Positions 1 to 64,000 of a stretch of DNA of 64,000 bases are shown here, piece after piece. Position 1 is the first letter of the stretch. The number at the start of each line of letters is the position of its first letter. Origin of the DNA: Flavihumibacter petaseus NBRC 106054. GTDB lineage: Bacteria; Bacteroidota; Bacteroidia; Chitinophagales; Chitinophagaceae. Location of the stretch: positions 496,001-560,000 of the forward strand of contig NZ_BBWV01000003.1 in NCBI RefSeq assembly GCF_000974785.1, written 5' to 3'. Made by a program: the position numbers and the translations under genes. The notes beneath the pieces are model-generated. The model did not search any database. It was not told the DNA's origin and saw nothing but the letters and a program-made list of their open reading frames with translations.

Positions 1-725
1 CCCTTTTTGAAAGTGAATTGTTTGGTCACAAAAAAGGCGCATTTACCGATGCGCGTGAAGACAGACCCGGTCGTTTCGAATCTGCCAATGGCGGAACTAT
101 TTTTCTCGACGAGATCGGTAACATCAGCCTGCAGCAACAGGCAAAACTGCTTTCCGTTTTACAAAACCGACAGGTGACGCGGCTGGGTTCCAATACACCG
201 GTTCCTATTGACGTCAGGCTGGTTTGTGCCACCAACCTGCCAATCGCTGAGCTGGCCAATGAAGGCAGATTCAGAAAAGATCTTATTTACAGGATCAATA
301 CTGTTGAGATCATCATGCCACCGCTGCGGAAGAGAGGCAAGGACATCTTACTGCTGGCAAACTTCTTTAATAAGATGTACAGCAAAAAATACATGAAACC
401 TTTGCTGCCGTTTGATAACGGCGCAACAGAAAAACTGCTTACCTATCCTTTCCCCGGAAACGTGCGGGAACTGCAATACACCATTGAAAGGGCGGTAATT
501 ATGGCGGAAGGCGAAGAATTGAAAGCTGCCGACCTGCTGTTCTCACCGATCGAATTTACCACAGACCAGCAGGATGAACCCGATGAACTCAAATTAAGTG
601 CCATCGAGAAAAATACTATTCTCCGGGTGATCGAAAAACATAATGGCAACATCACCAAAGCCGCGAAGGAACTGGGATTGACCCGCACGGCCTTGTATCG
701 CAGACTCAGCAAGTATGATATTTAA
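1..725 (+). CDS. Sigma-54-dependent response regulator (NtrC family), C-terminal part
   Basis: This gene is cut by the window's left edge; the frame is open from base 3. About 240 codons remain, covering most of the AAA+ sigma-54 activation domain and a Fis-type helix-turn-helix at the C-terminus ([18 protein letters not shown]). The sigma-54 contact loop reads GAFTDA instead of the usual GAFTGA. The Walker B region ([10 protein letters not shown]) and the arginine-finger region ([10 protein letters not shown]) are intact. The protein should hydrolyse ATP to open promoters held by RpoN. Its last 11 bases overlap the start of a sensor kinase, so the two form a two-component pair. The receiver domain and Walker A lie outside the window; that it is a response regulator is inferred from the neighbour. 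Confidence 0.9.
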
Positions 726-2058
726 GCAAGTTGAAAATAAACTGTTCCTCAAGGTATTCCTGCTCTTTGCAGTTTTATGCCTGGGTGCATACCTGCTCGT
801 TAACCAGCAGATAAAATTCTTCGTTTTGCTGATGCCGCTGATCATCTACCAGCTTTATGATTTGTATAAGTCACAACGGAAGGCACAAGACGAGCTGAAC
901 CAGTTTGTGGAATCGGTGCATTACCGCGATTTCTCCCGTTATTTTGATGTGAAACATGCACCGGCTGAACTGCAGCCGTTGCGGCATGGGTTCAATGAGA
1001 TCAATTCCACTTTCAAGGTAATCAGTAAGGAAAAGGAAACGCAATATCAATACCTGCAGAAAATTCTCGAACTGGTTGACACCGGAATACTTTCATTTGA
1101 TATGACCGATGGACAGGTAGTATGGATGAATGAATCACTCAAGAAGATGTTGCACCTGCCTTACCTGAAATCTATCCAGTCATTGGAGAAACGTGACCCC
1201 GGATTATTCCAGGTACTGGATAACCTGCGTCCCGGTGAATCGCGACTGACCAATGTTTCGCTGGACAATACCAATTTTAAGATCCTGGTATCCTGCACTG
1301 CTTTCCAGACTTCCGAAAGCCAGTACAAACTGGTGGCTTTTCAGAATGTGAATGAGGCAATGGATGAAACTGAATCCAAAGCCTGGCAGAAACTGCTGAA
1401 CGTGATGACGCATGAAATCATGAATTCAGTAGCACCTATTTCTTCGCTCGCAGATACGCTGAAGAACCGTCTGCAGCAGGCTGCAACCGAGATCCGGGAC
1501 GAAACCGGTACCCTGGAAGACCTCGACCTCGGCATTGAAACGATCAAGCGCAGGAGTGAAGGGTTGCTGCGATTTGCCGAAACCTACCGGAATCTCAATA
1601 AGATCAGCGAACTGCACCTGGAGAAAGTGTATGTATTCGACATTTTCCGAAACCTGCAGCAACTGATGTCACCTACACTCGATCAGAAAAATATCGAACT
1701 CGAGATCCTGTTGAAGGATATGGATATTTCCCTGCAGGCCGACATTAACCTGCTGGAACAGGTACTGATTAACCTGCTGGTAAACGCGATGGATGCAGTG
1801 AAAGAAAACCCTCACCCCAAGATTGTACTATCCGCTGCAATGACGCCCAACCGGAAGCCAATGATCAAGGTCGCAGACAATGGATCCGGCATGTCGCAGG
1901 AGGTTCTCGACAAAATCTTTGTTCCGTTCTTCAGCACCAAAAAAACCGGCAGTGGAATCGGCCTGAGCCTTTGCAAGCAGATCATGATGTTGCACAAGGG
2001 AAGCATCCAGGTGCAATCGGTGGAAGGAGAGGGGACTGCCTTCCTCTTACAGTTCTAA
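715..2058 (+). CDS. NtrY-like sensor histidine kinase
   Basis: This 447-residue membrane kinase has two hydrophobic segments near the N-terminus (about residues 10-30 and 34-50) with almost no periplasmic loop, so it probably senses a membrane or cytoplasmic signal. A PAS-like region follows (about 115-215). The dimerisation box is [11 protein letters not shown] with phospho-acceptor His233. The ATPase domain shows an N box ([10 protein letters not shown]), a G1 box (VADNGSGM) and a G2 box (GSGIGLSL). The gene overlaps the sigma-54 activator by 11 bp, which argues for translational coupling and a cognate pair. The ligand is unknown. Confidence 0.92.
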
Positions 2059-2086
2059 GCCCGCAAAGCTTGTTGCTTTATTGGCC

Positions 2087-2106
2087 GGCGCTGCGCGCCT
2101 TTTTTG
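2087..2106 (+). terminator. Rho-independent terminator after the two-component pair
   Basis: A short GC stem (GGCGC/GCGCC with a TGC loop) is followed by TTTTTTG, 28 bases after the kinase stop codon. Confidence 0.6.
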
Positions 2107-2109
2107 TTT

Positions 2110-2376
2110 CGCGCAAAGACGCAAAGGTGCAAAGGCGAAGAGGAGCAGTAGCGCAGAGAAATTGTAAGAAAGCGTTTAATCGATACGGTTAGTAACAATC
2201 AGTTTGTTCGCATAGCTGGTAGATGAGACAACGCAATGTTCGCTTACAAGAATTTTACTCAATGAAACGCAGCCGGGAAATTCATTTTAGTAAATTTGAT
2301 AACTCCCCATGTACAGATAATAATTCCCAAAAAATTCCCCTGCGCCTCCGCTCCTCTGCGCCTTTGCGTGAAAAAA
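2110..2376. repeat. Imperfect inverted repeat of the CGCAAAGG family
   Basis: The left arm (about 2113-2159) carries CGCAAAGG-type units followed by GAAGAGGAGCAGTAGCGCAG. The right arm (about 2338-2376) holds the matching inverted copy. About 180 bases separate the arms. This fills most of the 403-base gap 2059-2461, and I see no convincing gene in it. Related repeats occur at 36985-37160 and 35055-35500. Confidence 0.6.
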
Positions 2377-2461
2377 CATGCAACCCTGCGTGCAACATAC
2401 ACCAAAGCAAAAAAGCACCAGCGCTAACAAAAATAAACTTTGCGTGAAATCAGGCTGACGC

Positions 2462-2977
2462 CTAACTCAGACTCCCAAGCCCCAGCCTGCTTTGCAACCA
2501 GCTTTGATTGATCGGGATGATCCAGTTATTCCTCAGCTCCGCGAGCGTACTCACCATGTTGTTGAAATAGAGGTCATCTTCTTTGAGCATCCCATGCTGA
2601 AGGGCATGTTTGAGCTGCGCCATCGGGATCAGCTGCACTTTTTCTTTCACTACGAAAGCGAGCAACTGGCGGTCGAAAAGAGAAATATTGAAAGCCGACT
2701 CGAGCGCCTTGATCACTCTTACACTGCTGTCGGTACTGCAGCCGCTTACAGCATCGCGGGATTCATCGGCGATGATCACGATGAACTGACCGAAAAAAAT
2801 GGTAGCAAAACCTTTAACGGGTGCGCCATGGGTATTCCATTCCTGCACAAATTGCTGGAGAATTCTATCCGCTTCCAATACCTCACCCATGCCCATCAGG
2901 CGATTGCTCTGATAGATCCATACACGGGAGTCGGGTGCGAAATTTTCGGGTAACAGGTCCTTATACGCCAGATTCAT
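2462..2977 (-). CDS. Conserved Bacteroidota protein, often labelled 'ABC transporter ATPase' without basis
   Basis: This 171-residue soluble protein resembles a Bacteroidota family recognised by an N-terminal SRVWIYQ-type motif (here SRVWIYQSNR). Databases often call that family an ABC transporter ATPase, but no Walker A, signature or Walker B motif is present, so the name should not be trusted. There is no signal peptide or membrane segment. It is the last gene of a minus-strand run after the Fe-S and HdeD-like genes, 37 bp from the HdeD-like stop. Function unknown; family recognition is from memory of the motif. Confidence 0.7.
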   Translation of the reverse strand: MNLAYKDLLPENFAPDSRVWIYQSNRLMGMGEVLEADRILQQFVQEWNTHGAPVKGFATIFFGQFIVIIADESRDAVSGCSTDSSVRVIKALESAFNISLFDRQLLAFVVKEKVQLIPMAQLKHALQHGMLKEDDLYFNNMVSTLAELRNNWIIPINQSWLQSRLGLGSLS

Positions 2978-3014
2978 GGCGTAAAGGTAAAGATTGCAGG
3001 GAAATGACCATTGA

Positions 3015-3560
3015 TTAGCCCCGGATGCCGTATTTCCTGATGCGGAATGCCAGCATCAGCAGGAAAATGCCAAGGATCAGGGCATAAAATCCAAGCAGCA
3101 GGGTGAGCGTAACGCCTCCCCCGATCGGATTCGACAACAACAACACGCCGAACAGAACTGAAACAGCACCGCCTGCGATCAACCATCCTTCTCCCTGGAT
3201 CACTTTTCGAACGCGAATGGCAAATACGATTTCGGCTATGCCTACAACAATGGCCATCAGGGCCAGGTAGATGATCACGGCAGCAGCAGTCACATTCGGA
3301 CGCATAAATGTATAAATTCCCAGCAGCAGGCTTACAATGCCTGCAATAAGGCCAAACCACCAGTTGCTGTCGTTATTGCGGTTCTGGAAAGCGGCAATGA
3401 TCATCAGTAAACCGCTGATGGACAACCAAGCACCAAGCCAGAGGATGATGGTGGCAAATGTGACCGACGGCAGGAAGATTGCCAACAGGCCAAACAGCAC
3501 AGCAAGAATGCCGCGGAAAAGCAACAGTTTCCACACCGAACGGGCGATGGTAGAAGGCAT
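3015..3560 (-). CDS. HdeD-like (DUF308) membrane protein
   Basis: This 181-residue protein is almost entirely made of about six hydrophobic helices with small polar turns. Glycine-rich membrane segments such as LLFRGILAVLFGLLAIFLPS and the internal two-fold pattern match the HdeD/DUF308 family, linked to acid resistance in enterobacteria. The role in Bacteroidota is not established. It follows the CCG-domain gene by 18 bp on the same strand, so the two are probably co-transcribed. Confidence 0.85.
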   Translation of the reverse strand: MPSTIARSVWKLLLFRGILAVLFGLLAIFLPSVTFATIILWLGAWLSISGLLMIIAAFQNRNNDSNWWFGLIAGIVSLLLGIYTFMRPNVTAAAVIIYLALMAIVVGIAEIVFAIRVRKVIQGEGWLIAGGAVSVLFGVLLLSNPIGGGVTLTLLLGFYALILGIFLLMLAFRIRKYGIRG

Positions 3561-3578
3561 ATGTGTAGGGTTTGATGA

Positions 3579-4358
3579 CTAGGAGAGGCTGGAAGCAATC
3601 AGCTCGGCAATGTCCATTACTTTCACAGAATCTTCCCGCTCACTGTTCTTGACACCATCGGTGAGCATCGTATTGCAGAAAGGACAGGCCGCTGCAATAA
3701 TGCCGGCACCGGTTCGGACGGCCTCCGACGCCCGGTCGAAATTTACCCGCGTGGTTCCCTTTTCTTCTTCCTTGAACATCTGTGCGCCACCCGCTCCGCA
3801 ACACATTCCGTTGGTGCGGCATCTTTTCATTTCCACCAATGCGCCATCAAGAGCTTCCAGCACTTTTCGCGGAGCTTCATAAATGCCATTCGACCGGCCG
3901 AGGTAACAACTGTCGTGGTACGTGATCTTTTTTCCTTTGAAAGGGCCACCTTCCTGCAGCCTGATCTTTCCTTCATCGATCAGTTGCTGCAAAAATGTGG
4001 TGTGGTGAATTACTTCATAGTTTCCACCCAGTTCGGGGTACTCGTTCATCAGGGTATTGAAACAATGCGGGCAGGCAGTAACGATTTTTTTGATGCCATA
4101 TCCGTTCAGGATCTGGATATTCTGATAGGCCATCATCTGAAAGAGAAATTCATTTCCGGCCCTGCGTACGGGATCGCCGGTGCACATTTCTTCCTTTCCA
4201 AGAATGGCGAACCTGACGCCCACTTTTTCCAGAATCAAAGCAAAAGCACGGGTGATCTTTTGTGCGCGCTGGTCGAAACTACCGGCGCATCCAACCCAGA
4301 ACAGGATATCGGGCGTTTCACCATTGGCTGCCATTTCAGCCATACTGGGAACCTTCAT
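3579..4358 (-). CDS. CCG-domain Fe-S oxidoreductase subunit (HdrB/GlpC/LutA type)
   Basis: This 259-residue protein carries two cysteine-rich CCG modules: an N-terminal one with CAGSFDQR and later TACPHCFNT, and a second with SCYLGR, CCGAGG and CPFC. Such domains bind Fe-S clusters in heterodisulfide reductase, glycolate oxidase and lactate-utilisation complexes, usually beside a ferredoxin or membrane subunit. No partner is visible within the window: upstream lies the divergent DoxX gene. It may act with a subunit encoded elsewhere. The substrate cannot be named from sequence. Confidence 0.85.
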   Translation of the reverse strand: MKVPSMAEMAANGETPDILFWVGCAGSFDQRAQKITRAFALILEKVGVRFAILGKEEMCTGDPVRRAGNEFLFQMMAYQNIQILNGYGIKKIVTACPHCFNTLMNEYPELGGNYEVIHHTTFLQQLIDEGKIRLQEGGPFKGKKITYHDSCYLGRSNGIYEAPRKVLEALDGALVEMKRCRTNGMCCGAGGAQMFKEEEKGTTRVNFDRASEAVRTGAGIIAAACPFCNTMLTDGVKNSEREDSVKVMDIAELIASSLS

Positions 4359-4393
4359 GCAATTATTTTTATAAATCTAGTAAATTGTAAGAT

Positions 4394-4759
4394 ATGAAAT
4401 TACGAATACTCAGCTGGGTCCTTCGGATTGTCGCCGCCGTAATTTTATTGCAGACCCTCTATTTCAAATTCACCGGCCAGCCGGAGTCGGTCACTTTGTT
4501 TACGCAACTGGGCATGGAGCCCTGGGGACGAATTGGTACGGGGATAGCCGAGTTGATCACCGCTGTGTTGCTCCTGGTTCCCGCTACCTGCTTTTATGGT
4601 GCATTGGCGGGAATGGCCCTTATGGCTGGAGCCATTTTTTTTCACCTGACCAAATTGGGCATATATTTTGGAGGAGATGCCTTGTTGTTTACCTATGCAG
4701 TAACCGTATTTGCAGCCTGCGTCATAATTTGCATACTGGAAAGGAAAAAAATCAGATGA
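4394..4759 (+). CDS. DoxX-like membrane protein
   Basis: This 121-residue protein has four predicted membrane helices, typical in length and layout of the DoxX/MauE-like family (N-terminal RIVAAVILLQTLYFKFTGQP, then ELITAVLLLVPAT). Family members are linked to thiol redox or terminal-oxidase functions, but none can be assigned here. Its stop overlaps the next start as ATGA, indicating translational coupling to the YceI protein. It opens a six-gene plus-strand run. Confidence 0.82.
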   Translation: MKLRILSWVLRIVAAVILLQTLYFKFTGQPESVTLFTQLGMEPWGRIGTGIAELITAVLLLVPATCFYGALAGMALMAGAIFFHLTKLGIYFGGDALLFTYAVTVFAACVIICILERKKIR

Positions 4760-5301
4760 TCAGAAGACTCATAAGTGGCATTTTTGGTTTGTTCGTTCTG
4801 GCATCAGCCGCAGCACAACAAAAGACCCTGCACCCTGTTGAAGAAAATTCCTCCGTTAGTTTCAGCATAAAAAATTTCGGATTTGCTGTAAATGGCAATT
4901 TCCATGGCCTGGATGGGGAGATGCAGTTTGATCCTGCCAGGCCGACAGCCGCGAAATTTGACGTCAGCATCAGTGCTGCGTCGATCAATACCGGCAACAA
5001 TACCCGCGACAAACACCTGCGGTCTGACGACTACCTTGATGTGAGTAAATTTCCCCGCGTCAGTATCACCAGCGAAACAGTAAAAGCGGGTAAAAATCCC
5101 GACACCTACATACTGGTGGCGAAGCTTCAATTGCATGGTCAGTCCGGAACAATTGAAATTCCTTTTACAGTCAAACCTTCAGGAGGTGGTTGGTTGTTCG
5201 AGGGCAGTTTTACAGTAAACCGGATAGATTATAAAGTTGGCGGCAACAGTCTTTCGATGGCCGATAATGCCACGGTAAACCTGAAAATACTCGGCAAATA
5301 A
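4756..5301 (+). CDS. YceI family periplasmic lipid-binding protein
   Basis: This 181-residue protein starts at the ATG in the ATGA overlap with the DoxX gene; the alternative upstream TTG would precede the obvious signal peptide (MIRRLISGIFGLFVLASAAA). The body is an all-beta lipocalin-like YceI domain, with the typical NTGNNTRDKHLRSDDYLDV stretch and a closing NRIDYKVGG region. YceI proteins bind isoprenoids or other lipids in the periplasm. Pairing with a DoxX-type membrane protein suggests a quinone or lipid-linked function, which is inference. Confidence 0.9.
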   Translation: MIRRLISGIFGLFVLASAAAQQKTLHPVEENSSVSFSIKNFGFAVNGNFHGLDGEMQFDPARPTAAKFDVSISAASINTGNNTRDKHLRSDDYLDVSKFPRVSITSETVKAGKNPDTYILVAKLQLHGQSGTIEIPFTVKPSGGGWLFEGSFTVNRIDYKVGGNSLSMADNATVNLKILGK

Positions 5302-5322
5302 AAATTTACTATATTCATAGAT

Positions 5323-5823
5323 ATGCAGTTGCATACGGCCATCCAAACAGTTTTTTCACAACTCAGCGCCACTTTGGGACTGTTGCAACACGCACACTAC
5401 AACCAGCCCTGTCATAATTTATCGCATGCTACCATCGGCCAGCACACCCGGCATATCATTGAAATGTTTCAATGCCTGCTCATCGGGTATGAAAGCGGGA
5501 TAGTGAATTACGAGAAGCGGCTGCGCAACCGGCAAATTGAACAGGATAAGCAGCTGGCCATCGACCTGATCCACGAAGTGAACGGGCAACTCGACAAAGC
5601 CAACCGCCCGATGATCCTGGAAGCCACCTACCGCGATGACAGCAATGACATATTACAGGTGGAAACCAATTATTACCGGGAAATAGCCTATAATCTCGAA
5701 CATACGATCCATCATATGGCACTCATCCGCGTCGGTCTCCGCGAAGTTTCCGATCTTGCGGTTCCTGACGCCTTTGGCGTCGCTCCATCTACCATCAAGC
5801 ACCGAAACGAATGTGCACAGTAA
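5323..5823 (+). CDS. DinB family protein
   Basis: This 166-residue protein has the four-helix DinB/YfiT fold pattern with the three metal-ligand histidine sites visible: GQHTRHIIE near residue 45 and HTIHHMALIR near residue 128. Family members include thiol S-transferases and many uncharacterised proteins. It lies 21 bp after the YceI gene, and its end overlaps the NRDE gene by 13 bp, so it belongs to the same transcript. A second, unrelated DinB gene lies at 24507-25016. Confidence 0.85.
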   Translation: MQLHTAIQTVFSQLSATLGLLQHAHYNQPCHNLSHATIGQHTRHIIEMFQCLLIGYESGIVNYEKRLRNRQIEQDKQLAIDLIHEVNGQLDKANRPMILEATYRDDSNDILQVETNYYREIAYNLEHTIHHMALIRVGLREVSDLAVPDAFGVAPSTIKHRNECAQ

Positions 5824-6524
5824 GTTTTTTGCCACTGGCAGACCGTGTCCTGATTACTTCTAACCGTGACGAGCAGCCGGGTCGGCCTTCTGCAATCCTT
5901 CCCCATTCCTATAGCATCAACAACCAGGAACTGCTCTTTCCGAAAGATGCCAAAGCCTGCGGCACCTGGATTGGCGTTCATGAGAATAAAGGCATCGCCG
6001 TACTGTTTAACGGCGCCTTCCGCGCCCACCGGCCGGCTTACCCCTACCGAAAAAGCAGGGGATTGATCTTTCTTGACCTGGTAACCGGCAGGCATAAACG
6101 ATTCCAGGACAATTTCAACGACATCAGCCTCGATCTGATCGAGCCTTTCAGTATTATTTTTTACCAGGATGGCATGCTTTGGGAAAACCGCTGGGACGGC
6201 CAGCAGAAACATTCCTGCGAAATCGATCCCTTGCAGGCACACCTCTGGGGATCTGCGACGATCTATTCCTCCGAAACAGTAAACCAAAGAATAACGATAC
6301 TCCGGAAATGGCTTTCGCGCCATAAATCGCCTGCGATGGAAGATCTCCTGCAATTGCACGCCAGCGATTTCATCCTGGGAGAACACCCCCTCCTGCAGAC
6401 GGTCAGCATCACCAGCATTGAACTCAAACAGGACGCCGCTGAAATGGCCTACCTTGACCTTGCAGCAGATGACTTTTCCCGCAGCCGACTCAGTTTCCGC
6501 AACAGCCTCGCATTCCAACCATGA
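5811..6524 (+). CDS. NRDE (TANGO2-like) family protein
   Basis: This 237-residue protein begins MCTVSF and has the family signature SNRDEQPGRPSA near residue 17. An N-terminal Met-Cys and the NRDE motif define the TANGO2/NRDE family, whose fold resembles N-terminal nucleophile hydrolases; in eukaryotes TANGO2 is linked to haem and lipid handling. The bacterial role is unknown. Both ends overlap neighbours (13 bp with DinB, 4 bp with the ATP-grasp gene), a sign of tight coupling. Confidence 0.88.
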   Translation: MCTVSFLPLADRVLITSNRDEQPGRPSAILPHSYSINNQELLFPKDAKACGTWIGVHENKGIAVLFNGAFRAHRPAYPYRKSRGLIFLDLVTGRHKRFQDNFNDISLDLIEPFSIIFYQDGMLWENRWDGQQKHSCEIDPLQAHLWGSATIYSSETVNQRITILRKWLSRHKSPAMEDLLQLHASDFILGEHPLLQTVSITSIELKQDAAEMAYLDLAADDFSRSRLSFRNSLAFQP

Positions 6525-7585
6525 AGGCAGTCAGAAACTGGTTACACCAGCCTTTTTTTATCCGTCTGCTGCACTGGGAATACTGGTCTTTCAACACCGT
6601 CTATGGACCAATTCTTCCCATATACCTCCTGATCGGTGCAAGGGCACGATCATTTTTTTTCTTTTCTGCTGCCAACCCGGGCATCAGGAACGGTGGATTT
6701 CTCATGGAATCCAAAAAAGAGATCTATGACCTGATGCCGGCATGTGCTTACCCGCAGACCGCATTTTTCACCGCCGGAAGCCTGCCTGACCAGGTAATTC
6801 GCTCTGTGCGTGAAAAAGGGTTGACCTATCCGCTGATTGCAAAACCAGATGTGGGTGCGAGAGGTCGGGGAGTGAGGAAAATCGGAAATGATGCGGAACT
6901 ATCGCTTTATTGCCGGGAATGTCCCCTCGACTTCCTCGTCCAGGAATTCATTTCCCACCCGTTGGAGGCCGGCATTTTTTACTGCCGCCTGCCGGGTGAA
7001 GAAAAAGGCCGCATCACCGGCATCGTTACCAAAGAATTTATGACCGTTACGGGTGACGGTCAAAGCACCCTCCGCGAACTGGTCCTCCGGGAAGACCGCT
7101 ACATACTCCAGCTGCCTGACCTCGAAAAATTATATGGCGATAGGCTGAATGATATCCTTCCCGCCGGGGGAAAAAAAGAACTGGTTCCTTTCGGAAACCA
7201 TGCACGCGGTTCTAAATTCATGGATGATTCCCACCTGGCAGACGATGCGCTGCTCAACGTGGTGGATCAGCTCTGCCAACAGATCCCGGGCTTCCGGTAT
7301 GGACGCCTTGATATCCGATTCGTTTCCTGGGAGCTGCTCAAACAAGGTAAACAATATAGCGTGATCGAGTTGAACGGATCAGGATCTGAGCCTACGCATA
7401 TCTACGATCCGCGGCACAGCATCTTCTTTGCCTGGAAGGAAATCATCCGTCACTGGTGGCTGTTGAGCAGGGTGGCAAGAGACGAACACCGCAAAGGAAT
7501 TCCCTATCTTACCGTTAAGGAAGGACTGCAGCTTTTTCGGGATGACGCTGCTTTCAACAAGAAAATAAACACCATCCGTGTTTGA
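6521..7585 (+). CDS. ATP-grasp enzyme (D-Ala-D-Ala ligase-like fold)
   Basis: This 354-residue protein has ATP-grasp hallmarks: LIAKPDVGARGRGV as the first ATP-binding stretch, LVQEFI for adenine contact, RLDIRFVS and VIELNGSGSEPTHIYD for metal ligands. A hydrophobic N-terminal segment (GPILPIYLLIGARARSFFFF) suggests membrane association. The enzyme should form a carboxylate-amine or similar bond with ATP, substrate unknown. It is coupled to NRDE by a 4-bp overlap and to the LysE-type exporter by 8 bp, so the product might be exported by that neighbour; this is inference. Confidence 0.82.
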   Translation: MKAVRNWLHQPFFIRLLHWEYWSFNTVYGPILPIYLLIGARARSFFFFSAANPGIRNGGFLMESKKEIYDLMPACAYPQTAFFTAGSLPDQVIRSVREKGLTYPLIAKPDVGARGRGVRKIGNDAELSLYCRECPLDFLVQEFISHPLEAGIFYCRLPGEEKGRITGIVTKEFMTVTGDGQSTLRELVLREDRYILQLPDLEKLYGDRLNDILPAGGKKELVPFGNHARGSKFMDDSHLADDALLNVVDQLCQQIPGFRYGRLDIRFVSWELLKQGKQYSVIELNGSGSEPTHIYDPRHSIFFAWKEIIRHWWLLSRVARDEHRKGIPYLTVKEGLQLFRDDAAFNKKINTIRV

Positions 7586-8216
7586 GGTGCTGAAAATAAT
7601 GGCCATCGGCCTGGGCATCAGTTTCCTGGGCACCCTTCCATTGGGCACTTTGAACATTTCTGCCATGCAGCTTGCGGTAAGCGAATCGGTAAAAAGGGCA
7701 CTTCTGTTTGCCCTGGGTGTAGCATTGGTGGAGATTACCTATGTCCGTTTTTCGCTCAAGGGGGTGGACTGGATCATGTCGCACCAGCAGGCTTTCAGGG
7801 TGATGGAGTGGATCACTGTGGCAGTGTTTCTCCTGTTGGGTATCAATAGCCTGATCGTTGCAGGAAGGGCAGCAGCGGGCAGTAAAAATATTATTCTCAA
7901 CAGCAAAATGCCCCGCTTCCTGCTGGGCATGTTCATGAGTGCCATCAACCCGGCACAAATCCCGTTCTGGTTCCTCTGGAGCAGTTACCTGATGAGTGTG
8001 GGATTATTAAAAAGCAGTACGCTGCAGTTTAACCTTTATACCCTGGGAATCGGGTTGGGTACCTGCACCGCACTGCTCCTGTTTATTTATGGTGGCCGAT
8101 GGATCGTGGGCCGCCTTCAGACCTCCCAACGGACCATCAATCTCGTAGTTGGGCTGGTTTTTGTTTTGTCTGCCTTTATCCAGCTATACCGGATCTTAAA
8201 GCACCTTACTTCCTGA
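7578..8216 (+). CDS. LysE family exporter
   Basis: This 212-residue membrane protein has about six helices and the LysE/RhtB-type N-terminus (FLGTLPLGTLNISAMQLA). It probably exports an amino acid or related small molecule. Translation may start at the GTG at 7578, overlapping the ATP-grasp gene by 8 bp, or at the ATG at 7599. It ends directly against the stop of the convergent TonB-type receptor gene. Confidence 0.85.
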   Translation: MFEVLKIMAIGLGISFLGTLPLGTLNISAMQLAVSESVKRALLFALGVALVEITYVRFSLKGVDWIMSHQQAFRVMEWITVAVFLLLGINSLIVAGRAAAGSKNIILNSKMPRFLLGMFMSAINPAQIPFWFLWSSYLMSVGLLKSSTLQFNLYTLGIGLGTCTALLLFIYGGRWIVGRLQTSQRTINLVVGLVFVLSAFIQLYRILKHLTS

Positions 8217-10871
8217 TCAGAACTGTGAACTTTCATTCATGTTCTGCATATTCTGCATTTCACCTTTTACATTCTTACGCTTGAACAAGGCTGTGTCAAA
8301 CTTGCCGAAACGCCAGGAAAAGTTCACCCGGAACATTTGCGGGTCACGACGACGGCTGGCATCCTGCACGAAATAGGCAGATTCTGAATGGGTCTGATAG
8401 ATCCTGGTGCGGAAGATATCGCTCCAGCTTAATGTAATCGCAGCTGTACGGTTTTTCAGGAACTCATACCGCACACTCATATCTACAAAATAGTTGGGTT
8501 CCACATAACCCTGTGCCGAGCTGGAAGGACCACCCATAAATCCACCGCCTGAAAAGCGGCCGCCACCACCACCTGATCCGCCCGGAGGCAGGATCGTTTT
8601 GGAAGTGTACTCTCCACTGAGCTGAATGGTAAAATTCTTCGGCAACTTGAAGTTGTTGTTGATCTTAATGAAGTAAGAGTAGATATTATCCTGCGCAGCC
8701 ACCGTCGGATCATCATAGTTGATCTTTGATGTGTATAAATTGACGTTGGGCGTTAGTTCCCACCACTTTTTCATATTGATCTTCGCTGTCAGTTCAAGAC
8801 CGCCAACATAGCTGCTGTTGGCATTTTCGTAGGTATTGATCAATACTTCCTTACCGGTAACAGGGTTTGTTTCTACCTTTTGCACACGGGTGATCTGGTT
8901 ATCCGTCTGCTTCAGGTACACAGATGCCAGGATGTTGCTGTTGTTCTCAAAATTCTTCTGGTAACTCATTTCCATGGAGTTGGTGAACTCCGGCCGCAGA
9001 TCGGGATTGCCCCGGTTCAGGTTAAGGGAATCAGAATAATCAGTAAATGGAAACAACTGGAAGAAATTCGGACGATTCACACGGCGCGTATAGCTGAACT
9101 GGAGCGACTGGTCATTGCCCAGGTCATAATTCAGGAAAACACTCGGGAACAGGCTGATCGGGAAACTGTTGCTGAATGTAGACGTGCTGTCTTTTCCTGT
9201 CACGACACTGGTAGAATACACCGTACCCTGGTAAGAAGATGATTCCGCCCGCAGGCCAACCTGGTAACCCAGTTTTTTATACTTGTTGGAGAAAGACAGA
9301 TACCCGGCATAAACCTGGTCGTCGTTCTTATACCGTGAACTCAGCTGCGGAATCTTGATGATGTTGCCATCTGCCTGCTGCTGCGAAAGAATATTTTCAT
9401 TGTCCACATTGCGGAACTGCGCCCGCAGACCCATTTCCAGTTTTGCCGTTTCAGTCAGCGGATTCACGAAATCCGTCTGGATGGTCATGAACTGGTTGGT
9501 ACCGCTACCATCCTGTAGCTGCCGGAAGGTGCGCATGCCCTCCGTTGAGCCGGAAACAGGTTGGGTAGTGGTAAAGATGTCGTTATGGTTCTCGTTCTTG
9601 CTCTGGTTAAAATTCATGTCAGCAGTCCATTCCCTTCCGGCTTTCGCAAAATTGTGCTTAAAACCGAGTGTTGCACCGAGGTTCCGGAAATTGCCCACGG
9701 TATTGGAATTCCGCTGGCTGTAGGATTCGGGTTTCGAACCTTCCAGCAACGTATCGATATAGATGTCGCTGATGGTGTTTGGTTTGAATTCCCCTTTCAC
9801 CAGGTTCATGGAGGCGGACAATGTGTTACGGTTGTCGATAAAATAGTCCGCACCAAAACGGCCAAAAGCAAAATAGCCCTTGTTGGTATTCTTGTCGTAT
9901 TGGTTCAGGATCGTGTTGGGCTTATCGAAAACAGACAGCCTTTCGGTTTCCCCCATAGAGATCGACTTCCGCTGGCCGTAGTTGCCACTGGCGAACAGGT
10001 TCAGTTTGTTCTGCCGCACGTTGATGTCGCCGCCGGCATTGGGTTGCGCGCGCATATCGATTCCTGCACGGAGGTTTCCACTGTAACCTACCTTTTTGTT
10101 CTTTTTCAATACAATGTTCAGGATGCCGGATGTACCGCCGGATGCATCAAATTTTGCAGACGGATTGGTAATCACTTCCACACTGGAAATGGCATCTGCC
10201 GGGATCTGCTCCAGGGTAAGTGTGCTGGGGCGGCCGTCTACATAGATCTGCGGACTGGAATTGCGAAGGGTGACATTACCATCAAGGTCAACCTGCAGGG
10301 AAGGAACATTCTTCATCACGTCCACCGCGGTTCCGCCGGTTGAGTTCAGATTTTTTTCAACGTTGAATACCTTCCGGTCGATAGCCGCAGAAACTGTGGG
10401 TTTCGAACCGGTAACGGTTACATTCTCCAGCGTTTGCGGGTCAGCAGTCAGTTTGACGTTTCCCAGGTCTTTGTCCACCGCATTCATGGCTTTTGACATA
10501 TCTCCGCCGGGTTTGAATTCAAACCCGACCTTCTGGTCAATTACCTTGAAACCGATGGCGCTTACTTTTAACCGGTAGGAAGCGGCTACTGCCAGCCCCT
10601 CAAAGCTGAACTCACCTCTTTTGTCGGTGAGCATGCCGTTGACCAGCGTATCTTTTCTTTTTTTGGTAAGTGTATCAAATTTGCTTTGAAAGAGTTGTAC
10701 GGAAACTGCTTCCATTCCCTTGTTGTTGGAGGCATCTACGATCCTGCCATAAAAGCGGCCGATATTCATCCCGCCAGCAGCCCCGCGTCCGGCGGCCATA
10801 CCGCCGGGAGCCTGGGCAAACAGGGTGAAACAAAAGAAGGAAAATAAGAGTGTAGTCAGGGTTCTTTTCAT
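8217..10871 (-). CDS. TonB-dependent receptor-like outer membrane beta-barrel protein
   Basis: This 884-residue protein starts at MKRTLTTLLFSFFC, a clear signal peptide; the frame extends 38 codons upstream but that part is not signal-like. After a glycine-rich linker comes a carboxypeptidase-regulatory-like beta-sandwich (about 40-140), a plug domain (VDVMKNVPSLQVDLDGNVTL, QIYVDGRPSTL) and a long beta-barrel ending with an aromatic residue pattern. A Gly-rich loop (GGSGGGGGRFSGGGF) lies near residue 785. No SusD-like partner is adjacent, so it resembles the outer-membrane beta-barrel family 3 receptors rather than a polysaccharide locus. Ligand unknown. Confidence 0.88.
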   Translation of the reverse strand: MKRTLTTLLFSFFCFTLFAQAPGGMAAGRGAAGGMNIGRFYGRIVDASNNKGMEAVSVQLFQSKFDTLTKKRKDTLVNGMLTDKRGEFSFEGLAVAASYRLKVSAIGFKVIDQKVGFEFKPGGDMSKAMNAVDKDLGNVKLTADPQTLENVTVTGSKPTVSAAIDRKVFNVEKNLNSTGGTAVDVMKNVPSLQVDLDGNVTLRNSSPQIYVDGRPSTLTLEQIPADAISSVEVITNPSAKFDASGGTSGILNIVLKKNKKVGYSGNLRAGIDMRAQPNAGGDINVRQNKLNLFASGNYGQRKSISMGETERLSVFDKPNTILNQYDKNTNKGYFAFGRFGADYFIDNRNTLSASMNLVKGEFKPNTISDIYIDTLLEGSKPESYSQRNSNTVGNFRNLGATLGFKHNFAKAGREWTADMNFNQSKNENHNDIFTTTQPVSGSTEGMRTFRQLQDGSGTNQFMTIQTDFVNPLTETAKLEMGLRAQFRNVDNENILSQQQADGNIIKIPQLSSRYKNDDQVYAGYLSFSNKYKKLGYQVGLRAESSSYQGTVYSTSVVTGKDSTSTFSNSFPISLFPSVFLNYDLGNDQSLQFSYTRRVNRPNFFQLFPFTDYSDSLNLNRGNPDLRPEFTNSMEMSYQKNFENNSNILASVYLKQTDNQITRVQKVETNPVTGKEVLINTYENANSSYVGGLELTAKINMKKWWELTPNVNLYTSKINYDDPTVAAQDNIYSYFIKINNNFKLPKNFTIQLSGEYTSKTILPPGGSGGGGGRFSGGGFMGGPSSSAQGYVEPNYFVDMSVRYEFLKNRTAAITLSWSDIFRTRIYQTHSESAYFVQDASRRRDPQMFRVNFSWRFGKFDTALFKRKNVKGEMQNMQNMNESSQF

Positions 10872-10978
10872 AGTGTGTGCGCTGAAGGCGCAAATTTCAT
10901 GAAAAGTTTGTGATCCCCCGTTACATTGTGATGAGTGGTTACGTTCTCCCGACCATCGGGCAGGCATGGTCGACAACA

Positions 10979-12415
10979 CTACCATCCGCCGCCCAGGGCC
11001 CGGTATAACCCGACGGATAATTTTAATATGTCACGTTGCTGTTCGGTCAATTCAAGTTCTGCATCGAGTGCGCCACGTTGTGCGCTGATCACTTCCAGGT
11101 AGTTCGCATAGCCTGTGTAATATAATTCGCGGGCTGTCCCTACGGCGGACTGCAGCACGGTAACCTCTTCCTGTTTCAGCTGGTAAGCTTTGGTGGAATT
11201 ATCCAGGCCTGCATGTAATGTTTTGACTTCCCGGTATGCCTGCAATAACCTTTGCTGGTAACGCAAGATGGCTTCACGCTGCTCGGCATGCGCGATCGCC
11301 TGTTCTGCCTTTAGTTGCATCCGGTTGAACAGGGGAGCCGTGAGGCCGGCAAATGCACCATAGGCAAGGGATGCCGGCTGGAATAGCAGCGCCGCTTTGA
11401 ACGCATTGAAACCGACATAAGGGTTGAGCGACAGAGAAGGAAAGAATGCCTTTCCGGCTGCTGAACTCAGGTAACCGGCGGCTGCCACCTGGTGACTGGC
11501 TTCCAGGAGATCAGGTCGATTGCCGAGAAGATCGGCAGGACTACCCGGCAGTGCTGAACTGCGGGGTACTGCATCCAGGCTGATGCTGTCCCGCGAAATG
11601 GCCCCGGGGTAACGGCCGCAGAGGGCATTCAGTTCATTTTCTGTTGCCGTGATGGCCTGGCTGATACCAAACACCATCGCCTTCGTACGCAGCCATTGCG
11701 CCCTGAATTGTTGAACCGCAAGCTCCGTTGCCTTCCCTGCGTCCTTCTGCACTTTCACTACTTCGAATGCTGCTTCCTGGAGCGCACTGTTGCGGTTAAC
11801 AATTTGCAGTTCACTGTCCAGCGCCATAAGATCATAGTAAAGCTGTGCCACGGTGGCTACCAGTTCAGTCTGAAGTGCCTGCCTCCCCATACTGGTAGCG
11901 AGCAACGCCTCGGCGGCAGCCTTTTGCCTGTCTTTCAGTTTGCCCCAGATATCAATCTCCCAGGTGCTCCGGAAACCGACAAAGAAGTCGGGTGTAATGC
12001 CGGTAGGGATCTTCTGATCCTTGTCAATATTGCCTGACAGGTTGGTGTCAAAATTGCCCACACCATTCATCGTATAATCACCGTAGTGATCACCCGAAGC
12101 AGAGACCGCTGCATTGACCAGTGGCAACCTGGCACCACGGCTCATCAGGAGCCTTGCTTTGGATTGTTCCATTCGTTGCCAGGCAATCAGCAGGTCGGGG
12201 TTGTTCCGCAGCGCGGAGTCGATCAGTTGCTGAAGATGCACATCCGTAAACCAGGTCTTCCACGAAATTCGTTGGTAGGGCGCTGACTGCACACTGCTGT
12301 CATATGATACGGGTACCGTTTTTACTTCCGGCAATGATTGTGGCGGTCTGACACTGCAACCCACTGCCAGGGTTGCCAGCAAAATGATATAGACGAAAAA
12401 GTTATGCCGCAACAT
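10979..12415 (-). CDS. Outer-membrane efflux channel lipoprotein (OprM/NodT type)
   Basis: This 478-residue TolC-like protein starts at MLRHNFFVYIILLATLAVGC, a lipoprotein signal with the acylated Cys right after VG. Two repeated outer-membrane-efflux domains follow, with the family-typical ISWKTWFTDVHLQQLIDSAL and NRPDLLEASHQVAAAGY stretches. It forms the outer-membrane duct of the adjacent RND system. It overlaps the RND pump gene by 14 bp and is the last gene of the three-gene efflux operon. Confidence 0.93.
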   Translation of the reverse strand: MLRHNFFVYIILLATLAVGCSVRPPQSLPEVKTVPVSYDSSVQSAPYQRISWKTWFTDVHLQQLIDSALRNNPDLLIAWQRMEQSKARLLMSRGARLPLVNAAVSASGDHYGDYTMNGVGNFDTNLSGNIDKDQKIPTGITPDFFVGFRSTWEIDIWGKLKDRQKAAAEALLATSMGRQALQTELVATVAQLYYDLMALDSELQIVNRNSALQEAAFEVVKVQKDAGKATELAVQQFRAQWLRTKAMVFGISQAITATENELNALCGRYPGAISRDSISLDAVPRSSALPGSPADLLGNRPDLLEASHQVAAAGYLSSAAGKAFFPSLSLNPYVGFNAFKAALLFQPASLAYGAFAGLTAPLFNRMQLKAEQAIAHAEQREAILRYQQRLLQAYREVKTLHAGLDNSTKAYQLKQEEVTVLQSAVGTARELYYTGYANYLEVISAQRGALDAELELTEQQRDILKLSVGLYRALGGGW

Positions 12416-15400
12416 TTTTTTTCTTTTTGTTTTCAGACAGCGATGCGAAGAGGACATACAGCCCGGGTACAAGGAATACACCGAATATCGTTCCGATCAG
12501 CATTCCGCCGGCGGCCGCCATGCCGATGCTCCGGTTACCCATCGCACCTGCACCACTCGCAAGGCAAAGCGGTATCAGTCCCGCCACAAATGCAAACGAT
12601 GTCATCAGGATGGGGCGAAGCCTCGATATCGCTCCTTCCTTCGCCGCTTCGAGGATACTCAGGCCCTCTTTTCTTCTGAGGATCGAGAATTCAACCATGA
12701 GAATGGCGTTCTTGCTAAGCAGCCCTACCAGCATTACCAGGGCCACCTGCGCATAAATGTTGTTGTCGAGTCCGGCCATCGTCAGGAAAAGCCAGGAGCC
12801 GAAAATGCCCGGAGGAAGGGAGAGTATCACGGCCATCGGTAAGGCAAAACTCTCATACTGCGCAGCCAGCAACAGGTAAACAAACACCAGCACCACGGCA
12901 AAAATGGCAATTGTCTGATTTCCGGAAAGCACCTGTTCGCGCGTCATGCCGCTCCACTCGTAGGTGTACCCCTTCGGCAATGCAGTGGCCGCTACAGTTT
13001 TGATTGCATCCACTGCTTCACTGCTGCTGACACCTTCCCGCGCTTCACCCGTCACCATCGCAGCAGTATACATGTTATAGCGGCTGATCTGTTCCGGACC
13101 AAACACCCGTTCAAGCCGGATAAAGGTGGCAAACGGAACCATCTCCCCGTCACTGTTTTTCACATGCAGGTTAAGTACATCTTCAGGCTTTGCCCGGTAC
13201 TGCGGATAAGCCTGCAGCATCACTTTGTACATCTGGCCGAATCGGATAAAATTCGTCGCATAATAACTCCCCAGCAAGGTTTGCAACGTGCTCATCGCGT
13301 TGTCTATCGTAACTCCTTTTTTGGCTGCCATTTCCTGGTCAACATGAATCAGGTATTGCGGGAAATTCGGATCGAAGCTGGTAGATGCCGTAGCAATGGC
13401 TTTGTGTTGCTTCAATTGTTCCAGGAATTTTTCCGTCACGGTCGCCGTTTCTTCAAGACTCGCACCGCGGTTCCGGTTAAGCAGCCTGAGTTCGAACCCG
13501 CTGGCATTGCCAAAACCGGGCACGGTGGGCGGGGAGAAGAATTCGATGGTAGCGTCTGTCAGGTGCCTGGTCCGGCTGTTGAGTTCTGTGACGAGTTGCG
13601 GAACGGTTTTGTCGCGCTTATCCCAGGGCGTCAGGTTGATCATGGCCATGCCATAGGAAGCGCCCGAAATTTCACTCATCAGGCTGTAACCTGCCAGTGT
13701 ACTGATATTTTCTACATTCTGCAGGGAACGTGAGATCTGGTCAATGCTATCCAGCACACGCTCAGTTCTTTCAACCGTGGAGCCTGGCGGCGTGGTCACA
13801 TTTACATAAATCATGCTCTGGTCTTCCGTGGGAATAAATCCGCCGGGAAGAAATTTGCCATTCAGCCAGACGAGCCCGCAAAACACAAAGAAGAGCACCA
13901 CCGTAATGATCCGCCTGCCTGCAATGCGCGATACCATGCGGCCAAAGGAATTTTCCGTAGCATCATAACCTTTATTAAAAACCTTGTAAAACCGCTGCAG
14001 CCAGCTTCTTTTCACATTCGTATCATGGCGCATCAGCAGGGCACAGAGTGCCGGCGTGAGCGTGAGCGCATTGACACCGGAAAGCACAATCGATATGGCG
14101 AGTGTGAGGGAGAATTGCCGGTAAAATACGCCGACGGGCCCACTCAGGAATGCCACCGGCACAAATACGGCGGACATGACCAGGGTGATAGCGACGATGG
14201 CGGGACTAATTTCTTTCATCGCCTCGATGGTCGCCTCCAGTGGTGGCAGGTGTTTGGTAGTCATCTTGACGTGTACCGCCTCCACCACCACGATCGCATT
14301 GTCCACCACGATACCGATGGCCAGCACCAGCGCAAAGAGGGTCAGGATGTTGATGGAGAAACCCAGCAATTGCAGGAATGCCAGTGTACCCACCAACGCT
14401 ACAGGAACAGCCAGGGCAGGAATCAGCGTACTGCGGAAATCCTGCAAAAAGATAAACACAACGATGAACACGAGAATGAATGCTTCTACGAGGGTATGCA
14501 GCACAGAAGAAATACTGGCATCCAGGAACCGGGATACATCATAGGCGTAATTGTAGGTCATGCCCGGCGGAAAGCCTTCTTCCTTCAATTGTTCCAGCTT
14601 GCTTTTGATCTCGTCGATTACCTGGCTGGCATTGCTGCCCGGCCGCTGTTTGATCATGATAGACGCCGAAGGCCGGCCATCTGTTTTGGACGCCATATCG
14701 TAGCTCACGGTACCGAACTCAATATCTGCAATGTCTTTCAGGCGCAGCAATGAACCGTCCGGTTGAGACTTTAGCACTACCTGCTGATATTCCTCCGGTG
14801 TGCTGAATTTGCCGGTGTATTTCAGCACATACTGCTTCACCTGCCGGTCTTTCCCGGAATTCTCACCAATTACACCAGGGGCAGCTTCAATATTCTGCGC
14901 CCGGAGGATCTGTATCACTTCCTCACTGGACACATTGTAGGCCAGCATCCGGTCCGGCTTCAGCCACACACGCATCGAATATTCCCGCGCACCCATAATG
15001 TCCAGGAAGCCCACGCCATCGATCCGCTTCAGTTCAGGCAATACATTAATGTCGACGTAATTGTAAATGAACTCTTCATTCATGCTGTTGTCGGTGCTGT
15101 AAATATTCAGGTACAGCAGCATGCTGTTCACTTCTTTTTCCGTCACTACTCCCGCCTTGATCACTTCTTCCGGCAATTCATCCAGTACAGTGGTCACCCG
15201 GTTCTGTACATTCACCGCGGCCTGGTCAGGATCGGTGCCCACTTCAAAGAAGATCTGCACCAGCGTGGTACCATTGTTACTGCTGATGGAGTTCATGTAG
15301 GTCATTCCGGGAACACCGTTGATCGCACGTTCAAGTGGAGTTGCTACTGCATTGGCACAAACTGCGGCATTAGCACCGTTATAATTGGCCGTTACCACAA

Positions 15401-15527
15401 CACTGGGGGGGACGATATCAGGAAATTGTGTGATCGGCAGGGTAAACAGCGCCAGCACACCCAGGAGTGTAATAAGGATCGATATAACAAGAGAGAGGAC
15501 GGGGCGCCGGATAAAAGTCTCAATCAT
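12402..15527 (-). CDS. RND multidrug efflux pump, inner-membrane permease (AcrB/HAE1 type)
   Basis: This 1041-residue proton-driven pump has full family length: TM1 at residues 10-30, two large periplasmic loops and two blocks of TM helices. The proton-relay acidic pair is in ALVLAIGIVVDNAIVVVE, and FIPTEDQ begins the second half, as in AcrB. It overlaps the adaptor gene by 8 bp and the outer-membrane channel by 14 bp. The substrates cannot be read from sequence; the hydrophobe/amphiphile type (HAE1) suggests antibiotics, dyes or detergents. Confidence 0.95.
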   Translation of the reverse strand: MIETFIRRPVLSLVISILITLLGVLALFTLPITQFPDIVPPSVVVTANYNGANAAVCANAVATPLERAINGVPGMTYMNSISSNNGTTLVQIFFEVGTDPDQAAVNVQNRVTTVLDELPEEVIKAGVVTEKEVNSMLLYLNIYSTDNSMNEEFIYNYVDINVLPELKRIDGVGFLDIMGAREYSMRVWLKPDRMLAYNVSSEEVIQILRAQNIEAAPGVIGENSGKDRQVKQYVLKYTGKFSTPEEYQQVVLKSQPDGSLLRLKDIADIEFGTVSYDMASKTDGRPSASIMIKQRPGSNASQVIDEIKSKLEQLKEEGFPPGMTYNYAYDVSRFLDASISSVLHTLVEAFILVFIVVFIFLQDFRSTLIPALAVPVALVGTLAFLQLLGFSINILTLFALVLAIGIVVDNAIVVVEAVHVKMTTKHLPPLEATIEAMKEISPAIVAITLVMSAVFVPVAFLSGPVGVFYRQFSLTLAISIVLSGVNALTLTPALCALLMRHDTNVKRSWLQRFYKVFNKGYDATENSFGRMVSRIAGRRIITVVLFFVFCGLVWLNGKFLPGGFIPTEDQSMIYVNVTTPPGSTVERTERVLDSIDQISRSLQNVENISTLAGYSLMSEISGASYGMAMINLTPWDKRDKTVPQLVTELNSRTRHLTDATIEFFSPPTVPGFGNASGFELRLLNRNRGASLEETATVTEKFLEQLKQHKAIATASTSFDPNFPQYLIHVDQEMAAKKGVTIDNAMSTLQTLLGSYYATNFIRFGQMYKVMLQAYPQYRAKPEDVLNLHVKNSDGEMVPFATFIRLERVFGPEQISRYNMYTAAMVTGEAREGVSSSEAVDAIKTVAATALPKGYTYEWSGMTREQVLSGNQTIAIFAVVLVFVYLLLAAQYESFALPMAVILSLPPGIFGSWLFLTMAGLDNNIYAQVALVMLVGLLSKNAILMVEFSILRRKEGLSILEAAKEGAISRLRPILMTSFAFVAGLIPLCLASGAGAMGNRSIGMAAAGGMLIGTIFGVFLVPGLYVLFASLSENKKKKNVAA

Positions 15528-16644
15528 TGAAAGCCTGGTTTATATAACGCGGCTGGATAACCGAACCGTCCCGAATCTGTTGAATGCCCTCGGAAACGAT
15601 GGTTTCTCCCGGTTGCAGTCCGTCAGCCACCAGCAGGTACTGATCCATCCTGCCATTGGCCCGGATATCACGCATTTTGACAGTATGCTGGCTGTCCATT
15701 ACAAAAACATAGTTCTTGTCCTGTATTTCAAACACCGCTTTTTGCGGCACCATCATCACATCTGCCACATTCCTGGTGAGGCTCACTTTTCCTGTTGCGC
15801 CATGTTTCAGGATCCGGTCGGGATTGGGGAATTTTGCGCGGAAGGCGATGGAGCCTGTTTTTTCGTCAAATATGCTTTCCATAGTTTCCACGACGCCGGT
15901 CTGCGGATAACGGCTGCCGTCTGCAAGTGTAAGGCCGATATCATTGAGGCTGGGCTTGTTCTCTTCCTTCGATTTCATGAAATGCAGGTACTCATTTTCG
16001 CTCACATTGAAGTAAGCATAAATGGCATCAAGATTGGAAATCGTCGTGAGCAGACTGCCTTCATCTACCAGGCTGCCGACCTTAAACGGCAGGCGGTCGA
16101 TCACACCTGTAAACGGGGAACGGATGAAGGCGTAAGACAGCCTGATGCGCGCATTCTCAGCGTGTCCTTTAGCCTCCTGCACACGCGCTTCCGCAGATTT
16201 TACTTTTGCAGCAGCGAGTGACAATTCAGAAGCGGAAATAATATTCTTCTCTACCAGTTTTTTTACCCTTGTCTCTTCCAGTCTTGCCGTTTCCGCCTCT
16301 GCTTCAGCATTTTGCACCAGTGCATTCGCCTGCGAAACCTGGTTGCGGAGTTCAGCGTCATTGATCCGGAACAAAGGCTGTCCCTTGGTTACCGCCTGTC
16401 CTTCATCGATCATGATCTCTTCCAGGAATCCCTGGATCTTGGCGCGGATCTCGACATTCTGCAATGCCTGTAAATCGGCTACATAAGATTTGACCATTAA
16501 AGTGTCCAGCTGCTGAACAGTAACGACCGGAAGTTTGAGGAGTTCCTGCTTATTGTTGTCGGGATGTCCTTTTGCACTGCAGGCGCATTGCAGGATAATG
16601 GCACCGCCTATCAGCACGTGCAGGTAACTGAATTGGAATGTCAT
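15520..16644 (-). CDS. RND efflux periplasmic adaptor (membrane fusion protein)
   Basis: This 374-residue lipoprotein-type adaptor has a hydrophobic leader ending at a lipobox-like Cys (IILQCAC). The order is a lipoyl half-motif (EIRAKIQGFLEEIMIDEGQ), an alpha-helical hairpin (NALVQNAEAEAETARLEE), the second lipoyl half (RSPFTGVIDRLPFKVG) and beta-barrel and membrane-proximal domains. It bridges pump and channel. It is the first gene of the operon; no local repressor gene is visible beside it. Confidence 0.94.
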   Translation of the reverse strand: MTFQFSYLHVLIGGAIILQCACSAKGHPDNNKQELLKLPVVTVQQLDTLMVKSYVADLQALQNVEIRAKIQGFLEEIMIDEGQAVTKGQPLFRINDAELRNQVSQANALVQNAEAEAETARLEETRVKKLVEKNIISASELSLAAAKVKSAEARVQEAKGHAENARIRLSYAFIRSPFTGVIDRLPFKVGSLVDEGSLLTTISNLDAIYAYFNVSENEYLHFMKSKEENKPSLNDIGLTLADGSRYPQTGVVETMESIFDEKTGSIAFRAKFPNPDRILKHGATGKVSLTRNVADVMMVPQKAVFEIQDKNYVFVMDSQHTVKMRDIRANGRMDQYLLVADGLQPGETIVSEGIQQIRDGSVIQPRYINQAFND

Positions 16645-16875
16645 GATAATTATACGAATTGGCAGTGCAATCTATTCAACCATGATCAGAGGCTTTGCGC
16701 AAAAGGATTAGAAAGAAATTAAAAAGCGTTATAACATTTCTTTAAGGATGTTGCATGAGTGCATGTTTCATTTCGGATACATGGGCTAACATTTCATCAC
16801 GCAACTTCGACAATTCAGCAGGTAGGGCAGGATCACATCGATGCATCACCGCAAATTTGCTGCACAACCTTAGTT

Positions 16876-19800
16876 ATGAAAAGAACATTTACCCACAACC
16901 GCATTTCCTGTGCCCTGATCCTGCTGATGCTGTTGTCAGCTTTCCGGCTGACAGCCCAGGAGGAAATGCTTGGACTTACCACCAATGGTGGTCCGGAAGG
17001 GAAGGGCACCCTGTATTCCATTAAAACAAACGGTGCCGATTTTTCTGTGGTGAACGGATTCGCCGATTGGGGTGACGGACCGCTGGGCAACCTGACCAAA
17101 GGCGCGGATGGTGACTTTTACGGCATGACCTACCAGGGCGGCACCTATGGGTATGGCACCATCTTCAAAATGACTGCTGCCGGAAAGGTTACGGTCATTA
17201 AACAATTTGACCTGACCAACGATGGAGGATACCCGAAAGGAAGTCTTTTGCTTGCTACAGATGGCAACTTCTACGGGTATGTAAGTGGCGGATCGGTAAA
17301 CAATGGTGGTGCTATATTCAGACTGACTCCTGCCGGTGTATATACGATCGTCAGGAGCCTTAGTGTCAATACGGATGGCGGCCGTCCGCAGGGCAAACTG
17401 ATCCAGGGAACTGACGGCAATTTGTACGGCATGAACTATGCCGGTGGCAGTGGCAGCTATGGAACAATTTTCAAATTAACCCTTACCGGTACCTATACTG
17501 TTTTGAAAGCCCTGAAACAAACGGATGGCGGAAACGCCTACGGCAGCCTTATCCAGGCAAAAGATGGCAATCTCTATGGCATGACTTATTGGGGAGGCGG
17601 TACCAATTTCGGTACTGTCTTTCGCATTACCACAACAGGCGTGTATACTATTCTGCGTTCTTTCACTCCCGCAACCGACGGCAGTTATCCCTGGGGTGAC
17701 CTGGTGGAAGGGAAGGATGGTTTTCTCTATGGCATGTGTGCGAACGGCGGTGCGAATGGCAATGGCACTATTTTTAAGATCAGCACAGCGGGACAATTCA
17801 CGTTGTTGCGTGCACTGAGTGCTGCTGTAGAAGGTGGTAATCCTTCCGGAAACCTGATCCAGGGAACGGATGGAAACTTTTACGGGTTAACGAAAAATCT
17901 TGCCGGTGGTTTTCACGGTTCGGTGATAAAGATGACACCTGCCGGCGTTGTAACTGTACTGAAAAAATTTGAACTGGCCACAACGGGAGGTTATCCCGGT
18001 GGTAGCCTGTACCAGAATACAGATGGCGTCCTTTATGGCATGACCAATGACGGCGGCACAAATGCGCATGGTACCATCTTCAAGGTGACTACTGCAGGCG
18101 TATATACTGTACTGGCAGCGTTAAGTGGTTCAACAGTTGGTAACATACCACAAGGTGCGCTGGTGATCGGGAAAGACAGCGTGCGTTACGGCGTCAATCG
18201 TAATGGCGGTGCATATGGATGGGGCACAATTTTTAAATCCTGCGCCGGTTCGCTTTCGGTGGTGAAGTCTTTCAATAAGAATGTGGATGGCGCCAACCCG
18301 GTGAACACCCTGTTGCGTGCCACTGATGGTAATTATTACGGGATGACAGAAACTGGTGGCACGAATGGTGGTGGAACCATTTTCAGAATGACTGCAGCGG
18401 GAGCCGTTGCCGTGATCCGTCACCTGAAAGCAACTACTGACGGCAGCAATCCCAAAGGCCCGCTGGTGCAGGGTCCTGACGGCGCGCTGTACGGTATGAC
18501 CAGCGGCGGCGGAACAGGCAATTCCGGAACCATCTTCCGGATCACTACTGCCGGAGCATTCACGGTGCTGCGTCACCTCGTAGCTTCAACAGATGGCTCG
18601 GCTGCAGAAGGCGGACTTACCGTCGGCAAGGATGGATTGCTGTATGGCCTGACTTCCTATAATTCCCGCTTTTTCAAGATCACCACAGCGGGTGTATTTA
18701 CCGTGATAAAGACGCTGACCTACGGAACAGAGGGCAACGGTTTTACGGGTTCCCTGTTGCTTGCTAAAGATGGCTTCTTCTATGGCAATAACAGTACCGG
18801 TGGCAAAAGCAGTGCAGGAACCATCTTTAAGATTACCACTGCAGGCGTGGTTACCGTATTGCGTAGCCTCACCGCCACTACTGATGGCAGTGCTCCGAAA
18901 GGCAGCCTGATGCAGGCGGCAGATGGCAACCTCTATGGCATCTGCACCGGCGGCGGTACCAACAAGGCAGGAACACTGTTTCGCATATCCACTGCCGGAA
19001 ATTTTGCCGTATTGCGGCATTTCAGTTTGCTGAAGGATGGTGGTGTGCCTTCCGGCGGACTCATCCTGGCGCCTAAAAATAATCTCATCGCAGCAACCAT
19101 TGCTGCGCAAACACTTGCCGAAGATGCCACCAAAGCCGTTGTGCTGGGTGGAAACGGGGGAACGCCGCAGGTATTCAACATTACTGTTGCACCGAAAAAC
19201 GGAACACTATCCGGTACCGGCGCCAACCGTACCTATACGCCGAGACTGAATTTCAACGGCGTGGATTCTTTCAGCTATACGATCAGCATTGGTTGCATGG
19301 CGTCCAAACCTGTGGTGGTGAAGTTTACCATTACTCCTGTGAATGATAAGCCAGTACTCACCGCCATTCCGGCGAAGACAGTTGTCGCCGGCACAAAACT
19401 GACATTTGCCGCAAGAGCAACTGATCCCGATGCAGGAGCAGTAATAAAATACACACTCGTGAGTCCGCCCACTGGCGCAACTATCGTCGCTACCACTGGC
19501 GCCTTTACCTGGACGCCATCGGCAGTGGGCACTTACACCATATCTGTGCGGGCAACCGACAATACCAACCTGTTTGATGAAAAGCCGGTAACCATCACCG
19601 TTACGGCGGCAGTAGCTGGCCTGGCTTCTTTGTCTTCCATTGGTGCTGAAACCAAAGTGTCCGGGTATGGCGAAGGCAAATTGTATCCGAACCCGGTTTC
19701 AGGCGAAAGCTGCAAAGTGCAGCTGCAGGAAAGTGCAACGCATATCAGCTCACAATTGTACAATGCAGGAGGTCTGTGTGTGGGCAGGAACATCCATCGT

Positions 19801-19917
19801 GCAGCGGCCGGCAACCTGCTGGAAATCGACCTTCGCGATATTCCCGCTGGCAGCTACTTCCTGGTTATTCAAACGGAAAAGATCAACTATCGCTTTACGG
19901 TAGTAAGAGTCAAATAG
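16876..19917 (+). CDS. Secreted 14-repeat (GloVer/TIGR03803-type) protein with T9SS sorting tail
   Basis: The 1013-residue protein starts at MKRTFTHNRISC, with a signal peptide ending near LTAQEE; an upstream extension of the frame is not signal-like. About residues 30-735 hold 14 tandem units of roughly 50 residues, each with a core like GTIFKITTAGVYTVL and DGNLYGMTYxGG. Two Ig-like domains follow: a cadherin-like one (GTYTPRLNFNGVDSFSY type) and an Ig domain with PTGATIVATTGAFTWTPS. The last ~80 residues (LYPNPVSGE ... YFLVIQTEK) are a type IX secretion sorting domain, so it should be exported and anchored at the cell surface. Function unknown; probably adhesion or binding. Confidence 0.9.
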   Translation: MKRTFTHNRISCALILLMLLSAFRLTAQEEMLGLTTNGGPEGKGTLYSIKTNGADFSVVNGFADWGDGPLGNLTKGADGDFYGMTYQGGTYGYGTIFKMTAAGKVTVIKQFDLTNDGGYPKGSLLLATDGNFYGYVSGGSVNNGGAIFRLTPAGVYTIVRSLSVNTDGGRPQGKLIQGTDGNLYGMNYAGGSGSYGTIFKLTLTGTYTVLKALKQTDGGNAYGSLIQAKDGNLYGMTYWGGGTNFGTVFRITTTGVYTILRSFTPATDGSYPWGDLVEGKDGFLYGMCANGGANGNGTIFKISTAGQFTLLRALSAAVEGGNPSGNLIQGTDGNFYGLTKNLAGGFHGSVIKMTPAGVVTVLKKFELATTGGYPGGSLYQNTDGVLYGMTNDGGTNAHGTIFKVTTAGVYTVLAALSGSTVGNIPQGALVIGKDSVRYGVNRNGGAYGWGTIFKSCAGSLSVVKSFNKNVDGANPVNTLLRATDGNYYGMTETGGTNGGGTIFRMTAAGAVAVIRHLKATTDGSNPKGPLVQGPDGALYGMTSGGGTGNSGTIFRITTAGAFTVLRHLVASTDGSAAEGGLTVGKDGLLYGLTSYNSRFFKITTAGVFTVIKTLTYGTEGNGFTGSLLLAKDGFFYGNNSTGGKSSAGTIFKITTAGVVTVLRSLTATTDGSAPKGSLMQAADGNLYGICTGGGTNKAGTLFRISTAGNFAVLRHFSLLKDGGVPSGGLILAPKNNLIAATIAAQTLAEDATKAVVLGGNGGTPQVFNITVAPKNGTLSGTGANRTYTPRLNFNGVDSFSYTISIGCMASKPVVVKFTITPVNDKPVLTAIPAKTVVAGTKLTFAARATDPDAGAVIKYTLVSPPTGATIVATTGAFTWTPSAVGTYTISVRATDNTNLFDEKPVTITVTAAVAGLASLSSIGAETKVSGYGEGKLYPNPVSGESCKVQLQESATHISSQLYNAGGLCVGRNIHRAAAGNLLEIDLRDIPAGSYFLVIQTEKINYRFTVVRVK

Positions 19918-19943
19918 CAATACTGGTCAAGGGGTTGGCTGGC

Positions 19944-19992
19944 AACCGGCAGCGGGAAATTCATTTTCCTTGTTGCCGGTTTTTTATTTTTT
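19944..19992 (+). terminator. Terminator between convergent repeat-protein and sulfatase genes
   Basis: The stem AACCGGCA/TGCCGGTT is followed by TTTTTATTTTTT on the plus strand. It lies 27 bp after the repeat-protein stop and overlaps the end of the sulfatase gene. Confidence 0.7.
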
Positions 19993-21523
19993 CCAACGCC
20001 TCCGCCATTTCCTTCACCTTACCCGGATACTGGGAAGCAAGGTTGTCTTTCTCGCACGGATCCTTTTTCAAATGATACAATTGCGGAAGCGGTGAATTGC
20101 CGGTTTCAATATTGGTCCTTTCCGGATCAGTATTGGCGGGCCCGTTATTGGGAACAATATATTTCCAGTCTCCCTGCAGGAAACCATATGTGGATCCCTG
20201 TTCTACCAGTTCATTCCGCCCCTTGCTGCTTTCCCCGAGTAATGCCGGCAGCAGGCTTTCACTGTCGGCCGCTTCACCAGCCGGTACACGCTGCCGCAGC
20301 AGGGCGCTGAAACTCGCAAGCAGATCGACCTGGCAGATCAATGCATCCGAAACGCCTTTTTTTGCACCAGCCGGCCAGGTCACAATAAATGGTACACGTG
20401 TTCCCGCTTCCAGTACACTGTATTTTCCACCACGCAGTGCACCCCATGGCGTATGACCATTCAGCTGAGAAACAGCACCGTCCATATAGCCGTCATCCAG
20501 TACCGGTCCGTTGTCGCTCGTAAATACAATGATGGTATTTTCGCGGATGCCCGCGGCATCCAGTGCATGCAGGATCTGTCCAACGGACCAGTCCAGCTGC
20601 AGTATGGCATCTCCGCGATAACCCAGTCCGCTTTTACCTTTGAACATCGTCGAAGGCACTCGGGGCACATGCGGCTCGGTCAGGTTATACACCAGGAAAA
20701 AAGGTTTTGAACGGTGGTCGCGGATAAACCTGCGGGATTCTTCCAGGAAGGTGAGCGGCATTTCTTCGTCCGTCCACCTGGCCATTTTTCCGCCTTTCAT
20801 ATAACCTATGCGGCCAATACCGTTCACGATGGTCTGGTTATGACCATGGCCGGGAGTGGCCTGCATTTTCAGGAGTTCCGGATGTTCCAGCCCGGTGGGC
20901 TCATCACCCACTTTTTTGGCATAATCCACCAGGATCGGATCAGTAGTGTCCAGGCCGATCACCCGGTGATTTTCGACAAATACAGTCGGCACGCGGTCTG
21001 CTGTTGCCGGAAAAATAAAGGAATAATCGAACCCTGTTTCATTGGGACCCGGGGAGATGGTTCCATTCCAGTTCTTTTCCACCTGCGTGCCGAGCCCAAG
21101 ATGCCATTTGCCGACGATGCCGGTATGATAGCCAGCATTTTTAAACACTTTGGGAAGGGTGATGCGGTCGGTTGGGACGATTAATGCAGCATCGCCTGGT
21201 AATATACCCGTGCCGCTGCGCCGCCAGGGATACTGACCGGTCATCAGGGCATACCGCGATGGTGTACAGGTGGAGGAGGTGCTGTGGGCGTTGGTAAAGC
21301 GGATGCCGCCGGCTGCCAGCTGATCCAGGTAGGGCGTTCGCAGTTTGGTAGCCCCGTAACAGCTCAGGTCTCCGTAGCCCAGGTCATCTGCCATGATGAG
21401 AATGACATTGGGAGTTTTGTTTTTCACCGCCTGGGCGGTGGCAGTCATTGTGATACTACAGGGTAAAAAGCCGGTCAGCAAGGCTGATAGAATAATTGCC
21501 GGGAAACGTTTCGTCCAATTCAT
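19961..21523 (-). CDS. Sulfatase (arylsulfatase family)
   Basis: This 520-residue exported enzyme has a signal peptide (to about residue 31), then NVILIMADDLGYGDLSCYG with the metal-binding Asp46-Asp47, and the sulfatase signature CTPSR with Cys86, the residue converted to formylglycine. GKWHLG and TSDNGP carry further active-site residues. It should remove sulfate esters from a polysaccharide or small molecule in the periplasm. No maturase (anSME or FGE) gene is nearby, so maturation must rely on one elsewhere. It stands alone, with no glycosidases next to it. Confidence 0.93.
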   Translation of the reverse strand: MNWTKRFPAIILSALLTGFLPCSITMTATAQAVKNKTPNVILIMADDLGYGDLSCYGATKLRTPYLDQLAAGGIRFTNAHSTSSTCTPSRYALMTGQYPWRRSGTGILPGDAALIVPTDRITLPKVFKNAGYHTGIVGKWHLGLGTQVEKNWNGTISPGPNETGFDYSFIFPATADRVPTVFVENHRVIGLDTTDPILVDYAKKVGDEPTGLEHPELLKMQATPGHGHNQTIVNGIGRIGYMKGGKMARWTDEEMPLTFLEESRRFIRDHRSKPFFLVYNLTEPHVPRVPSTMFKGKSGLGYRGDAILQLDWSVGQILHALDAAGIRENTIIVFTSDNGPVLDDGYMDGAVSQLNGHTPWGALRGGKYSVLEAGTRVPFIVTWPAGAKKGVSDALICQVDLLASFSALLRQRVPAGEAADSESLLPALLGESSKGRNELVEQGSTYGFLQGDWKYIVPNNGPANTDPERTNIETGNSPLPQLYHLKKDPCEKDNLASQYPGKVKEMAEALEKIKNRQQGK

Positions 21524-21586
21524 GCTGCATGTTACGAAATCTGGCTTTACCGATGGAGGGCTTTGCCCATTGGCTTTGACTGCCGG

Positions 21587-21637
21587 AGCTTTAGCGAAGG
21601 CAGTAGCTTTAGCGAAGGCAGTAGCTTAGCGAAAGTG
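21587..21637. repeat. Tandem 18-bp repeat, unit AGCTTTAGCGAAGGCAGT
   Basis: Two exact 18-bp units (21587-21604, 21605-21622) are followed by a degenerate third. Related AGCTTTAGCG and GCTAAAGCTTC sequences occur between genes at about 28607-28660, 35060-35085 and 35450-35475, so this is a dispersed repeat family. Confidence 0.7.
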
Positions 21638-21648
21638 GGAAATTTATT

Positions 21649-21930
21649 AAACTCAGTGAAATGAGCCACCACACTGCATTTCACAAAACTAAACGTTTGT
21701 ATATGGTTATTGTAAATATGTGGTTATGCTGCCAACGCGCGCACACATAATGGTTGCTCCAGCAGTCAAGAAAGATTTTCAAGCCCGGGAAGAGATAAGT
21801 TTCACGTTTGAAAGTTTCCCGGCTCTCATTTTTCCGTTTGACAATTTACCCGATTTAAGAAAACGGAATTTAAGCGAATTATACACATACGCTTCTGAAA
21901 TTCAGTGTGGTGGCTCATTTCACTGAGTTT
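21649..21930. mobile_element. Short non-autonomous inverted-repeat element, copy 1 (MITE-like)
   Basis: A 282-bp element without a credible gene. The ends are inverted repeats of about 36 bp, sharing AAACTCAGTGAAATGAGCCA and then CCACACTG. The left end is at 21649, the right end at 21930; similarity may reach out to an AATT-containing edge near 21640-21940. It occupies the gap between the sulfatase and tRNA-His genes. A second full copy lies at 28887-29163. Confidence 0.75.
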
Positions 21931-22027
21931 TATGAATTGCACTATTTTGAAAATTAGATACCCCGCTCATCCGGGGGAATCCATTCAGCCGTTTTAACAA
22001 TCGGAAAAATTTGCTGGATAACAGTGA

Positions 22028-22062
22028 CTCCAGACCCCAAACCTCAAACTCCAAACTTTTCC
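22028..22062. repeat. Low-complexity AAACT-rich tract
   Basis: A run of short CAAACT/CCAAAC words. Similar tracts occur at about 25072-25110, 28503-28555 (inverse orientation) and 29205-29250, always between genes. Confidence 0.5.
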
Positions 22063-22070
22063 TAATAACA

Positions 22071-22094
22071 AAACCCATGCAACTGCATGGGTTT
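22071..22094 (-). terminator. Terminator of tRNA-His
   Basis: A perfect 11-bp stem (AAACCCATGCA/TGCATGGGTTT, 2-base loop) directly follows the 3' end of the tRNA on the minus strand and is followed by TTTTGTT. Confidence 0.8.
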
Positions 22095-22100
22095 CAGAAG

Positions 22101-22175
22101 GGAGGCTGATGGGTCTCGAACCCACGGCCTTCAGTGCCACAAACTGACGCTCTAACCTACTGAGCTACAGCCTCC
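22101..22175 (-). tRNA. tRNA-His (anticodon GTG)
   Basis: Read on the minus strand, the sequence folds into a full cloverleaf: acceptor GAGGCTG/CAGCCTC, D arm starting TAGCTCAG, anticodon stem TCAGT/ACTGA with loop TTGTGGC (anticodon GTG) and the T arm GTGGGTTCGAGACCCAT. A G at position -1 is encoded (complement of 22175) and can pair with discriminator C73, the identity mark of histidine tRNA. The CCA end is not encoded. Confidence 0.97.
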
Positions 22176-22186
22176 GTAAAGGGGCA

Positions 22187-22219
22187 CAAAAATAGGGAAA
22201 TTTGGCATTCGCGTTGCAA
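22187..22219 (-). promoter_or_regulatory. Promoter of tRNA-His
   Basis: On the minus strand TATTTTTG (22187-22194) matches the Bacteroidota -7 consensus TAnnTTTG, with a TTG at 22217-22219 about 22 bases upstream. The tRNA 5' end lies 11 bases downstream of the -7 box. Confidence 0.6.
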
Positions 22220-22312
22220 TCTCCTGAAAATTATGTTGAAAGGAGTGGAAACCGCTCATCATAATCAGCTGTTAAATGGCCCCCCTGACAACAAGCCATG
22301 TCCATTTATCGT

Positions 22313-22320
22313 TATTTTTG
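22313..22320 (+). promoter_or_regulatory. -7 box before the S41 protease
   Basis: TATTTTTG matches TAnnTTTG but ends only five bases before the ATG at 22326. If used, the transcript would be leaderless or start translation at the in-frame ATG at 22347. Confidence 0.4.
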
Positions 22321-22325
22321 GAACA

Positions 22326-24503
22326 ATGCAAAAACTGGTTGAATTTATGTTCAGTAGAAAAAGCTTACCCGTGCTGGTGATCGTACTTTCCTGCGCCCTT
22401 TTCATCGGTTTCCGCTCCCTGGGAACCGGCCGTAGCGATCCTCCCGGCAAATATGAAAAAATATTGCACAATGTCGGCGACATCCTCGCCCAGGTGCACT
22501 ACAGTCCAAAGAAAGTGGATGACGAATTCTCCAAAGAGATTTTTACCAAATACTTCACGTCCATTGACGGTGAAAAGAACGTTTTCCTGAAATCTGATAT
22601 TCAGTCCCTCAAAAAATTTGAGACAAAGCTGGATGACGAGATCAACGGTGGCCCGGTGGAATTCGTTCCTGCCGTTTCCGCAGTTTATAAAAGCCGCGTA
22701 CTGGAAGCCGAGACCATGTCAAAAGATATCCTGTCCAAACCTTTTGAATTCACTACCGATGAATCTGTAGTGCTGGAGCCGGAAAAGCTCGACTTCCCCA
22801 AAAACGAAGCGGAGAAAAAAGACCGTTGGCGCAAACGCCTTAAATATATGGCCCTCGAGCGCTATTCCGAACTGATGGATACCCAGGAAAAAATGAAGGG
22901 TAAGGAAGGCTATGTAAACAAGAGCAATACTGACTTCGAAAAGGAAGCCCGTGATAAAGTGACCAAAGTGGTCAACCGCATGTTCGAAAGGCTGAAGCTG
23001 AAATATTCAGACGACGACCGGTTTAACCAGTATGTAAATGTGGTGACCAACACCATGGATCCGCATACCTCATTTTTCCCGCCGGTAGACAAGCGATATT
23101 TCGACGAACAGATGAGCGGCCGTTTCTTCGGCATCGGCGCCTCTCTCCAGGAGTCTGATGGTGTGATCAAGATCGGGTCTGTTATTACCGGTTCGCCAGC
23201 CTGGAAAAGCAACCAGATCACTGTTGGTGATGTGGTGATGAAAGTTGCCCAGGGTGCGGAAGAGCCCGTTGACCTGACCGGCTTTACTACCGAAGACGCA
23301 GTTAAGCTGATCCGCGGTAAAAAGGGTACGGAAGTGCGCCTCACCCTTCGCAAGAATGACGGCAGCATTAAAGTGGTGCCCATTATCCGCGATGAGATCG
23401 TGCAGGACGAAGCCTTTGCCCGCAGTGCGATCGTCGGAAACGGCAAAAGCAAAATCGGCTTTATCTGGCTGCCCGAATTCTATGCAGACTTCGACAACCC
23501 CAAAGGCAACCGTTGCGCGGTGGACGTAGCCAAGGAGCTCATCAAACTGAAAGAACAAAAAGTAGATGGTGTGATCATGGACCTCCGCAACAACGGTGGT
23601 GGCTCTTTATATGATGTGGTACAAATGGTGGGTCTCTTCATCGAAGACGGACCGATTGTACAGGTGCGTGACCGCGATGGCAAACCCAGTGTGATGCGTG
23701 ACCGTGACAAATCCGTATTGTATGATGGCCCGCTGGCAGTCATGGTAAATGAATTCAGTGCTTCTGCTTCTGAAATATTTGCAGCAGCGATCCAGGATTA
23801 CAAGCGCGGTATTGTGATCGGCAGCACGTCAACCTACGGAAAAGGTACAGTGCAGCGGAATATCGGGCTGGATAAAGAAACCGGCATGTATTCGTCCAAC
23901 AGCGAGTTGGGTACGATCAAGCTGACCCTGCAGAAGTTCTACCGGATCAATGGTGGTTCCACGCAACTGCGTGGTGTCAATTCTGATATTGTTTTGCCTG
24001 ATGTACTGGAAAAGTCCAAGGTTCGTGAAAAAGATGATCCGGACGCACTTCCCTGGGATGAGATCCAGCGTTCTCCCTATACCACCTGGAAAGCGCCGTA
24101 CGACCTCGATGTAGTAGCCCGCAACAGCCAGACCCGGGTGAATGCCAGCGAAGCTTTCAACAGCATTAAAAAGAATACAGAATGGCTGGCGGAGCAAAAC
24201 GACAAAACCTATTCCCTGAACCTGGAGAAGTTCCGTTCAGAGAAGAAAAAAATCAGTGCCACCGTAAAGGAACTCGAAGGCTATAACAAGCTGAAGACAG
24301 AACTGGCCGTTGATGATGTTCCCGGAGAAGATCAGCGTTTTGCAACTGATACCGATAAAATGGAACGTTACAAGGCATGGAAGAAGAACCTGCGTACAGA
24401 TATTTACCTGGACGAAGCGATCAATGCGGTGAATGATATGGTTTACCAGCGGAATATCGCATTGGGCAACCGGCAGGTTTTGACGCCGGCTACCCAGCAA
24501 TAA
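22326..24503 (+). CDS. S41 family tail-specific protease (Prc/CtpA-like)
   Basis: This 725-residue periplasmic protease is a Prc type with the long N- and C-terminal helical regions. A hydrophobic N-terminal anchor or signal (SLPVLVIVLSCALFIGF) is followed by a helical region, a PDZ domain (about residues 230-330; GIGASLQESDGVIKIGSVI) and the S41 core. The catalytic serine lies in NEFSASASEIFAAA and the catalytic lysine in YGKGTVQ. It should trim or degrade periplasmic proteins from their C-termini. The start was chosen at 22326 because the frame upstream lacks signal character; 22347 is possible. Confidence 0.94.
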   Translation: MQKLVEFMFSRKSLPVLVIVLSCALFIGFRSLGTGRSDPPGKYEKILHNVGDILAQVHYSPKKVDDEFSKEIFTKYFTSIDGEKNVFLKSDIQSLKKFETKLDDEINGGPVEFVPAVSAVYKSRVLEAETMSKDILSKPFEFTTDESVVLEPEKLDFPKNEAEKKDRWRKRLKYMALERYSELMDTQEKMKGKEGYVNKSNTDFEKEARDKVTKVVNRMFERLKLKYSDDDRFNQYVNVVTNTMDPHTSFFPPVDKRYFDEQMSGRFFGIGASLQESDGVIKIGSVITGSPAWKSNQITVGDVVMKVAQGAEEPVDLTGFTTEDAVKLIRGKKGTEVRLTLRKNDGSIKVVPIIRDEIVQDEAFARSAIVGNGKSKIGFIWLPEFYADFDNPKGNRCAVDVAKELIKLKEQKVDGVIMDLRNNGGGSLYDVVQMVGLFIEDGPIVQVRDRDGKPSVMRDRDKSVLYDGPLAVMVNEFSASASEIFAAAIQDYKRGIVIGSTSTYGKGTVQRNIGLDKETGMYSSNSELGTIKLTLQKFYRINGGSTQLRGVNSDIVLPDVLEKSKVREKDDPDALPWDEIQRSPYTTWKAPYDLDVVARNSQTRVNASEAFNSIKKNTEWLAEQNDKTYSLNLEKFRSEKKKISATVKELEGYNKLKTELAVDDVPGEDQRFATDTDKMERYKAWKKNLRTDIYLDEAINAVNDMVYQRNIALGNRQVLTPATQQ

Positions 24504-24506
24504 GGT

Positions 24507-25016
24507 TTACAGGTACCGTTCCTTAATAATATTCATGTGGTGTTGCACATGACCGGCAAGAATAAAACAAAGTGCCGCAGTGCTCATCGGATTATCACTG
24601 GCAGTCCCTTCGGCTGCCAGTGCTTCTTTAGTGAAGCTGCCAACCATCTGGATATTGCTTTTGCGGAGACGCATGAATTCTTTGATCATTTCTTTCCAGC
24701 CGCGGGCAGTGGTATCTGCTTTTTCCGCCCAGGAATTCTCATCGAAACCAGCCAGGGGCGTCGTGTCGAAACGCCCGATTCGCAGCGCCCTGTAGGAAAA
24801 TACTCTTTCGGCGTCTATGATGTGTTGCAGTAACTGTTTGATCGTCCATTTTCCTTCCGCATAAGCATAGTCGATTTTGGAAGCAGGGATCTCTTCCATG
24901 AATGCCCTGAATTTGCGGGTATTTTTTTTCAAAGTTTTCAGCAGATCATCACTTTCGGCGAGTTTGATGTAATTGGCGTAGAAATCGCCGTAGACCAGGT
25001 GGTAATTGTTTTTCAT
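24507..25016 (-). CDS. DinB family protein
   Basis: This 169-residue protein has the DinB four-helix pattern: WTIKQLLQHIIDAERVFSYR provides the first ligand His, and HVQHHMNIIKERY at the C-terminus the other two. It matches the DinB_2-type subfamily, metal-dependent proteins of mostly unknown reaction. It is convergent with the protease gene, with three bases between the stops. Confidence 0.87.
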   Translation of the reverse strand: MKNNYHLVYGDFYANYIKLAESDDLLKTLKKNTRKFRAFMEEIPASKIDYAYAEGKWTIKQLLQHIIDAERVFSYRALRIGRFDTTPLAGFDENSWAEKADTTARGWKEMIKEFMRLRKSNIQMVGSFTKEALAAEGTASDNPMSTAALCFILAGHVQHHMNIIKERYL

Positions 25017-25112
25017 TTCCTGAAGTTACAAACTGTGCGCTTCACTAACACATCCTCCATCCCCGGACATTAACTACTAAACTTATAAACATATAAACTA
25101 CCAAACAACAAA

Positions 25113-25133
25113 AAACCCCGCACTGCGGGGTTT
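25113..25133 (-). terminator. Terminator of the subtilase gene
   Basis: The stem AAACCCCGCA/TGCGGGGTTT on the minus strand is followed by a T run, 22 bases after the subtilase stop codon. Confidence 0.8.
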
Positions 25134-25155
25134 CCTTATTACACGCTTTTTTGTC

Positions 25156-26868
25156 TTATCCTCTGTTGCCTTTTTTGAGGCTTGATCCTGATTTTTTCAT
25201 TTTCTGCTTTGGCTGTTGCTGAAGGCTGTCGGCCAGTTTAACGGCTTCGTAGGCATTCAGGAAACCACCGGAAGCACTGATCTCTGAAAAATCTTTCATT
25301 TCATCAGTACCGGGTACTTTCACCTTTTCGTCCGTGTGCGAAACACTTTTCTCAACGATCGCTTTGATCTGAGCCGGCGTCAGGTTGGGGTAGTAAGTGA
25401 GCAGGAATGCTGCAACACCTGTTACAACCGGGGCAGCCATACTGGTACCCTGCTGGTTGCCGTATACATTTCCACCGGGAAGGGTAGAGTAGATGCGGGT
25501 GCCGGGAGCAAATACATCCACTTCTTTCTTACCATAATTGGAGAAGGATGCGGTATAGGAATTGAAACCGGGCTCAGCCAGCGGATCGCTGCTGGCGCCA
25601 ACGGTGATCCAGTTACTGGCTTTCAGTTTGGATGCCGCGAAATGCGGGTTCGGGAAATTATCGGTGGAATCAACATTTTCCGATTCATTGCCTGCCGCAT
25701 GAACCAGCAAGACGCCTTTGGATTCTGCATATTTCACAGCATCGTCCACCCAGCGCTTTTCCGGGGAAAAGCTTTTGCCAAAGCTCATGTTCACTACCCT
25801 GGCGCCATTGTCAACAGCATAACGGATAGCCAGTGCCACATCTTTATCATGCTCATCGCCATCAGGCACGGCCCGGATCATCATGATCCTGACATTATCA
25901 GCCACACCATCCATGCCGATATCATTACCCCTTTTTGCACCTATTATACCTGCCACGTGCGTTCCATGGGAGGGCGTATTGGCCATTACATCGGGATTGC
26001 CGTAGTAACGGTCGTTGAAATCATCATAGTTGTCCTTTACGATCTCGCCGCGGAAATCCTTCGGTGCATTTTCAGCAGCTTCACGCTTACGTTCTTCACC
26101 GTTTACATAGGTTGAAAATCCTTCGATGAATTCACCGTTCGGTGTTTCCATCATATCGAATGCCTTGAAAATATAGAGCATGCCAGCTTTGGCCTTCTGG
26201 GCCTGCGTGGTAGTGGGAGTAAACGCTTCCAGTTCGGTTCCGGAATAGGTTGTTTTACCCATTGCCTGTTGCAGGAGGCTGTCATTTTTGATGCTCGTTT
26301 CGAGCGCACGCTTCAGGAAGATCAGGTCGGCGCCACCGCCGCTGGCATCTCCTTCCACTTTTACCTTGGCTTTCAGCCACATCTGGTATTGATCTTTTTC
26401 TTCTCCTTTCAGATTCTCCGGATTGAATTCCGGCGCTGAAAATTTCGCCTTGAAACGGTGATACACACGGGCCGCTTCATCACTGTCCTGCTTTACATTT
26501 CGGCCATCCTTTCCACCCAGGAAATTCCAGCCGTGTACATCATCAATGTACCCGTTCTTATCGTCATCAATACCATTTCCCGGAATTTCTTTGGGATTTA
26601 CCCAAAGGATGTCTTTGAGGTCTTCATGAAGGGTGTCGATACCGGAGTCAATGATGGCAACGATTACGGTCTTACCCGGTTTGCCTTTAACAAATTCATA
26701 GGCTTTATTCATGCTGATACCGTAGTATCCGTCCTGAGAATAATCGCCAAGATGCCAACCTTTAGGGATTTCTTTCTTCACAACCGACGTGGTACCCTGT
26801 GCCTGGGCAACATTGACCTGAAATGTGGCGAATAGCAATCCGGCAGGCAGGATTAAAAAGTGCTTCAT
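25156..26868 (-). CDS. Exported subtilisin-like serine protease (S8)
   Basis: This 570-residue protein has a signal peptide (to about residue 24) and the S8 triad: Asp74 in VAIIDSGIDT, His301 in SHGTHVAGI, Ser476 in GTSMAAP, with oxyanion Asn394 in AAGNE. The spacing is unusual: about 225 residues separate Asp and His, where subtilisins have a few tens, so a helical insert (about residues 115-290) sits in the catalytic domain. The C-terminus is short and basic with no T9SS tail, suggesting a periplasmic location. Confidence 0.93.
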   Translation of the reverse strand: MKHFLILPAGLLFATFQVNVAQAQGTTSVVKKEIPKGWHLGDYSQDGYYGISMNKAYEFVKGKPGKTVIVAIIDSGIDTLHEDLKDILWVNPKEIPGNGIDDDKNGYIDDVHGWNFLGGKDGRNVKQDSDEAARVYHRFKAKFSAPEFNPENLKGEEKDQYQMWLKAKVKVEGDASGGGADLIFLKRALETSIKNDSLLQQAMGKTTYSGTELEAFTPTTTQAQKAKAGMLYIFKAFDMMETPNGEFIEGFSTYVNGEERKREAAENAPKDFRGEIVKDNYDDFNDRYYGNPDVMANTPSHGTHVAGIIGAKRGNDIGMDGVADNVRIMMIRAVPDGDEHDKDVALAIRYAVDNGARVVNMSFGKSFSPEKRWVDDAVKYAESKGVLLVHAAGNESENVDSTDNFPNPHFAASKLKASNWITVGASSDPLAEPGFNSYTASFSNYGKKEVDVFAPGTRIYSTLPGGNVYGNQQGTSMAAPVVTGVAAFLLTYYPNLTPAQIKAIVEKSVSHTDEKVKVPGTDEMKDFSEISASGGFLNAYEAVKLADSLQQQPKQKMKKSGSSLKKGNRG

Positions 26869-26948
26869 TCAAACGATTTAGTGATAATGATACAAATAGA
26901 CGTCAAAAACGATCTTTTCGTTTACCGTTCCTAAAATTTATGGCCTTA

Positions 26949-28472
26949 TTAAAGATCAAATTTAATGCCCTGTGCCAGCGGAAGGCTGTTGGAATAGTTA
27001 ATTGTGTTGGTTTGACGCCTCATGTAAGCTTTCCAGGCGTCACTGCCGCTTTCGCGGCCACCCCCTGTTTCCTTTTCCCCGCCGAAGGCGCCACCGATCT
27101 CTGCCCCGCTGGTGCCGATATTTACATTGGCAATGCCGCAATCGCTACCGGCGGCGGACAGGAATTGCTCGGCTTCCCGGAGATTCAGGGTCATAATCGC
27201 GCTGGAAAGTCCCTGCGGAACACCATTCTGGTAAGACAGAGCCTCCTCGATGGTATCGTATTTCATCAGGTAAAGAATCGGTGCAAAGGTCTCATGCTGA
27301 ACGATCTGGAAGGAATTGGAAGCTTCCGCCACACAGGGTTTTACATAGCAGCCGCTTTCGAATCCATCGCCTTCAAGGGCGCCGCCCTCAACAATGAATT
27401 TGCCGCCTTCTGCCTTACATTTTTCGATAGCAGCGAGATAGGATGTAACAGCATCCTTATCGATCAGCGGACCCACATGGTTATGCTGGTCGAGCGGATT
27501 TCCGATACGAAGCTGTCCATATGCCTTTACCAGTTTCCCCGTAAACTGCTCGTATACGTCCTTATGAATGATCAGGCGACGCGTGGTGGTACAACGCTGA
27601 CCCGCCGTGCCTACCGCTCCAAAAAGAGCGCCGATCAGGGCCATATCCAGGTCAGCATCTTTCGAAATAATGATGGCGTTGTTTCCGCCCAGCTCCAGGA
27701 TGCTGCGACCCAGTCTTGAACCAACGGCCGCACCAACAGCCTTACCCATGCGGGTAGATCCGGTAGCCGAAACCAGCGGAATCCGCGCATCAGCAGACAT
27801 CCATTCACCCAGTTCGCGGCCGCCGTTGACCAGTCCGCAGACACCTTCCGGTACGCCGTTCCGGGCAAACACTTCAGTAATGATATTCTGGCAGGCAATG
27901 CTGCAAAGGGGTGTTTTTTCTGATGGCTTCCAGATGCATACATCCCCGCAAACCCAGGCCAGCATGGTATTCCAGCTCCAGACGGCAACAGGGAAATTAA
28001 ACGCGGAGATAATGCCTACAATACCCAGCGGATGCCACTGCTCATACATCCTGTGCCCCGGCCTTTCGCTGTGCATGGTAAGCCCGTGAAGCTGGCGGGA
28101 AAGTCCAACCGCAAAATCACAGATATCGATCATTTCCTGCACTTCGCCCAGGCCTTCCTGGAGGCTTTTTCCCATTTCATAAGAAACCAGTTCACCCAGC
28201 GGCTGTTTCTTTTCACGCAACACTTCTCCGATCTGGCGAACCACTTCACCACGGCGGGGTGCAGGCCATTTGCGCCATTCTGCAAAGGCGCCCTGTGCAG
28301 CCTGTACAACAGCTTCATATCCTACTTTATCAGTTGTTCTTACTGATCCGATCAGCTTGCCGTCAACCGGTGAATAGGAGGAAAGCTCTTCACCCTGGGA
28401 ACTGATCCATTTCGTGCCGGTTGATGTACCCTCATTCTGTGCATGAACATTCAGCTGTTGTAGAAAAAGCAT
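26949..28472 (-). CDS. Aldehyde dehydrogenase, ALDH7/antiquitin type
   Basis: This 507-residue NAD(P)-dependent dehydrogenase has the general base Glu in LELGGNN and the nucleophilic Cys in GQRCTTTRR. The pattern (ELGGNNAII, TAGQRCTTTRRL, GCYVKPC) fits the ALDH7 branch, which in other organisms oxidises alpha-aminoadipate semialdehyde (piperideine-6-carboxylate) in lysine breakdown. No other lysine-catabolism gene is in the window, so the substrate is only suggested. It is a single-gene unit with its own -7 box. Confidence 0.93.
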   Translation of the reverse strand: MLFLQQLNVHAQNEGTSTGTKWISSQGEELSSYSPVDGKLIGSVRTTDKVGYEAVVQAAQGAFAEWRKWPAPRRGEVVRQIGEVLREKKQPLGELVSYEMGKSLQEGLGEVQEMIDICDFAVGLSRQLHGLTMHSERPGHRMYEQWHPLGIVGIISAFNFPVAVWSWNTMLAWVCGDVCIWKPSEKTPLCSIACQNIITEVFARNGVPEGVCGLVNGGRELGEWMSADARIPLVSATGSTRMGKAVGAAVGSRLGRSILELGGNNAIIISKDADLDMALIGALFGAVGTAGQRCTTTRRLIIHKDVYEQFTGKLVKAYGQLRIGNPLDQHNHVGPLIDKDAVTSYLAAIEKCKAEGGKFIVEGGALEGDGFESGCYVKPCVAEASNSFQIVQHETFAPILYLMKYDTIEEALSYQNGVPQGLSSAIMTLNLREAEQFLSAAGSDCGIANVNIGTSGAEIGGAFGGEKETGGGRESGSDAWKAYMRRQTNTINYSNSLPLAQGIKFDL

Positions 28473-28491
28473 GGCTTACAATTTTAGCCGC

Positions 28492-28499
28492 CAAAGGTA
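28492..28499 (-). promoter_or_regulatory. -7 box of the ALDH gene
   Basis: TACCTTTG on the minus strand matches TAnnTTTG, 20 bases before the start codon. No clear -33 element was found. Confidence 0.5.
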
Positions 28500-28502
28500 G
28501 TT

Positions 28503-28660
28503 GAAGTAGTTTAGAAGTTTGGGAGTTTAGAAGTTTAGTTGTTTGAACCCCGGGGTGGGGAAGGTTGAAGTTGGGGTTTGGGGTTCGGGCTTCGCTCACC
28601 GGCATTGTCAGACGTAGCGATAGCGAAGGCTGAAGCTTGAACGAAGGTGGGGAATTAATG
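28503..28660. repeat. Low-complexity AGTTTAGAAGTTT tract and AGCGAAGGC repeat
   Basis: A tract of AGTTT words (about 28503-28550) precedes a GGGTTTGG-rich stretch and a degenerate AGCGAAGGCTGAAGC unit near 28620. With the element at 28887-29163 and a CAAACT tract at about 29205-29250 this fills the 772-base gap 28473-29244; I see no gene there. Confidence 0.5.
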
Positions 28661-28886
28661 TTTAACCATCTGGGTGACAACAGGCGGGGCAAGCTGGCTT
28701 TTTTTCTTAAAACCGGCAATTTCCATGTAGTGAACCCCCTTATTCGTGTAGTGGGCTCCTACCTACAAACCACGATTGCATTCCCCTGATATTCCCTTAA
28801 CAAGGTATGTGAAGAAGCCGTGATGAGCATGTGAAGCGTAAAGGAACCTGCCTGTTTGAGGGAGAGGTGCCTTTTGCAGAAAAGAC

Positions 28887-29163
28887 CAATTTGAAAAACT
28901 CAGTGAAATGAGCCACCACACTGCATTCTATACCCGTATGTGTAATAGCCGTTTCCAATCGTATTTATTGAACAGGAAATTTGTTAAGCGGGAAATTTAT
29001 GAAGGAACAGCCGGGAAAATCCTGATGAGTATCAGCGTTAAGGTAAAACAATTCCTCCGCTGGCAGTATCGCCCGGGAATATACAATTTAGAGCAACCGT
29101 ATATAAACGTGTAAATTTTTGAAACGCAGTGTGGTGGCTCATTTCACTGAGTTTTTCAAATTG
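28887..29163. mobile_element. Short non-autonomous inverted-repeat element, copy 2 (MITE-like)
   Basis: A 277-bp element bounded by inverted repeats of 38 bp: CAATTTGAAAAACTCAGTG then AAATGAGCCACCACACTGC at the left, and the exact complement at the right, ending at 29163. The interior contains GTTAAGCGGGAAATTTATG but no credible gene. It shares its ends with the copy at 21649-21930, while the interiors are much less alike. Confidence 0.8.
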
Positions 29164-29244
29164 CAGATTCTCAGAAAAGCAGTATCCAGGGTCTGTGGGC
29201 TAAGCCCAACTTCAAACCGCAAACTGCAGACTTCAAACCTTTCC

Positions 29245-30051
29245 TCAATACTGCTCCGTCTCATTCGGAAAATCCTTCGACCGCACATCGGCAATATATT
29301 GCTGTACGCCCGCGGTGATCACCTGGTGAAGGTTGGCGTATTTGCGCAGGAAACGCGGATTGAATTCATTGTTGATGCCCAGCATATCGTGCATCACCAG
29401 TACCTGCCCGTCGCAATGCGGACCCGCACCAATGCCGATCGTCGGAATATGCAGGCTCTCTGTTACTTCTTTGGCAAGCGCTGCCGGGATCTTTTCGAGT
29501 ACCACCCCAAAACATCCGGCTTCCTGGAGGAGCAGTGCGTCTCTTTTCAGTTTGGCAGCTTCTTCTTCCTCCTTTGCCCTGACGGAATACGTGCCGAATT
29601 TATAAATGGATTGCGGGGTAAGTCCCAGGTGCCCCATTACGGGTATGCCCGCCTGGACGATGGTCCGGATACTGTCCACCACCTCTTCTCCGCCTTCCAG
29701 TTTGATGCTGTGACCGCCGGTCTCCTTCATTACGCGGATGGCATTCGCCAACGCATTACCGCTGTTGCCCTGGTAAGTGCCAAAGGGAAGGTCCACCACT
29801 ACGAGGCAGCGGTTAATGCCGCGTACCACAGACTGCGCATGGTAGATCATCTGCTCCATGGTAATGGGCACCGTCGTTTCGTGGCCTGCCATCACATTGC
29901 TCGCTGAATCGCCAACGAGGATCACATCGATTCCGGCTGCATCAAAAATGCGGGCAAATGAAAAATCATAGGCAGTAAGCATGGAGATCTTCTCGCCGCT
30001 TGCTTTCATTTTCTGGAGGGTATGCGTCGTGATCTTTTTTACGTCGGGCAT
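29245..30051 (-). CDS. panB: 3-methyl-2-oxobutanoate hydroxymethyltransferase
   Basis: The enzyme (268 residues from the ATG at 30051; a TTG four codons upstream is possible) makes ketopantoate from alpha-ketoisovalerate and methylene-tetrahydrofolate, the first committed step to pantothenate and CoA. Family motifs are clear: [55 protein letters not shown] and [17 protein letters not shown]. Length is typical. It lies 51 bp behind ppx and probably shares its transcript. No panC or panD is in the window. Confidence 0.97.
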
Positions 30052-30102
30052 GGTAAAAGACAATTGGAAAGTTTGGTAAAAAACGGGTGTAAAGGTGTGG
30101 AA

Positions 30103-30996
30103 TTATTTGGATTTGCCGGACTGAATTCTCGACCACAGGATATGGATCAATCCGTCAGCCAGACCAATCTTGGGTACATAGATCTCCCTGGCATCCGACC
30201 AGCGCATCACGTTGATGAATATACTGAGTGCCGGCACGATTACATCAGCGCGGTCTTCCCGCAGGCTGTACAGCCGCATGCGGTCTGCCACACTGAAACT
30301 GCTGAGTTCCTTGTAGTAATCTTTCAACAATTCCAATGGCAATGGTTTGCCATCTTTTTTCTTGGACAGGGAAAAGACCTTGTTGATGTTGCCCCCGGAT
30401 CCGATGCAGGTGATCTCCTTGTATCCCTTCGTGCGGGTACGGATGTAGTTCTTCATCTCATCCCATTTTTCTTCAGTGACCTGGTCTTTCAAAAGCCGGA
30501 TGGTACCAATATTGAAGGATTCCTTGAACACCATAGTATTGTCGCTGAAGAACGTCAGCTCCGTGCTGCCCCCGCCCACATCAATGTAGAGGTAAGAGTG
30601 GTCGGTATCGAGATTCTCCGCGATATGGTTCTCGTAAATAAAAGACGCTTCTTCGTCACCGGAAATGATTTTGATTTCGATGCCGGTTTCCTGTGCGATC
30701 CTGGAAATAATCTCTTGTCCGTTTGCCGCATCGCGCATCGCGGAAGTGGCGCAGGCGAGATAATGTTTCACCCCATACACATCGATCAATGCCCGGTAGG
30801 CCTTGATCGTTTTCAGCACATGATCTTCTTTTTCCGGCGAAATCCTGCTCGATTCAAATACGTCGAAGCCCAGCCGCAGCGGTACCCTGACCAGGTTCAG
30901 CTTGTTGAACTGATCCTGTCCCGCACCGTCCTGCACGACTTCCGTAATGAGCAGCCTTGCTGCATTGGAACCGATATCAATGGCTGCCAGTTTCAA
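30103..30996 (-). CDS. ppx: Exopolyphosphatase (Ppx/GppA family)
   Basis: This 297-residue ASKHA-fold phosphatase has the family motifs AAIDIGSNAARLLI at the N-terminus and YIDVGGGSTELTFF near residue 145. It lacks the C-terminal HD-type domain of longer Ppx proteins, the short form common in this phylum. It hydrolyses polyphosphate ends or pppGpp. It overlaps ppk1 by 4 bp, so synthesis and breakdown of polyphosphate are encoded together. Confidence 0.92.
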   Translation of the reverse strand: MKLAAIDIGSNAARLLITEVVQDGAGQDQFNKLNLVRVPLRLGFDVFESSRISPEKEDHVLKTIKAYRALIDVYGVKHYLACATSAMRDAANGQEIISRIAQETGIEIKIISGDEEASFIYENHIAENLDTDHSYLYIDVGGGSTELTFFSDNTMVFKESFNIGTIRLLKDQVTEEKWDEMKNYIRTRTKGYKEITCIGSGGNINKVFSLSKKKDGKPLPLELLKDYYKELSSFSVADRMRLYSLREDRADVIVPALSIFINVMRWSDAREIYVPKIGLADGLIHILWSRIQSGKSK

Positions 30997-33140
30997 TTGC
31001 TGGTTTCATTTATGGTGATGGTGGGTGCTTCCTCTGCCGCTTCTTCCGTGATCTCCACCATTTTGGGTTGCTTGGATTGAAGGTAAATATACTGCTCCAC
31101 CTGCGAGCGCAATTTTTTTCCGTCAGTCCGCACATATTCATTGGTGAGTGAATTGTTCAGTATTCTCGCCTTCACGTTATCATTCAGCTGGATCTTGAGC
31201 ATGTTGCGCAACAGTTTACGGATATCCTCATCAAAAATCGGGCACGTCACTTCCACACGGTGATCGAGGTTCCTGACCATCCAGTCGGCTGAGGAAATAA
31301 ATACCTTTTCTTTTCCCCCGTTATGGAAAACAAATACACGGGCATGTTCCAGGTATTCGTCGATGATGCTGATGGCTTTTACTGGTTGCCGGAATTTTTT
31401 GTTTTCCGAATACATGCAGAAGATGCCGCGCACGATCAGCCTGACATTTACGCCGGCCCTGGCGGCTTCCGTCAGTTTTTCGATCAGCGCTTCGTCCGAC
31501 AATGAATTCAGTTTGAGCAGGATGCCTGCTTTCTTTTTCTTTTTGGCGGCCCTGATCTCCTGGGCGATGTGTTTGAGCAATTCCCGGCGCAGGTTACCGG
31601 GACAGGGAATGAGCGTTTTGCAGCCTTTCAGGATGTCGGGTTGTGTTCTGTATTTTTCGAGATAAAGAAAGATGCGGTTGATGTCTGCCATGATCCCGCG
31701 GTGGGCGGTCAGCAGGCAGTGGTCGCCGTAAACGCGTGCGGTACTTTCATTCAGGTTGCCGGTACTCACGAATCCATACTGGATCGTACGGGTGCCTACC
31801 CGTTTCCTGATGATGCAGAGTTTTGCATGCACTTTCATATTGGGAATACCGATCAGCACTTTCACACCTTCTTCCTCCAGCCTTTCCTTCCATTCGAGGT
31901 TGGCCTCTTCTTCAAACCTGGCACGCAGTTCCATCATGACGGTCACCTGTTTGCCGTTACGAACGGCATTGATAATGGCATTGATGATCCGGCTGTTTTC
32001 CGCGAGGCGGTAAGCGGTGATCTTGATGGAAACGACATCGGGGTCCATGGCGGCCTCACGCAGCAATTCGATCACCGGTCCGAAGGAATGATAGGGGAAA
32101 CACAACATCACATCCTTCTGCTGAATGATATCGGTAACCCTGGCCGTGCTCGCCAGCAACGGATGGATAAATGGTTTTTTGCGTTGCGATCGCCGCGGAA
32201 GTATATCCGGGAAATCCATGAAATGCCTGAAGTTGTGAATCCTGCCGCCGGGGATGAGATTGTCTTTTTTGGTCAGGTTCATGCGCCGCATCAGGAATTC
32301 GAGGAGGCCGGCATCCATTTCTTTGTCGTACACAAAGCGGACCGGTTTGCCCTTCCGGCGGTTTTTGACCCCTTTTTCGATCTTCTGGATCAACGTCGTG
32401 GAGATATCGTTGTCGATATCGATCTCGGCATCCTTGGTCACTTTGAAGACCCAGGAATCGAATTTTTCATACTGGAAATAAGAGAACAGGGCCGGAAGAT
32501 TGAAGCGGATGATATCTTCCAGCAGGATAATATGCTTTTCGCCGGGAGGGCAGGGGAGCAGCACAAACCGGCCGAGTACTTTAGACGGTACTTCGATGAT
32601 CGCGTATTTCTGTTCGAACGCGGTAGTACGCCGCGTCATCACCACACCCATGTAAATACTCTTGTCCCTCAGGTAAGGGAACTGCGGGATCTGCTCGATC
32701 ATCAGCGGAATCGTGTTCACCCGTACTTCCTCTTCGAAATATTGCTTGACAAAAGCCTTCTGTTCCTTGTTCAGCTGTTTTTCGGAGATCAGGAAGACTT
32801 TTTCCTTTTCCATTTCCTGGCGCACCGATTCCCAGATGAGGTTGAACTCATTTTGCTGGCGCAGTACCATGATCATGATCTCTTCCAGGATCTTTTCAGG
32901 CGACTCCTCCAGGTGCATGTTCGCCTTGGTCTTTTTGCCCGTGATCTCGATCATGCGGCGGAGGGTAGCTACCCGAACCCGGAAAAATTCATCGAGGTTA
33001 TTGGAAAAAATTCCCAGGAACCGGATCCTTTCCTTGAGCGGAACCGTCGGGTCGGCAGCCTCCTGTAAAACCCTGGCGTTAAAGGAAAGCCAGCTGATAT
33101 CCCTTGCTATCGTTTTTCGTTTTCCATCCATATCAGTCAT
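30993..33140 (-). CDS. ppk1: Polyphosphate kinase 1
   Basis: This 715-residue enzyme forms polyphosphate from ATP. It begins with the PPK1 N-terminal domain (DISWLSFNARVLQEAAD, SNNLDEFFRVR) and has two phospholipase-D-like catalytic domains. The autophosphorylated His is in KVHAKLCIIRKR; nearby are GTGNLNE-type sequence (STGNLNESTARVY) and HRVEVTCPIFD. Length matches the family. It is the first gene of the ppk1-ppx-panB run and divergent from the rpmB operon. Confidence 0.97.
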   Translation of the reverse strand: MTDMDGKRKTIARDISWLSFNARVLQEAADPTVPLKERIRFLGIFSNNLDEFFRVRVATLRRMIEITGKKTKANMHLEESPEKILEEIMIMVLRQQNEFNLIWESVRQEMEKEKVFLISEKQLNKEQKAFVKQYFEEEVRVNTIPLMIEQIPQFPYLRDKSIYMGVVMTRRTTAFEQKYAIIEVPSKVLGRFVLLPCPPGEKHIILLEDIIRFNLPALFSYFQYEKFDSWVFKVTKDAEIDIDNDISTTLIQKIEKGVKNRRKGKPVRFVYDKEMDAGLLEFLMRRMNLTKKDNLIPGGRIHNFRHFMDFPDILPRRSQRKKPFIHPLLASTARVTDIIQQKDVMLCFPYHSFGPVIELLREAAMDPDVVSIKITAYRLAENSRIINAIINAVRNGKQVTVMMELRARFEEEANLEWKERLEEEGVKVLIGIPNMKVHAKLCIIRKRVGTRTIQYGFVSTGNLNESTARVYGDHCLLTAHRGIMADINRIFLYLEKYRTQPDILKGCKTLIPCPGNLRRELLKHIAQEIRAAKKKKKAGILLKLNSLSDEALIEKLTEAARAGVNVRLIVRGIFCMYSENKKFRQPVKAISIIDEYLEHARVFVFHNGGKEKVFISSADWMVRNLDHRVEVTCPIFDEDIRKLLRNMLKIQLNDNVKARILNNSLTNEYVRTDGKKLRSQVEQYIYLQSKQPKMVEITEEAAEEAPTITINETSN

Positions 33141-33289
33141 AATCAGCCTTTTAAGCCCAAAGTTGAGGGCACTGGCGGCTGCCTGAAATTAAGTAATTGT
33201 TACCATCGTTGCGGCAATCCCGTATTTTTGCCACCGAAAAGGAAATCTGGAAAAGTGCCTGAAAATCCGGCCTTTTTTTGTGATTGGAA

Positions 33290-33320
33290 TTGTTACTATT
33301 GAATTTTTCTCCTACCTTTG
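33290..33320 (+). promoter_or_regulatory. Promoter of the rpmB-rpmG operon
   Basis: TTG at 33290-33292 and TACCTTTG at 33313-33320 are separated by 20 bases, matching the Bacteroidota primary sigma consensus (TTTG-N19/21-TAnnTTTG). The rpmB ATG is 21 bases downstream. Confidence 0.75.
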
Positions 33321-33341
33321 CCGTCCAAAATTTCGACAGTT

Positions 33342-33578
33342 ATGGCTAGAGTATGTCAGGTTACGGGTAAAACGCCGATCACTGGTCACCGTGTTTCCCA
33401 TTCCAATATTAAAACCAAGCGCAGGTTTTTACCGAATCTGCTGACAAAACGCTTTTTCCTTCCGGAAGAAGATAAATGGATCACCCTGAAATTGTCTGCA
33501 GAAGGCCTGCGGACCATCAACAAGAATGGTCTGTACAGTGTTGTGAAGGAATTGCGGGCTAAAGGAGTAAAACTTTAA
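33342..33578 (+). CDS. rpmB: 50S ribosomal protein bL28
   Basis: This 78-residue protein begins [20 protein letters not shown], the conserved L28 start. The start at 33342 was chosen because the eight upstream codons are not conserved and overlap the promoter region. It heads a three-gene group with rpmG and a DUF4295 gene. Confidence 0.97.
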
Positions 33579-33589
33579 ACTGATTAACA

Positions 33590-33772
33590 ATGGCAAAGAA
33601 AGGAAACCGCGTTCAGGTGATTATGGAGTGTACCGAGCATAAAGCCAGTGGCAAGCCCGGAACCAGCCGTTACATCACTACCAAGAACAAGAAGAACACC
33701 CCTGAAAGGCTGGAGCTGAAGAAATTCAACCCCATCCTGAAGAAAGTAACTGTTCACAAAGAGATCAAATAA
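33590..33772 (+). CDS. rpmG: 50S ribosomal protein bL33
   Basis: This 60-residue protein has the L33 pattern [12 protein letters not shown] ... [19 protein letters not shown]. Only one cysteine remains, so it is the zinc-free form and need not respond to zinc limitation. It follows rpmB by 11 bp. Confidence 0.97.
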
Positions 33773-33820
33773 GGCGACCCACCTCACCTGATTTACTAAC
33801 AATATCTAATTCATTATATC

Positions 33821-33994
33821 ATGGCAAAAGCAGCAAAAACCGCGATCAAGACCAAAGACCAGAAAGCCGCCGCAGAAGCGAAAAACTGGACTAAAGTGAT
33901 CAAGGCTGTCCGCAGTCCGAAGTCCGGCGCCTATACCTTTAAGGAGGCGATCGTGCACAAAGACAAGATCAAGGACTTTCTGGCCGAAAAATAA
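33821..33994 (+). CDS. DUF4295 small basic protein, probable ribosome-associated protein
   Basis: A 57-residue lysine-rich protein, MAKAAKTAIKTKDQK at its start and KDKIKDFLAEK at its end. It follows rpmG by 48 bp in the place where Bacteroidota keep a DUF4295 gene. From memory, the Flavobacterium johnsoniae ribosome structure revealed an extra large-subunit protein named bL38; that this family is the same protein is my inference and not confirmed here. Confidence 0.85.
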   Translation: MAKAAKTAIKTKDQKAAAEAKNWTKVIKAVRSPKSGAYTFKEAIVHKDKIKDFLAEK

Positions 33995-34018
33995 TTCTGG
34001 CGAACCCACCGCCCATTG

Positions 34019-34050
34019 AGCTGTTCTGTATTTCCGGAACAGCTTTTTTG
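34019..34050 (+). terminator. Terminator of the rpmB operon
   Basis: The stem AGCTGTTC/GAACAGCT is followed by TTTTTTG, 24 bases after the DUF4295 stop. Confidence 0.8.
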
Positions 34051-34063
34051 TTTTATCCCGTAT

Positions 34064-34071
34064 TATTTTTG
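34064..34071 (+). promoter_or_regulatory. -7 box of ftsY
   Basis: TATTTTTG fits TAnnTTTG and lies 17 bases before the ftsY ATG, implying a short leader. Confidence 0.5.
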
Positions 34072-34088
34072 ACACTCAAACGCCAACC

Positions 34089-35054
34089 ATGGGTTTTTTT
34101 GATAAGCTATTCGGTAAAAAAGAAAAGGAATCCCTCGACCAGGGGCTGCAGAAAACCAAAGACAGTTTTCTCAGCAAGATCACCAAAGCCGTAGCAGGCA
34201 AGAGCACGGTGGACAGTGAAGTGCTGGATAACCTGGAGGAGGCTTTGGTCGGGGCAGATGTCGGGGTAGATACTACCATCAAGATCATCGACCGGATCGA
34301 GCAGCGGGTGGCTCGTGACAAATACCTGAATACCAGCGAATTGAACCGCCTGTTGCAGGAGGAGATCACCGGGCTGCTGGTAGATGCACCCCATAGCAAC
34401 AGTTATGCTTTTCAATCAGACCTGCCTACCACCCCTTACGTGATCCTCGTGGTGGGGGTAAATGGCGTCGGCAAAACCACTACCATCGGTAAACTCGCCT
34501 ACAACTTCAAAAAGGCCGGCAAAAAAGTATTGCTTGGCGCTGCCGATACTTTCCGGGCAGCAGCCGTCGACCAGCTCACTATCTGGAGCGAGCGGGTAGG
34601 CGTTCCCATCGTGAAACAGGAAATGGGTTCAGACCCCGCTGCCGTCGCTTTCGACACTGTACAAAGCGGCGTGGCCCAGAAATCCGATGTCATCATCATA
34701 GATACGGCAGGACGCCTCCATAACAAACTCCACCTGATGGACGAACTCAGCAAGATCCGCCGGGTGATCCAGAAAGTAATTCCCGAAGCGCCACATGAAG
34801 TACTGCTGGTGCTCGATGGATCCACCGGCCAGAATGCGATCGAACAGGCCCGCCATTTTACTGCCGCCACCGACGTTTCCGCCCTGGCGATCACGAAGCT
34901 CGACGGCACAGCCAAAGGCGGCGTGGTGCTCGCCATCGCCAGCCAGTTCAGCATCCCGGTCAAATTTATCGGCGTCGGTGAAAAGATGGAGGATCTGCTG
35001 GTATTTGACAAGCAGGCGTTTGTGGGCAGTCTTTTCTCGCTGGAGAAAAGTTGA
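34089..35054 (+). CDS. ftsY: Signal recognition particle receptor FtsY
   Basis: This 321-residue SRP GTPase has a short N domain and full G domain: GVNGVGKTTTIGKLA (P-loop), DTFRAAAVDQL, IIDTAGRL and TKLDGTAKGG. The N-terminal acidic A domain of E. coli FtsY is absent, replaced by a short amphipathic start (MGFFDKLFGKKEKES), as in many bacteria. It brings SRP-bound ribosomes to the SecYEG translocon. Monocistronic by context. Confidence 0.97.
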   Translation: MGFFDKLFGKKEKESLDQGLQKTKDSFLSKITKAVAGKSTVDSEVLDNLEEALVGADVGVDTTIKIIDRIEQRVARDKYLNTSELNRLLQEEITGLLVDAPHSNSYAFQSDLPTTPYVILVVGVNGVGKTTTIGKLAYNFKKAGKKVLLGAADTFRAAAVDQLTIWSERVGVPIVKQEMGSDPAAVAFDTVQSGVAQKSDVIIIDTAGRLHNKLHLMDELSKIRRVIQKVIPEAPHEVLLVLDGSTGQNAIEQARHFTAATDVSALAITKLDGTAKGGVVLAIASQFSIPVKFIGVGEKMEDLLVFDKQAFVGSLFSLEKS

Positions 35055-35500
35055 CCTACCTACGCTAAAGCTTCGGTAGGCGATGCCTGAGCGATTTCAC
35101 ACAGTGTTTCGCGCTCTTTCGCACAGGGCTCGCTGAGATAGGTGCAGGGGCGCAGGGAATAAATTATTTGGAGGGGGATATGCTTCTCACAAATCTGGTA
35201 ATTTGTCTGATTCACTGAAATCGGCCACCAGACTGCGTTACAGAAATTTAAACAGCTGCTTCCGTTTGCTATTGGATTGACGTTCGCCCATTCGCCATTC
35301 ACCCATTCATCCTCCATCCATCCGCCCATTGCCCTCTTTCCATTCATCCTCAACAAAAGCATTTTCTGTCAGTTTTTCCACCCTGCGCCCCTGCACCTCA
35401 GCCCTGCGTGCATCGCCTGCCGACTTTGTCTGCCGCAGCAAAGCGGAGGTAGAAGCTTTAGCGTAGGCAGGAAAAAACCCTGCGCGAAACTTTACGGGGT
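35055..35500. repeat. Composite intergenic inverted repeat between ftsY and rimO
   Basis: The left part (35060-35155) holds CTACGCTAAAGCTTC and GTGCAGGGGCGCAGGG. The right part (about 35375-35475) holds their inverted counterparts CCTGCGCCCCTGCAC and GAAGCTTTAGCGTAGG. Between them lies a remnant of the inverted-repeat element (35200-35245) and a CCATTC-rich stretch (35285-35350). No gene is convincing in this 537-base gap. Confidence 0.55.
35200..35245. mobile_element. Diverged single end of the short inverted-repeat element
   Basis: TTCACTGAAATCGGCCACCA then GACTGCG resembles the terminal repeat of the elements at 21649 and 28887. No matching right end is present. Confidence 0.5.
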
Positions 35501-35565
35501 CCACTCATATACGATATTTAACGAATTCCAGAGGCTTTAAACGCCGCTGGCGGGCTGGATTTGCC

Positions 35566-35573
35566 TACCTTTG
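35566..35573 (+). promoter_or_regulatory. -7 box of rimO
   Basis: TACCTTTG fits TAnnTTTG and lies 18 bases before the ATG; no good -33 match. Confidence 0.5.
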
Positions 35574-35591
35574 CAGCCAATTTGAAAAAGC

Positions 35592-36902
35592 ATGAAAGCC
35601 AGGACGCTCAGAAAGGATAAGGTCAACATCATTACGCTGGGTTGCAGCAAGAACATGGTGGACAGTGAAGTGTTGAGCGGCCAGCTGGCTGCCAATGCGA
35701 TCGACGTGGTGCATGAGAACACAAAGCTCGACCACAACATCGTGGTGGTGAACACCTGCGGTTTTATCGACAAGGCTAAAGAAGAGTCTGTCAATACCAT
35801 TCTCGACCAGGTTGCCCTGAAGCAAAAAGGAAAACTCGACAAGGTTTTTGTAACCGGTTGCCTGAGCCAGCGCTACCGCGATGACCTGGAAAAAGAAATT
35901 CCCGAGGTAGATCAGTGGTTTGGTACCATGGAACTTCCCTTCATCCTCAAAGCCCTCGAAGCCGACTATAAAACGGAATTGCTCGGGGAACGCTTGCTGG
36001 CTACACCGAAGCATTATGCCTATCTCAAAATCTCTGAAGGCTGTAACCGGACCTGTGCCTTCTGTGCGATTCCCCTGATGCGGGGCAAACACGTAAGCCG
36101 CCCGATCGAAGAACTGGTGAAAGAAGCCGAAGGCCTCGTGAAAAAAGGCGTAAAGGAAGTCATGCTGATCGCCCAGGAACTGACCTACTACGGACTCGAT
36201 CTGTATAAGGAAAGAGCCCTGAGTGATTTACTGTACCGCCTGAGTGAAGTGGAGGGACTCGAATGGATCCGTCTCCATTATGCTTATCCATCAAAATTCC
36301 CGCTTGAACTGCTGGACGCCATGCGCGACCGCGACAATATCTGCAACTACCTGGATATGCCGCTACAGCATGCTTCCAACAACATGCTGAAAGCAATGAA
36401 ACGCCAGATCACGCGGGAAGAAATGGAAACCCTGATTGCCGCGATCCGCGAAAAAGTTCCCGGCATCTGCCTCCGCACTACCCTGATCGTTGGTTTCCCC
36501 GGCGAAACACGCGACGATATTGAAGAACTGAAAGACTTTCTGCGCCGCATGCGCTTTGACCGTGTTGGTGTATTTACCTACAGCCACGAAGAGAACACGA
36601 GTGCCTATGGCCTCGAAGACAATATCCCGGCTGACGAAAAAGAAGCCCGCGCACAGGAGATCATGGAAGTGCAGCAGGAAATCAGCCTGGAAAAGAACCA
36701 GGAAAAGATCGGTAAAGTTTTCCGCGTACTGGTGGACAAAAAAGAAGCCGGACGTTATCTCGGTCGCACTGAATTTGATAGCGTGGAGGTAGACAACGAA
36801 GTGGTGATCAATGCCACCAAACCACTGAAAGCTGGACAGTTCGTGAACGTAAAGATCACGAAGGCTTTCGACTACGATCTCGAAGGCGACGTGGTCGAAT
36901 AG
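35592..36902 (+). CDS. rimO: Ribosomal protein uS12 methylthiotransferase
   Basis: This 436-residue radical-SAM enzyme adds a methylthio group to an aspartate of ribosomal protein S12. The N-terminal UPF0004 domain has cluster ligands Cys18 (ITLGCSKN), Cys56 (NTCGF) and Cys90 (TGCLSQRY). The radical-SAM motif CNRTCAFC gives Cys151, Cys155 and Cys158. A TRAM domain closes the protein. The LGCSKNMVDSE start separates it from MiaB. Confidence 0.95.
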   Translation: MKARTLRKDKVNIITLGCSKNMVDSEVLSGQLAANAIDVVHENTKLDHNIVVVNTCGFIDKAKEESVNTILDQVALKQKGKLDKVFVTGCLSQRYRDDLEKEIPEVDQWFGTMELPFILKALEADYKTELLGERLLATPKHYAYLKISEGCNRTCAFCAIPLMRGKHVSRPIEELVKEAEGLVKKGVKEVMLIAQELTYYGLDLYKERALSDLLYRLSEVEGLEWIRLHYAYPSKFPLELLDAMRDRDNICNYLDMPLQHASNNMLKAMKRQITREEMETLIAAIREKVPGICLRTTLIVGFPGETRDDIEELKDFLRRMRFDRVGVFTYSHEENTSAYGLEDNIPADEKEARAQEIMEVQQEISLEKNQEKIGKVFRVLVDKKEAGRYLGRTEFDSVEVDNEVVINATKPLKAGQFVNVKITKAFDYDLEGDVVE

Positions 36903-36984
36903 TTGCACGCAGTTTACTTTGGCCTGGTTGCATGTTTCACGGAACAGTCGCTGGCGCTCCTTTTTATTGCAATTTCACGCTAAG

Positions 36985-37160
36985 CACGCGAAGGTGCAAA
37001 GGCGCAAAGGAATGTTTGATTTTGTTGTTGCAGCAAATGAAATTGCTGCAGTCATGAGGTTATATGAACAATAAATTAACATTCTACTATTCCCCAAAAA
37101 TTGTCGGGCTTCTTCTCTCTTAACAAAAATCTTCTTTGCGCCTTTGCACCTTTGCGTGGC
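36985..37160. repeat. Inverted repeat of the CGCAAAGG family
   Basis: The left arm (36985-37010, AAGGTGCAAAGGCGCAAAGG at its core) is nearly the exact complement of the right arm (37133-37159), with about 120 bases between. This accounts for most of the 313-base gap 36903-37215, in which I see no gene. Confidence 0.7.
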
Positions 37161-37215
37161 GCCAAAGGCGCCATTGCGTGAAAAAACCAGCGTGAAAAAA
37201 AATAGCGCGAAACTT

Positions 37216-39387
37216 TCAGATTGCAGTAAGATCCATTGGCAGCTTTCGGATACGCTTTCCCGTGAGGTCAAAGATAGCATTGCACAATGCCGGCGCAAAT
37301 GGTGGCAGCGACGGTTCGCCCACTCCTCCAGGCTTCTCGTCATTATCCATCACCTGTACGATAATTTCCGGCGTGTCCATAATGCGTGGCATGGCGTACT
37401 GGTGAAAGTTGCGTTCCACCGCTTTGCCATCGGCGAAATGGGTGGCGTGCACTGCTGCGGCGCCATAGGCCATGATGATGCTGCCTTCGATCTGCGCGCG
37501 GATGATGTCGGGGTTTACATACCAGCCGCAATCCATTACCGCAAATACCTTGTCGACTTTAACGCCGCCGCCGGGTCTTGCAGATACTTTTACCACTTCG
37601 CCGACAATGCTGCCGAAACATTCTGAAACGGCAATTCCCCAGCCTTCATTTTTGCCGCGTTTGTCCCATCCCGATAGTGCCGCAATGGCATCGAACAGTT
37701 TGTGGTAACGTTCCTTTTCCTGCGAAATATGTTCCCGGCGCATGGCCAGGGGATCTTTTCCTGCGGCTACAGACAACTCATCCCAGAAGCTTTCAAAGGC
37801 AAATACATTGGTGGAAGAATACACACTCCGCCACCACATTACCGGGATCGGGGACTCCGTGGGTATATCGGCAAAACGATAATGGGAGAGTTGTTCGAGG
37901 TAAGGTTCGAGCCATCCTTCCATCGTATTGCGGTTGTAGTCGGCCTTATCAGGGACAGGCACCCACTGGTGATCCATATTCTGGGCAGCCATTTTGATTT
38001 CCAGCGCCTGCAGCCGTCCATCGCTGAGGCTGGCGGAACAGCCATAGACGCCACCGGGACGGAATGGTCCCTGGGTCATATCATCTTCCCGCGTCCAGAC
38101 GATCTGAACCGGTCCGCCGATGGCTTTGGACAGCGCCACCGCTTCATAAGTGTAATCCAGGAAAGCCTTCCTGCCAAAACCACCGCCGAGGAAAGTCATG
38201 TTCACGATCACCTTTTCTTTCGGCATCTTGAATTTATCGGCAAGATCACCCTGCACCCAGTCCGGTCCCTGGATGGGTCCCCATACTTCTATCTTTTCTG
38301 CTGTATAATGCGCCGTGCAGTTCAGCGGCTCCATGGCACTATGCGATTCATACGGCGTTTCATACACCGCGGTGATCTTTTTGTCATCCTTGCCAATCAC
38401 TCTTGTGGGGTCGCCCTGGGCTTTCTGGGTAAGTCCCGTTTTCTGCACATCCGCGCGCATGCGGTTGTACAAGAGTTCGGTGCTTACTTTTTCAAAGCCT
38501 TCATTGTCCCACTCAATAACCAGCGCCTTGCGTGCTTTCATGGCGGTATAAATACTATCTGCCACTACGGCCACACCATGCCGGGTTCCTGCGAAGACAG
38601 GCATCTCCACTTTCACGATATGCTTCACGCCCTTGATGGCTTTTGCTTTTTTGTCGTCGATCGATTTGATCTTCCCGTGGAAATAAGGTGACCGCTCTAC
38701 CGATGCGTATAAAAGGCCCTTGACCCTGAAGTCAATTCCGAAGATCGCTTTACCATTTGATTTAGGGGAAGTATCCAATCGCTTTACCGGTTTCCCGATC
38801 AGTTTATAATCCTTCCGCTGTTTGAGGGTGACCGGTTTTTCCAGTTTTAGTTTGGATGCCGGTTCAACGAGCTCACCATATCCGAGGGACTTACCTGAAC
38901 TGCGGTGAAAGACTTTTCCTTTTTCCGCGTAACATTCCTCAGGCTTTACTTTCCAGCTATTGGCAGCAGCCGTGATCAGCATTTCCCGGGCTGTGGCGCC
39001 CGCACGCAGCATGTTCTGGTAGCCACCCCGTACGGTGGAACTTCCACCAGTGATCTGGCTGCCATACCGGGTTTGTCCGGCTGCGAACATGACGTTGATC
39101 TTTTCAAATTCCACTTCCAGTTCTTCCGCCACGATCTGCGGGATGGCCTGAAATGCACCCTGTCCCATTTCTGCACGATGACACATGATGGTGACCAATC
39201 CTGTTTTATCGATCGATACCCAGGCACTGAGTTCAATACCCTGCTCCAGGGCCTCACCGGCCGTCAGGATCGCCGGGATATCTTTGGCAGCAGCCGGTAA
39301 CAAAAAGCCGATGGTAAGAGAAGCGCCCGTCATGCCGCTGATCCGCAGGAAGTTTCTGCGGCTGATAGAACCTGGAGGATTTTTCAT
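37216..39387 (-). CDS. Molybdopterin-binding hydroxylase large subunit (xanthine dehydrogenase family, IorB-like)
   Basis: This 723-residue protein begins with a twin-arginine signal (SRRNFLRISG), so it is exported folded, with cofactor inserted. The xanthine-dehydrogenase fold is shown by GGSSTVRGGYQNM, FLGGGFGRKAFLDY and the C-terminal GGVGEPSLPPFAPALCNA, where the Glu of GGVGEP is the usual catalytic base. The layout and length match isoquinoline 1-oxidoreductase beta subunits, which normally pair with a 2Fe-2S subunit. No such partner is adjacent. It is divergent from a complete cofactor operon, which should supply its molybdopterin cytosine dinucleotide. Substrate unknown. Confidence 0.92.
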   Translation of the reverse strand: MKNPPGSISRRNFLRISGMTGASLTIGFLLPAAAKDIPAILTAGEALEQGIELSAWVSIDKTGLVTIMCHRAEMGQGAFQAIPQIVAEELEVEFEKINVMFAAGQTRYGSQITGGSSTVRGGYQNMLRAGATAREMLITAAANSWKVKPEECYAEKGKVFHRSSGKSLGYGELVEPASKLKLEKPVTLKQRKDYKLIGKPVKRLDTSPKSNGKAIFGIDFRVKGLLYASVERSPYFHGKIKSIDDKKAKAIKGVKHIVKVEMPVFAGTRHGVAVVADSIYTAMKARKALVIEWDNEGFEKVSTELLYNRMRADVQKTGLTQKAQGDPTRVIGKDDKKITAVYETPYESHSAMEPLNCTAHYTAEKIEVWGPIQGPDWVQGDLADKFKMPKEKVIVNMTFLGGGFGRKAFLDYTYEAVALSKAIGGPVQIVWTREDDMTQGPFRPGGVYGCSASLSDGRLQALEIKMAAQNMDHQWVPVPDKADYNRNTMEGWLEPYLEQLSHYRFADIPTESPIPVMWWRSVYSSTNVFAFESFWDELSVAAGKDPLAMRREHISQEKERYHKLFDAIAALSGWDKRGKNEGWGIAVSECFGSIVGEVVKVSARPGGGVKVDKVFAVMDCGWYVNPDIIRAQIEGSIIMAYGAAAVHATHFADGKAVERNFHQYAMPRIMDTPEIIVQVMDNDEKPGGVGEPSLPPFAPALCNAIFDLTGKRIRKLPMDLTAI

Positions 39388-39437
39388 GAATAAAAGTTAG
39401 CTAATTCCTGCCAAATTTCTTTATTGTAACTTTAAGC

Positions 39438-40058
39438 GTGAAGGGTGTGAATCAAGTTATCATCATTTTAGCAGCAGGCGCATCCACCCGGATGGGACAA
39501 GCCAAGCAACTACTGACGTACCAGGAAGACGCGCTGGTGGTGCATGCCATCCGGACTGCCCAGGCGACCGGCCTGCGGGTGATCGTCGTCACCGGAAATC
39601 ATCATGAAGCAGTGGAGCGAACGATACGCCAGGCATTGGAACAAACGATGCCGGATATCATGTTGAACGGGGAGTGGCAGGAGGGAATGGCCGCTTCTAT
39701 CCGGGCGGGAATCCGGTATGCAGAGCAACAGGTTCCGGGCAGTGACGGCTACCTGCTCATGACCTGCGATCAGCCGTTGATCACTACGGAACACCTGCAG
39801 CGGCTCGTTGCTGCAGCGCAGGGGACACCGGATCGAATTGCGGCTACACGGTACGGTGATACCAGGGGTGTCCCTGTCTATTTTCCAGCCACCTACCGGG
39901 TGAACCTGTCAGGCATCACCGGCGACCGCGGAGCCCGGTCCCTTCTCGAAAAATTTAAGGAACACGTCATCGAAGTGCCTTTTGAAGCAGGCGCCGTTGA
40001 CATGGATACGCCCGAAGACTACCAGGCGTTTTCCACAAAATACAATTACACCAAATGA
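39438..40058 (+). CDS. mocA: Molybdenum cofactor nucleotidyltransferase (MocA/MobA-like)
   Basis: This 206-residue protein starts at GTG and has the nucleotidyltransferase motif ILAAGASTRMGQAKQLL and the metal site LLMTCDQPLIT. The KQLL context after the glycine-rich loop and the later GDRGARSLL segment point to MocA, which adds CMP to molybdopterin, rather than MobA. This agrees with the neighbouring xanthine-dehydrogenase-type enzyme, a class that uses the cytosine form. It is the first gene of the cofactor operon and overlaps moaA by 4 bp. Confidence 0.87.
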   Translation: MKGVNQVIIILAAGASTRMGQAKQLLTYQEDALVVHAIRTAQATGLRVIVVTGNHHEAVERTIRQALEQTMPDIMLNGEWQEGMAASIRAGIRYAEQQVPGSDGYLLMTCDQPLITTEHLQRLVAAAQGTPDRIAATRYGDTRGVPVYFPATYRVNLSGITGDRGARSLLEKFKEHVIEVPFEAGAVDMDTPEDYQAFSTKYNYTK

Positions 40059-41035
40059 TCCGTGACCAATTTGCCCGCATTCATGATTACTTACGGATAT
40101 CGCTAACCGATAATTGCAATCTCCGGTGCTTCTACTGCATGCCGGAGGAAGACTATCATTTTACACCCCTCCCGCAACTGATGCAGCCGGATGAGATCCT
40201 CGGCATCGCAGCCATATTTGTGCGAATGGGCGTAAAGAAGATCCGGCTGACAGGAGGAGAACCGCTGGTGCGGAAAGATGCTGCGAAGATCATGGAAAAT
40301 CTTGCCACCCTGCCGGTAACGCTGGGCATCACCACCAACGGCATACGTGCCGACGAATTCATGCCGGTGTTTACAGCCTCCGGCATCAGGACCATCAATA
40401 TCAGCCTGGATACCCTCGACGCCGGCAAGTTCCACCTGCTGACCCGCAGAAATTATTTTCACCGCGTCTATAACAATATTCAATCTCTCATTGCTGCCGG
40501 ATTTCACGTCAAAGTGAACATGGTGGTGATGCGCGGGATCAATGAAAAAGAGATTCCCGATTTTATCCGGTGGACGGAAAAGCAACCGGTCAGTGTGCGG
40601 TTTATTGAATTCATGCCTTTCTCGGGCAACCACTGGCACCACGACAAAGTTTTTTCCATGGATGAGATGCTGGGTTTGATCCAGCAGGAGTTTCCGGTAG
40701 AAAGACTGCAGGATGCCCTGCACGATACGGATAAGAAATTCCAGGTTCCGGGATATGCCGGCAATTTCGCCATGATCAGTACGATGACGCATCCCTTCTG
40801 CGATACCTGCAACCGGATGCGGCTGACGGCGGACGGAAAACTCAAGAATTGCCTCTTCAGCCGGACAGAAACAGACCTGCTGGGACCTTATCGCGCGGGT
40901 GAACCTATTGACAACCTGATCCTGGCCAATATTATGGGCAAGGCCAAAGCGCTCGGCGGACAAATCAATACGGATTACGAACACCTGGATGCCGATACGC
41001 TGGCGAACAGAAGTATGATAACCATTGGCGGATGA
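40055..41035 (+). CDS. moaA: GTP 3',8-cyclase
   Basis: This 326-residue radical-SAM enzyme starts cofactor synthesis by converting GTP to a cyclic pyranopterin precursor with MoaC. The N-terminal cluster motif is CNLRCFYC, GGEPLVRKD follows, and the C-terminal second cluster uses CDTCNRMR and a Cys in KNCLFS. The C-terminus ends in the catalytic Gly-Gly. It overlaps moeA by 4 bp. Confidence 0.97.
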   Translation: MIRDQFARIHDYLRISLTDNCNLRCFYCMPEEDYHFTPLPQLMQPDEILGIAAIFVRMGVKKIRLTGGEPLVRKDAAKIMENLATLPVTLGITTNGIRADEFMPVFTASGIRTINISLDTLDAGKFHLLTRRNYFHRVYNNIQSLIAAGFHVKVNMVVMRGINEKEIPDFIRWTEKQPVSVRFIEFMPFSGNHWHHDKVFSMDEMLGLIQQEFPVERLQDALHDTDKKFQVPGYAGNFAMISTMTHPFCDTCNRMRLTADGKLKNCLFSRTETDLLGPYRAGEPIDNLILANIMGKAKALGGQINTDYEHLDADTLANRSMITIGG

Positions 41036-42228
41036 ATACAACACCCATTTCGGTACAGGAAGCATCGGCACTCCTGGCGCAGCACCTGCCGCAATTGCCG
41101 GAGGAGATCCGGCCACTCGGTCAATTGGGGGGCAGGCTGACGTCACGGGATATCACCACACCCATTCACCTTCCGCCATTTGATCAGAGTTCCATGGATG
41201 GCTACGCCGTACGGCATGCCGATCTCGCGAAAGCGCCCCTCACTATCCAGGGGGAACAGGCCGCGGGCGATTTGCCGGACAAGCAGTTGCAGCCCGGATC
41301 AGCCATGCGCATCTTTACCGGGGCAGCATTGCCTGCCGGAGCAGACACCGTGCTCATGCAGGAAAAGGTAACGGTGAAGGATGGCAAGTTATGGCCACAG
41401 GAACCCATACCCGAGGCAGGAGATTTTGTGCGGAAAAAAGGTGCGGAATGTGTGGATGGCACGATCATTTTGGCGAAGGGAAACCGAATGACGCCAGCCG
41501 CAACAGGATTGATCGCCGCTGCCGGACTGACGACTGTCCCGGTATTTGCCTTACCCCGCGTGACCATCCTGCTCACCGGAAACGAACTGCAATCACCGGG
41601 AATTCCGCTGCAGGGTTCGCAGGTATATGAATCCAATAGTTATACGCTCACCCAGGCATTGCAACAGGCAGGGATACACGAAATAGTAACAGAAGCGGTG
41701 AAAGATGATCCCGAAGCACTGACCGGCGCCATCGCCAGGGCATTGCGGCATGCCGACCTGTTGCTGCTGACAGGAGGGGTAAGCGTGGGCGATCACGATC
41801 ATGTGGTTCCGGCTGCCATTGCCGCGGGCGTTATTCCGATCTTTCATAAGGTCAGGCAACGCCCGGGAAAACCTTTGTTTGCCGGTAGGTCGGGCAATAC
41901 GATGGTATTTGGATTGCCGGGAAACCCCGGTTCGGTGCTGACCTGTTATTACCATTATGTTTTGCCCGCCATTTACGGCATGATGGGCCTGCCGCTGGCC
42001 AGGCAACTGGTGGAAACCACCATCAGCAAAAACTACAATAAACCGGAACAGCTGACCTGCCTGATCAAAGGTTATTTTAATGGCCGCATGGTGATTCCCC
42101 TCGATGCGCAGGAATCCTTCCGCCTGCGTTCATTCGCCGTTGCCAATGCCCTTATCCTGCTGGAAGAAGGGAAAACCCATTATCTTGAAGGTGATCCGGT
42201 AAACATACAACTCTTACCAATCGGCTAG
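41032..42228 (+). CDS. moeA: Molybdopterin molybdenumtransferase
   Basis: This 398-residue protein inserts molybdate into adenylylated molybdopterin. MoeA motifs are FDQSSMDGYAVR, RIFTGAALPAGADTV, LLTGNEL, TGGVSVGDHD and FGLPGNPGSV, and the beta-barrel C-terminal domain IV is present. Tight overlaps on both sides (4 bp with moaA) indicate one transcript. Confidence 0.96.
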   Translation: MNTTPISVQEASALLAQHLPQLPEEIRPLGQLGGRLTSRDITTPIHLPPFDQSSMDGYAVRHADLAKAPLTIQGEQAAGDLPDKQLQPGSAMRIFTGAALPAGADTVLMQEKVTVKDGKLWPQEPIPEAGDFVRKKGAECVDGTIILAKGNRMTPAATGLIAAAGLTTVPVFALPRVTILLTGNELQSPGIPLQGSQVYESNSYTLTQALQQAGIHEIVTEAVKDDPEALTGAIARALRHADLLLLTGGVSVGDHDHVVPAAIAAGVIPIFHKVRQRPGKPLFAGRSGNTMVFGLPGNPGSVLTCYYHYVLPAIYGMMGLPLARQLVETTISKNYNKPEQLTCLIKGYFNGRMVIPLDAQESFRLRSFAVANALILLEEGKTHYLEGDPVNIQLLPIG

Positions 42229-42230
42229 TG

Positions 42231-42962
42231 ATGGGATATGAATGGCTTTTTTATGTGTTGCTTTTTGCTGTGGCATTATTGTATGCCTCTGTGGGGCATG
42301 GCGGTGCCAGCGGATACCTGGCGCTGATGGCCATCTTCGGCATGGCGCCGGAACAGATGAAACCGACGGCATTGCTCCTGAACCTATTCGTGTCCCTCAC
42401 GGCATTCATACAATACTACCGCGGCGGACATTTCAACTGGAAGATCTTCTGGCCCCTGGCGCTCGCCTCCATTCCGATGGCCTACCTGGGTGGCCGCTTT
42501 GCGTTGCATGACGATGTATACAAAAAGCTCCTGGGCCTGTTGCTGTTGCTGCCCGTGATCCGTTTCTGGTTCTTTCAGAAAACAGAACCTACCAGTTTCA
42601 AGCCTTCCAATACTGCACTCAGCCTGCTGATCGGTGCCGTGATCGGCCTGCTGTCAGGATTGATCGGTATCGGGGGCGGCATCATCTTATCGCCCATTTT
42701 GCTTTTGCTCGGATGGACAAGCCAAAAACAAACCGCGGCGATCAGTGCCCTGTTTATATTGGTGAATTCCATGGCCGGACTAGCAGGACAGCTGTCGCAC
42801 GGTATACAGTGGAGCAATGAGATGGCCGTTTTGGTGGCGGTGCCTTTTGCCGGCGGACTGGCAGGGGCGTGGCTGGGTGCGTTGCGTTTCCGCCAGGAAA
42901 TGGTACGCAATGTACTGGCCCTGGTATTGCTGGTGGCAGCCGTTAAATTAATTTTTACCTGA
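42231..42962 (+). CDS. TSUP (TauE/SafE) family permease in the cofactor operon
   Basis: This 243-residue membrane protein has about eight helices in two homologous halves, with the family glycine-rich stretches SVGHGGASGYLALMAIF and GLIGIGGGIILSPILLLLG. TSUP proteins move sulfite, sulfonates or other sulfur or carbon compounds. The start is the ATG at 42231 (a GTG at 42228 overlaps the moeA stop). Its stop shares a base with the moaD start. Placement within the cofactor operon suggests a role tied to it, perhaps exporting a sulfur by-product or importing an oxyanion; this is inference. Confidence 0.88.
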   Translation: MGYEWLFYVLLFAVALLYASVGHGGASGYLALMAIFGMAPEQMKPTALLLNLFVSLTAFIQYYRGGHFNWKIFWPLALASIPMAYLGGRFALHDDVYKKLLGLLLLLPVIRFWFFQKTEPTSFKPSNTALSLLIGAVIGLLSGLIGIGGGIILSPILLLLGWTSQKQTAAISALFILVNSMAGLAGQLSHGIQWSNEMAVLVAVPFAGGLAGAWLGALRFRQEMVRNVLALVLLVAAVKLIFT

Positions 42963-43204
42963 TGGAACCTATACAACATACAGTTTTGTTATTCGGCCAG
43001 CTGGCAGAGAAATGTGGCAGCAAAGAGATTGTTGTAGCCGCAGATCAGTCTGCCGCTGCAGTGATTGAAGCCATTCATGAAGCTTACCCGGTACTGGCGG
43101 ATATTCCTTTCCGGGTCGCCGTGAACAGGAAACTGGTCGATATACAAGATGAGATTCCGCAGGGCGCTGAGATCGCGCTGCTGCCACCATTTTCAGGAGG
43201 TTAA
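42962..43204 (+). CDS. moaD: Molybdopterin synthase sulfur carrier subunit
   Basis: This 80-residue ubiquitin-fold protein ends in PPFSGG, the Gly-Gly tail that is adenylylated and then carries the thiocarboxylate for dithiolene formation. The gene is followed one base later by the MoeB-like activator. Confidence 0.95.
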   Translation: MEPIQHTVLLFGQLAEKCGSKEIVVAADQSAAAVIEAIHEAYPVLADIPFRVAVNRKLVDIQDEIPQGAEIALLPPFSGG

Positions 43205-43205
43205 C

Positions 43206-44351
43206 ATGCTATTGCCTAAAAATTTTGAACGGTATCAGCGTCAGATGATCCTCGACGGATTCGGCGAAGCGGCACAACTTAAACTGGCCAATGCCCGGGT
43301 GCTGGTGATCGGGGCAGGCGGACTCGGCTGCCCGGCATTGCAATACCTGGCAGCAGCGGGGGTGGGCAGGATCGGCATTGCCGACGCCGACCGGGTGGCA
43401 CTCAGTAACCTGCACCGCCAGGTGCTGTTTACCGAACAGGATCTCGGCAAACTGAAAGCCGCCGCCGCTGCCGCGCGGCTGCAATTGCTCAACCACCAGG
43501 TAGTGTTTGATATCATCCCTGAGATGATCACAGCGAAGAATGCAGAACGCATCCTGTCGCAATACGATGTGATCATCGATGGTTCCGATAATTTCCCCAC
43601 CAGGTACCTGGTGAATGATGCCGCCGTCCTGCTGAACAAGCCGCTGGTCTATGGCGCTGTTTCCGGCTACGAGGGCCAGGCCGCGGTTTTCACGCCCGGT
43701 GTACATTACCGCGATCTTTTTCCTGATCCGCCCGCACCCGGTACGATACCCGATTGTACCACTGCCGGTGTACTGGGATTTCTTCCGGGAGTGATTGGCG
43801 CCGTCATGGCCGGGGAGGCGATCAAGCTCATTACCGGTGTGGGCGAACCCTTAACGGGAAGGCTGCTGGTGTACCGTGCGCTGACACAGGAACAGTTTAT
43901 TTTTTCGATCCCCTCCCAGCAGACCCTGCGGCACATGCAAAGCAGCATGCCAGCCAGCCTTGACGAACTCCGGCAGACAGATTACGGCGCATTTTGTGGA
44001 TTGCATTCAGTACCGGAGATCACGCCCGTTGAACTTGCCGCAATGAAAGAGAATTCCGACCTGCTCATTGTCGATATCCGGGAACCCGGAGAATTGCCTT
44101 TGTCAACTGGATTTGCCCATATGCTTTTACCCCTTTCAGAGATCAACCGGGAGCCTATCCGGCTAACAGCAAGTATGCAGGAAAAAGGCGGGAATGCCAT
44201 CATGGTGTTCTTCTGCCAGAGCGGCAAGCGATCGGCGCAGTTGTTGTCGCAGCATCCCGAAGTTTTGGCGGGCTCAGCATTAGTATATAGTTTGCAGGGA
44301 GGCATTGATGCCTGGAATGAATACAGCAGCAAGCATGCATCAGGAATCTAA
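43206..44351 (+). CDS. moeB: MoaD-activating adenylyltransferase with rhodanese domain (MoeB/HesA type)
   Basis: This 381-residue protein fuses an E1-like adenylyltransferase (VIGAGGLGCPALQYLAAAG, DADRVALSNLHRQVLF) to a C-terminal rhodanese domain with active-site Cys in FFCQSGKRS. The ligase-site Cys is in PDCTTAGVLG. The two CxxC zinc motifs of E. coli MoeB are not visible, so this is probably the zinc-free form. It should adenylylate the MoaD tail and deliver sulfur through the rhodanese domain, like eukaryotic MOCS3. The start follows moaD by one base. Confidence 0.93.
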   Translation: MLLPKNFERYQRQMILDGFGEAAQLKLANARVLVIGAGGLGCPALQYLAAAGVGRIGIADADRVALSNLHRQVLFTEQDLGKLKAAAAAARLQLLNHQVVFDIIPEMITAKNAERILSQYDVIIDGSDNFPTRYLVNDAAVLLNKPLVYGAVSGYEGQAAVFTPGVHYRDLFPDPPAPGTIPDCTTAGVLGFLPGVIGAVMAGEAIKLITGVGEPLTGRLLVYRALTQEQFIFSIPSQQTLRHMQSSMPASLDELRQTDYGAFCGLHSVPEITPVELAAMKENSDLLIVDIREPGELPLSTGFAHMLLPLSEINREPIRLTASMQEKGGNAIMVFFCQSGKRSAQLLSQHPEVLAGSALVYSLQGGIDAWNEYSSKHASGI

Positions 44352-44781
44352 GATCAGGGAAATTTTCCAGGAGGGCCCGATCCTTCCGGAACAGGTGGCA
44401 GCATCGCTGCAAGCCCATCAGCATAAGAAGCAGATCGGTGCGCACAGCATGTTCATGGGACAGGTAAGGGCTGACCAAACGCCGCAAGGCATCGTTGCAG
44501 GAATTGAATACACCACCTACCGGGATATGGCGCTGGAGCAGATGCACCAGATCCGTGAGGAGATCTTTGCAAAATTTGGCCTGACCTGCATGCATGTGCA
44601 CCATAGTCTCGGCTGGGTACCGGCTGGCGCCATCAGTCTTTTTGTTTTTACATCTTCACCTCACCGCAAGGCGGCCATAGAAGCCTGTGCCGAACTGGTA
44701 GAGCGGATCAAAAAAGAATTGCCGGTTTGGGGAAAAGAGGTGCTTGAAGGAGAGGGACATCAATGGAAATCCAACAACTGA
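44335..44781 (+). CDS. moaE: Molybdopterin synthase catalytic subunit
   Basis: This 148-residue enzyme makes molybdopterin from the precursor and MoaD thiocarboxylate. Family motifs include HSMFMGQVRAD, HHSLGWVPAGAISLFV, SPHRKAA and the active-site segment KKELPVWGKE. The start MHQESK at 44335 was chosen; an ATG at 44317 would add six residues. It overlaps the moeB end by 17 bp. Confidence 0.95.
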   Translation: MHQESKIREIFQEGPILPEQVAASLQAHQHKKQIGAHSMFMGQVRADQTPQGIVAGIEYTTYRDMALEQMHQIREEIFAKFGLTCMHVHHSLGWVPAGAISLFVFTSSPHRKAAIEACAELVERIKKELPVWGKEVLEGEGHQWKSNN

Positions 44782-44782
44782 T

Positions 44783-45688
44783 ATGGTCAATATTACCGCC
44801 AAGCAAAACAGCTACAGGATTGCAGTAGCAGGGGCCATTGTTCATGTGTCTGCGGAAGCCACCATCGAAGCGATCCGCAATAAGACCGTTCCCAAAGGAG
44901 ATGTACTCGAGAGCAGCCGCATTGCCGCCTTGTTTGCCGTGAAACAAACTGCAGCGGTCATTCCCGACTGCCATCCGCTGCCGGTTGAGTATACGACTGT
45001 CCGCTTCCTTGTAGAAGCGCTTGCTATCCATATCGAAGTGGAAGTGCATACCATCTACAAGACCGGGGTAGAGGTGGAGGCCATGCATGGTGCCGCTATC
45101 GCTGCGCTGACGATGTATGACATGCTGAAGCCGATCGATAAAGGCATTTCCATCAATGACATCCGCCTGATCCGCAAAAGCGGCGGCAAGTCAGACCGCA
45201 AACAGGATTTTACATCACTCAAAACGGCTGTGATCGTCTGTTCTGACACTGTCTCTGCAGGCGAGGCGGAGGACTTGTCTGGTAAAGCTGCAATGGCTCA
45301 CCTCGAAACCTTTGGCATTACGGTAGCCAATTACGAAGTAATCCCTGACAATGCAGATGATATTGCCGCAACTGCGCGCCGGTTAAAAGAGGAGGAATTT
45401 CGACTGGTTATTTTTTCCGGTGGTACAGGCGTCGGTCCAAGAGATATTACACCAGATGTCATCGGTGGCCTGATCGATACTCCACTGCCCGGCGTGATGG
45501 AGGCCGCGCGGACTTACGGTGCTGCCTATACGCCCATGGCGATGCTTTCCAGGGGTGTTGCAGGCTTTTCAGGCGAATCACTTTTTCTCACGCTGCCGGG
45601 CTCACCAAAAGGTGTTTCTGAAAGTATGAATGCGCTTTTCCCGCAATTGCTGCATGTATTTTCTGTTAGGGAAGGTAAAAGACATTAG
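44783..45688 (+). CDS. Bifunctional MoaC-MoaB protein (cyclic pyranopterin synthase / Mo cofactor adenylyl step)
   Basis: This 301-residue fusion joins MoaC (to about residue 145; PDCHPLPVEYTTV, YKTGVEVEAMHGA, MYDMLKPIDKG) to a MoaB/MogA-type domain (IVCSDTVSAG, SGGTGVGPRDITPD, LPGSPKG). MoaC completes the pyranopterin precursor; MoaB adenylylates molybdopterin before MoeA acts. Such fusions are usual in this phylum. The start MVNITAK at 44783 fits other fusions. An in-frame TTG at 44744 would add residues (DINGNPTTD) resembling the N-terminus of stand-alone MoaC, so a longer form is possible. Last gene of the operon. Confidence 0.94.
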   Translation: MVNITAKQNSYRIAVAGAIVHVSAEATIEAIRNKTVPKGDVLESSRIAALFAVKQTAAVIPDCHPLPVEYTTVRFLVEALAIHIEVEVHTIYKTGVEVEAMHGAAIAALTMYDMLKPIDKGISINDIRLIRKSGGKSDRKQDFTSLKTAVIVCSDTVSAGEAEDLSGKAAMAHLETFGITVANYEVIPDNADDIAATARRLKEEEFRLVIFSGGTGVGPRDITPDVIGGLIDTPLPGVMEAARTYGAAYTPMAMLSRGVAGFSGESLFLTLPGSPKGVSESMNALFPQLLHVFSVREGKRH

Positions 45689-45715
45689 GACAGGTATCCT
45701 ATTTTCAAAATATTT

Positions 45716-45840
45716 CAATTTGTAAAACTGAATGAAATGAGCCACCAGACTGCGTTTGGTAGCCGTATGGGAATTAATCGTTTAGTATGTCGTTTTATTA
45801 AACAAATAGTACTATTAAGCCGGGAAATAAGCTGAAAGGC
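45716..45840. mobile_element. Left-end remnant of the short inverted-repeat element
   Basis: The end is recognised by CAATTTGTAAAACTGAATG and AAATGAGCCACCAGACTGCG. The adjoining interior (CCGTATGG, TTAAGCCGGGAAAT) matches the interior of the copy at 28887-29163. The right terminal repeat is missing. It lies between the cofactor operon and the GNAT/HTH pair; the rest of the 331-base gap holds no gene. Confidence 0.65.
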
Positions 45841-45971
45841 TGGCCTATGCTTTTTGTATTTGCTTTTAATAATACCGCTATTGGTATTGTATCAGCCAAC
45901 TACTACTGATTTGGGCGAATCAAAAAGTTTACAGAAATGTAAATAAATACCAATTGATGGAAATTAATTCG

Positions 45972-45979
45972 TATCTTTG
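45972..45979 (+). promoter_or_regulatory. -7 box of the GNAT/HTH pair
   Basis: TATCTTTG fits TAnnTTTG, 40 bases before the ATG at 46020. A 22-codon frame begins at the ATG at 46001 and overlaps the GNAT start in another frame, possibly a leader peptide or chance. Confidence 0.5.
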
Positions 45980-46019
45980 TAAAAATCAACAGACCGCATT
46001 ATGAAGTATAAAATTGGAT

Positions 46020-46511
46020 ATGAAACTATTAGAAAGGAGCACGGGAAGCCAACTGGATGCGGTAATTGAACGCGTCACAGACAAAGAATTAAGCCAGGTG
46101 TACAAGGATAGGAAGCGGTTTCCTTGTTTTGACTGGCGGAAATATAAAGGCCAGGTTGTATATAAGATTCGCCTGGTGTCAAGCACGGAGATCCTCGGAT
46201 TGATGTGTATTGCAGATCACCCTGGTAATAACGCAATAGAGATAGAACTCTTGGAAGCAGCACATGAGCATCGGGGTAGAGAGAAGTTGATGGATTGGAT
46301 TGCAGGTTGTCTTATTGCATTTGCTTGTCGTGAATCGTTCAAAATGGGCTATGATGGCGTAGTTTTTTTAATTCCCAAAACGAAACTAATTGAGCATTAC
46401 CAAAAGTATGGGTTTATACACATACCATTTAGAACAATCAACCGTCCTGATGGATTTATGGTGATGGAGCAGCAGCAGTCTGACCATATCATTCATGAAT
46501 TTCTGGAATAG
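46020..46511 (+). CDS. Putative GNAT-fold acetyltransferase, possible toxin of a two-gene module
   Basis: This 163-residue protein shows features of the GNAT fold: a central helix after HEHRGREKLMDWIAGCL where acetyl-CoA-binding motif A lies, and the C-terminal hallmark LIEHYQKYGFIHI. The canonical Q/R-x-x-G-x-G is degenerate (HRGREK), so activity is uncertain. The start at 46020 was chosen over a TTG two codons upstream. It is followed, 38 bp later, by an HTH protein on the same strand. Composition is more AT-rich than the flanking core genes. A GNAT toxin acting on aminoacyl-tRNA, as in TacT/AtaT, is one hypothesis; a plain acetyltransferase is the alternative. Confidence 0.6.
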   Translation: MKLLERSTGSQLDAVIERVTDKELSQVYKDRKRFPCFDWRKYKGQVVYKIRLVSSTEILGLMCIADHPGNNAIEIELLEAAHEHRGREKLMDWIAGCLIAFACRESFKMGYDGVVFLIPKTKLIEHYQKYGFIHIPFRTINRPDGFMVMEQQQSDHIIHEFLE

Positions 46512-46549
46512 TCAATATTTGTACGGCCAAAATTCTGCCTTCCCAGTTT

Positions 46550-47128
46550 ATGAAAAACGTTAAAGATATGAGCACGAATAGACCAAAAAATACTATTAAG
46601 AGACAAATTAAAAAAGCAATTCAGGAGGAGGCTGTGGATATTGTTTATCCCGGAACGCAATTTGATCCTGATAGGGAGGCTATCCTGAACGAGTTTAAGG
46701 GGATTAGGCAGGCAATTTTTGATAAGCAAACGCCTAAAGATAATTTAAGGTCAAAAATGCTCCAATTGAAGTTCATGATGCAAGAGTATTTGCAAACGCA
46801 AGCACTACCTGAAAAGCAATGGGAGACCCAAAAGGCTCCATCATTTGCTGCTTTTTTGAAGGAATACATTCATCGTGTCAACAGGAAGAACAAGGACTTC
46901 GCCCAGGACATTAGCGTAAAAGCAGCTGAATTGAGCCTTGTCATCAACAGTCGCAGAAAACCAACTGAAAAGATCATTTATCGCCTGGAGATACATTCCA
47001 ACCACTTTTTTCCGGCCGTATTATGGTTTAAGATTATGGAGAAGGATCGGGAGAATGAGTTGCGGTCAAATCATGACATCATTGAAAAGGAGCGGAAGCA
47101 TGTTAAGAAAGTGCTGGAGATCGCGTAG
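46550..47128 (+). CDS. HTH protein, possible antitoxin/regulator of the GNAT gene
   Basis: This 192-residue basic protein has an alpha-helical N-terminal part (1-95) and an XRE-like helix-turn-helix at about 97-165 (FLKEYIHRVNRKNKDFAQDI, then LSLVINSRRKPTEKIIYRLE). The motif order resembles antidote-type regulators (HigA-like): a helix pair, a K/R-rich recognition region and a closing LWFKIM segment. Partnered with the GNAT gene it may bind that protein and the shared promoter. The start at 46550 could also be the ATG at 46568. Confidence 0.6.
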   Translation: MKNVKDMSTNRPKNTIKRQIKKAIQEEAVDIVYPGTQFDPDREAILNEFKGIRQAIFDKQTPKDNLRSKMLQLKFMMQEYLQTQALPEKQWETQKAPSFAAFLKEYIHRVNRKNKDFAQDISVKAAELSLVINSRRKPTEKIIYRLEIHSNHFFPAVLWFKIMEKDRENELRSNHDIIEKERKHVKKVLEIA

Positions 47129-47231
47129 GCTTGTTTTTATTTCTAATGGGAAAAATACAAAGGGCTTGCTAAATAGATCGCCCTTGCAATAGTTTCCATG
47201 TTATGATAAAACGGACTAGAAGTCAGTAGTC

Positions 47232-47260
47232 AGCCCGGGAGCCATTGGCCTGGGCTTTTT
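47232..47260 (+). terminator. Terminator after the GNAT/HTH pair
   Basis: The stem AGCCCGGG/CCTGGGCT is followed by TTTTT, about 100 bases after the HTH gene. Confidence 0.6.
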
Positions 47261-47372
47261 GCTAGTTGGCAAGCGCCAGCTGCGGAATCGTCGAATCGTT
47301 ACCAGCCGAACTAACAGAAATCAGATATTGTAACTGGTTTTTCTCATGAATATCAGTTTGGTTAATGCTCCG

Positions 47373-47398
47373 GGGTCCTGTACAGGACCCGGCTTTTT
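47373..47398 (+). terminator. Second terminator-like palindrome
   Basis: The perfect 18-bp palindrome GGGTCCTGTACAGGACCC is followed by GGCTTTTTTG. With the terminator at 47232 it fills the 388-base gap 47129-47516, where I see no gene. Confidence 0.6.
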
Positions 47399-47516
47399 TG
47401 GGTAAACTGTATAGAATTCAAATAAGTGACTTCAGCTAAGTCGATATGTAATTCTTTAAAGTAATGGCAACAATACCAAAGTAAAACTAATCCCATTAGA
47501 AAATTTGATTATGAAC

Positions 47517-48569
47517 CTATTCCTTCGGGAGCTCGTCAAATGACTTTAAAAGGGCCACAAATACTTCTTTTAGTATTCTTACATTGATGTCTTTCTCTGA
47601 GTTAGCGGAGTAGATATCAATAAATACATTATTTACTTCATGAAAAAGCGCAACTGTGAGTTGCATAGGATCTATGAAAGAAGTTTTGTTTAGCGTTTGC
47701 CGGTTAATTTTATTGAGAACAATCTTTTGGGAATCCTCTTCAATAAAATCCGTCATGGCCTCAAAACCCGGATGAGTATAGCCTGATGCCCAGATGTAAA
47801 ATGGACGAAATTTATTTACTCCTACATATTCTTCAATATCACGTAAGGTTACTTTTTTCTTAGAACCTAACAACCGATTACACCACCCGAAATCATTGTC
47901 GAGGAATTTAGTTCCATGCGTGGTATTCAAATCTCTGGTTTCCTTTGCAATTGAGTTAAGAAGTTCTTCATCCAAAGAAGGAAAATTCAATGCAGTATGG
48001 TGTTTCTGATGGCTTTCCGCCTTTTTTTGTTTACTTCGATGAAAGTGGTCAAAGAAGTCCTTATGAATAGAATCGTTATCGATTGCTTTTAGGAAGAGTA
48101 GCGTTGTCATTGAAAATTCATAGAATGATCTCCAAATTCTCAGGGCGCCATCTGGATAGCCGTTCATTAGCAATACACCGATCTGGTCCGCAAGTCTTAC
48201 TAAGATCCCGTAATGAGGCAGTGTCAAATTATAGTTCGATGGTAGCTGGTTAGTCATTAGGAAGTTTCTCGCGTTCTCAAAAATGTGATCAACGCAATTT
48301 AAATAAGCGAAAAAATATCTGAAACTATGGTCGAATTCTTTGCAAATGGTATTTTGATTCCGGGAATGCGCGGCATAAAATTCCGGGTATACATTATATA
48401 GATTTTTAAGGGAGTCACTAATGACTTGGTCCTCAAATTCAATAAGGAGTTGATCTTGTTTGTCTTTGGATATCTGTACATTCACCGACCCAAATTTTCT
48501 GACAATGAATTTTTCTAAATCGTCATCTATTTTTTCAAATAACAATCCGCGAATTCTCTGATCTGTCAT
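47517..48569 (-). CDS. DUF5677-like protein, function unknown
   Basis: This roughly 350-residue, mostly helical soluble protein has two features I associate with DUF5677: the central RIWRSFYEFSMTTLLFL and the later RPFYIWASGYTHPG. The start MTDQRIRG at 48569 was chosen; a GTG at 48626 would extend it by 19 residues without clear benefit. It is AT-rich and convergent with the GNAT/HTH pair, in the accessory patch between the cofactor operon and a decayed cysteine desulfurase. There is no signal peptide. Family assignment is from memory of the motifs; the function is unknown. Confidence 0.7.
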   Translation of the reverse strand: MTDQRIRGLLFEKIDDDLEKFIVRKFGSVNVQISKDKQDQLLIEFEDQVISDSLKNLYNVYPEFYAAHSRNQNTICKEFDHSFRYFFAYLNCVDHIFENARNFLMTNQLPSNYNLTLPHYGILVRLADQIGVLLMNGYPDGALRIWRSFYEFSMTTLLFLKAIDNDSIHKDFFDHFHRSKQKKAESHQKHHTALNFPSLDEELLNSIAKETRDLNTTHGTKFLDNDFGWCNRLLGSKKKVTLRDIEEYVGVNKFRPFYIWASGYTHPGFEAMTDFIEEDSQKIVLNKINRQTLNKTSFIDPMQLTVALFHEVNNVFIDIYSANSEKDINVRILKEVFVALLKSFDELPKE

Positions 48570-48674
48570 AGGTAATGGCAATTTTATAGTGAAAATATGA
48601 ATTACCCATTTATTTGTGTTCAGCACTGCAAATGATTGCCAGACCTTTAAGCTCCTGTATTTATTTGATAAAAG

Positions 48675-49080
48675 TCACATTAGGTGTTTTAGTTCTGCGA
48701 TAGCTGTATTGATCTCATCTATCGTATTGTTCCGGCTAAAGGAAAACCTGATGTTTACCCGATTAAGATCTCCATCCAACACGCGGATCACATGCGAGCC
48801 ACCGCTACCACTGCTTAACTCACCTCACTCACGCAGATCCCTTTCATATCCAGCTGGGTAGCCAGCATAGCCGTTTTTTCCGTTTTGGGAAATCCCACAT
48901 TGAGTACGGTATGCAGGCTGTTCTCTGTAGCGTCTCCATTGAATACTACCCCGGCGACTGCTGTATAGAGCCTGCGCAGAAGATAGTCTTTCAGGCTTTG
49001 AATGTACTGGCTGTCTTCTTCATGCCTTGCTGTTGCCAGCGCATGCAGAAAATCAGCGCGAGAAACAGGCGTGAGAATGC
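48675..49080 (-). pseudogene. Cysteine desulfurase (class V aminotransferase) remnant, frameshifted
   Basis: On the minus strand one frame reads RLYTAVAGVVFNGDATENSL and LNVGFPKTEKTAMLATQLDM, then GICVSEVS followed by a stop. After a shift of frame the family C-terminus continues: SSGSGGSHVIRVLDGDLNR, then IRFSFSRNNTIDEINTAIAE to the stop at 48675. This is the C-terminal third of an IscS/NifS-type enzyme; the active-site loop Cys is not in a normal context, and the pyridoxal-binding N-terminal two thirds are gone. The 5' border near 49080 is where similarity fades. Confidence 0.75.
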
Positions 49081-49189
49081 GTAATTTTGAACACAAATGA
49101 CCAGCATGGCACCGCTGGTAGCCTCTGATCAATAGTTCAACATAGTAGCAGCAAGGGACATCGCAATTGTTGGTCCTAAATTCTTTGAT

Positions 49190-50776
49190 ATGGAAATAGC
49201 TGCTTACCGCCCGCAATTGACGCTGCAGCCTACTTCCGACCAGGATAGCAGGAGGCCCCGTATTTTTCCAATCCTCTTCCTGAGCTTGCTGTTGTTCATT
49301 ATTTCGGTGCTTGCATTTACGCCGAACGCGGATCCCGGTACAGGCGAAGAACTTGCAAAAACATATTGCGCCACCTGCCACCTGTACCCCGAGCCTTCCC
49401 TTCTGGACAAAAAGACATGGAACGAATTTGTGTTACCCAATATGGGATGGCGATTGGGTATCAGGGAAGATGATGAGGATCCCTATTTAAAAATGGACAG
49501 GGATGAATTACCGCTGGTAAAAGCGTTAAATGTGTTTCCTGAAAAGGCGCTGCTTTCCAGGGCGGACTGGAAAAAAATAGTCAAATACTATATCCAGAAT
49601 GCGCCCGACAACGCCTTGCCACAAAAAGATCCCCCAACGGTTGACAAAGAGCTGAAAAAATTTCATGTTGAAGCACTTACTTTTCCCATCACAACATTCC
49701 CGCAGACATGCCTCCTGAAATATGATAGCAGTTCCGGGCTTTTATATGTCGGAGATGGCCACAATGAACTGTTCGCGATGACGCGCGATCTTCAATTGCA
49801 GGCGTCCTGGAAAATAGAAAGTCCCCCGGTGGATCTTGCTTTTCAACCAGGGGCATCCCCTCGGGTACTGTGTATTGGTTCGCTGAAGCCCTCTCAGAAA
49901 GTGAACGGGAGTTATTATGCCTTTGATACGGTAACCGCAACCCGGAATGACCCCGTAAAAATGGATCAGCTTGCACGACCTGTTGCCTGTGCAGTAGCTG
50001 ATGTAAACGGGGATCGTGTGAATGATTTGATCATCTGCCAGTTTGGCAACTTCACCGGGAAGCTCAGTTGGTTTGAAAATGGCGACCCGCACAAAGAGCA
50101 TATGTTGAAAGCGCAGCTTGGAGCCATTCATGTTGAAGTCCGGGATTTCAATGGTGATGGGAAACCCGATATCATGGCGTTGATGGCTCAGGCCAGGGAA
50201 GAGCTGCTGCTATTTACCAACAAGGGGAATAATGAATTTTCAGAGCAAATGGTTTATGAGTTTCCACCGGTTTATGGAATGACCTATTTTGAGTTGGCTG
50301 ATTTTAACCATGACGGGCATCCTGATAAATTACTGTCCAATGGTGATAACTGGGATCTGTCGCAGATCAGAAAAAATTACCACGGTATCCGGATCCTGAT
50401 GAATGACGGGAAAAATAATTTCAAGGTGACGAAGTTTATTCCATTTTTCGGGGCTTTCAAAGCGATGGCCCGGGACTTCGACAAAGATGGAGACCTTGAC
50501 ATTGCGGCGATCGCGTTCTCTGACAAACCGGACGAACAGTCGAACACTTTCCTTTACCTCGAAAACAAGGGAGACCTCAGCTTTTCAGCAGCGTCCACGC
50601 CAGCGGCAGCAAACGGGAAGTGGCTTACGATGGAGGTTTGTGACTTTGATCACGATGGCGATCAGGATATCATCCTTGGCTCATTTGTGTTTAATTTCAA
50701 AGAATATTCTAAGTTGGTTGCCCGCGGAGTGGAGTCGTTACCGCAAGTATTGATTTTGTGGAACGATTCAAAGTAG
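49190..50776 (+). CDS. Membrane-anchored c-type cytochrome with FG-GAP/VCBS repeats
   Basis: This 528-residue protein has an uncleaved or signal-like hydrophobic segment (residues 26-43), then a haem-binding CATCH motif (60-64) with a probable axial Met in VLPNMGW, and from about residue 265 five calcium-type repeat motifs (DVNGDRVNDL, DFNGDGKPDI, DFNHDGHPDK, DFDKDGDLDI, DFDHDGDQDI) of a beta-propeller. It should sit on the periplasmic side, or on the surface. A cytochrome domain fused to a propeller may transfer electrons or bind a partner; the reaction is unknown. The region 49081-49189 before it is empty. Confidence 0.85.
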   Translation: MEIAAYRPQLTLQPTSDQDSRRPRIFPILFLSLLLFIISVLAFTPNADPGTGEELAKTYCATCHLYPEPSLLDKKTWNEFVLPNMGWRLGIREDDEDPYLKMDRDELPLVKALNVFPEKALLSRADWKKIVKYYIQNAPDNALPQKDPPTVDKELKKFHVEALTFPITTFPQTCLLKYDSSSGLLYVGDGHNELFAMTRDLQLQASWKIESPPVDLAFQPGASPRVLCIGSLKPSQKVNGSYYAFDTVTATRNDPVKMDQLARPVACAVADVNGDRVNDLIICQFGNFTGKLSWFENGDPHKEHMLKAQLGAIHVEVRDFNGDGKPDIMALMAQAREELLLFTNKGNNEFSEQMVYEFPPVYGMTYFELADFNHDGHPDKLLSNGDNWDLSQIRKNYHGIRILMNDGKNNFKVTKFIPFFGAFKAMARDFDKDGDLDIAAIAFSDKPDEQSNTFLYLENKGDLSFSAASTPAAANGKWLTMEVCDFDHDGDQDIILGSFVFNFKEYSKLVARGVESLPQVLILWNDSK

Positions 50777-50822
50777 ACGCACGCAGCTATTTGTTTTTCC
50801 GCAATAGCTATATCGTGTGCTC

Positions 50823-50930
50823 TTAATGCCTTCCGATATCAACTACCAGGTCCTCCCAGTTGCGGAAGACCTGTTCTTTACCGATCATTCCGGCGATGGT
50901 GCTTGTTATCAGGCCTTTTGATTTTGCCAT
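50823..50930 (-). CDS. Short open frame resembling the start of a DUF6266-like protein
   Basis: A 35-residue frame (MAKSKGLITSTIAGMIGKEQ at its start) resembles the N-terminal 'SG.IG..VFR' region of small Bacteroidota proteins such as DUF6266, but stops after DIGRH. It could be a truncated gene or a genuine small protein. No clear promoter. The rest of the gap 50777-51500 holds the inverted repeat at 51151 and no other gene. Confidence 0.35.
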   Translation of the reverse strand: MAKSKGLITSTIAGMIGKEQVFRNWEDLVVDIGRH

Positions 50931-51150
50931 AAGGCATTGGATTAAAATTTAAAATACTGATGCCATTCGGGTTCGGCCTGCCGGAAGCAAACTGGTCATG
51001 TTTCCGCCTGCTTACATGACACCGGCTGTGCAAAACCGAACCCAAAACTACATTCACCCTGCGAATTGTTTCAAAAAATGAGGCGAATGGTATTGATCCG
51101 CCGATTACCCTGCGGGATCCGCCGATCACTGGCAGTGTGTTCGGGTTGCC

Positions 51151-51220
51151 TTCGGGATTCGTTCGGGATTCTAAGGGGGTTCTTCGTTAAATTAACGAAC
51201 GAATCCCGAACGAATCCCGA
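51151..51220. repeat. Perfect 21-bp inverted repeat built on TTCGGGATTCG
   Basis: Arms 51151-51171 and 51200-51220 are exact complements; each arm itself has two TTCGGGATTC units. The spacer contains the smaller palindrome TTCGTTAAATTAACGAA. There is no T-run, so it is not a standard terminator. Confidence 0.75.
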
Positions 51221-51465
51221 ACCTAAACCCTATGAGCCGAAACGAAACTTCAACGTACCGAGCTGTTCGTTTCCTGCAAATAACTACACTAAATATTATG
51301 TAGCGCCAGCACCAAATCTGGCGATTGTAGCGAGATCTTCTGGTCACTACATTTGTTTCAGACAAATCGCGTTTAAGGTATCTTTCGACTGACCGAAAGA
51401 TTTCTCTCTAGTGTAACAGATGGTTCTGTATTTTCTACGATTACCGTAGCTTATTCAAGGGTAAA

Positions 51466-51497
51466 AAATCCGGGTATGTCTATACCCGGATTTTTAT
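51466..51497 (-). terminator. Terminator of the amidohydrolase gene
   Basis: A 12-bp stem (AAATCCGGGTAT/ATACCCGGATTT, 4-base loop) lies just downstream of the minus-strand gene and is followed by T residues. Confidence 0.85.
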
Positions 51498-51500
51498 GTA

Positions 51501-53051
51501 TCAATCTTCAATTGCCTGGTATACTATCTTTCCATCAATGATGGTCAGCACACTCCTGATACCTGCCAGTTGCTGCGCCGGAACTGAAAACAAATCTGAC
51601 GACAACACCGCCAGATCTGCCAGCATTCCCTTTTTCAACATGCCCTTTTCCTTTTCCCTGAATTCAGCATAGGCATTGGTTAAAGTATAGGCTATTACCG
51701 CCTGTTCCCTGGAGATATTCTCATTAGGATTGTCTTGTTGCGAAGTGATCACCATGATGTCCTGGCCCGGATTATCCGTTCCGTCCGGCCCGATACCCAC
51801 CAGTAGACTATCGGCTAAAAGCGAACGCAGAACACTTCCGCGGTTGAATTTGGGTGTATGCATGATCAATATGCCATAGTCCTTCAACACCTTGCGTTGT
51901 GCAGCGGAGGGACTGCCAATCATATTGTGCTCAACTCTGCAACGCAGGGGCCGCCATTGATTTGCCGTTCCTGATGCCTCAATCAGGCGAAGCACTAACG
52001 CAAATGCGCTGTCGCCGGAAATATGCAGCATCAGCTGCCGATGGGTAGCAAGGGATTCCCTGATAATTGCTTTGACAGTATCCGGTGGGTACAATAGGGG
52101 GCCAAAGTGATTGATCACATATTTTACACCTGAAACAACGCTTTTAGCGGTAGGGTGGGTTTCAGCAGTTGGCCATTCTGCCAGCTGCCGGCCATCGGGA
52201 GTTGACCTGATCCACGGAACGATCCTGAGTCGCTGTGGAATAGCGGCATTTTGAAGCAGTTTCGTGATCACCGGGTAAGAAAACGACGAACCGAAAAAAA
52301 GGGTAGAGGTAATACCAGCCTGCACTTGCGCCTGTCCAAATTTTTCCATTTCCCTGATCACAGCTCCCTGGTTTGCCGCACTGATGGACCACCAGATTGG
52401 AATCTGCGCATTGATGTGGATTGCTGAAATTTTACCTTCACTGTTCCGGTCATAATGACTGCCAACGGGGTCTTTATCACGATCAATTAACCCTGCTGCA
52501 GCCAACCCTTTCTGGTTGGTGACAATGCCATGGCCCCACCAGACCTGTAAGGCAATGGGATTGTTGGGAGCCAGGCTGTCTAATGTACGGCGCATACTGG
52601 TGTCTGAAAAAATACGGGTTCCGATCATTCCAGCTATCCATTCACCAGCCCGGGCGTTTGGAAGCAGCCTGACAATCGAATCAATCACTGCAGATTTGGA
52701 CAGCCCTTCCCAGTTCTGTTCCTGTTCTAAAGTTGTCGCATACTGCAACCGAACCGGACTATGCTGAAATACGGCATGGTCGTGCTGGTCATTAAAACCC
52801 GGCACGACAGTTTTTCCTTTTAGATCTATTTTCCTGGTTTTTGAAGTTGCGAATTTTTCTATAGCAGCATTGCTTCCCGTGCATAAGATCCTGTTTCCGC
52901 TGATAGCGAGTGCCTGAACATACAAACAGCTTGTATCTGCCGTAAAAATCTTCCCGTTGGTCAGGATAATATCTGCCTGCTGTGCGAAACATATATTCCA
53001 TACACCCAATAGCCAGCATAATACCAATTGAGGAACATAAACTACTTTCAT
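51501..53051 (-). CDS. Exported amidohydrolase (YtcJ-like)
   Basis: This 516-residue protein has a signal peptide (to about residue 24) and a metal-dependent hydrolase fold: DIILTNGKIFTADT, VVPGFNDQHDH with the metal-binding His pair (DQHDH in place of DSHxH), and a C-terminal region with GIGPDGTDNPG and LADLAVLSSDLFSVP. It probably cleaves an amide or ester substrate in the periplasm. It lies 91 bp after an AraC regulator on the same strand, which may control it. Confidence 0.86.
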   Translation of the reverse strand: MKVVYVPQLVLCWLLGVWNICFAQQADIILTNGKIFTADTSCLYVQALAISGNRILCTGSNAAIEKFATSKTRKIDLKGKTVVPGFNDQHDHAVFQHSPVRLQYATTLEQEQNWEGLSKSAVIDSIVRLLPNARAGEWIAGMIGTRIFSDTSMRRTLDSLAPNNPIALQVWWGHGIVTNQKGLAAAGLIDRDKDPVGSHYDRNSEGKISAIHINAQIPIWWSISAANQGAVIREMEKFGQAQVQAGITSTLFFGSSFSYPVITKLLQNAAIPQRLRIVPWIRSTPDGRQLAEWPTAETHPTAKSVVSGVKYVINHFGPLLYPPDTVKAIIRESLATHRQLMLHISGDSAFALVLRLIEASGTANQWRPLRCRVEHNMIGSPSAAQRKVLKDYGILIMHTPKFNRGSVLRSLLADSLLVGIGPDGTDNPGQDIMVITSQQDNPNENISREQAVIAYTLTNAYAEFREKEKGMLKKGMLADLAVLSSDLFSVPAQQLAGIRSVLTIIDGKIVYQAIED

Positions 53052-53142
53052 AAACAGGAAATTGAACCAATGATTGCCTGGCTCAAAATTAACCCCTGCC
53101 TATGCCACCGGCATAGAACAAATGCGACATTTATGGATGGTA

Positions 53143-53973
53143 TTATTCCTGATAACGCTGAAGGCGAAGCGGACTTTTCCCGAGGTCGGCCTGAAGGTTG
53201 CCTGGGGTGTCACCGGCAAATTCCCTGAATTCGCGGATCATATGCGTCTGGTCAGTATAACCACAGGTATGGGCAATTGACAGCCATGAAGTCCGGAAGT
53301 CGCTTTCGCGCATTTGCCAGGCTTTGGAAAACCGGACCAGCCGGGAATATAATTTGGGTGGCAGACCGGTTCTTTCTTTAAATTGTCTTTCCAGCTGGCG
53401 GATACTCACACATGCTTCCTTTGCCAACTGGTCGATGTTGACAGCATTGTTGCATCGCATCATCCGGGTGAGTACCAGGTCAACCGGCAGTATATTTTTA
53501 AGGTTTTTTGCCTTGGTGAGTAAATACTGTTCAGTAATCCGGACCATCTGGTCAGCATCCCGGCATTGACTCAATTGTTCAACAATGCCGACTGCATTGT
53601 TCCCCAACAGCAGTCTGGAATCAACAGACTGATTAAGCAATTCGTACATCGGGATTCTAAGCAGCCGATGTAATCCACCCGGATGAAAACAAACGATGAC
53701 TACCAGCGTATTATACCCCATGATTACATCCACCCGCCGGAGTTTTGGTCCGACAATAATACTACGGGGCAATTCAACAGCCTGGTGGTCGCTATCGTAG
53801 CGGACTACCGTATCAAATGGATAAAAATACAGGCAATGCTCCGGCTGGGGAGGAAATGGATTGACCGGCCTCGGGCAATCCCTGTTCAACTGAACAGCAT
53901 TCACAATAATCCGGTAAACGAAGTGCCTGAGCGCGGGATGAGGTATGTACTGCTGATAAAACATAGCTGCCAA
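53143..53973 (-). CDS. AraC-family transcriptional regulator
   Basis: This 276-residue regulator has an N-terminal sensor domain with a cupin-like region (HPALRHFVYRI, VIVCFHPGGLHRLL) and a C-terminal pair of helix-turn-helix units (NIDQLAKEACVSIRQLERQF, SIAHTCGYTDQTHMIREFRE). It precedes the amidohydrolase gene on the same strand and may regulate it. Inducer unknown. Confidence 0.9.
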   Translation of the reverse strand: MAAMFYQQYIPHPALRHFVYRIIVNAVQLNRDCPRPVNPFPPQPEHCLYFYPFDTVVRYDSDHQAVELPRSIIVGPKLRRVDVIMGYNTLVVIVCFHPGGLHRLLRIPMYELLNQSVDSRLLLGNNAVGIVEQLSQCRDADQMVRITEQYLLTKAKNLKNILPVDLVLTRMMRCNNAVNIDQLAKEACVSIRQLERQFKERTGLPPKLYSRLVRFSKAWQMRESDFRTSWLSIAHTCGYTDQTHMIREFREFAGDTPGNLQADLGKSPLRLQRYQE

Positions 53974-54067
53974 TGATGCAATCTGGATGTTGTTCAGGAG
54001 TGAAAGGCAATCGGCCAGTCAGGCCTGAAATTAAGAAAATCTCATGAGACCATGGGTATCATCCGGC

Positions 54068-54961
54068 CTAATCGATATTCACATCCTGGTCAAATAATGT
54101 CTTAGCCTTTTGCCGTACTTTTTTACTAAATGGATAAAGAAATTGCTTCCAATAGCTATTGGGAAAATTCCTTTCCTCAGCAATTCCTATTGGTCCCAAT
54201 TGCTGCTGCATTCCAGGATGGTCGTAGGCTGTAGCGAAAATATGGTCCCAAATAGTGAGCCACGCGCCGTAATTCACTTGTGCATCCCTATAATCGGCCC
54301 GGTGATGCCATCGATGCAATTCCGCTACACAGAAAAACTTCTTCAGGATGCCAGCCTTATAATTAAGGTTGGTATGCTGCATAAACATGTTGATTCCCAA
54401 TATAGCAAGCGCCGTGACCACAACCGGTTGGGGTGTACCAATCAGAAGGCAAATAAATATTCCGGGTGTGCCTTCCAGAATCTGGTGTAGCGCATGGCGC
54501 TTTTCTCCATTTAAAAAGTACAATCTTTCTGAACTATGATGAATCGCATGCAGCTTCCATAGAAATTCATTTTGATGACTTTGCCAATGAACGAAGAATA
54601 GAAAGAAATCAATAATTGTCAATGCTATCAATACCTGCACCCAAAACGGTAAGTGAGTGGGAAACCAGGCAGCTAACGTGAAAGTCCCTGCAATCCATAA
54701 AAAAAGAAATTGAGCTACCAGTTTTATACCGTAGTTAATGATGTAGTAGGTAAGGTCGAGGTTCCAGTCATTTTTACCCTTTACCCAATCTATTTCGTAA
54801 GGCATCCATCTTTCCAGTAATAGTATGAGCATTCCGAAAAAACTGATCACAGGCAGGACAATCAAATATTGATTGAACCCGGACTGAATGCCATAAATTA
54901 AAACGCCTGAAGCAGATAACATAATAAGGGGATAAACACCAAGTTGAAACAGCCTCTCCAT
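54068..54961 (-). CDS. Sterol desaturase/fatty acid hydroxylase family membrane protein
   Basis: This 297-residue protein has several membrane helices and the three histidine clusters of the di-iron family: HWQSHQNEF, HAIHHSSE and HRWHHRADYRD. Such enzymes hydroxylate or desaturate lipids using O2. It is encoded 63 bp downstream of an AraC regulator on the same strand. The substrate, a fatty acid, sphingolipid or ether lipid, cannot be told from the sequence. Confidence 0.92.
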   Translation of the reverse strand: MERLFQLGVYPLIMLSASGVLIYGIQSGFNQYLIVLPVISFFGMLILLLERWMPYEIDWVKGKNDWNLDLTYYIINYGIKLVAQFLFLWIAGTFTLAAWFPTHLPFWVQVLIALTIIDFFLFFVHWQSHQNEFLWKLHAIHHSSERLYFLNGEKRHALHQILEGTPGIFICLLIGTPQPVVVTALAILGINMFMQHTNLNYKAGILKKFFCVAELHRWHHRADYRDAQVNYGAWLTIWDHIFATAYDHPGMQQQLGPIGIAEERNFPNSYWKQFLYPFSKKVRQKAKTLFDQDVNID

Positions 54962-55024
54962 GGAGTAGTCAGTTTAATACAACAAAAATGTTTTATCGGC
55001 AGGCAAATTTCTTGAACAAACCTG

Positions 55025-55792
55025 CTATTGTTTAAGAACAACAGAAGGAGAAGCGCCAAACATTTCCGTAAACGTCCGGCTGAAGTGTGAAATGTCGGCG
55101 AAGCCTCCTTCGTAAGCAGCCTGCGTAAGCGTTCTGCCCTGAACAATGGCTTTTAATGCAGCCTGCAGGCGGCACCAAAGTACATACCGCCGGAAGGGTA
55201 TACCGATCTGCTCTTTGAATAAATGGGCGAAACGGCCTTCTGACAGGAATACTTTTGCTGCAATAGCTTCCAACCTGATTTCACTATACAATGCTGACCG
55301 AACCAATTCAATTGCATCCGCAATTCTCGGTTCTAATATGTTATGGCGCTGCGAAGTTCCCAGGATCGATTCCAGAAGCAACTGGATTAAATTACTGGCC
55401 GCCTTATCATTAGCGGAATCATCATAAAACCAATCTATGAATAGGTTCTTCACCCCGTTGATGGATATGCCGGTATAATCAAGTATTCCAAAGACATCCA
55501 GATTCAAAGATGTTTCAAGCAGTTGTGCAACTGCTGATTCAGCATCGAAATATATAAAAATATGATGATCATCCTGTCCATTGAACTGGTGCGCCAGGTC
55601 GGCATTAATGAAAGTGCAAACACTTTCCTTAAATTCAGTACCATTTCGTGAAATCAAAAATGGCTTGTCAAATGCAATTGCAATTTCGATGGCGTGATGT
55701 GTATGGAGCTTTGTTTGCACACGTTGGCCAATGTAAATTGCCATCCCATCGGAAACAAATAACTTGAAAGGAACGCTCTTTTCCAAATCCAC
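55025..55792 (-). CDS. AraC-family transcriptional regulator
   Basis: This 255-residue protein has an N-terminal cupin-like sensor part (TKLHTHHAIEIAIAFD, DLAHQFNG) and a C-terminal double helix-turn-helix (RLEAIAAKVFLSEGRFAHLF, TLTQAAYEGGFADISHFSRT). It is probably co-transcribed with the hydroxylase gene downstream and may regulate it. Confidence 0.9.
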   Translation of the reverse strand: MDLEKSVPFKLFVSDGMAIYIGQRVQTKLHTHHAIEIAIAFDKPFLISRNGTEFKESVCTFINADLAHQFNGQDDHHIFIYFDAESAVAQLLETSLNLDVFGILDYTGISINGVKNLFIDWFYDDSANDKAASNLIQLLLESILGTSQRHNILEPRIADAIELVRSALYSEIRLEAIAAKVFLSEGRFAHLFKEQIGIPFRRYVLWCRLQAALKAIVQGRTLTQAAYEGGFADISHFSRTFTEMFGASPSVVLKQ

Positions 55793-55846
55793 TTTTGTTA
55801 TTTCTATGCTTTACCTTCAATAAATTAAGCTTTCGGCATCCGGACA

Positions 55847-56509
55847 TTACCATATTGGATGCCCCTCAACAGTAGTATCCGGGGAAAGGTGCTTACCCAG
55901 TCGATCGTTTTTTACTGACTTCAAACTTCCATTCAACTTCAGGAAAATTGTTATTATAAAGTAAAATACGAATGCAAATAGAACTGTAACCGGTATAAAC
56001 CAATTTCCCAAAACTTCGAACGCCTGTAAGTTATCATTGGAAGCAAATACACCATATCGAAAGATTTCTCCCTTTTTGTAATAAAAACCAACACTTGACG
56101 GGTAGAATAGTTTTGCAACTGCCAGGAATGAAAATGCAGCAATAAAAAGGTATGAAATGAAAAATATTATATACGTTATCCCATAGGAGAGGTTTAGCAT
56201 TAAAGCCTGAATTACATGGACCGGATTAAATGTTCTGATGGCCTGGTTCAATTTCCTTTCAGCAACCAGGGGTTTTAACACCTCATCAGGAACGCCTATT
56301 CTATCCAAAACAGTAAGCAGATTGGTCACTTCACCGGTTTCGGGATTCTTTTTGGCCATACTCTCATAGATATGGCTGTTTAGTTCCATTAAAATATCTT
56401 GCTGATCTTCCCTGGGAAGCTTTTTTGTGGCTGATTTTATCTGCTTCAAATAGTTTTCATAAATCCTTTGAGCATCACTGATTTTAAATTGCAGCTTTTT
56501 AAATTCCAT
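55847..56509 (-). CDS. HAAS-domain membrane protein, partner of PadR
   Basis: This 220-residue protein starts at MEFKKLQFKIS, five bases after the PadR stop; the longer upstream frame is not credible. Residues 10-60 (YLKQIKSATKKLPREDQQDI and then MELNSHIYE) match the HAAS signalling domain. Three or four membrane helices follow. HAAS proteins are usually encoded with PadR regulators and are thought to relay a membrane signal to them; the signal is unknown. Confidence 0.8.
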   Translation of the reverse strand: MEFKKLQFKISDAQRIYENYLKQIKSATKKLPREDQQDILMELNSHIYESMAKKNPETGEVTNLLTVLDRIGVPDEVLKPLVAERKLNQAIRTFNPVHVIQALMLNLSYGITYIIFFISYLFIAAFSFLAVAKLFYPSSVGFYYKKGEIFRYGVFASNDNLQAFEVLGNWFIPVTVLFAFVFYFIITIFLKLNGSLKSVKNDRLGKHLSPDTTVEGHPIW

Positions 56510-56514
56510 ATTCG

Positions 56515-56847
56515 TTACATTAGCTTTGTGATTAATTTTTGCAGGTTCTTCCATTGTACTTTCATTTCTTCCAGTGTTTGCTTTCCGGTTTTTGTGAGGA
56601 AATAATACTTTCTGGGAATTCCCGTCTCCTGCTCCACCCACTTAGAGTCTAAAAGTTTATCAGTTTTGAGTCGGTTTACTAATGGGTACAGCGTACCTTC
56701 TGCGATTTCAATGGAAGTTTGATTCCTTATTTTTTCGATCAGGTCATAACCATATAGTTCGTTCTTGTCCAAAACAATTAATACAATAAAGGATAATGTT
56801 CCTTTTTTCACCTGTGAATGCCATTTGTCTATGAACTCTTTATTCAT
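56515..56847 (-). CDS. PadR family transcriptional regulator
   Basis: This 110-residue winged-helix protein starts at MNKEFIDKWHSQ and shows the PadR signature ELYGYDLIEKI, EGTLYPLVNRL and RKYYFLT. It probably represses its own operon with the HAAS gene, binding the dyad at 56867. An alternative upstream start would add six residues. Confidence 0.92.
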   Translation of the reverse strand: MNKEFIDKWHSQVKKGTLSFIVLIVLDKNELYGYDLIEKIRNQTSIEIAEGTLYPLVNRLKTDKLLDSKWVEQETGIPRKYYFLTKTGKQTLEEMKVQWKNLQKLITKLM

Positions 56848-56866
56848 GGCATAAATGTAAATCAAA

Positions 56867-56887
56867 ATACATAGTTATACTATGTAT
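56867..56887. promoter_or_regulatory. Dyad upstream of padR, probable operator
   Basis: ATACATAG-TTATA-CTATGTAT is a perfect 8-bp dyad with a 5-base spacer, 20 bases upstream of the padR start. On the minus strand it abuts TATTTTG, close to a -7 box. PadR proteins bind dyads of ACAT/ATGT type, so autoregulation is likely. Confidence 0.65.
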
Positions 56888-57216
56888 CTGAAAATTATTT
56901 TTTACTTTTCTTTACCAATCTGACTGTTCCAAAAGTTTCGGAGAAGCCGGAATTACTGTTCTCCCTTGGCCGTGAACATTTATTGCCGGTAATATTTGAT
57001 GGACGATTTCCTCTAGCGGTAGAAATGCCAATAACTATAGATAACGTGCACGCGCTTACGAAAAATATGTTACATATAAATTTAATTTTTTTATTGTTGT
57101 TGCTCTGGAAATCTTTCTTTTCTTTGCTTCCGCAACTTTAGTGCGTTGGTAGAAATCCAAAGCGCTTATTCGTATCTGTGAGTACCATCTATTAAACCTT
57201 AAACCAGCCTTTCACT
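56888..57216. other. Divergent intergenic region, nothing recognised
   Basis: This AT-rich 329-base gap separates padR from the exported-protein operon. It should hold that operon's promoter, but I found no clear TAnnTTTG box, gene or repeat. Confidence 0.4.
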
Positions 57217-58398
57217 ATGAAATGTAGGTCTGTACTACTATTGGTAGCCCTTTCTGTATGCGCTTCTGCTATTGCTCAAGACAACCTTTTCCCTCCCGCA
57301 GGCAATGCAAGAATCGGAGCATTCCCAACTGGTGTGAATGCATTGGCCAATTTGCACATCCGCACTTACGATTTTGAAAAGTTATGGTTGGAATGGCCTT
57401 CTACTTCGCTTGATGGTGTTGTTCAACAGCGCTTTAAAAACTCAGGATATGATATGATTCTGGGTGAAATCGGCTCGGCGTATTTCTCTTCCGGCTATCG
57501 CAAAACTTCATCTGCCTTTCTTTCCACCAATGCTCCCAACGGCCTGCAACTGGTCAACTACAGCCCAAATGGTGTTATCAGGCTTTACACCGGAGGATCA
57601 GCAGACGCAAATGAAAGGATAAAGCTCGACTCTGCCGGGCGGTTCTTTGCTTATACTATCAGCAGAAAGACTGTTGTCAGGGATTCCATCCTTTCACTGG
57701 ATTCAAGTGGTGAAATTCAATTCACTCCCCTGCGCGCCAGCAAGCTCTACGCATTGGATACCAGAAGTGTCTCAACTACGCCTGATACCTACAGCCAACT
57801 TCTGATGTCTCAGGTCAAAACCCATTCGGTAATAACGCTTCCCGGTACGAGTACCAGCGTGGCTTCCGTGATTGGTATCAGAAACGGGGCCAACAGCAGC
57901 AATGGCTACGCTCATGAACTCGCATTTACAGACAGCAGCCAGTTGTATGTACGTTCCGGCGCCTCCACCACCTGGGGAAACTGGCGCAGACTTATTGTGG
58001 AAGACAACGCTGGCAATATCGTAATGGGTTCTTCAGCTACACCTGGTAAGCTGTCAGTGAACGGTGACATTAAGGCGAAAAAGATCCGCATTACCCAAAC
58101 CGGCTGGGCGGATTTTGTTTTTCAGCCAGACTATCTCCTGCCGGATCTCTATACCGTAGAGCGATTCATCCAGCAAAACCGCCACCTCCCCGGCATCGTT
58201 TCTGCCAAAGAGGTCGAAGCCAACGGCATAGATGTCGGCAATAGCCAGGCAGCGCTCCTTCAAAAGATCGAGGAACTCACCCTCTACGCTATTCAGCAAC
58301 AAAAAGCCATCGATAAACTGGAAGCGGAGAAAAAAGACCAGTCCGCCATCCTCCAATCGCTCCTGTTGCGTGTTCAGCAATTGGAATCCTCCCGTTAA
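57217..58398 (+). CDS. Exported fibre-like protein with conserved C-terminal coiled-coil domain
   Basis: This 393-residue protein has a signal peptide (to about residue 21). The middle has beta-rich repeats and a pyocin-knob-like stretch (TTWGNWRRLIVEDNAGN). The last ~110 residues (from VNGDIKAKKI; then WADFVFQPDYLLPDLYTVER, HLPGIVSAKEVE and KIEELTLYAIQQQK) are a domain common in Bacteroidota exported proteins, ending in a coiled coil. The layout recalls tail-fibre tips, but there are no other phage genes. It is the first gene of a four-gene operon of exported proteins. Confidence 0.8.
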   Translation: MKCRSVLLLVALSVCASAIAQDNLFPPAGNARIGAFPTGVNALANLHIRTYDFEKLWLEWPSTSLDGVVQQRFKNSGYDMILGEIGSAYFSSGYRKTSSAFLSTNAPNGLQLVNYSPNGVIRLYTGGSADANERIKLDSAGRFFAYTISRKTVVRDSILSLDSSGEIQFTPLRASKLYALDTRSVSTTPDTYSQLLMSQVKTHSVITLPGTSTSVASVIGIRNGANSSNGYAHELAFTDSSQLYVRSGASTTWGNWRRLIVEDNAGNIVMGSSATPGKLSVNGDIKAKKIRITQTGWADFVFQPDYLLPDLYTVERFIQQNRHLPGIVSAKEVEANGIDVGNSQAALLQKIEELTLYAIQQQKAIDKLEAEKKDQSAILQSLLLRVQQLESSR

Positions 58399-58417
58399 GC
58401 CGACCACCAAACCATTG

Positions 58418-60634
58418 ATGAAAACCTTATCCCTCATATGGTTAATGGGTGGCATTTTTCTGCTGGCAGTGCTTCCGCAGCGGCTCTTTTCACAGACCGC
58501 CAAAAGCTGGACGCTGACTACAGATACCAGCATGCTTTTCAGTGATACCAGCTTTGTCTTTTCCTGCAAATTACCGGAAAAGAAAGGCGCAGGAATACAG
58601 CCCCTGGCAGCATTCAACAGACCCAAAGGCGGCTTACTGGAACTCCGCGGCGGTACGATTGGTTACCAGGCCATGTATCAATCCAATATTGATACCCCCC
58701 TGATCGAAAAAAATATAGCGCAGCACAATGTCATGCTTCAGTTCGATATGACAGTAGCGGGGATCATTCCTATCCAGGCCAGGGCCTGGACAAGGCAATC
58801 CAATTCAATGTTTTATCGCGACATAACGGATTTTCAGGTGCTGTACGATCAGTCTTTCATGACCAGTCAGTTGTATGGAAGTTACCGGCAGCGCCTCCTG
58901 GAAGCAGTGGATGAAAAAGCTGTCGGTCAGTTGTCTCAATGCCTGGAAGCTGAACTCGGCAAACTGAAGTATCAGCTGGCTACGCTTCAGGGTGGTGCGT
59001 GGCAGCAGAAATTGATTGAAGCCCGGGAGATACTGAATGTGCCCGGTATAACCGATGATCCCAACTTGTCTGATTCGCTTAACAGAATTCTTGGTGACTC
59101 TCTCCGGCACAGCGCCAGTGTCTTTATCAACACCTATAACGCCTATGCCGGGCGCATTGAAAAATGGCAACATTCAATCGACTCCATCGAGCTGATCCGG
59201 AATCGAATGGAGGCAAAGATTTCGACAGTCAAACGGTGGCTGGACAGGCCAGACTGGCAGGATATTGCCGGGGGACAAACCCTGCAGGATTCACTGATGG
59301 CTGTGGCTGGGGACTGGAAACTCCCACCCAGGCTGAAGTGGCTTACAGGTATACGTCGGTTTAGCCTGGGCAGGGCACCGCTGAATAGCAGCGAACTGAC
59401 TTCCCGGAATATTTCCGTTAATGGCATCGCCTTCGAATACAACAGCTGGTATTACCTGTCCTTTGCTGCGGGTGGAGTCGACTACCGCTTCAGGGATTAT
59501 GGTCTTTCAGGCCAGTCCCGGAAGTTCCAACCATTGGTCTTGCTTCGGCTGGGAATCGGAAAAATCGGCCGCGATTACCTGATCGCGTCAGGATACTCCG
59601 GCCGCAAAATGATTTCCGGCAGTTCGTCCGGAAAAAGTTTCCAGGTTTCCGGTGTCACGCTCGAAGGAAAGAAATATATCGGACGGACGATCTGGATTTC
59701 CGGTGAAGTCGGGCAATCTGTTTCACCTGACTACCGGTCGAATCCATACCAGGACAAAACCAGCCTGGGATTCAGCAAGGATGGCAATTCTGCAATTGCT
59801 GTAAAAGCTGGAGGCATTCTGCCCTTGATTCATGGTAGAATAGAAGCGGGCTATAAAAAAACGGGCACCAATTTCCAATCTTTCAGCACCTGGCAGGTAA
59901 ATACCGCACAGGAAGCATGGTACCTGAAGTATGACCAACGCCTGCTGCGAAATCAATTGAGGTTCTCGGCTTCCCTGCGCACTAATGAATGGCAGAATCC
60001 TAACCTCCCGCAGGCCTATGCGACAAATACCATTTTCAAAACTGTCATGCTGACTTACGCCAGGCGTCGTTGGCCAACGGTCACGGCAGGTTATTTTCCC
60101 ATTACCCAGCTGGCGAAAGTCGGTGAACAGGTAGTGGAGACGAAATATCAAACCTTTTCCACCAATATCTGGCACCAGTACCGGCTTCGCGAAACACCCA
60201 TGAGTACCAGCATAGCATTGCTGAAATCTTTTGACGGGTACGACAGTTCTTTGTTTTATCAGAACAGCAGCAATCTCCAGGTGACGCAGACTTTGTTCTT
60301 CAGGCTGTTTACCAGCAGCCTGGCAGTGTCGAAAGTGAGCAATACTATGTTTCAGATGTGGGTCGGTGACCATAAACTGCAGGTGCCTTTGCTGAAAGGC
60401 AGAACGGTTGTCGGAATTGGGGTGAAAGTGTACAACTACAATTATAAGCAGTCCGCAGCAGGCTGTTCCTTCAGCGCAGCATTTGCCTTCTGGCATCAGG
60501 CTCAGCTGGCAATTTTTGCCGAGCGGGCTTTTTTGCCTACCGCCAGCAACGGACTGCAACAGGCTGATATCGGCAATATCCAGTTTACCAAGTCATTTCA
60601 ATTTAAATCTTCACGATCAAAACAGACCAATTGA
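58418..60634 (+). CDS. Large exported protein with predicted outer-membrane beta-barrel, unknown family
   Basis: This 738-residue protein starts at MKTLSLIWLMGGIFLL, with a signal peptide; upstream codons in frame are not signal-like. The N-terminal third is beta-rich, the middle (about residues 130-290) is helical and partly coiled, and the C-terminal half has alternating aromatic strands (YLKYDQRLLRNQLRFSASL, YARRRWPTVTAGYF) like a beta-barrel. The C-terminal end is not a T9SS tail. It starts 19 bp after the fibre-like gene and overlaps the next gene by one base. I do not recognise its family. Confidence 0.72.
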   Translation: MKTLSLIWLMGGIFLLAVLPQRLFSQTAKSWTLTTDTSMLFSDTSFVFSCKLPEKKGAGIQPLAAFNRPKGGLLELRGGTIGYQAMYQSNIDTPLIEKNIAQHNVMLQFDMTVAGIIPIQARAWTRQSNSMFYRDITDFQVLYDQSFMTSQLYGSYRQRLLEAVDEKAVGQLSQCLEAELGKLKYQLATLQGGAWQQKLIEAREILNVPGITDDPNLSDSLNRILGDSLRHSASVFINTYNAYAGRIEKWQHSIDSIELIRNRMEAKISTVKRWLDRPDWQDIAGGQTLQDSLMAVAGDWKLPPRLKWLTGIRRFSLGRAPLNSSELTSRNISVNGIAFEYNSWYYLSFAAGGVDYRFRDYGLSGQSRKFQPLVLLRLGIGKIGRDYLIASGYSGRKMISGSSSGKSFQVSGVTLEGKKYIGRTIWISGEVGQSVSPDYRSNPYQDKTSLGFSKDGNSAIAVKAGGILPLIHGRIEAGYKKTGTNFQSFSTWQVNTAQEAWYLKYDQRLLRNQLRFSASLRTNEWQNPNLPQAYATNTIFKTVMLTYARRRWPTVTAGYFPITQLAKVGEQVVETKYQTFSTNIWHQYRLRETPMSTSIALLKSFDGYDSSLFYQNSSNLQVTQTLFFRLFTSSLAVSKVSNTMFQMWVGDHKLQVPLLKGRTVVGIGVKVYNYNYKQSAAGCSFSAAFAFWHQAQLAIFAERAFLPTASNGLQQADIGNIQFTKSFQFKSSRSKQTN

Positions 60635-61743
60635 TGAGAGTCATATTCGGTATATTCTTCTGGTTGCTCATTTACCATCCGGTAAAGGCACAGGTAGTGA
60701 TCAGCCCCCAGTTGCCTTCCCCCGGCGTTTTTACCAAACCACAACTTTGGAATGTTTCGATACTAAATTCCGGTAAACAGGCATTTATGGTGCGGCTTCA
60801 GTTAACGATCACCGAGGTTAACACCAATCAACTGGTGCTTTCGGGTGTGACGCGGAACTTTCAAATGCCAGTGGGGGCAAGCCAGATCACGCATAATGAT
60901 GTAATGCCGGTGATTTACCAGGATGCCAATCCGACTTTCCAGGTGGACAACACACCCAATGGTTTTCTGCCTGTCGGGGTTTTCAATATCTGTTATGCGC
61001 TGGTTTACCAACAGGGAGACGCCGTCGAGACGCTGGCGGAAGAATGCTTGTCACTGGAGGTGGAACCACTGTCGCCACCCCAATTGGTATTGCCTGCTGA
61101 TAGCGAACGCGTCAATACCGCAAGACCCATGTTTTCCTGGACGCCACCCATGCCGTATACATTCTTCAGCAACCTGTCTTACGATTTCCAGCTGGTGGAA
61201 GTAGCCTCTTATCAGACAGCTGCAGAAGCAATACAGGTCAACGTGCCGTTGTTCCGGAAGCCGGGAATATTGCAAACCCAGTTGCAATATCCGCAGGGGC
61301 TTCCCGCATTGGACACTGGAAAATTATATGCATGGCGGGTCGCCGCCAGCAACAATACTGCACCTGTTGGTTTCAGTGAGATCTGGTCGTTTCGTGTCGA
61401 AGCGCCTTCAGCGGTCGGGCTGGTAAAGGAGACCGGAGGCTCATACCTGTCATTGAGTTCCGCAGAAAACAACAGCCAGGCGCTGGTAATGGGTAAACTG
61501 CTGATCGCCTACGACAATCGGGAGAATGACAAGACTATGGTGTTGTCGATCCAGGCGTTAAACCAGGCTGGCCAACAAACAGAAGCTTTGGTGAATAATA
61601 TTTTACCGCTACGTTATGGTAAAAACTTACTCCAGTTTGACCTGGAAGCGAATGCTCACCTGAATGATAAATCCATATACCGCCTGACAGCAGTGACAGG
61701 TGGTAAAAAAATGTACCTCACATTTCAATATCGTCGACCATGA
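60634..61743 (+). CDS. Exported Ig/fibronectin-like protein
   Basis: This 369-residue protein has a signal peptide ending near HPVKA. Three beta-sandwich regions follow: an N-terminal one with SPQLPSPGVFTKPQLWNVSI, a central one with ARPMFSWTPPMPYTFFSNLS and WRVAASNNTAPVGFSEIWSF, and a C-terminal one. The W-PP pattern resembles fibronectin type III-like modules in Bacteroidota surface proteins. It starts inside the stop of the beta-barrel gene (TGATG) and overlaps the giant gene by ATGA. Probably an extracytoplasmic adaptor or adhesin in this operon; no known family is certain. Confidence 0.75.
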   Translation: MRVIFGIFFWLLIYHPVKAQVVISPQLPSPGVFTKPQLWNVSILNSGKQAFMVRLQLTITEVNTNQLVLSGVTRNFQMPVGASQITHNDVMPVIYQDANPTFQVDNTPNGFLPVGVFNICYALVYQQGDAVETLAEECLSLEVEPLSPPQLVLPADSERVNTARPMFSWTPPMPYTFFSNLSYDFQLVEVASYQTAAEAIQVNVPLFRKPGILQTQLQYPQGLPALDTGKLYAWRVAASNNTAPVGFSEIWSFRVEAPSAVGLVKETGGSYLSLSSAENNSQALVMGKLLIAYDNRENDKTMVLSIQALNQAGQQTEALVNNILPLRYGKNLLQFDLEANAHLNDKSIYRLTAVTGGKKMYLTFQYRRP

Positions 61744-64000
61744 TTTCTTTTTTTGTCCGGTACCAGAAGTCAATCAGTACATTTTTTGCGACGGTACTGT
61801 ATATTCAGTTCCTTTCTCCTGTCTGGGTAAGCGCGAATAGTGATGTTCCTGCTACCTTCAGAAATGCTGCAAGGTTTTCTATTGAAGACCTGAAGTCATT
61901 TTCACCCAAAGCGGAGTACCCGCGGCCAGCCACCAATGCTATCGGTGGGATAGTAGTTGACCGGAAATTACAACGACCGGCCCGCAAGGTTTTCGGCGGT
62001 GGTCCTGCACAACCGGAAATGCAATCATTTACTTCAGTAAATGGTAAAGACCTGGTTGATCAGTTTACCGGAGATTTCTCTTATTCTATACCCTTAATGG
62101 ATGTTGGCGGTTATCCTTTGACGCTTGGATACAGAAGCGGTGTTTCGATGGACCAGGAGGCGAGCTGGGTTGGCCTCGGCTGGAACCTGAATCCAGGAAC
62201 TATAACGAGGAACATGCGCGGATTACCGGACGATTTTTCAGGCATTGGTGATTCTGTCCTAAAAACTGATAACATAAAACCAAACGTTACAACAGGACTA
62301 TCCCTTGGTGCCGATCTTGAACTCGTTGGATTGCCAAATGATAGTTCTGGCATCGGGGTCGGTGTTGGATTTTCGGGCGGACTTTTCCATAACAATTATA
62401 AAGGCTGGGGCATTGAATCTGGTGTAAACGCATCAATTAGCGCAGGTTCGAAAAGCAGTGGATCTTTGACAGCTGGCCTGGCCCTTAATAACAATTCCCA
62501 GGATGGAGTTTCGTTGACACCGACTTTTTCTGCAAATATGAATGCGAGTGCGGTTGGCGGGAAATCTGGCTATGGCGGCTCGTTTTCAATTTCTGCTCCT
62601 TATAGTGCCAGATCTGGTATTAAAGCGCTGCAAATGTCAGTTGGTGTAAGACAGTTTGGATATAGTTCACGATTTTCTTCGGGTGTGACTTTTGCCAGCC
62701 CGACTTTTACACCTTCTATCAACCTGCCGTATACCTCTCAGCAAATTACATTTACCGCCAAAGTGGGCTCAGAATTTTATGCACTTAGTCCCAGTGTGTA
62801 CCTGAGTGGTTATCAATCCCGCCAATACATTGCTCCTGAAGACCAGTCAAAGTTATATCCGGCATACGGGTATATGAATTTTCAGCAAAGTAATGGTGAT
62901 GCAGAGGCACTGCTTGATTTTAACAGGGAGAAAGATATTCCTTACCGGGAAAAGCCAGCAATGCCACATATTGGGCTGCCGTTTCTGACCTACGATATGT
63001 TCTCGATTTCGGGTGAGGGTACCGGAGGACAATTCCGGGCTTATCGCAGCGACATAGGGTATGTTCATGATCATTATATGCGTACCCGGGATAATTCACA
63101 ACGTTTCAGCGTGGACGTGGGCCTGGGAAACACAATTCATGCGGGTGTTGACCTTAATCTTAACCGGTCTATCACACAAACTGACGCCTGGAAAAATGAA
63201 AATGCCCTGGCGCGGGCATTGCCGTTTCAGTCTTCAGACAGCACCTTTCAGCCGGCATACTTCAGAAATCCCATGGAAAAATCGATCATCGACCAGGCAT
63301 TTTACCATGCGGTAGGAGGTGATTCTGCAGTAGCGGCAGAATTGTACCAGCCGGATCGCAGCAGTTCTTTCATCCTGGCTACAAACGTATTGAGGAAATA
63401 CAAGGATGGAATTGCAACAGGCGATAAGGTTAGTGTTACCAGGGCAAATTCATACAGGAAGGAAAGGAACAAGCGCACCCAGGTGATTTCTTATTTGTCC
63501 GCCCGGGAAGCTGAAGTTGCCGGACTCGACAAATATGTTGAATCGTATACGCCTGGTGTGTTCAACCTTTCAAAATGTAACGGGACAGAACCCTCATTAA
63601 AGGATGGCCTGGGAACGGGACTTGATGGCTACTACTATCCTGAACTGGATTTCAAAGGAGCCGTAGTGTATAAACCCAATCAGTTTATCGATTACATGTG
63701 GAAACACAGTCCCGATATTACAGGTTTTGACGGCAATACATTTTCTGTAAGATGGCAGGGGCGTTTTAAAGTACCGGAGACAGGGGCATGGGTGTTTCGT
63801 ATTACCAGTGATGATGGCGCAAGGTTATGGGTAAATGACAGCCTGGTTTTTAATGACTGGACCTATCATGGCGAACGTTCTGATTATGTAACGCTGCATC
63901 TGGTAGCCGGAGAATCATACAAAGTAAGGATGGATTTTTTTGATGGCGAGAAGAGCGCTTCAGCAAAACTTTTCTGGCGGGGCCCGGGTTCTGGTATAAC
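61740..64000 (+). CDS. N-terminal part of a giant PA14/Rhs-like surface protein (cut by the window)
   Basis: An open frame of at least 753 codons runs off the right edge, starting in an ATGA overlap with the previous gene. The N-terminus has a signal-like hydrophobic segment (TFFATVLYIQFLSPVWVSA). A segment at about residues 115-175 (FTGDFSYSIPLMDVGGYPLT, SWVGLGWNLNPGTITRNMRG) is the signature found at the start of Bacteroidota Rhs/YD-repeat proteins. A PA14 domain begins near residue 628 (WRITSDDGARLWVND-like VFRITSDDGARLWVND). The C-terminus, which would show repeats, an Rhs core or a toxin, lies outside the window. Confidence 0.8.
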   Translation, partial: MISFFVRYQKSISTFFATVLYIQFLSPVWVSANSDVPATFRNAARFSIEDLKSFSPKAEYPRPATNAIGGIVVDRKLQRPARKVFGGGPAQPEMQSFTSVNGKDLVDQFTGDFSYSIPLMDVGGYPLTLGYRSGVSMDQEASWVGLGWNLNPGTITRNMRGLPDDFSGIGDSVLKTDNIKPNVTTGLSLGADLELVGLPNDSSGIGVGVGFSGGLFHNNYKGWGIESGVNASISAGSKSSGSLTAGLALNNNSQDGVSLTPTFSANMNASAVGGKSGYGGSFSISAPYSARSGIKALQMSVGVRQFGYSSRFSSGVTFASPTFTPSINLPYTSQQITFTAKVGSEFYALSPSVYLSGYQSRQYIAPEDQSKLYPAYGYMNFQQSNGDAEALLDFNREKDIPYREKPAMPHIGLPFLTYDMFSISGEGTGGQFRAYRSDIGYVHDHYMRTRDNSQRFSVDVGLGNTIHAGVDLNLNRSITQTDAWKNENALARALPFQSSDSTFQPAYFRNPMEKSIIDQAFYHAVGGDSAVAAELYQPDRSSSFILATNVLRKYKDGIATGDKVSVTRANSYRKERNKRTQVISYLSAREAEVAGLDKYVESYTPGVFNLSKCNGTEPSLKDGLGTGLDGYYYPELDFKGAVVYKPNQFIDYMWKHSPDITGFDGNTFSVRWQGRFKVPETGAWVFRITSDDGARLWVNDSLVFNDWTYHGERSDYVTLHLVAGESYKVRMDFFDGEKSASAKLFWRGPGSGI

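What the first reader, a model, noticed from the sequence alone, without database searches (positions are those of the whole stretch)
57217..64000. Four-gene exported operon: fibre-like protein, beta-barrel, Ig-like protein and a giant PA14/Rhs-like protein
Four consecutive plus-strand genes, each with a signal peptide, are joined by 19 bp, then a 1-bp and a 4-bp overlap, so they are translated as one unit. One is a large protein with a predicted outer-membrane barrel of no family I know. The last has the N-terminal signature of Rhs/YD-repeat giants plus a PA14 domain. A dedicated barrel, an Ig-like adaptor and a coiled-coil fibre protein beside an Rhs-type giant could form a surface display or contact-dependent delivery system not described as such. 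The partnership is inference; the gene layout is seen.
Basis: partly seen in the sequence, partly recalled or inferred. Interest (0 to 1): 0.75.

Follow-up and report, generated by a model that had tools for sequence, protein, structure and literature searches.

The report
Exported two-part Rhs toxin operon
The four genes start a longer, widely conserved gene set in Bacteroidota that makes a giant two-part toxin together with what looks like its own outer-membrane gate and chaperones, a possible answer to how such giants leave these cells.

Summary
The four genes are as described, but the window cuts the operon. It continues as D (2,534 aa, PA14), E (LolA3-family chaperone), F (2,796 aa, RHS core) and G (145 aa). 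The order barrel B, Fn3-like C, D, E, F recurs: a gene of E's size lies between D and F in 32 of 33 loci where both giants were read (29 match the LolA3 model), and all 19 above-cut-off LolA3 genes in 79 family genomes sit there. F is a polymorphic toxin: up to 270 residues before the RHS core end align in 589 of 595 pairs, the tips after it in 6 of 595; 6 of 22 main tips pass a Pfam cut-off for a toxin or pretoxin family. One genome has a single ORF with D-like ends and an RHS core, so D and F look like two halves of one Rhs chain. B models as a large barrel with a helical insertion, nearest in fold to FimD/PapC ushers, without sequence match. Another subtype adds an OmpH/Skp chaperone and a likely lipoprotein. 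Best reading: an exported, split Rhs toxin with dedicated outer-membrane assembly genes. That B is the conduit is inferred; type IX export is not excluded. Gene A is optional.

The parts
57217..58398 (+). Gene A, 393 aa fibre-like protein with a C-terminal coil; optional member
   Evidence: no Pfam or NCBIfam match; related C-terminal domain in 16 of 133 loci
58418..60634 (+). Gene B, 738 aa outer-membrane barrel with a helical insertion at residues 145-311; core member
   Evidence: fold nearest to FimD/PapC ushers; barrels of two other subtypes homologous by hhalign
60634..61743 (+). Gene C, 369 aa, three tandem Fn3/Ig-like domains; core member
61740..64000 (+). Gene D, first Rhs half, PA14 domain. 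The gene runs on to position 69344 in window numbering (2,534 aa). Beyond the window follow E (LolA3 family, 69355-70086), F (RHS toxin half, 70097-78487) and G (145 aa, 78502-78939)

Best explanation
The locus encodes an exported, two-chain Rhs polymorphic toxin with its own envelope assembly genes. D and F cross the inner membrane by Sec and together form the Rhs shell; F carries the RHS core and a replaceable C-terminal toxin tip. E (LolA3 family), plus an OmpH/Skp chaperone and a likely lipoprotein in another subtype, keep the giants or their hydrophobic parts competent in the periplasm. B, a large outer-membrane barrel, with C, an Fn3-type partner, passes or anchors the complex at the cell surface. 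The tip is then released at the RHS core and acts on neighbouring cells; the small gene after F protects the producer. Shown by computation: conserved order, barrel fold, LolA3 family, split Rhs, polymorphic tips. Inferred: Sec export, shell assembly, chaperoning, B as conduit, release, target, immunity.
For: Gene order in 35 loci from 23 genomes. A gene of 200-320 aa lies between D and F in 32 of 33 loci where both were read; 29 of the 32 overlap a LolA3 match at E up to 0.001, three are named by position only. All 19 above-cut-off LolA3 places are among them. In 80 loci chosen only by the D N-terminus, C was upstream in 60 of 73, B in 48 of 68 and E downstream in 38 of 55 with room to see it. 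Of 198 phylum-wide genomes, 4 have above-cut-off LolA3, all with a strong D on the same contig about 7-22 kb away; two of the 4 (G000, G070) were already in the family set. Tip variability: 589 of 595 against 6 of 595 pairs. Toxin or pretoxin families at curated cut-offs in 6 of 22 main tips. RHS core and Tse5 match in F. Fused D-to-core ORF in G205. Usher-like fold of B. OmpH/Skp gene in 3 of 3 scanned.
Against: No protein-protein contact or transport was tested. The D-F pair also occurs without B, C or E matches (5 of the 18 loci; a sixth, G251, has B, C, D and F but no E; 13 of 73 D without C), so B-C-E are not needed for every D-F pair. The genome's own second copy lacks E. All 38 D-bearing genomes tested also have the type IX marker SprA. 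Sixteen of 22 main tips match no toxin family at its cut-off, the window's own tip among them, with only a sub-threshold OmpA match (E 0.008). The usher match has a TM-score of only 0.38.
Confidence: 0.5

Rival explanations
1. D and F are exported by the type IX system like other Bacteroidota giants; B and C are surface receptors or anchors for the exported complex, and E serves folding only.
For: SprA_N found in 38 of 38 D-bearing genomes tested. TANFOR polymorphic toxins of the same phylum were proposed, not shown, to be type IX substrates (PMC7073777, parts 1-2 of 6 and section 9 read). B could be a receptor: OprD-type porins score next after ushers.
Against: None of the seven proteins matched a sorting-domain model in NCBIfam (E up to 1), and F ends in a variable tip. 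Type IX is widespread in these groups (recalled), so its presence carries little weight; no genomes without D were tested as a control. A dedicated barrel and LolA-like gene would be unnecessary.
Confidence: 0.28
2. The complex is a variable surface adhesin or wall-binding structure, not a killing system; tips give binding specificity.
For: PA14 and Fn3 domains are common binding modules (general knowledge). The window's tip is weakly OmpA-like and one cassette tip has LysM, both folds that can bind cell wall (recalled).
Against: Six of 22 main tips are EndoU (two), HNH, glutamine-deamidase, Scabin-like or pretoxin HINT families, which are toxin or pretoxin domains. Arrays of F-like cassettes after F are typical of polymorphic toxins.
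Confidence: 0.1
3. D-F is an ordinary Rhs pair and B-C-E is a hitch-hiking envelope cassette that serves another cargo.
For: D-F pairs exist without B-C-E; the barrel is displaced downstream of F in genome G002.
Against: A gene of E's size is placed between the two halves of the toxin in 32 of 33 loci; among 51 loci with room for both, every one of the 35 with E also had C.
Confidence: 0.12

Closest known systems
Rhs polymorphic toxins (incl. T6SS effector Tse5, Bacteroidetes RHS toxins of Zhang et al. 2012, PMC3482391)
   Same: RHS core, variable C-terminal tips, downstream cassettes with small genes
   Different: Split in two giants with a LolA3 gene between, and a barrel plus Fn3 gene upstream. 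In the passages seen that survey files RHS-linked tips of Bacteroidetes mostly under T2SS or TcdB/TcaC, and the held text (first 300,000 of 357,715 characters) has no occurrence of LolA, OmpH or usher
Tc toxin TcB-TcC (BC) cocoon
   Same: Two-chain layout; first chain with an N-terminal motif that by eye resembles SpvB (recalled); second chain with RHS core and variable tip
   Different: No SpvB (PF03534) match in D at E up to 1, PA14 stretches in D, no TcA-like gene in the operon, barrel and periplasmic chaperone genes instead
Chaperone-usher systems (FimD/PapC)
   Same: Fold of B: large barrel with an inserted segment, best structural matches; an Ig-like protein next to it
   Different: No sequence match to Pfam usher; insertion is helical; C has three Fn3-like domains; about 26 strands by DSSP, where ushers have 24 (recalled)
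TANFOR polymorphic toxins (PMC7073777)
   Same: Bacteroidota, signal peptide, Fn3 domains, polymorphic toxin tips
   Different: Defined by another N-terminal domain; no TANFOR hit in the operon proteins or in 56 C proteins
LolA3 of F. johnsoniae and P. gingivalis (PMC11885536, PMC13103446)
   Same: E is in NCBIfam LolA3 family (E 5e-45)
   Different: Studied there without a role found; 'Rhs' does not occur in either main text

Membership tests
Rhs polymorphic toxin | RHS repeat-associated core | tested here: met
   TIGR03696 E 2e-10, 41.0 bits against cut-off 32.5, in F
Rhs polymorphic toxin | C-terminal tips vary sharply after a conserved core | tested here: met
   589 of 595 pairs align before, 6 of 595 after the core end; 35 tips (22 main F, 13 cassettes)
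Rhs polymorphic toxin | Tips are known toxin domains | tested here: met
   6 of 22 main tips and 2 of 8 scanned cassette tips over a Pfam cut-off (one of the two is LysM, not a toxin); 5 of 13 cassette tips not scanned; window's own tip none
Rhs polymorphic toxin | Cognate immunity gene downstream | tested here: inconclusive
   G (145 aa) follows F at 14 bp and has one homologue, after an F-like fragment without the core in G003; no immunity family over cut-off
Tc toxin BC pair | SpvB domain in the first chain | tested here: not met
   no PF03534 hit at E up to 1 in D; the D profile finds no Tc structure
Tc toxin BC pair | TcA injection subunit encoded nearby | tested here: not met
   no Pfam hit of that kind in the seven operon proteins; elsewhere in the genome not searched
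Chaperone-usher system | Usher family PF00577 | tested here: not met
   no hit in window B at E up to 1 or in the 46 members of A5 at E up to 0.01
Chaperone-usher system | Usher barrel fold with inserted plug | tested here: inconclusive
Chaperone-usher system | Two-domain Ig chaperone | tested here: inconclusive
   C has three Fn3/Ig-like domains; most listed matches are Fn3 proteins
Type IX substrate | C-terminal sorting domain | tested here: not met
   no NCBIfam sorting-domain hit in the seven proteins at E up to 1
LolA3 family | NCBIfam NF053579 above cut-off | tested here: met
   153.8 bits against 83
TANFOR toxin | TANFOR domain | tested here: inconclusive
   no hit in the seven proteins or 56 C proteins; I did not check that TIGR02542 is in this release

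The most novel reading that the evidence does not exclude
B-C, with E and in one subtype Skp and a lipoprotein, form a previously undescribed outer-membrane secretion pathway of Bacteroidota, usher-like in fold, dedicated to two-chain Rhs toxins; LolA3 is its periplasmic chaperone.
Probability: 0.35. Interest if true: 0.88.

Novelty: new variant of a known kind. Interest (0 to 1): 0.72.

Why it matters
How Rhs giants with signal peptides cross the outer membrane of Bacteroidota is open in the papers seen (the 2012 survey files them under generic T2SS or TcdB/TcaC; the TANFOR paper speculates on type IX for its class). A conserved operon that puts a family-less barrel, an Fn3 protein and a LolA-like chaperone beside such a toxin makes that question testable with gene deletions. 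It also gives the orphan chaperone LolA3 a genomic context that the two LolA3 papers seen do not mention, and predicts a toxin repertoire and immunity genes across Chitinophagaceae.

Tried and rejected
D as a relative of solved Tc or Rhs structures: the D profile found none, so the SpvB resemblance stays a by-eye lead. LolA3 profile A2 against the PDB by sequence: only one weak unrelated hit (E 0.59). C as a pilus-type chaperone: the match lists are mainly Fn3 proteins; no pilus chaperone is among the rows shown, which does not exclude one. C as a TANFOR domain: no hit in 56 members. The fibre gene A as a core member: not conserved in place. Presence of type IX as a test: uninformative, 38 of 38 positive and no control without D. 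Immunity function of G: only one homologue found, left open. Papers: the ten searches gave no paper that I recognised as describing this operon, from titles, abstract starts and the passages read; preprints and most subscription journals are not in that library.

Weak points of my own counts: the 35 loci were chosen because they had B, C or E matches, so they show order, not frequency. The 80 loci are the best 80 of at least 568. In one search the gene taken as B in genome G002 is an 861-aa gene that looks unrelated by eye (its barrel match lies after F), so one of the 28 sequences in my B model was probably wrong. E genes are very divergent (11-31% identity to the window's); three of 32 were named by position only. 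Eight of the 20 loci without a B match do have C or small genes before D, so the B count may be too low. The Fisher value (1e-4) ignores relatedness.

Full report
What is there. The window (G000:C20:496001-560000) ends inside the fourth gene. Reading on gives seven + strand genes: A 393 aa, B 738 aa, C 369 aa, D 2,534 aa, E 243 aa, F 2,796 aa, G 145 aa. Spacing is 19 bp, -1 bp, -4 bp, 10 bp (from the GTG chosen for E), 10 bp and 14 bp. All have N-termini that look like signal peptides by eye.

Families. Pfam and NCBIfam (E up to 1): A and B none; C a sub-threshold DUF928 match; D PA14 (E 4e-32, two stretches); E LolA3 family (E 5e-45); F DUF6443, a sub-threshold RHS repeat match and the RHS core (TIGR03696, E 2e-10); G nothing over threshold. 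F also matches the Rhs toxin Tse5 among solved structures (E 1e-3).

Conservation. In 79 genomes of the family (own included), LolA3 passes its cut-off in 14 genomes at 19 places; B matches in 17 genomes, C in 27. I examined 35 loci from 23 genomes, 34 of them fetched and the window's own, and labelled their genes. The order B-C-D-E-F recurs, usually with gaps under 100 bases where no small gene intervenes and D is not split. All 19 above-cut-off LolA3 places lie between a D and an F. A gene of E's size is missing in 1 of 33 loci where both giants were read: the genome's own second copy. Of the 32 present, 29 overlap a LolA3 match (E up to 0.001) and three (G028 second locus, G036, G017) rest on position. 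Fifteen D proteins share 32-49% identity with the window's, so these are not recent copies.

A less biased sample. A scan of named genomes with only the D N-terminus kept the best 80 of at least 568 relatives, by title mostly Chitinophagaceae (family recalled), with some records titled Saprospiraceae, Bacteroidales, Cytophagales and Flavobacteriales. Where enough sequence was held, C lay upstream in 60 of 73, B in 48 of 68, and E after D in 38 of 55. Among 51 loci with room for both, 35 had C and E, 9 C only, 7 neither, none E only.

Phylum scale. The D motif matches in 39 of 198 genomes (15 with more than 110 bits). LolA3 passes its cut-off in 4 of 198, each with a strong D on the same contig; two of the four (G000, G070) were already in the family set. 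In the two new ones, G243 and G247, E sits between a D-like segment and F. Of the 18 loci read, six have D followed directly by F without E: G251 (which has B and C matches), G152, G140, G236, G084 and G097 (no B or C match). In G205 one 2,556-aa frame carries the D N-terminal motif (53-114), the D C-terminal region (1288-1421) and an RHS core (2204-2260). This single fused case is why I read D and F as two halves of one Rhs chain.

Two kinds of DUF6443 giant. In the 79 genomes DUF6443 occurs in 42. Many strong matches are in frames of about 1,400-2,400 aa. The long F of this system (about 2,400-3,750 aa where not cut by a contig end) has weak DUF6443 matches. The short kind can pair with a shorter D-like gene without B, C or E matches (G034, G070 second locus).

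Toxin tips. A model of the RHS core end located 35 tips of more than 150 aa: 22 in complete main F proteins and 13 in downstream cassettes. Up to 270 residues before the boundary align in 589 of 595 pairs, the tips in 6 of 595. Of 30 tips scanned (22 main, 8 of 13 cassettes), main tips over Pfam cut-offs were Gln_amidase, Scabin-like, PT-HINT, EndoU twice and Tox-HNH-HHH; cassette tips over cut-off were Ntox46 and LysM. Sixteen main tips, the window's own included, had none; the window's tip gives a sub-threshold OmpA match (E 0.008). The 2012 survey lists a Tox-OmpA tip among polymorphic toxins (PMC3482391, passage).

C and the small genes. C models as three Fn3/Ig-like domains (pLDDT 91.8). 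In 10 of the 32 loci with C and D labelled, one or two small genes lie between them. Some are OmpH/Skp-type chaperones (PF03938 over cut-off in 3 of 3 scanned, two from these loci and one from G140); others are proteins of about 155-240 aa with a lipobox by eye, without a Pfam family over cut-off in the 2 scanned. D has a conserved signal region (consensus).

Mechanism. Export of two Rhs halves by Sec, periplasmic handling by E (and Skp), passage or anchoring by the barrel with C, then tip release at the core. The core end keeps a DP near its start in 32 of 35 cases, one of the three misses being a truncated cassette, in line with the aspartyl autoprotease of Rhs and TcC (recalled). The order and families are computed; transport, assembly, release and target are inferred. 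Type IX remains possible: SprA_N is in 38 of 38 tested D genomes.

Literature. LolA3 in F. johnsoniae: deletion affected neither gliding nor amylase secretion (PMC11885536, passages). In P. gingivalis it was crystallised and bound LolB only weakly, and a separate function was suggested (PMC13103446, passages). TANFOR toxins (PMC7073777, outline, parts 1-2 of 6 and section 9) are the closest described Bacteroidota class that I saw. The lipocone paper (PMC12419801, passages) reports other operons with LolA-like genes and barrels; the passages seen do not describe this one. The ten searches listed under Tried and rejected found no description of this operon.

Noticed in passing
G000:C20 about 149953-167991 (L067): A second copy in the same genome, B-C-D-F without the LolA3 gene; its F tip has a sub-threshold glycine-zipper match.
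   Followed up: partly
L050 (genome G007), about 3-13 kb: Array of four F-type C-terminal cassettes with small genes between them after the main toxin; one tip is 77% identical to the main tip.
   Followed up: partly
L030 8604-9395, L050 9948-10763, L003 693-1484: Tips with CHAP (sub-threshold), LysM and weak OmpA matches suggest that some tips act on or bind peptidoglycan.
   Followed up: no
L183 and L184: Shorter D-like plus DUF6443 RHS pairs without barrel or LolA3 matches, a separate class in the same family.
   Followed up: partly
window 55847-56865: PadR-type regulator (by eye) and a small membrane protein on the opposite strand next to the operon start; possible regulators.
   Followed up: no
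genome G071 (L029, L042, L045, L053, L081): Five loci of the system in one genome.
   Followed up: no
L061-L062, L082 (genome G002): Barrel gene lies downstream of F instead of upstream of C.
   Followed up: no
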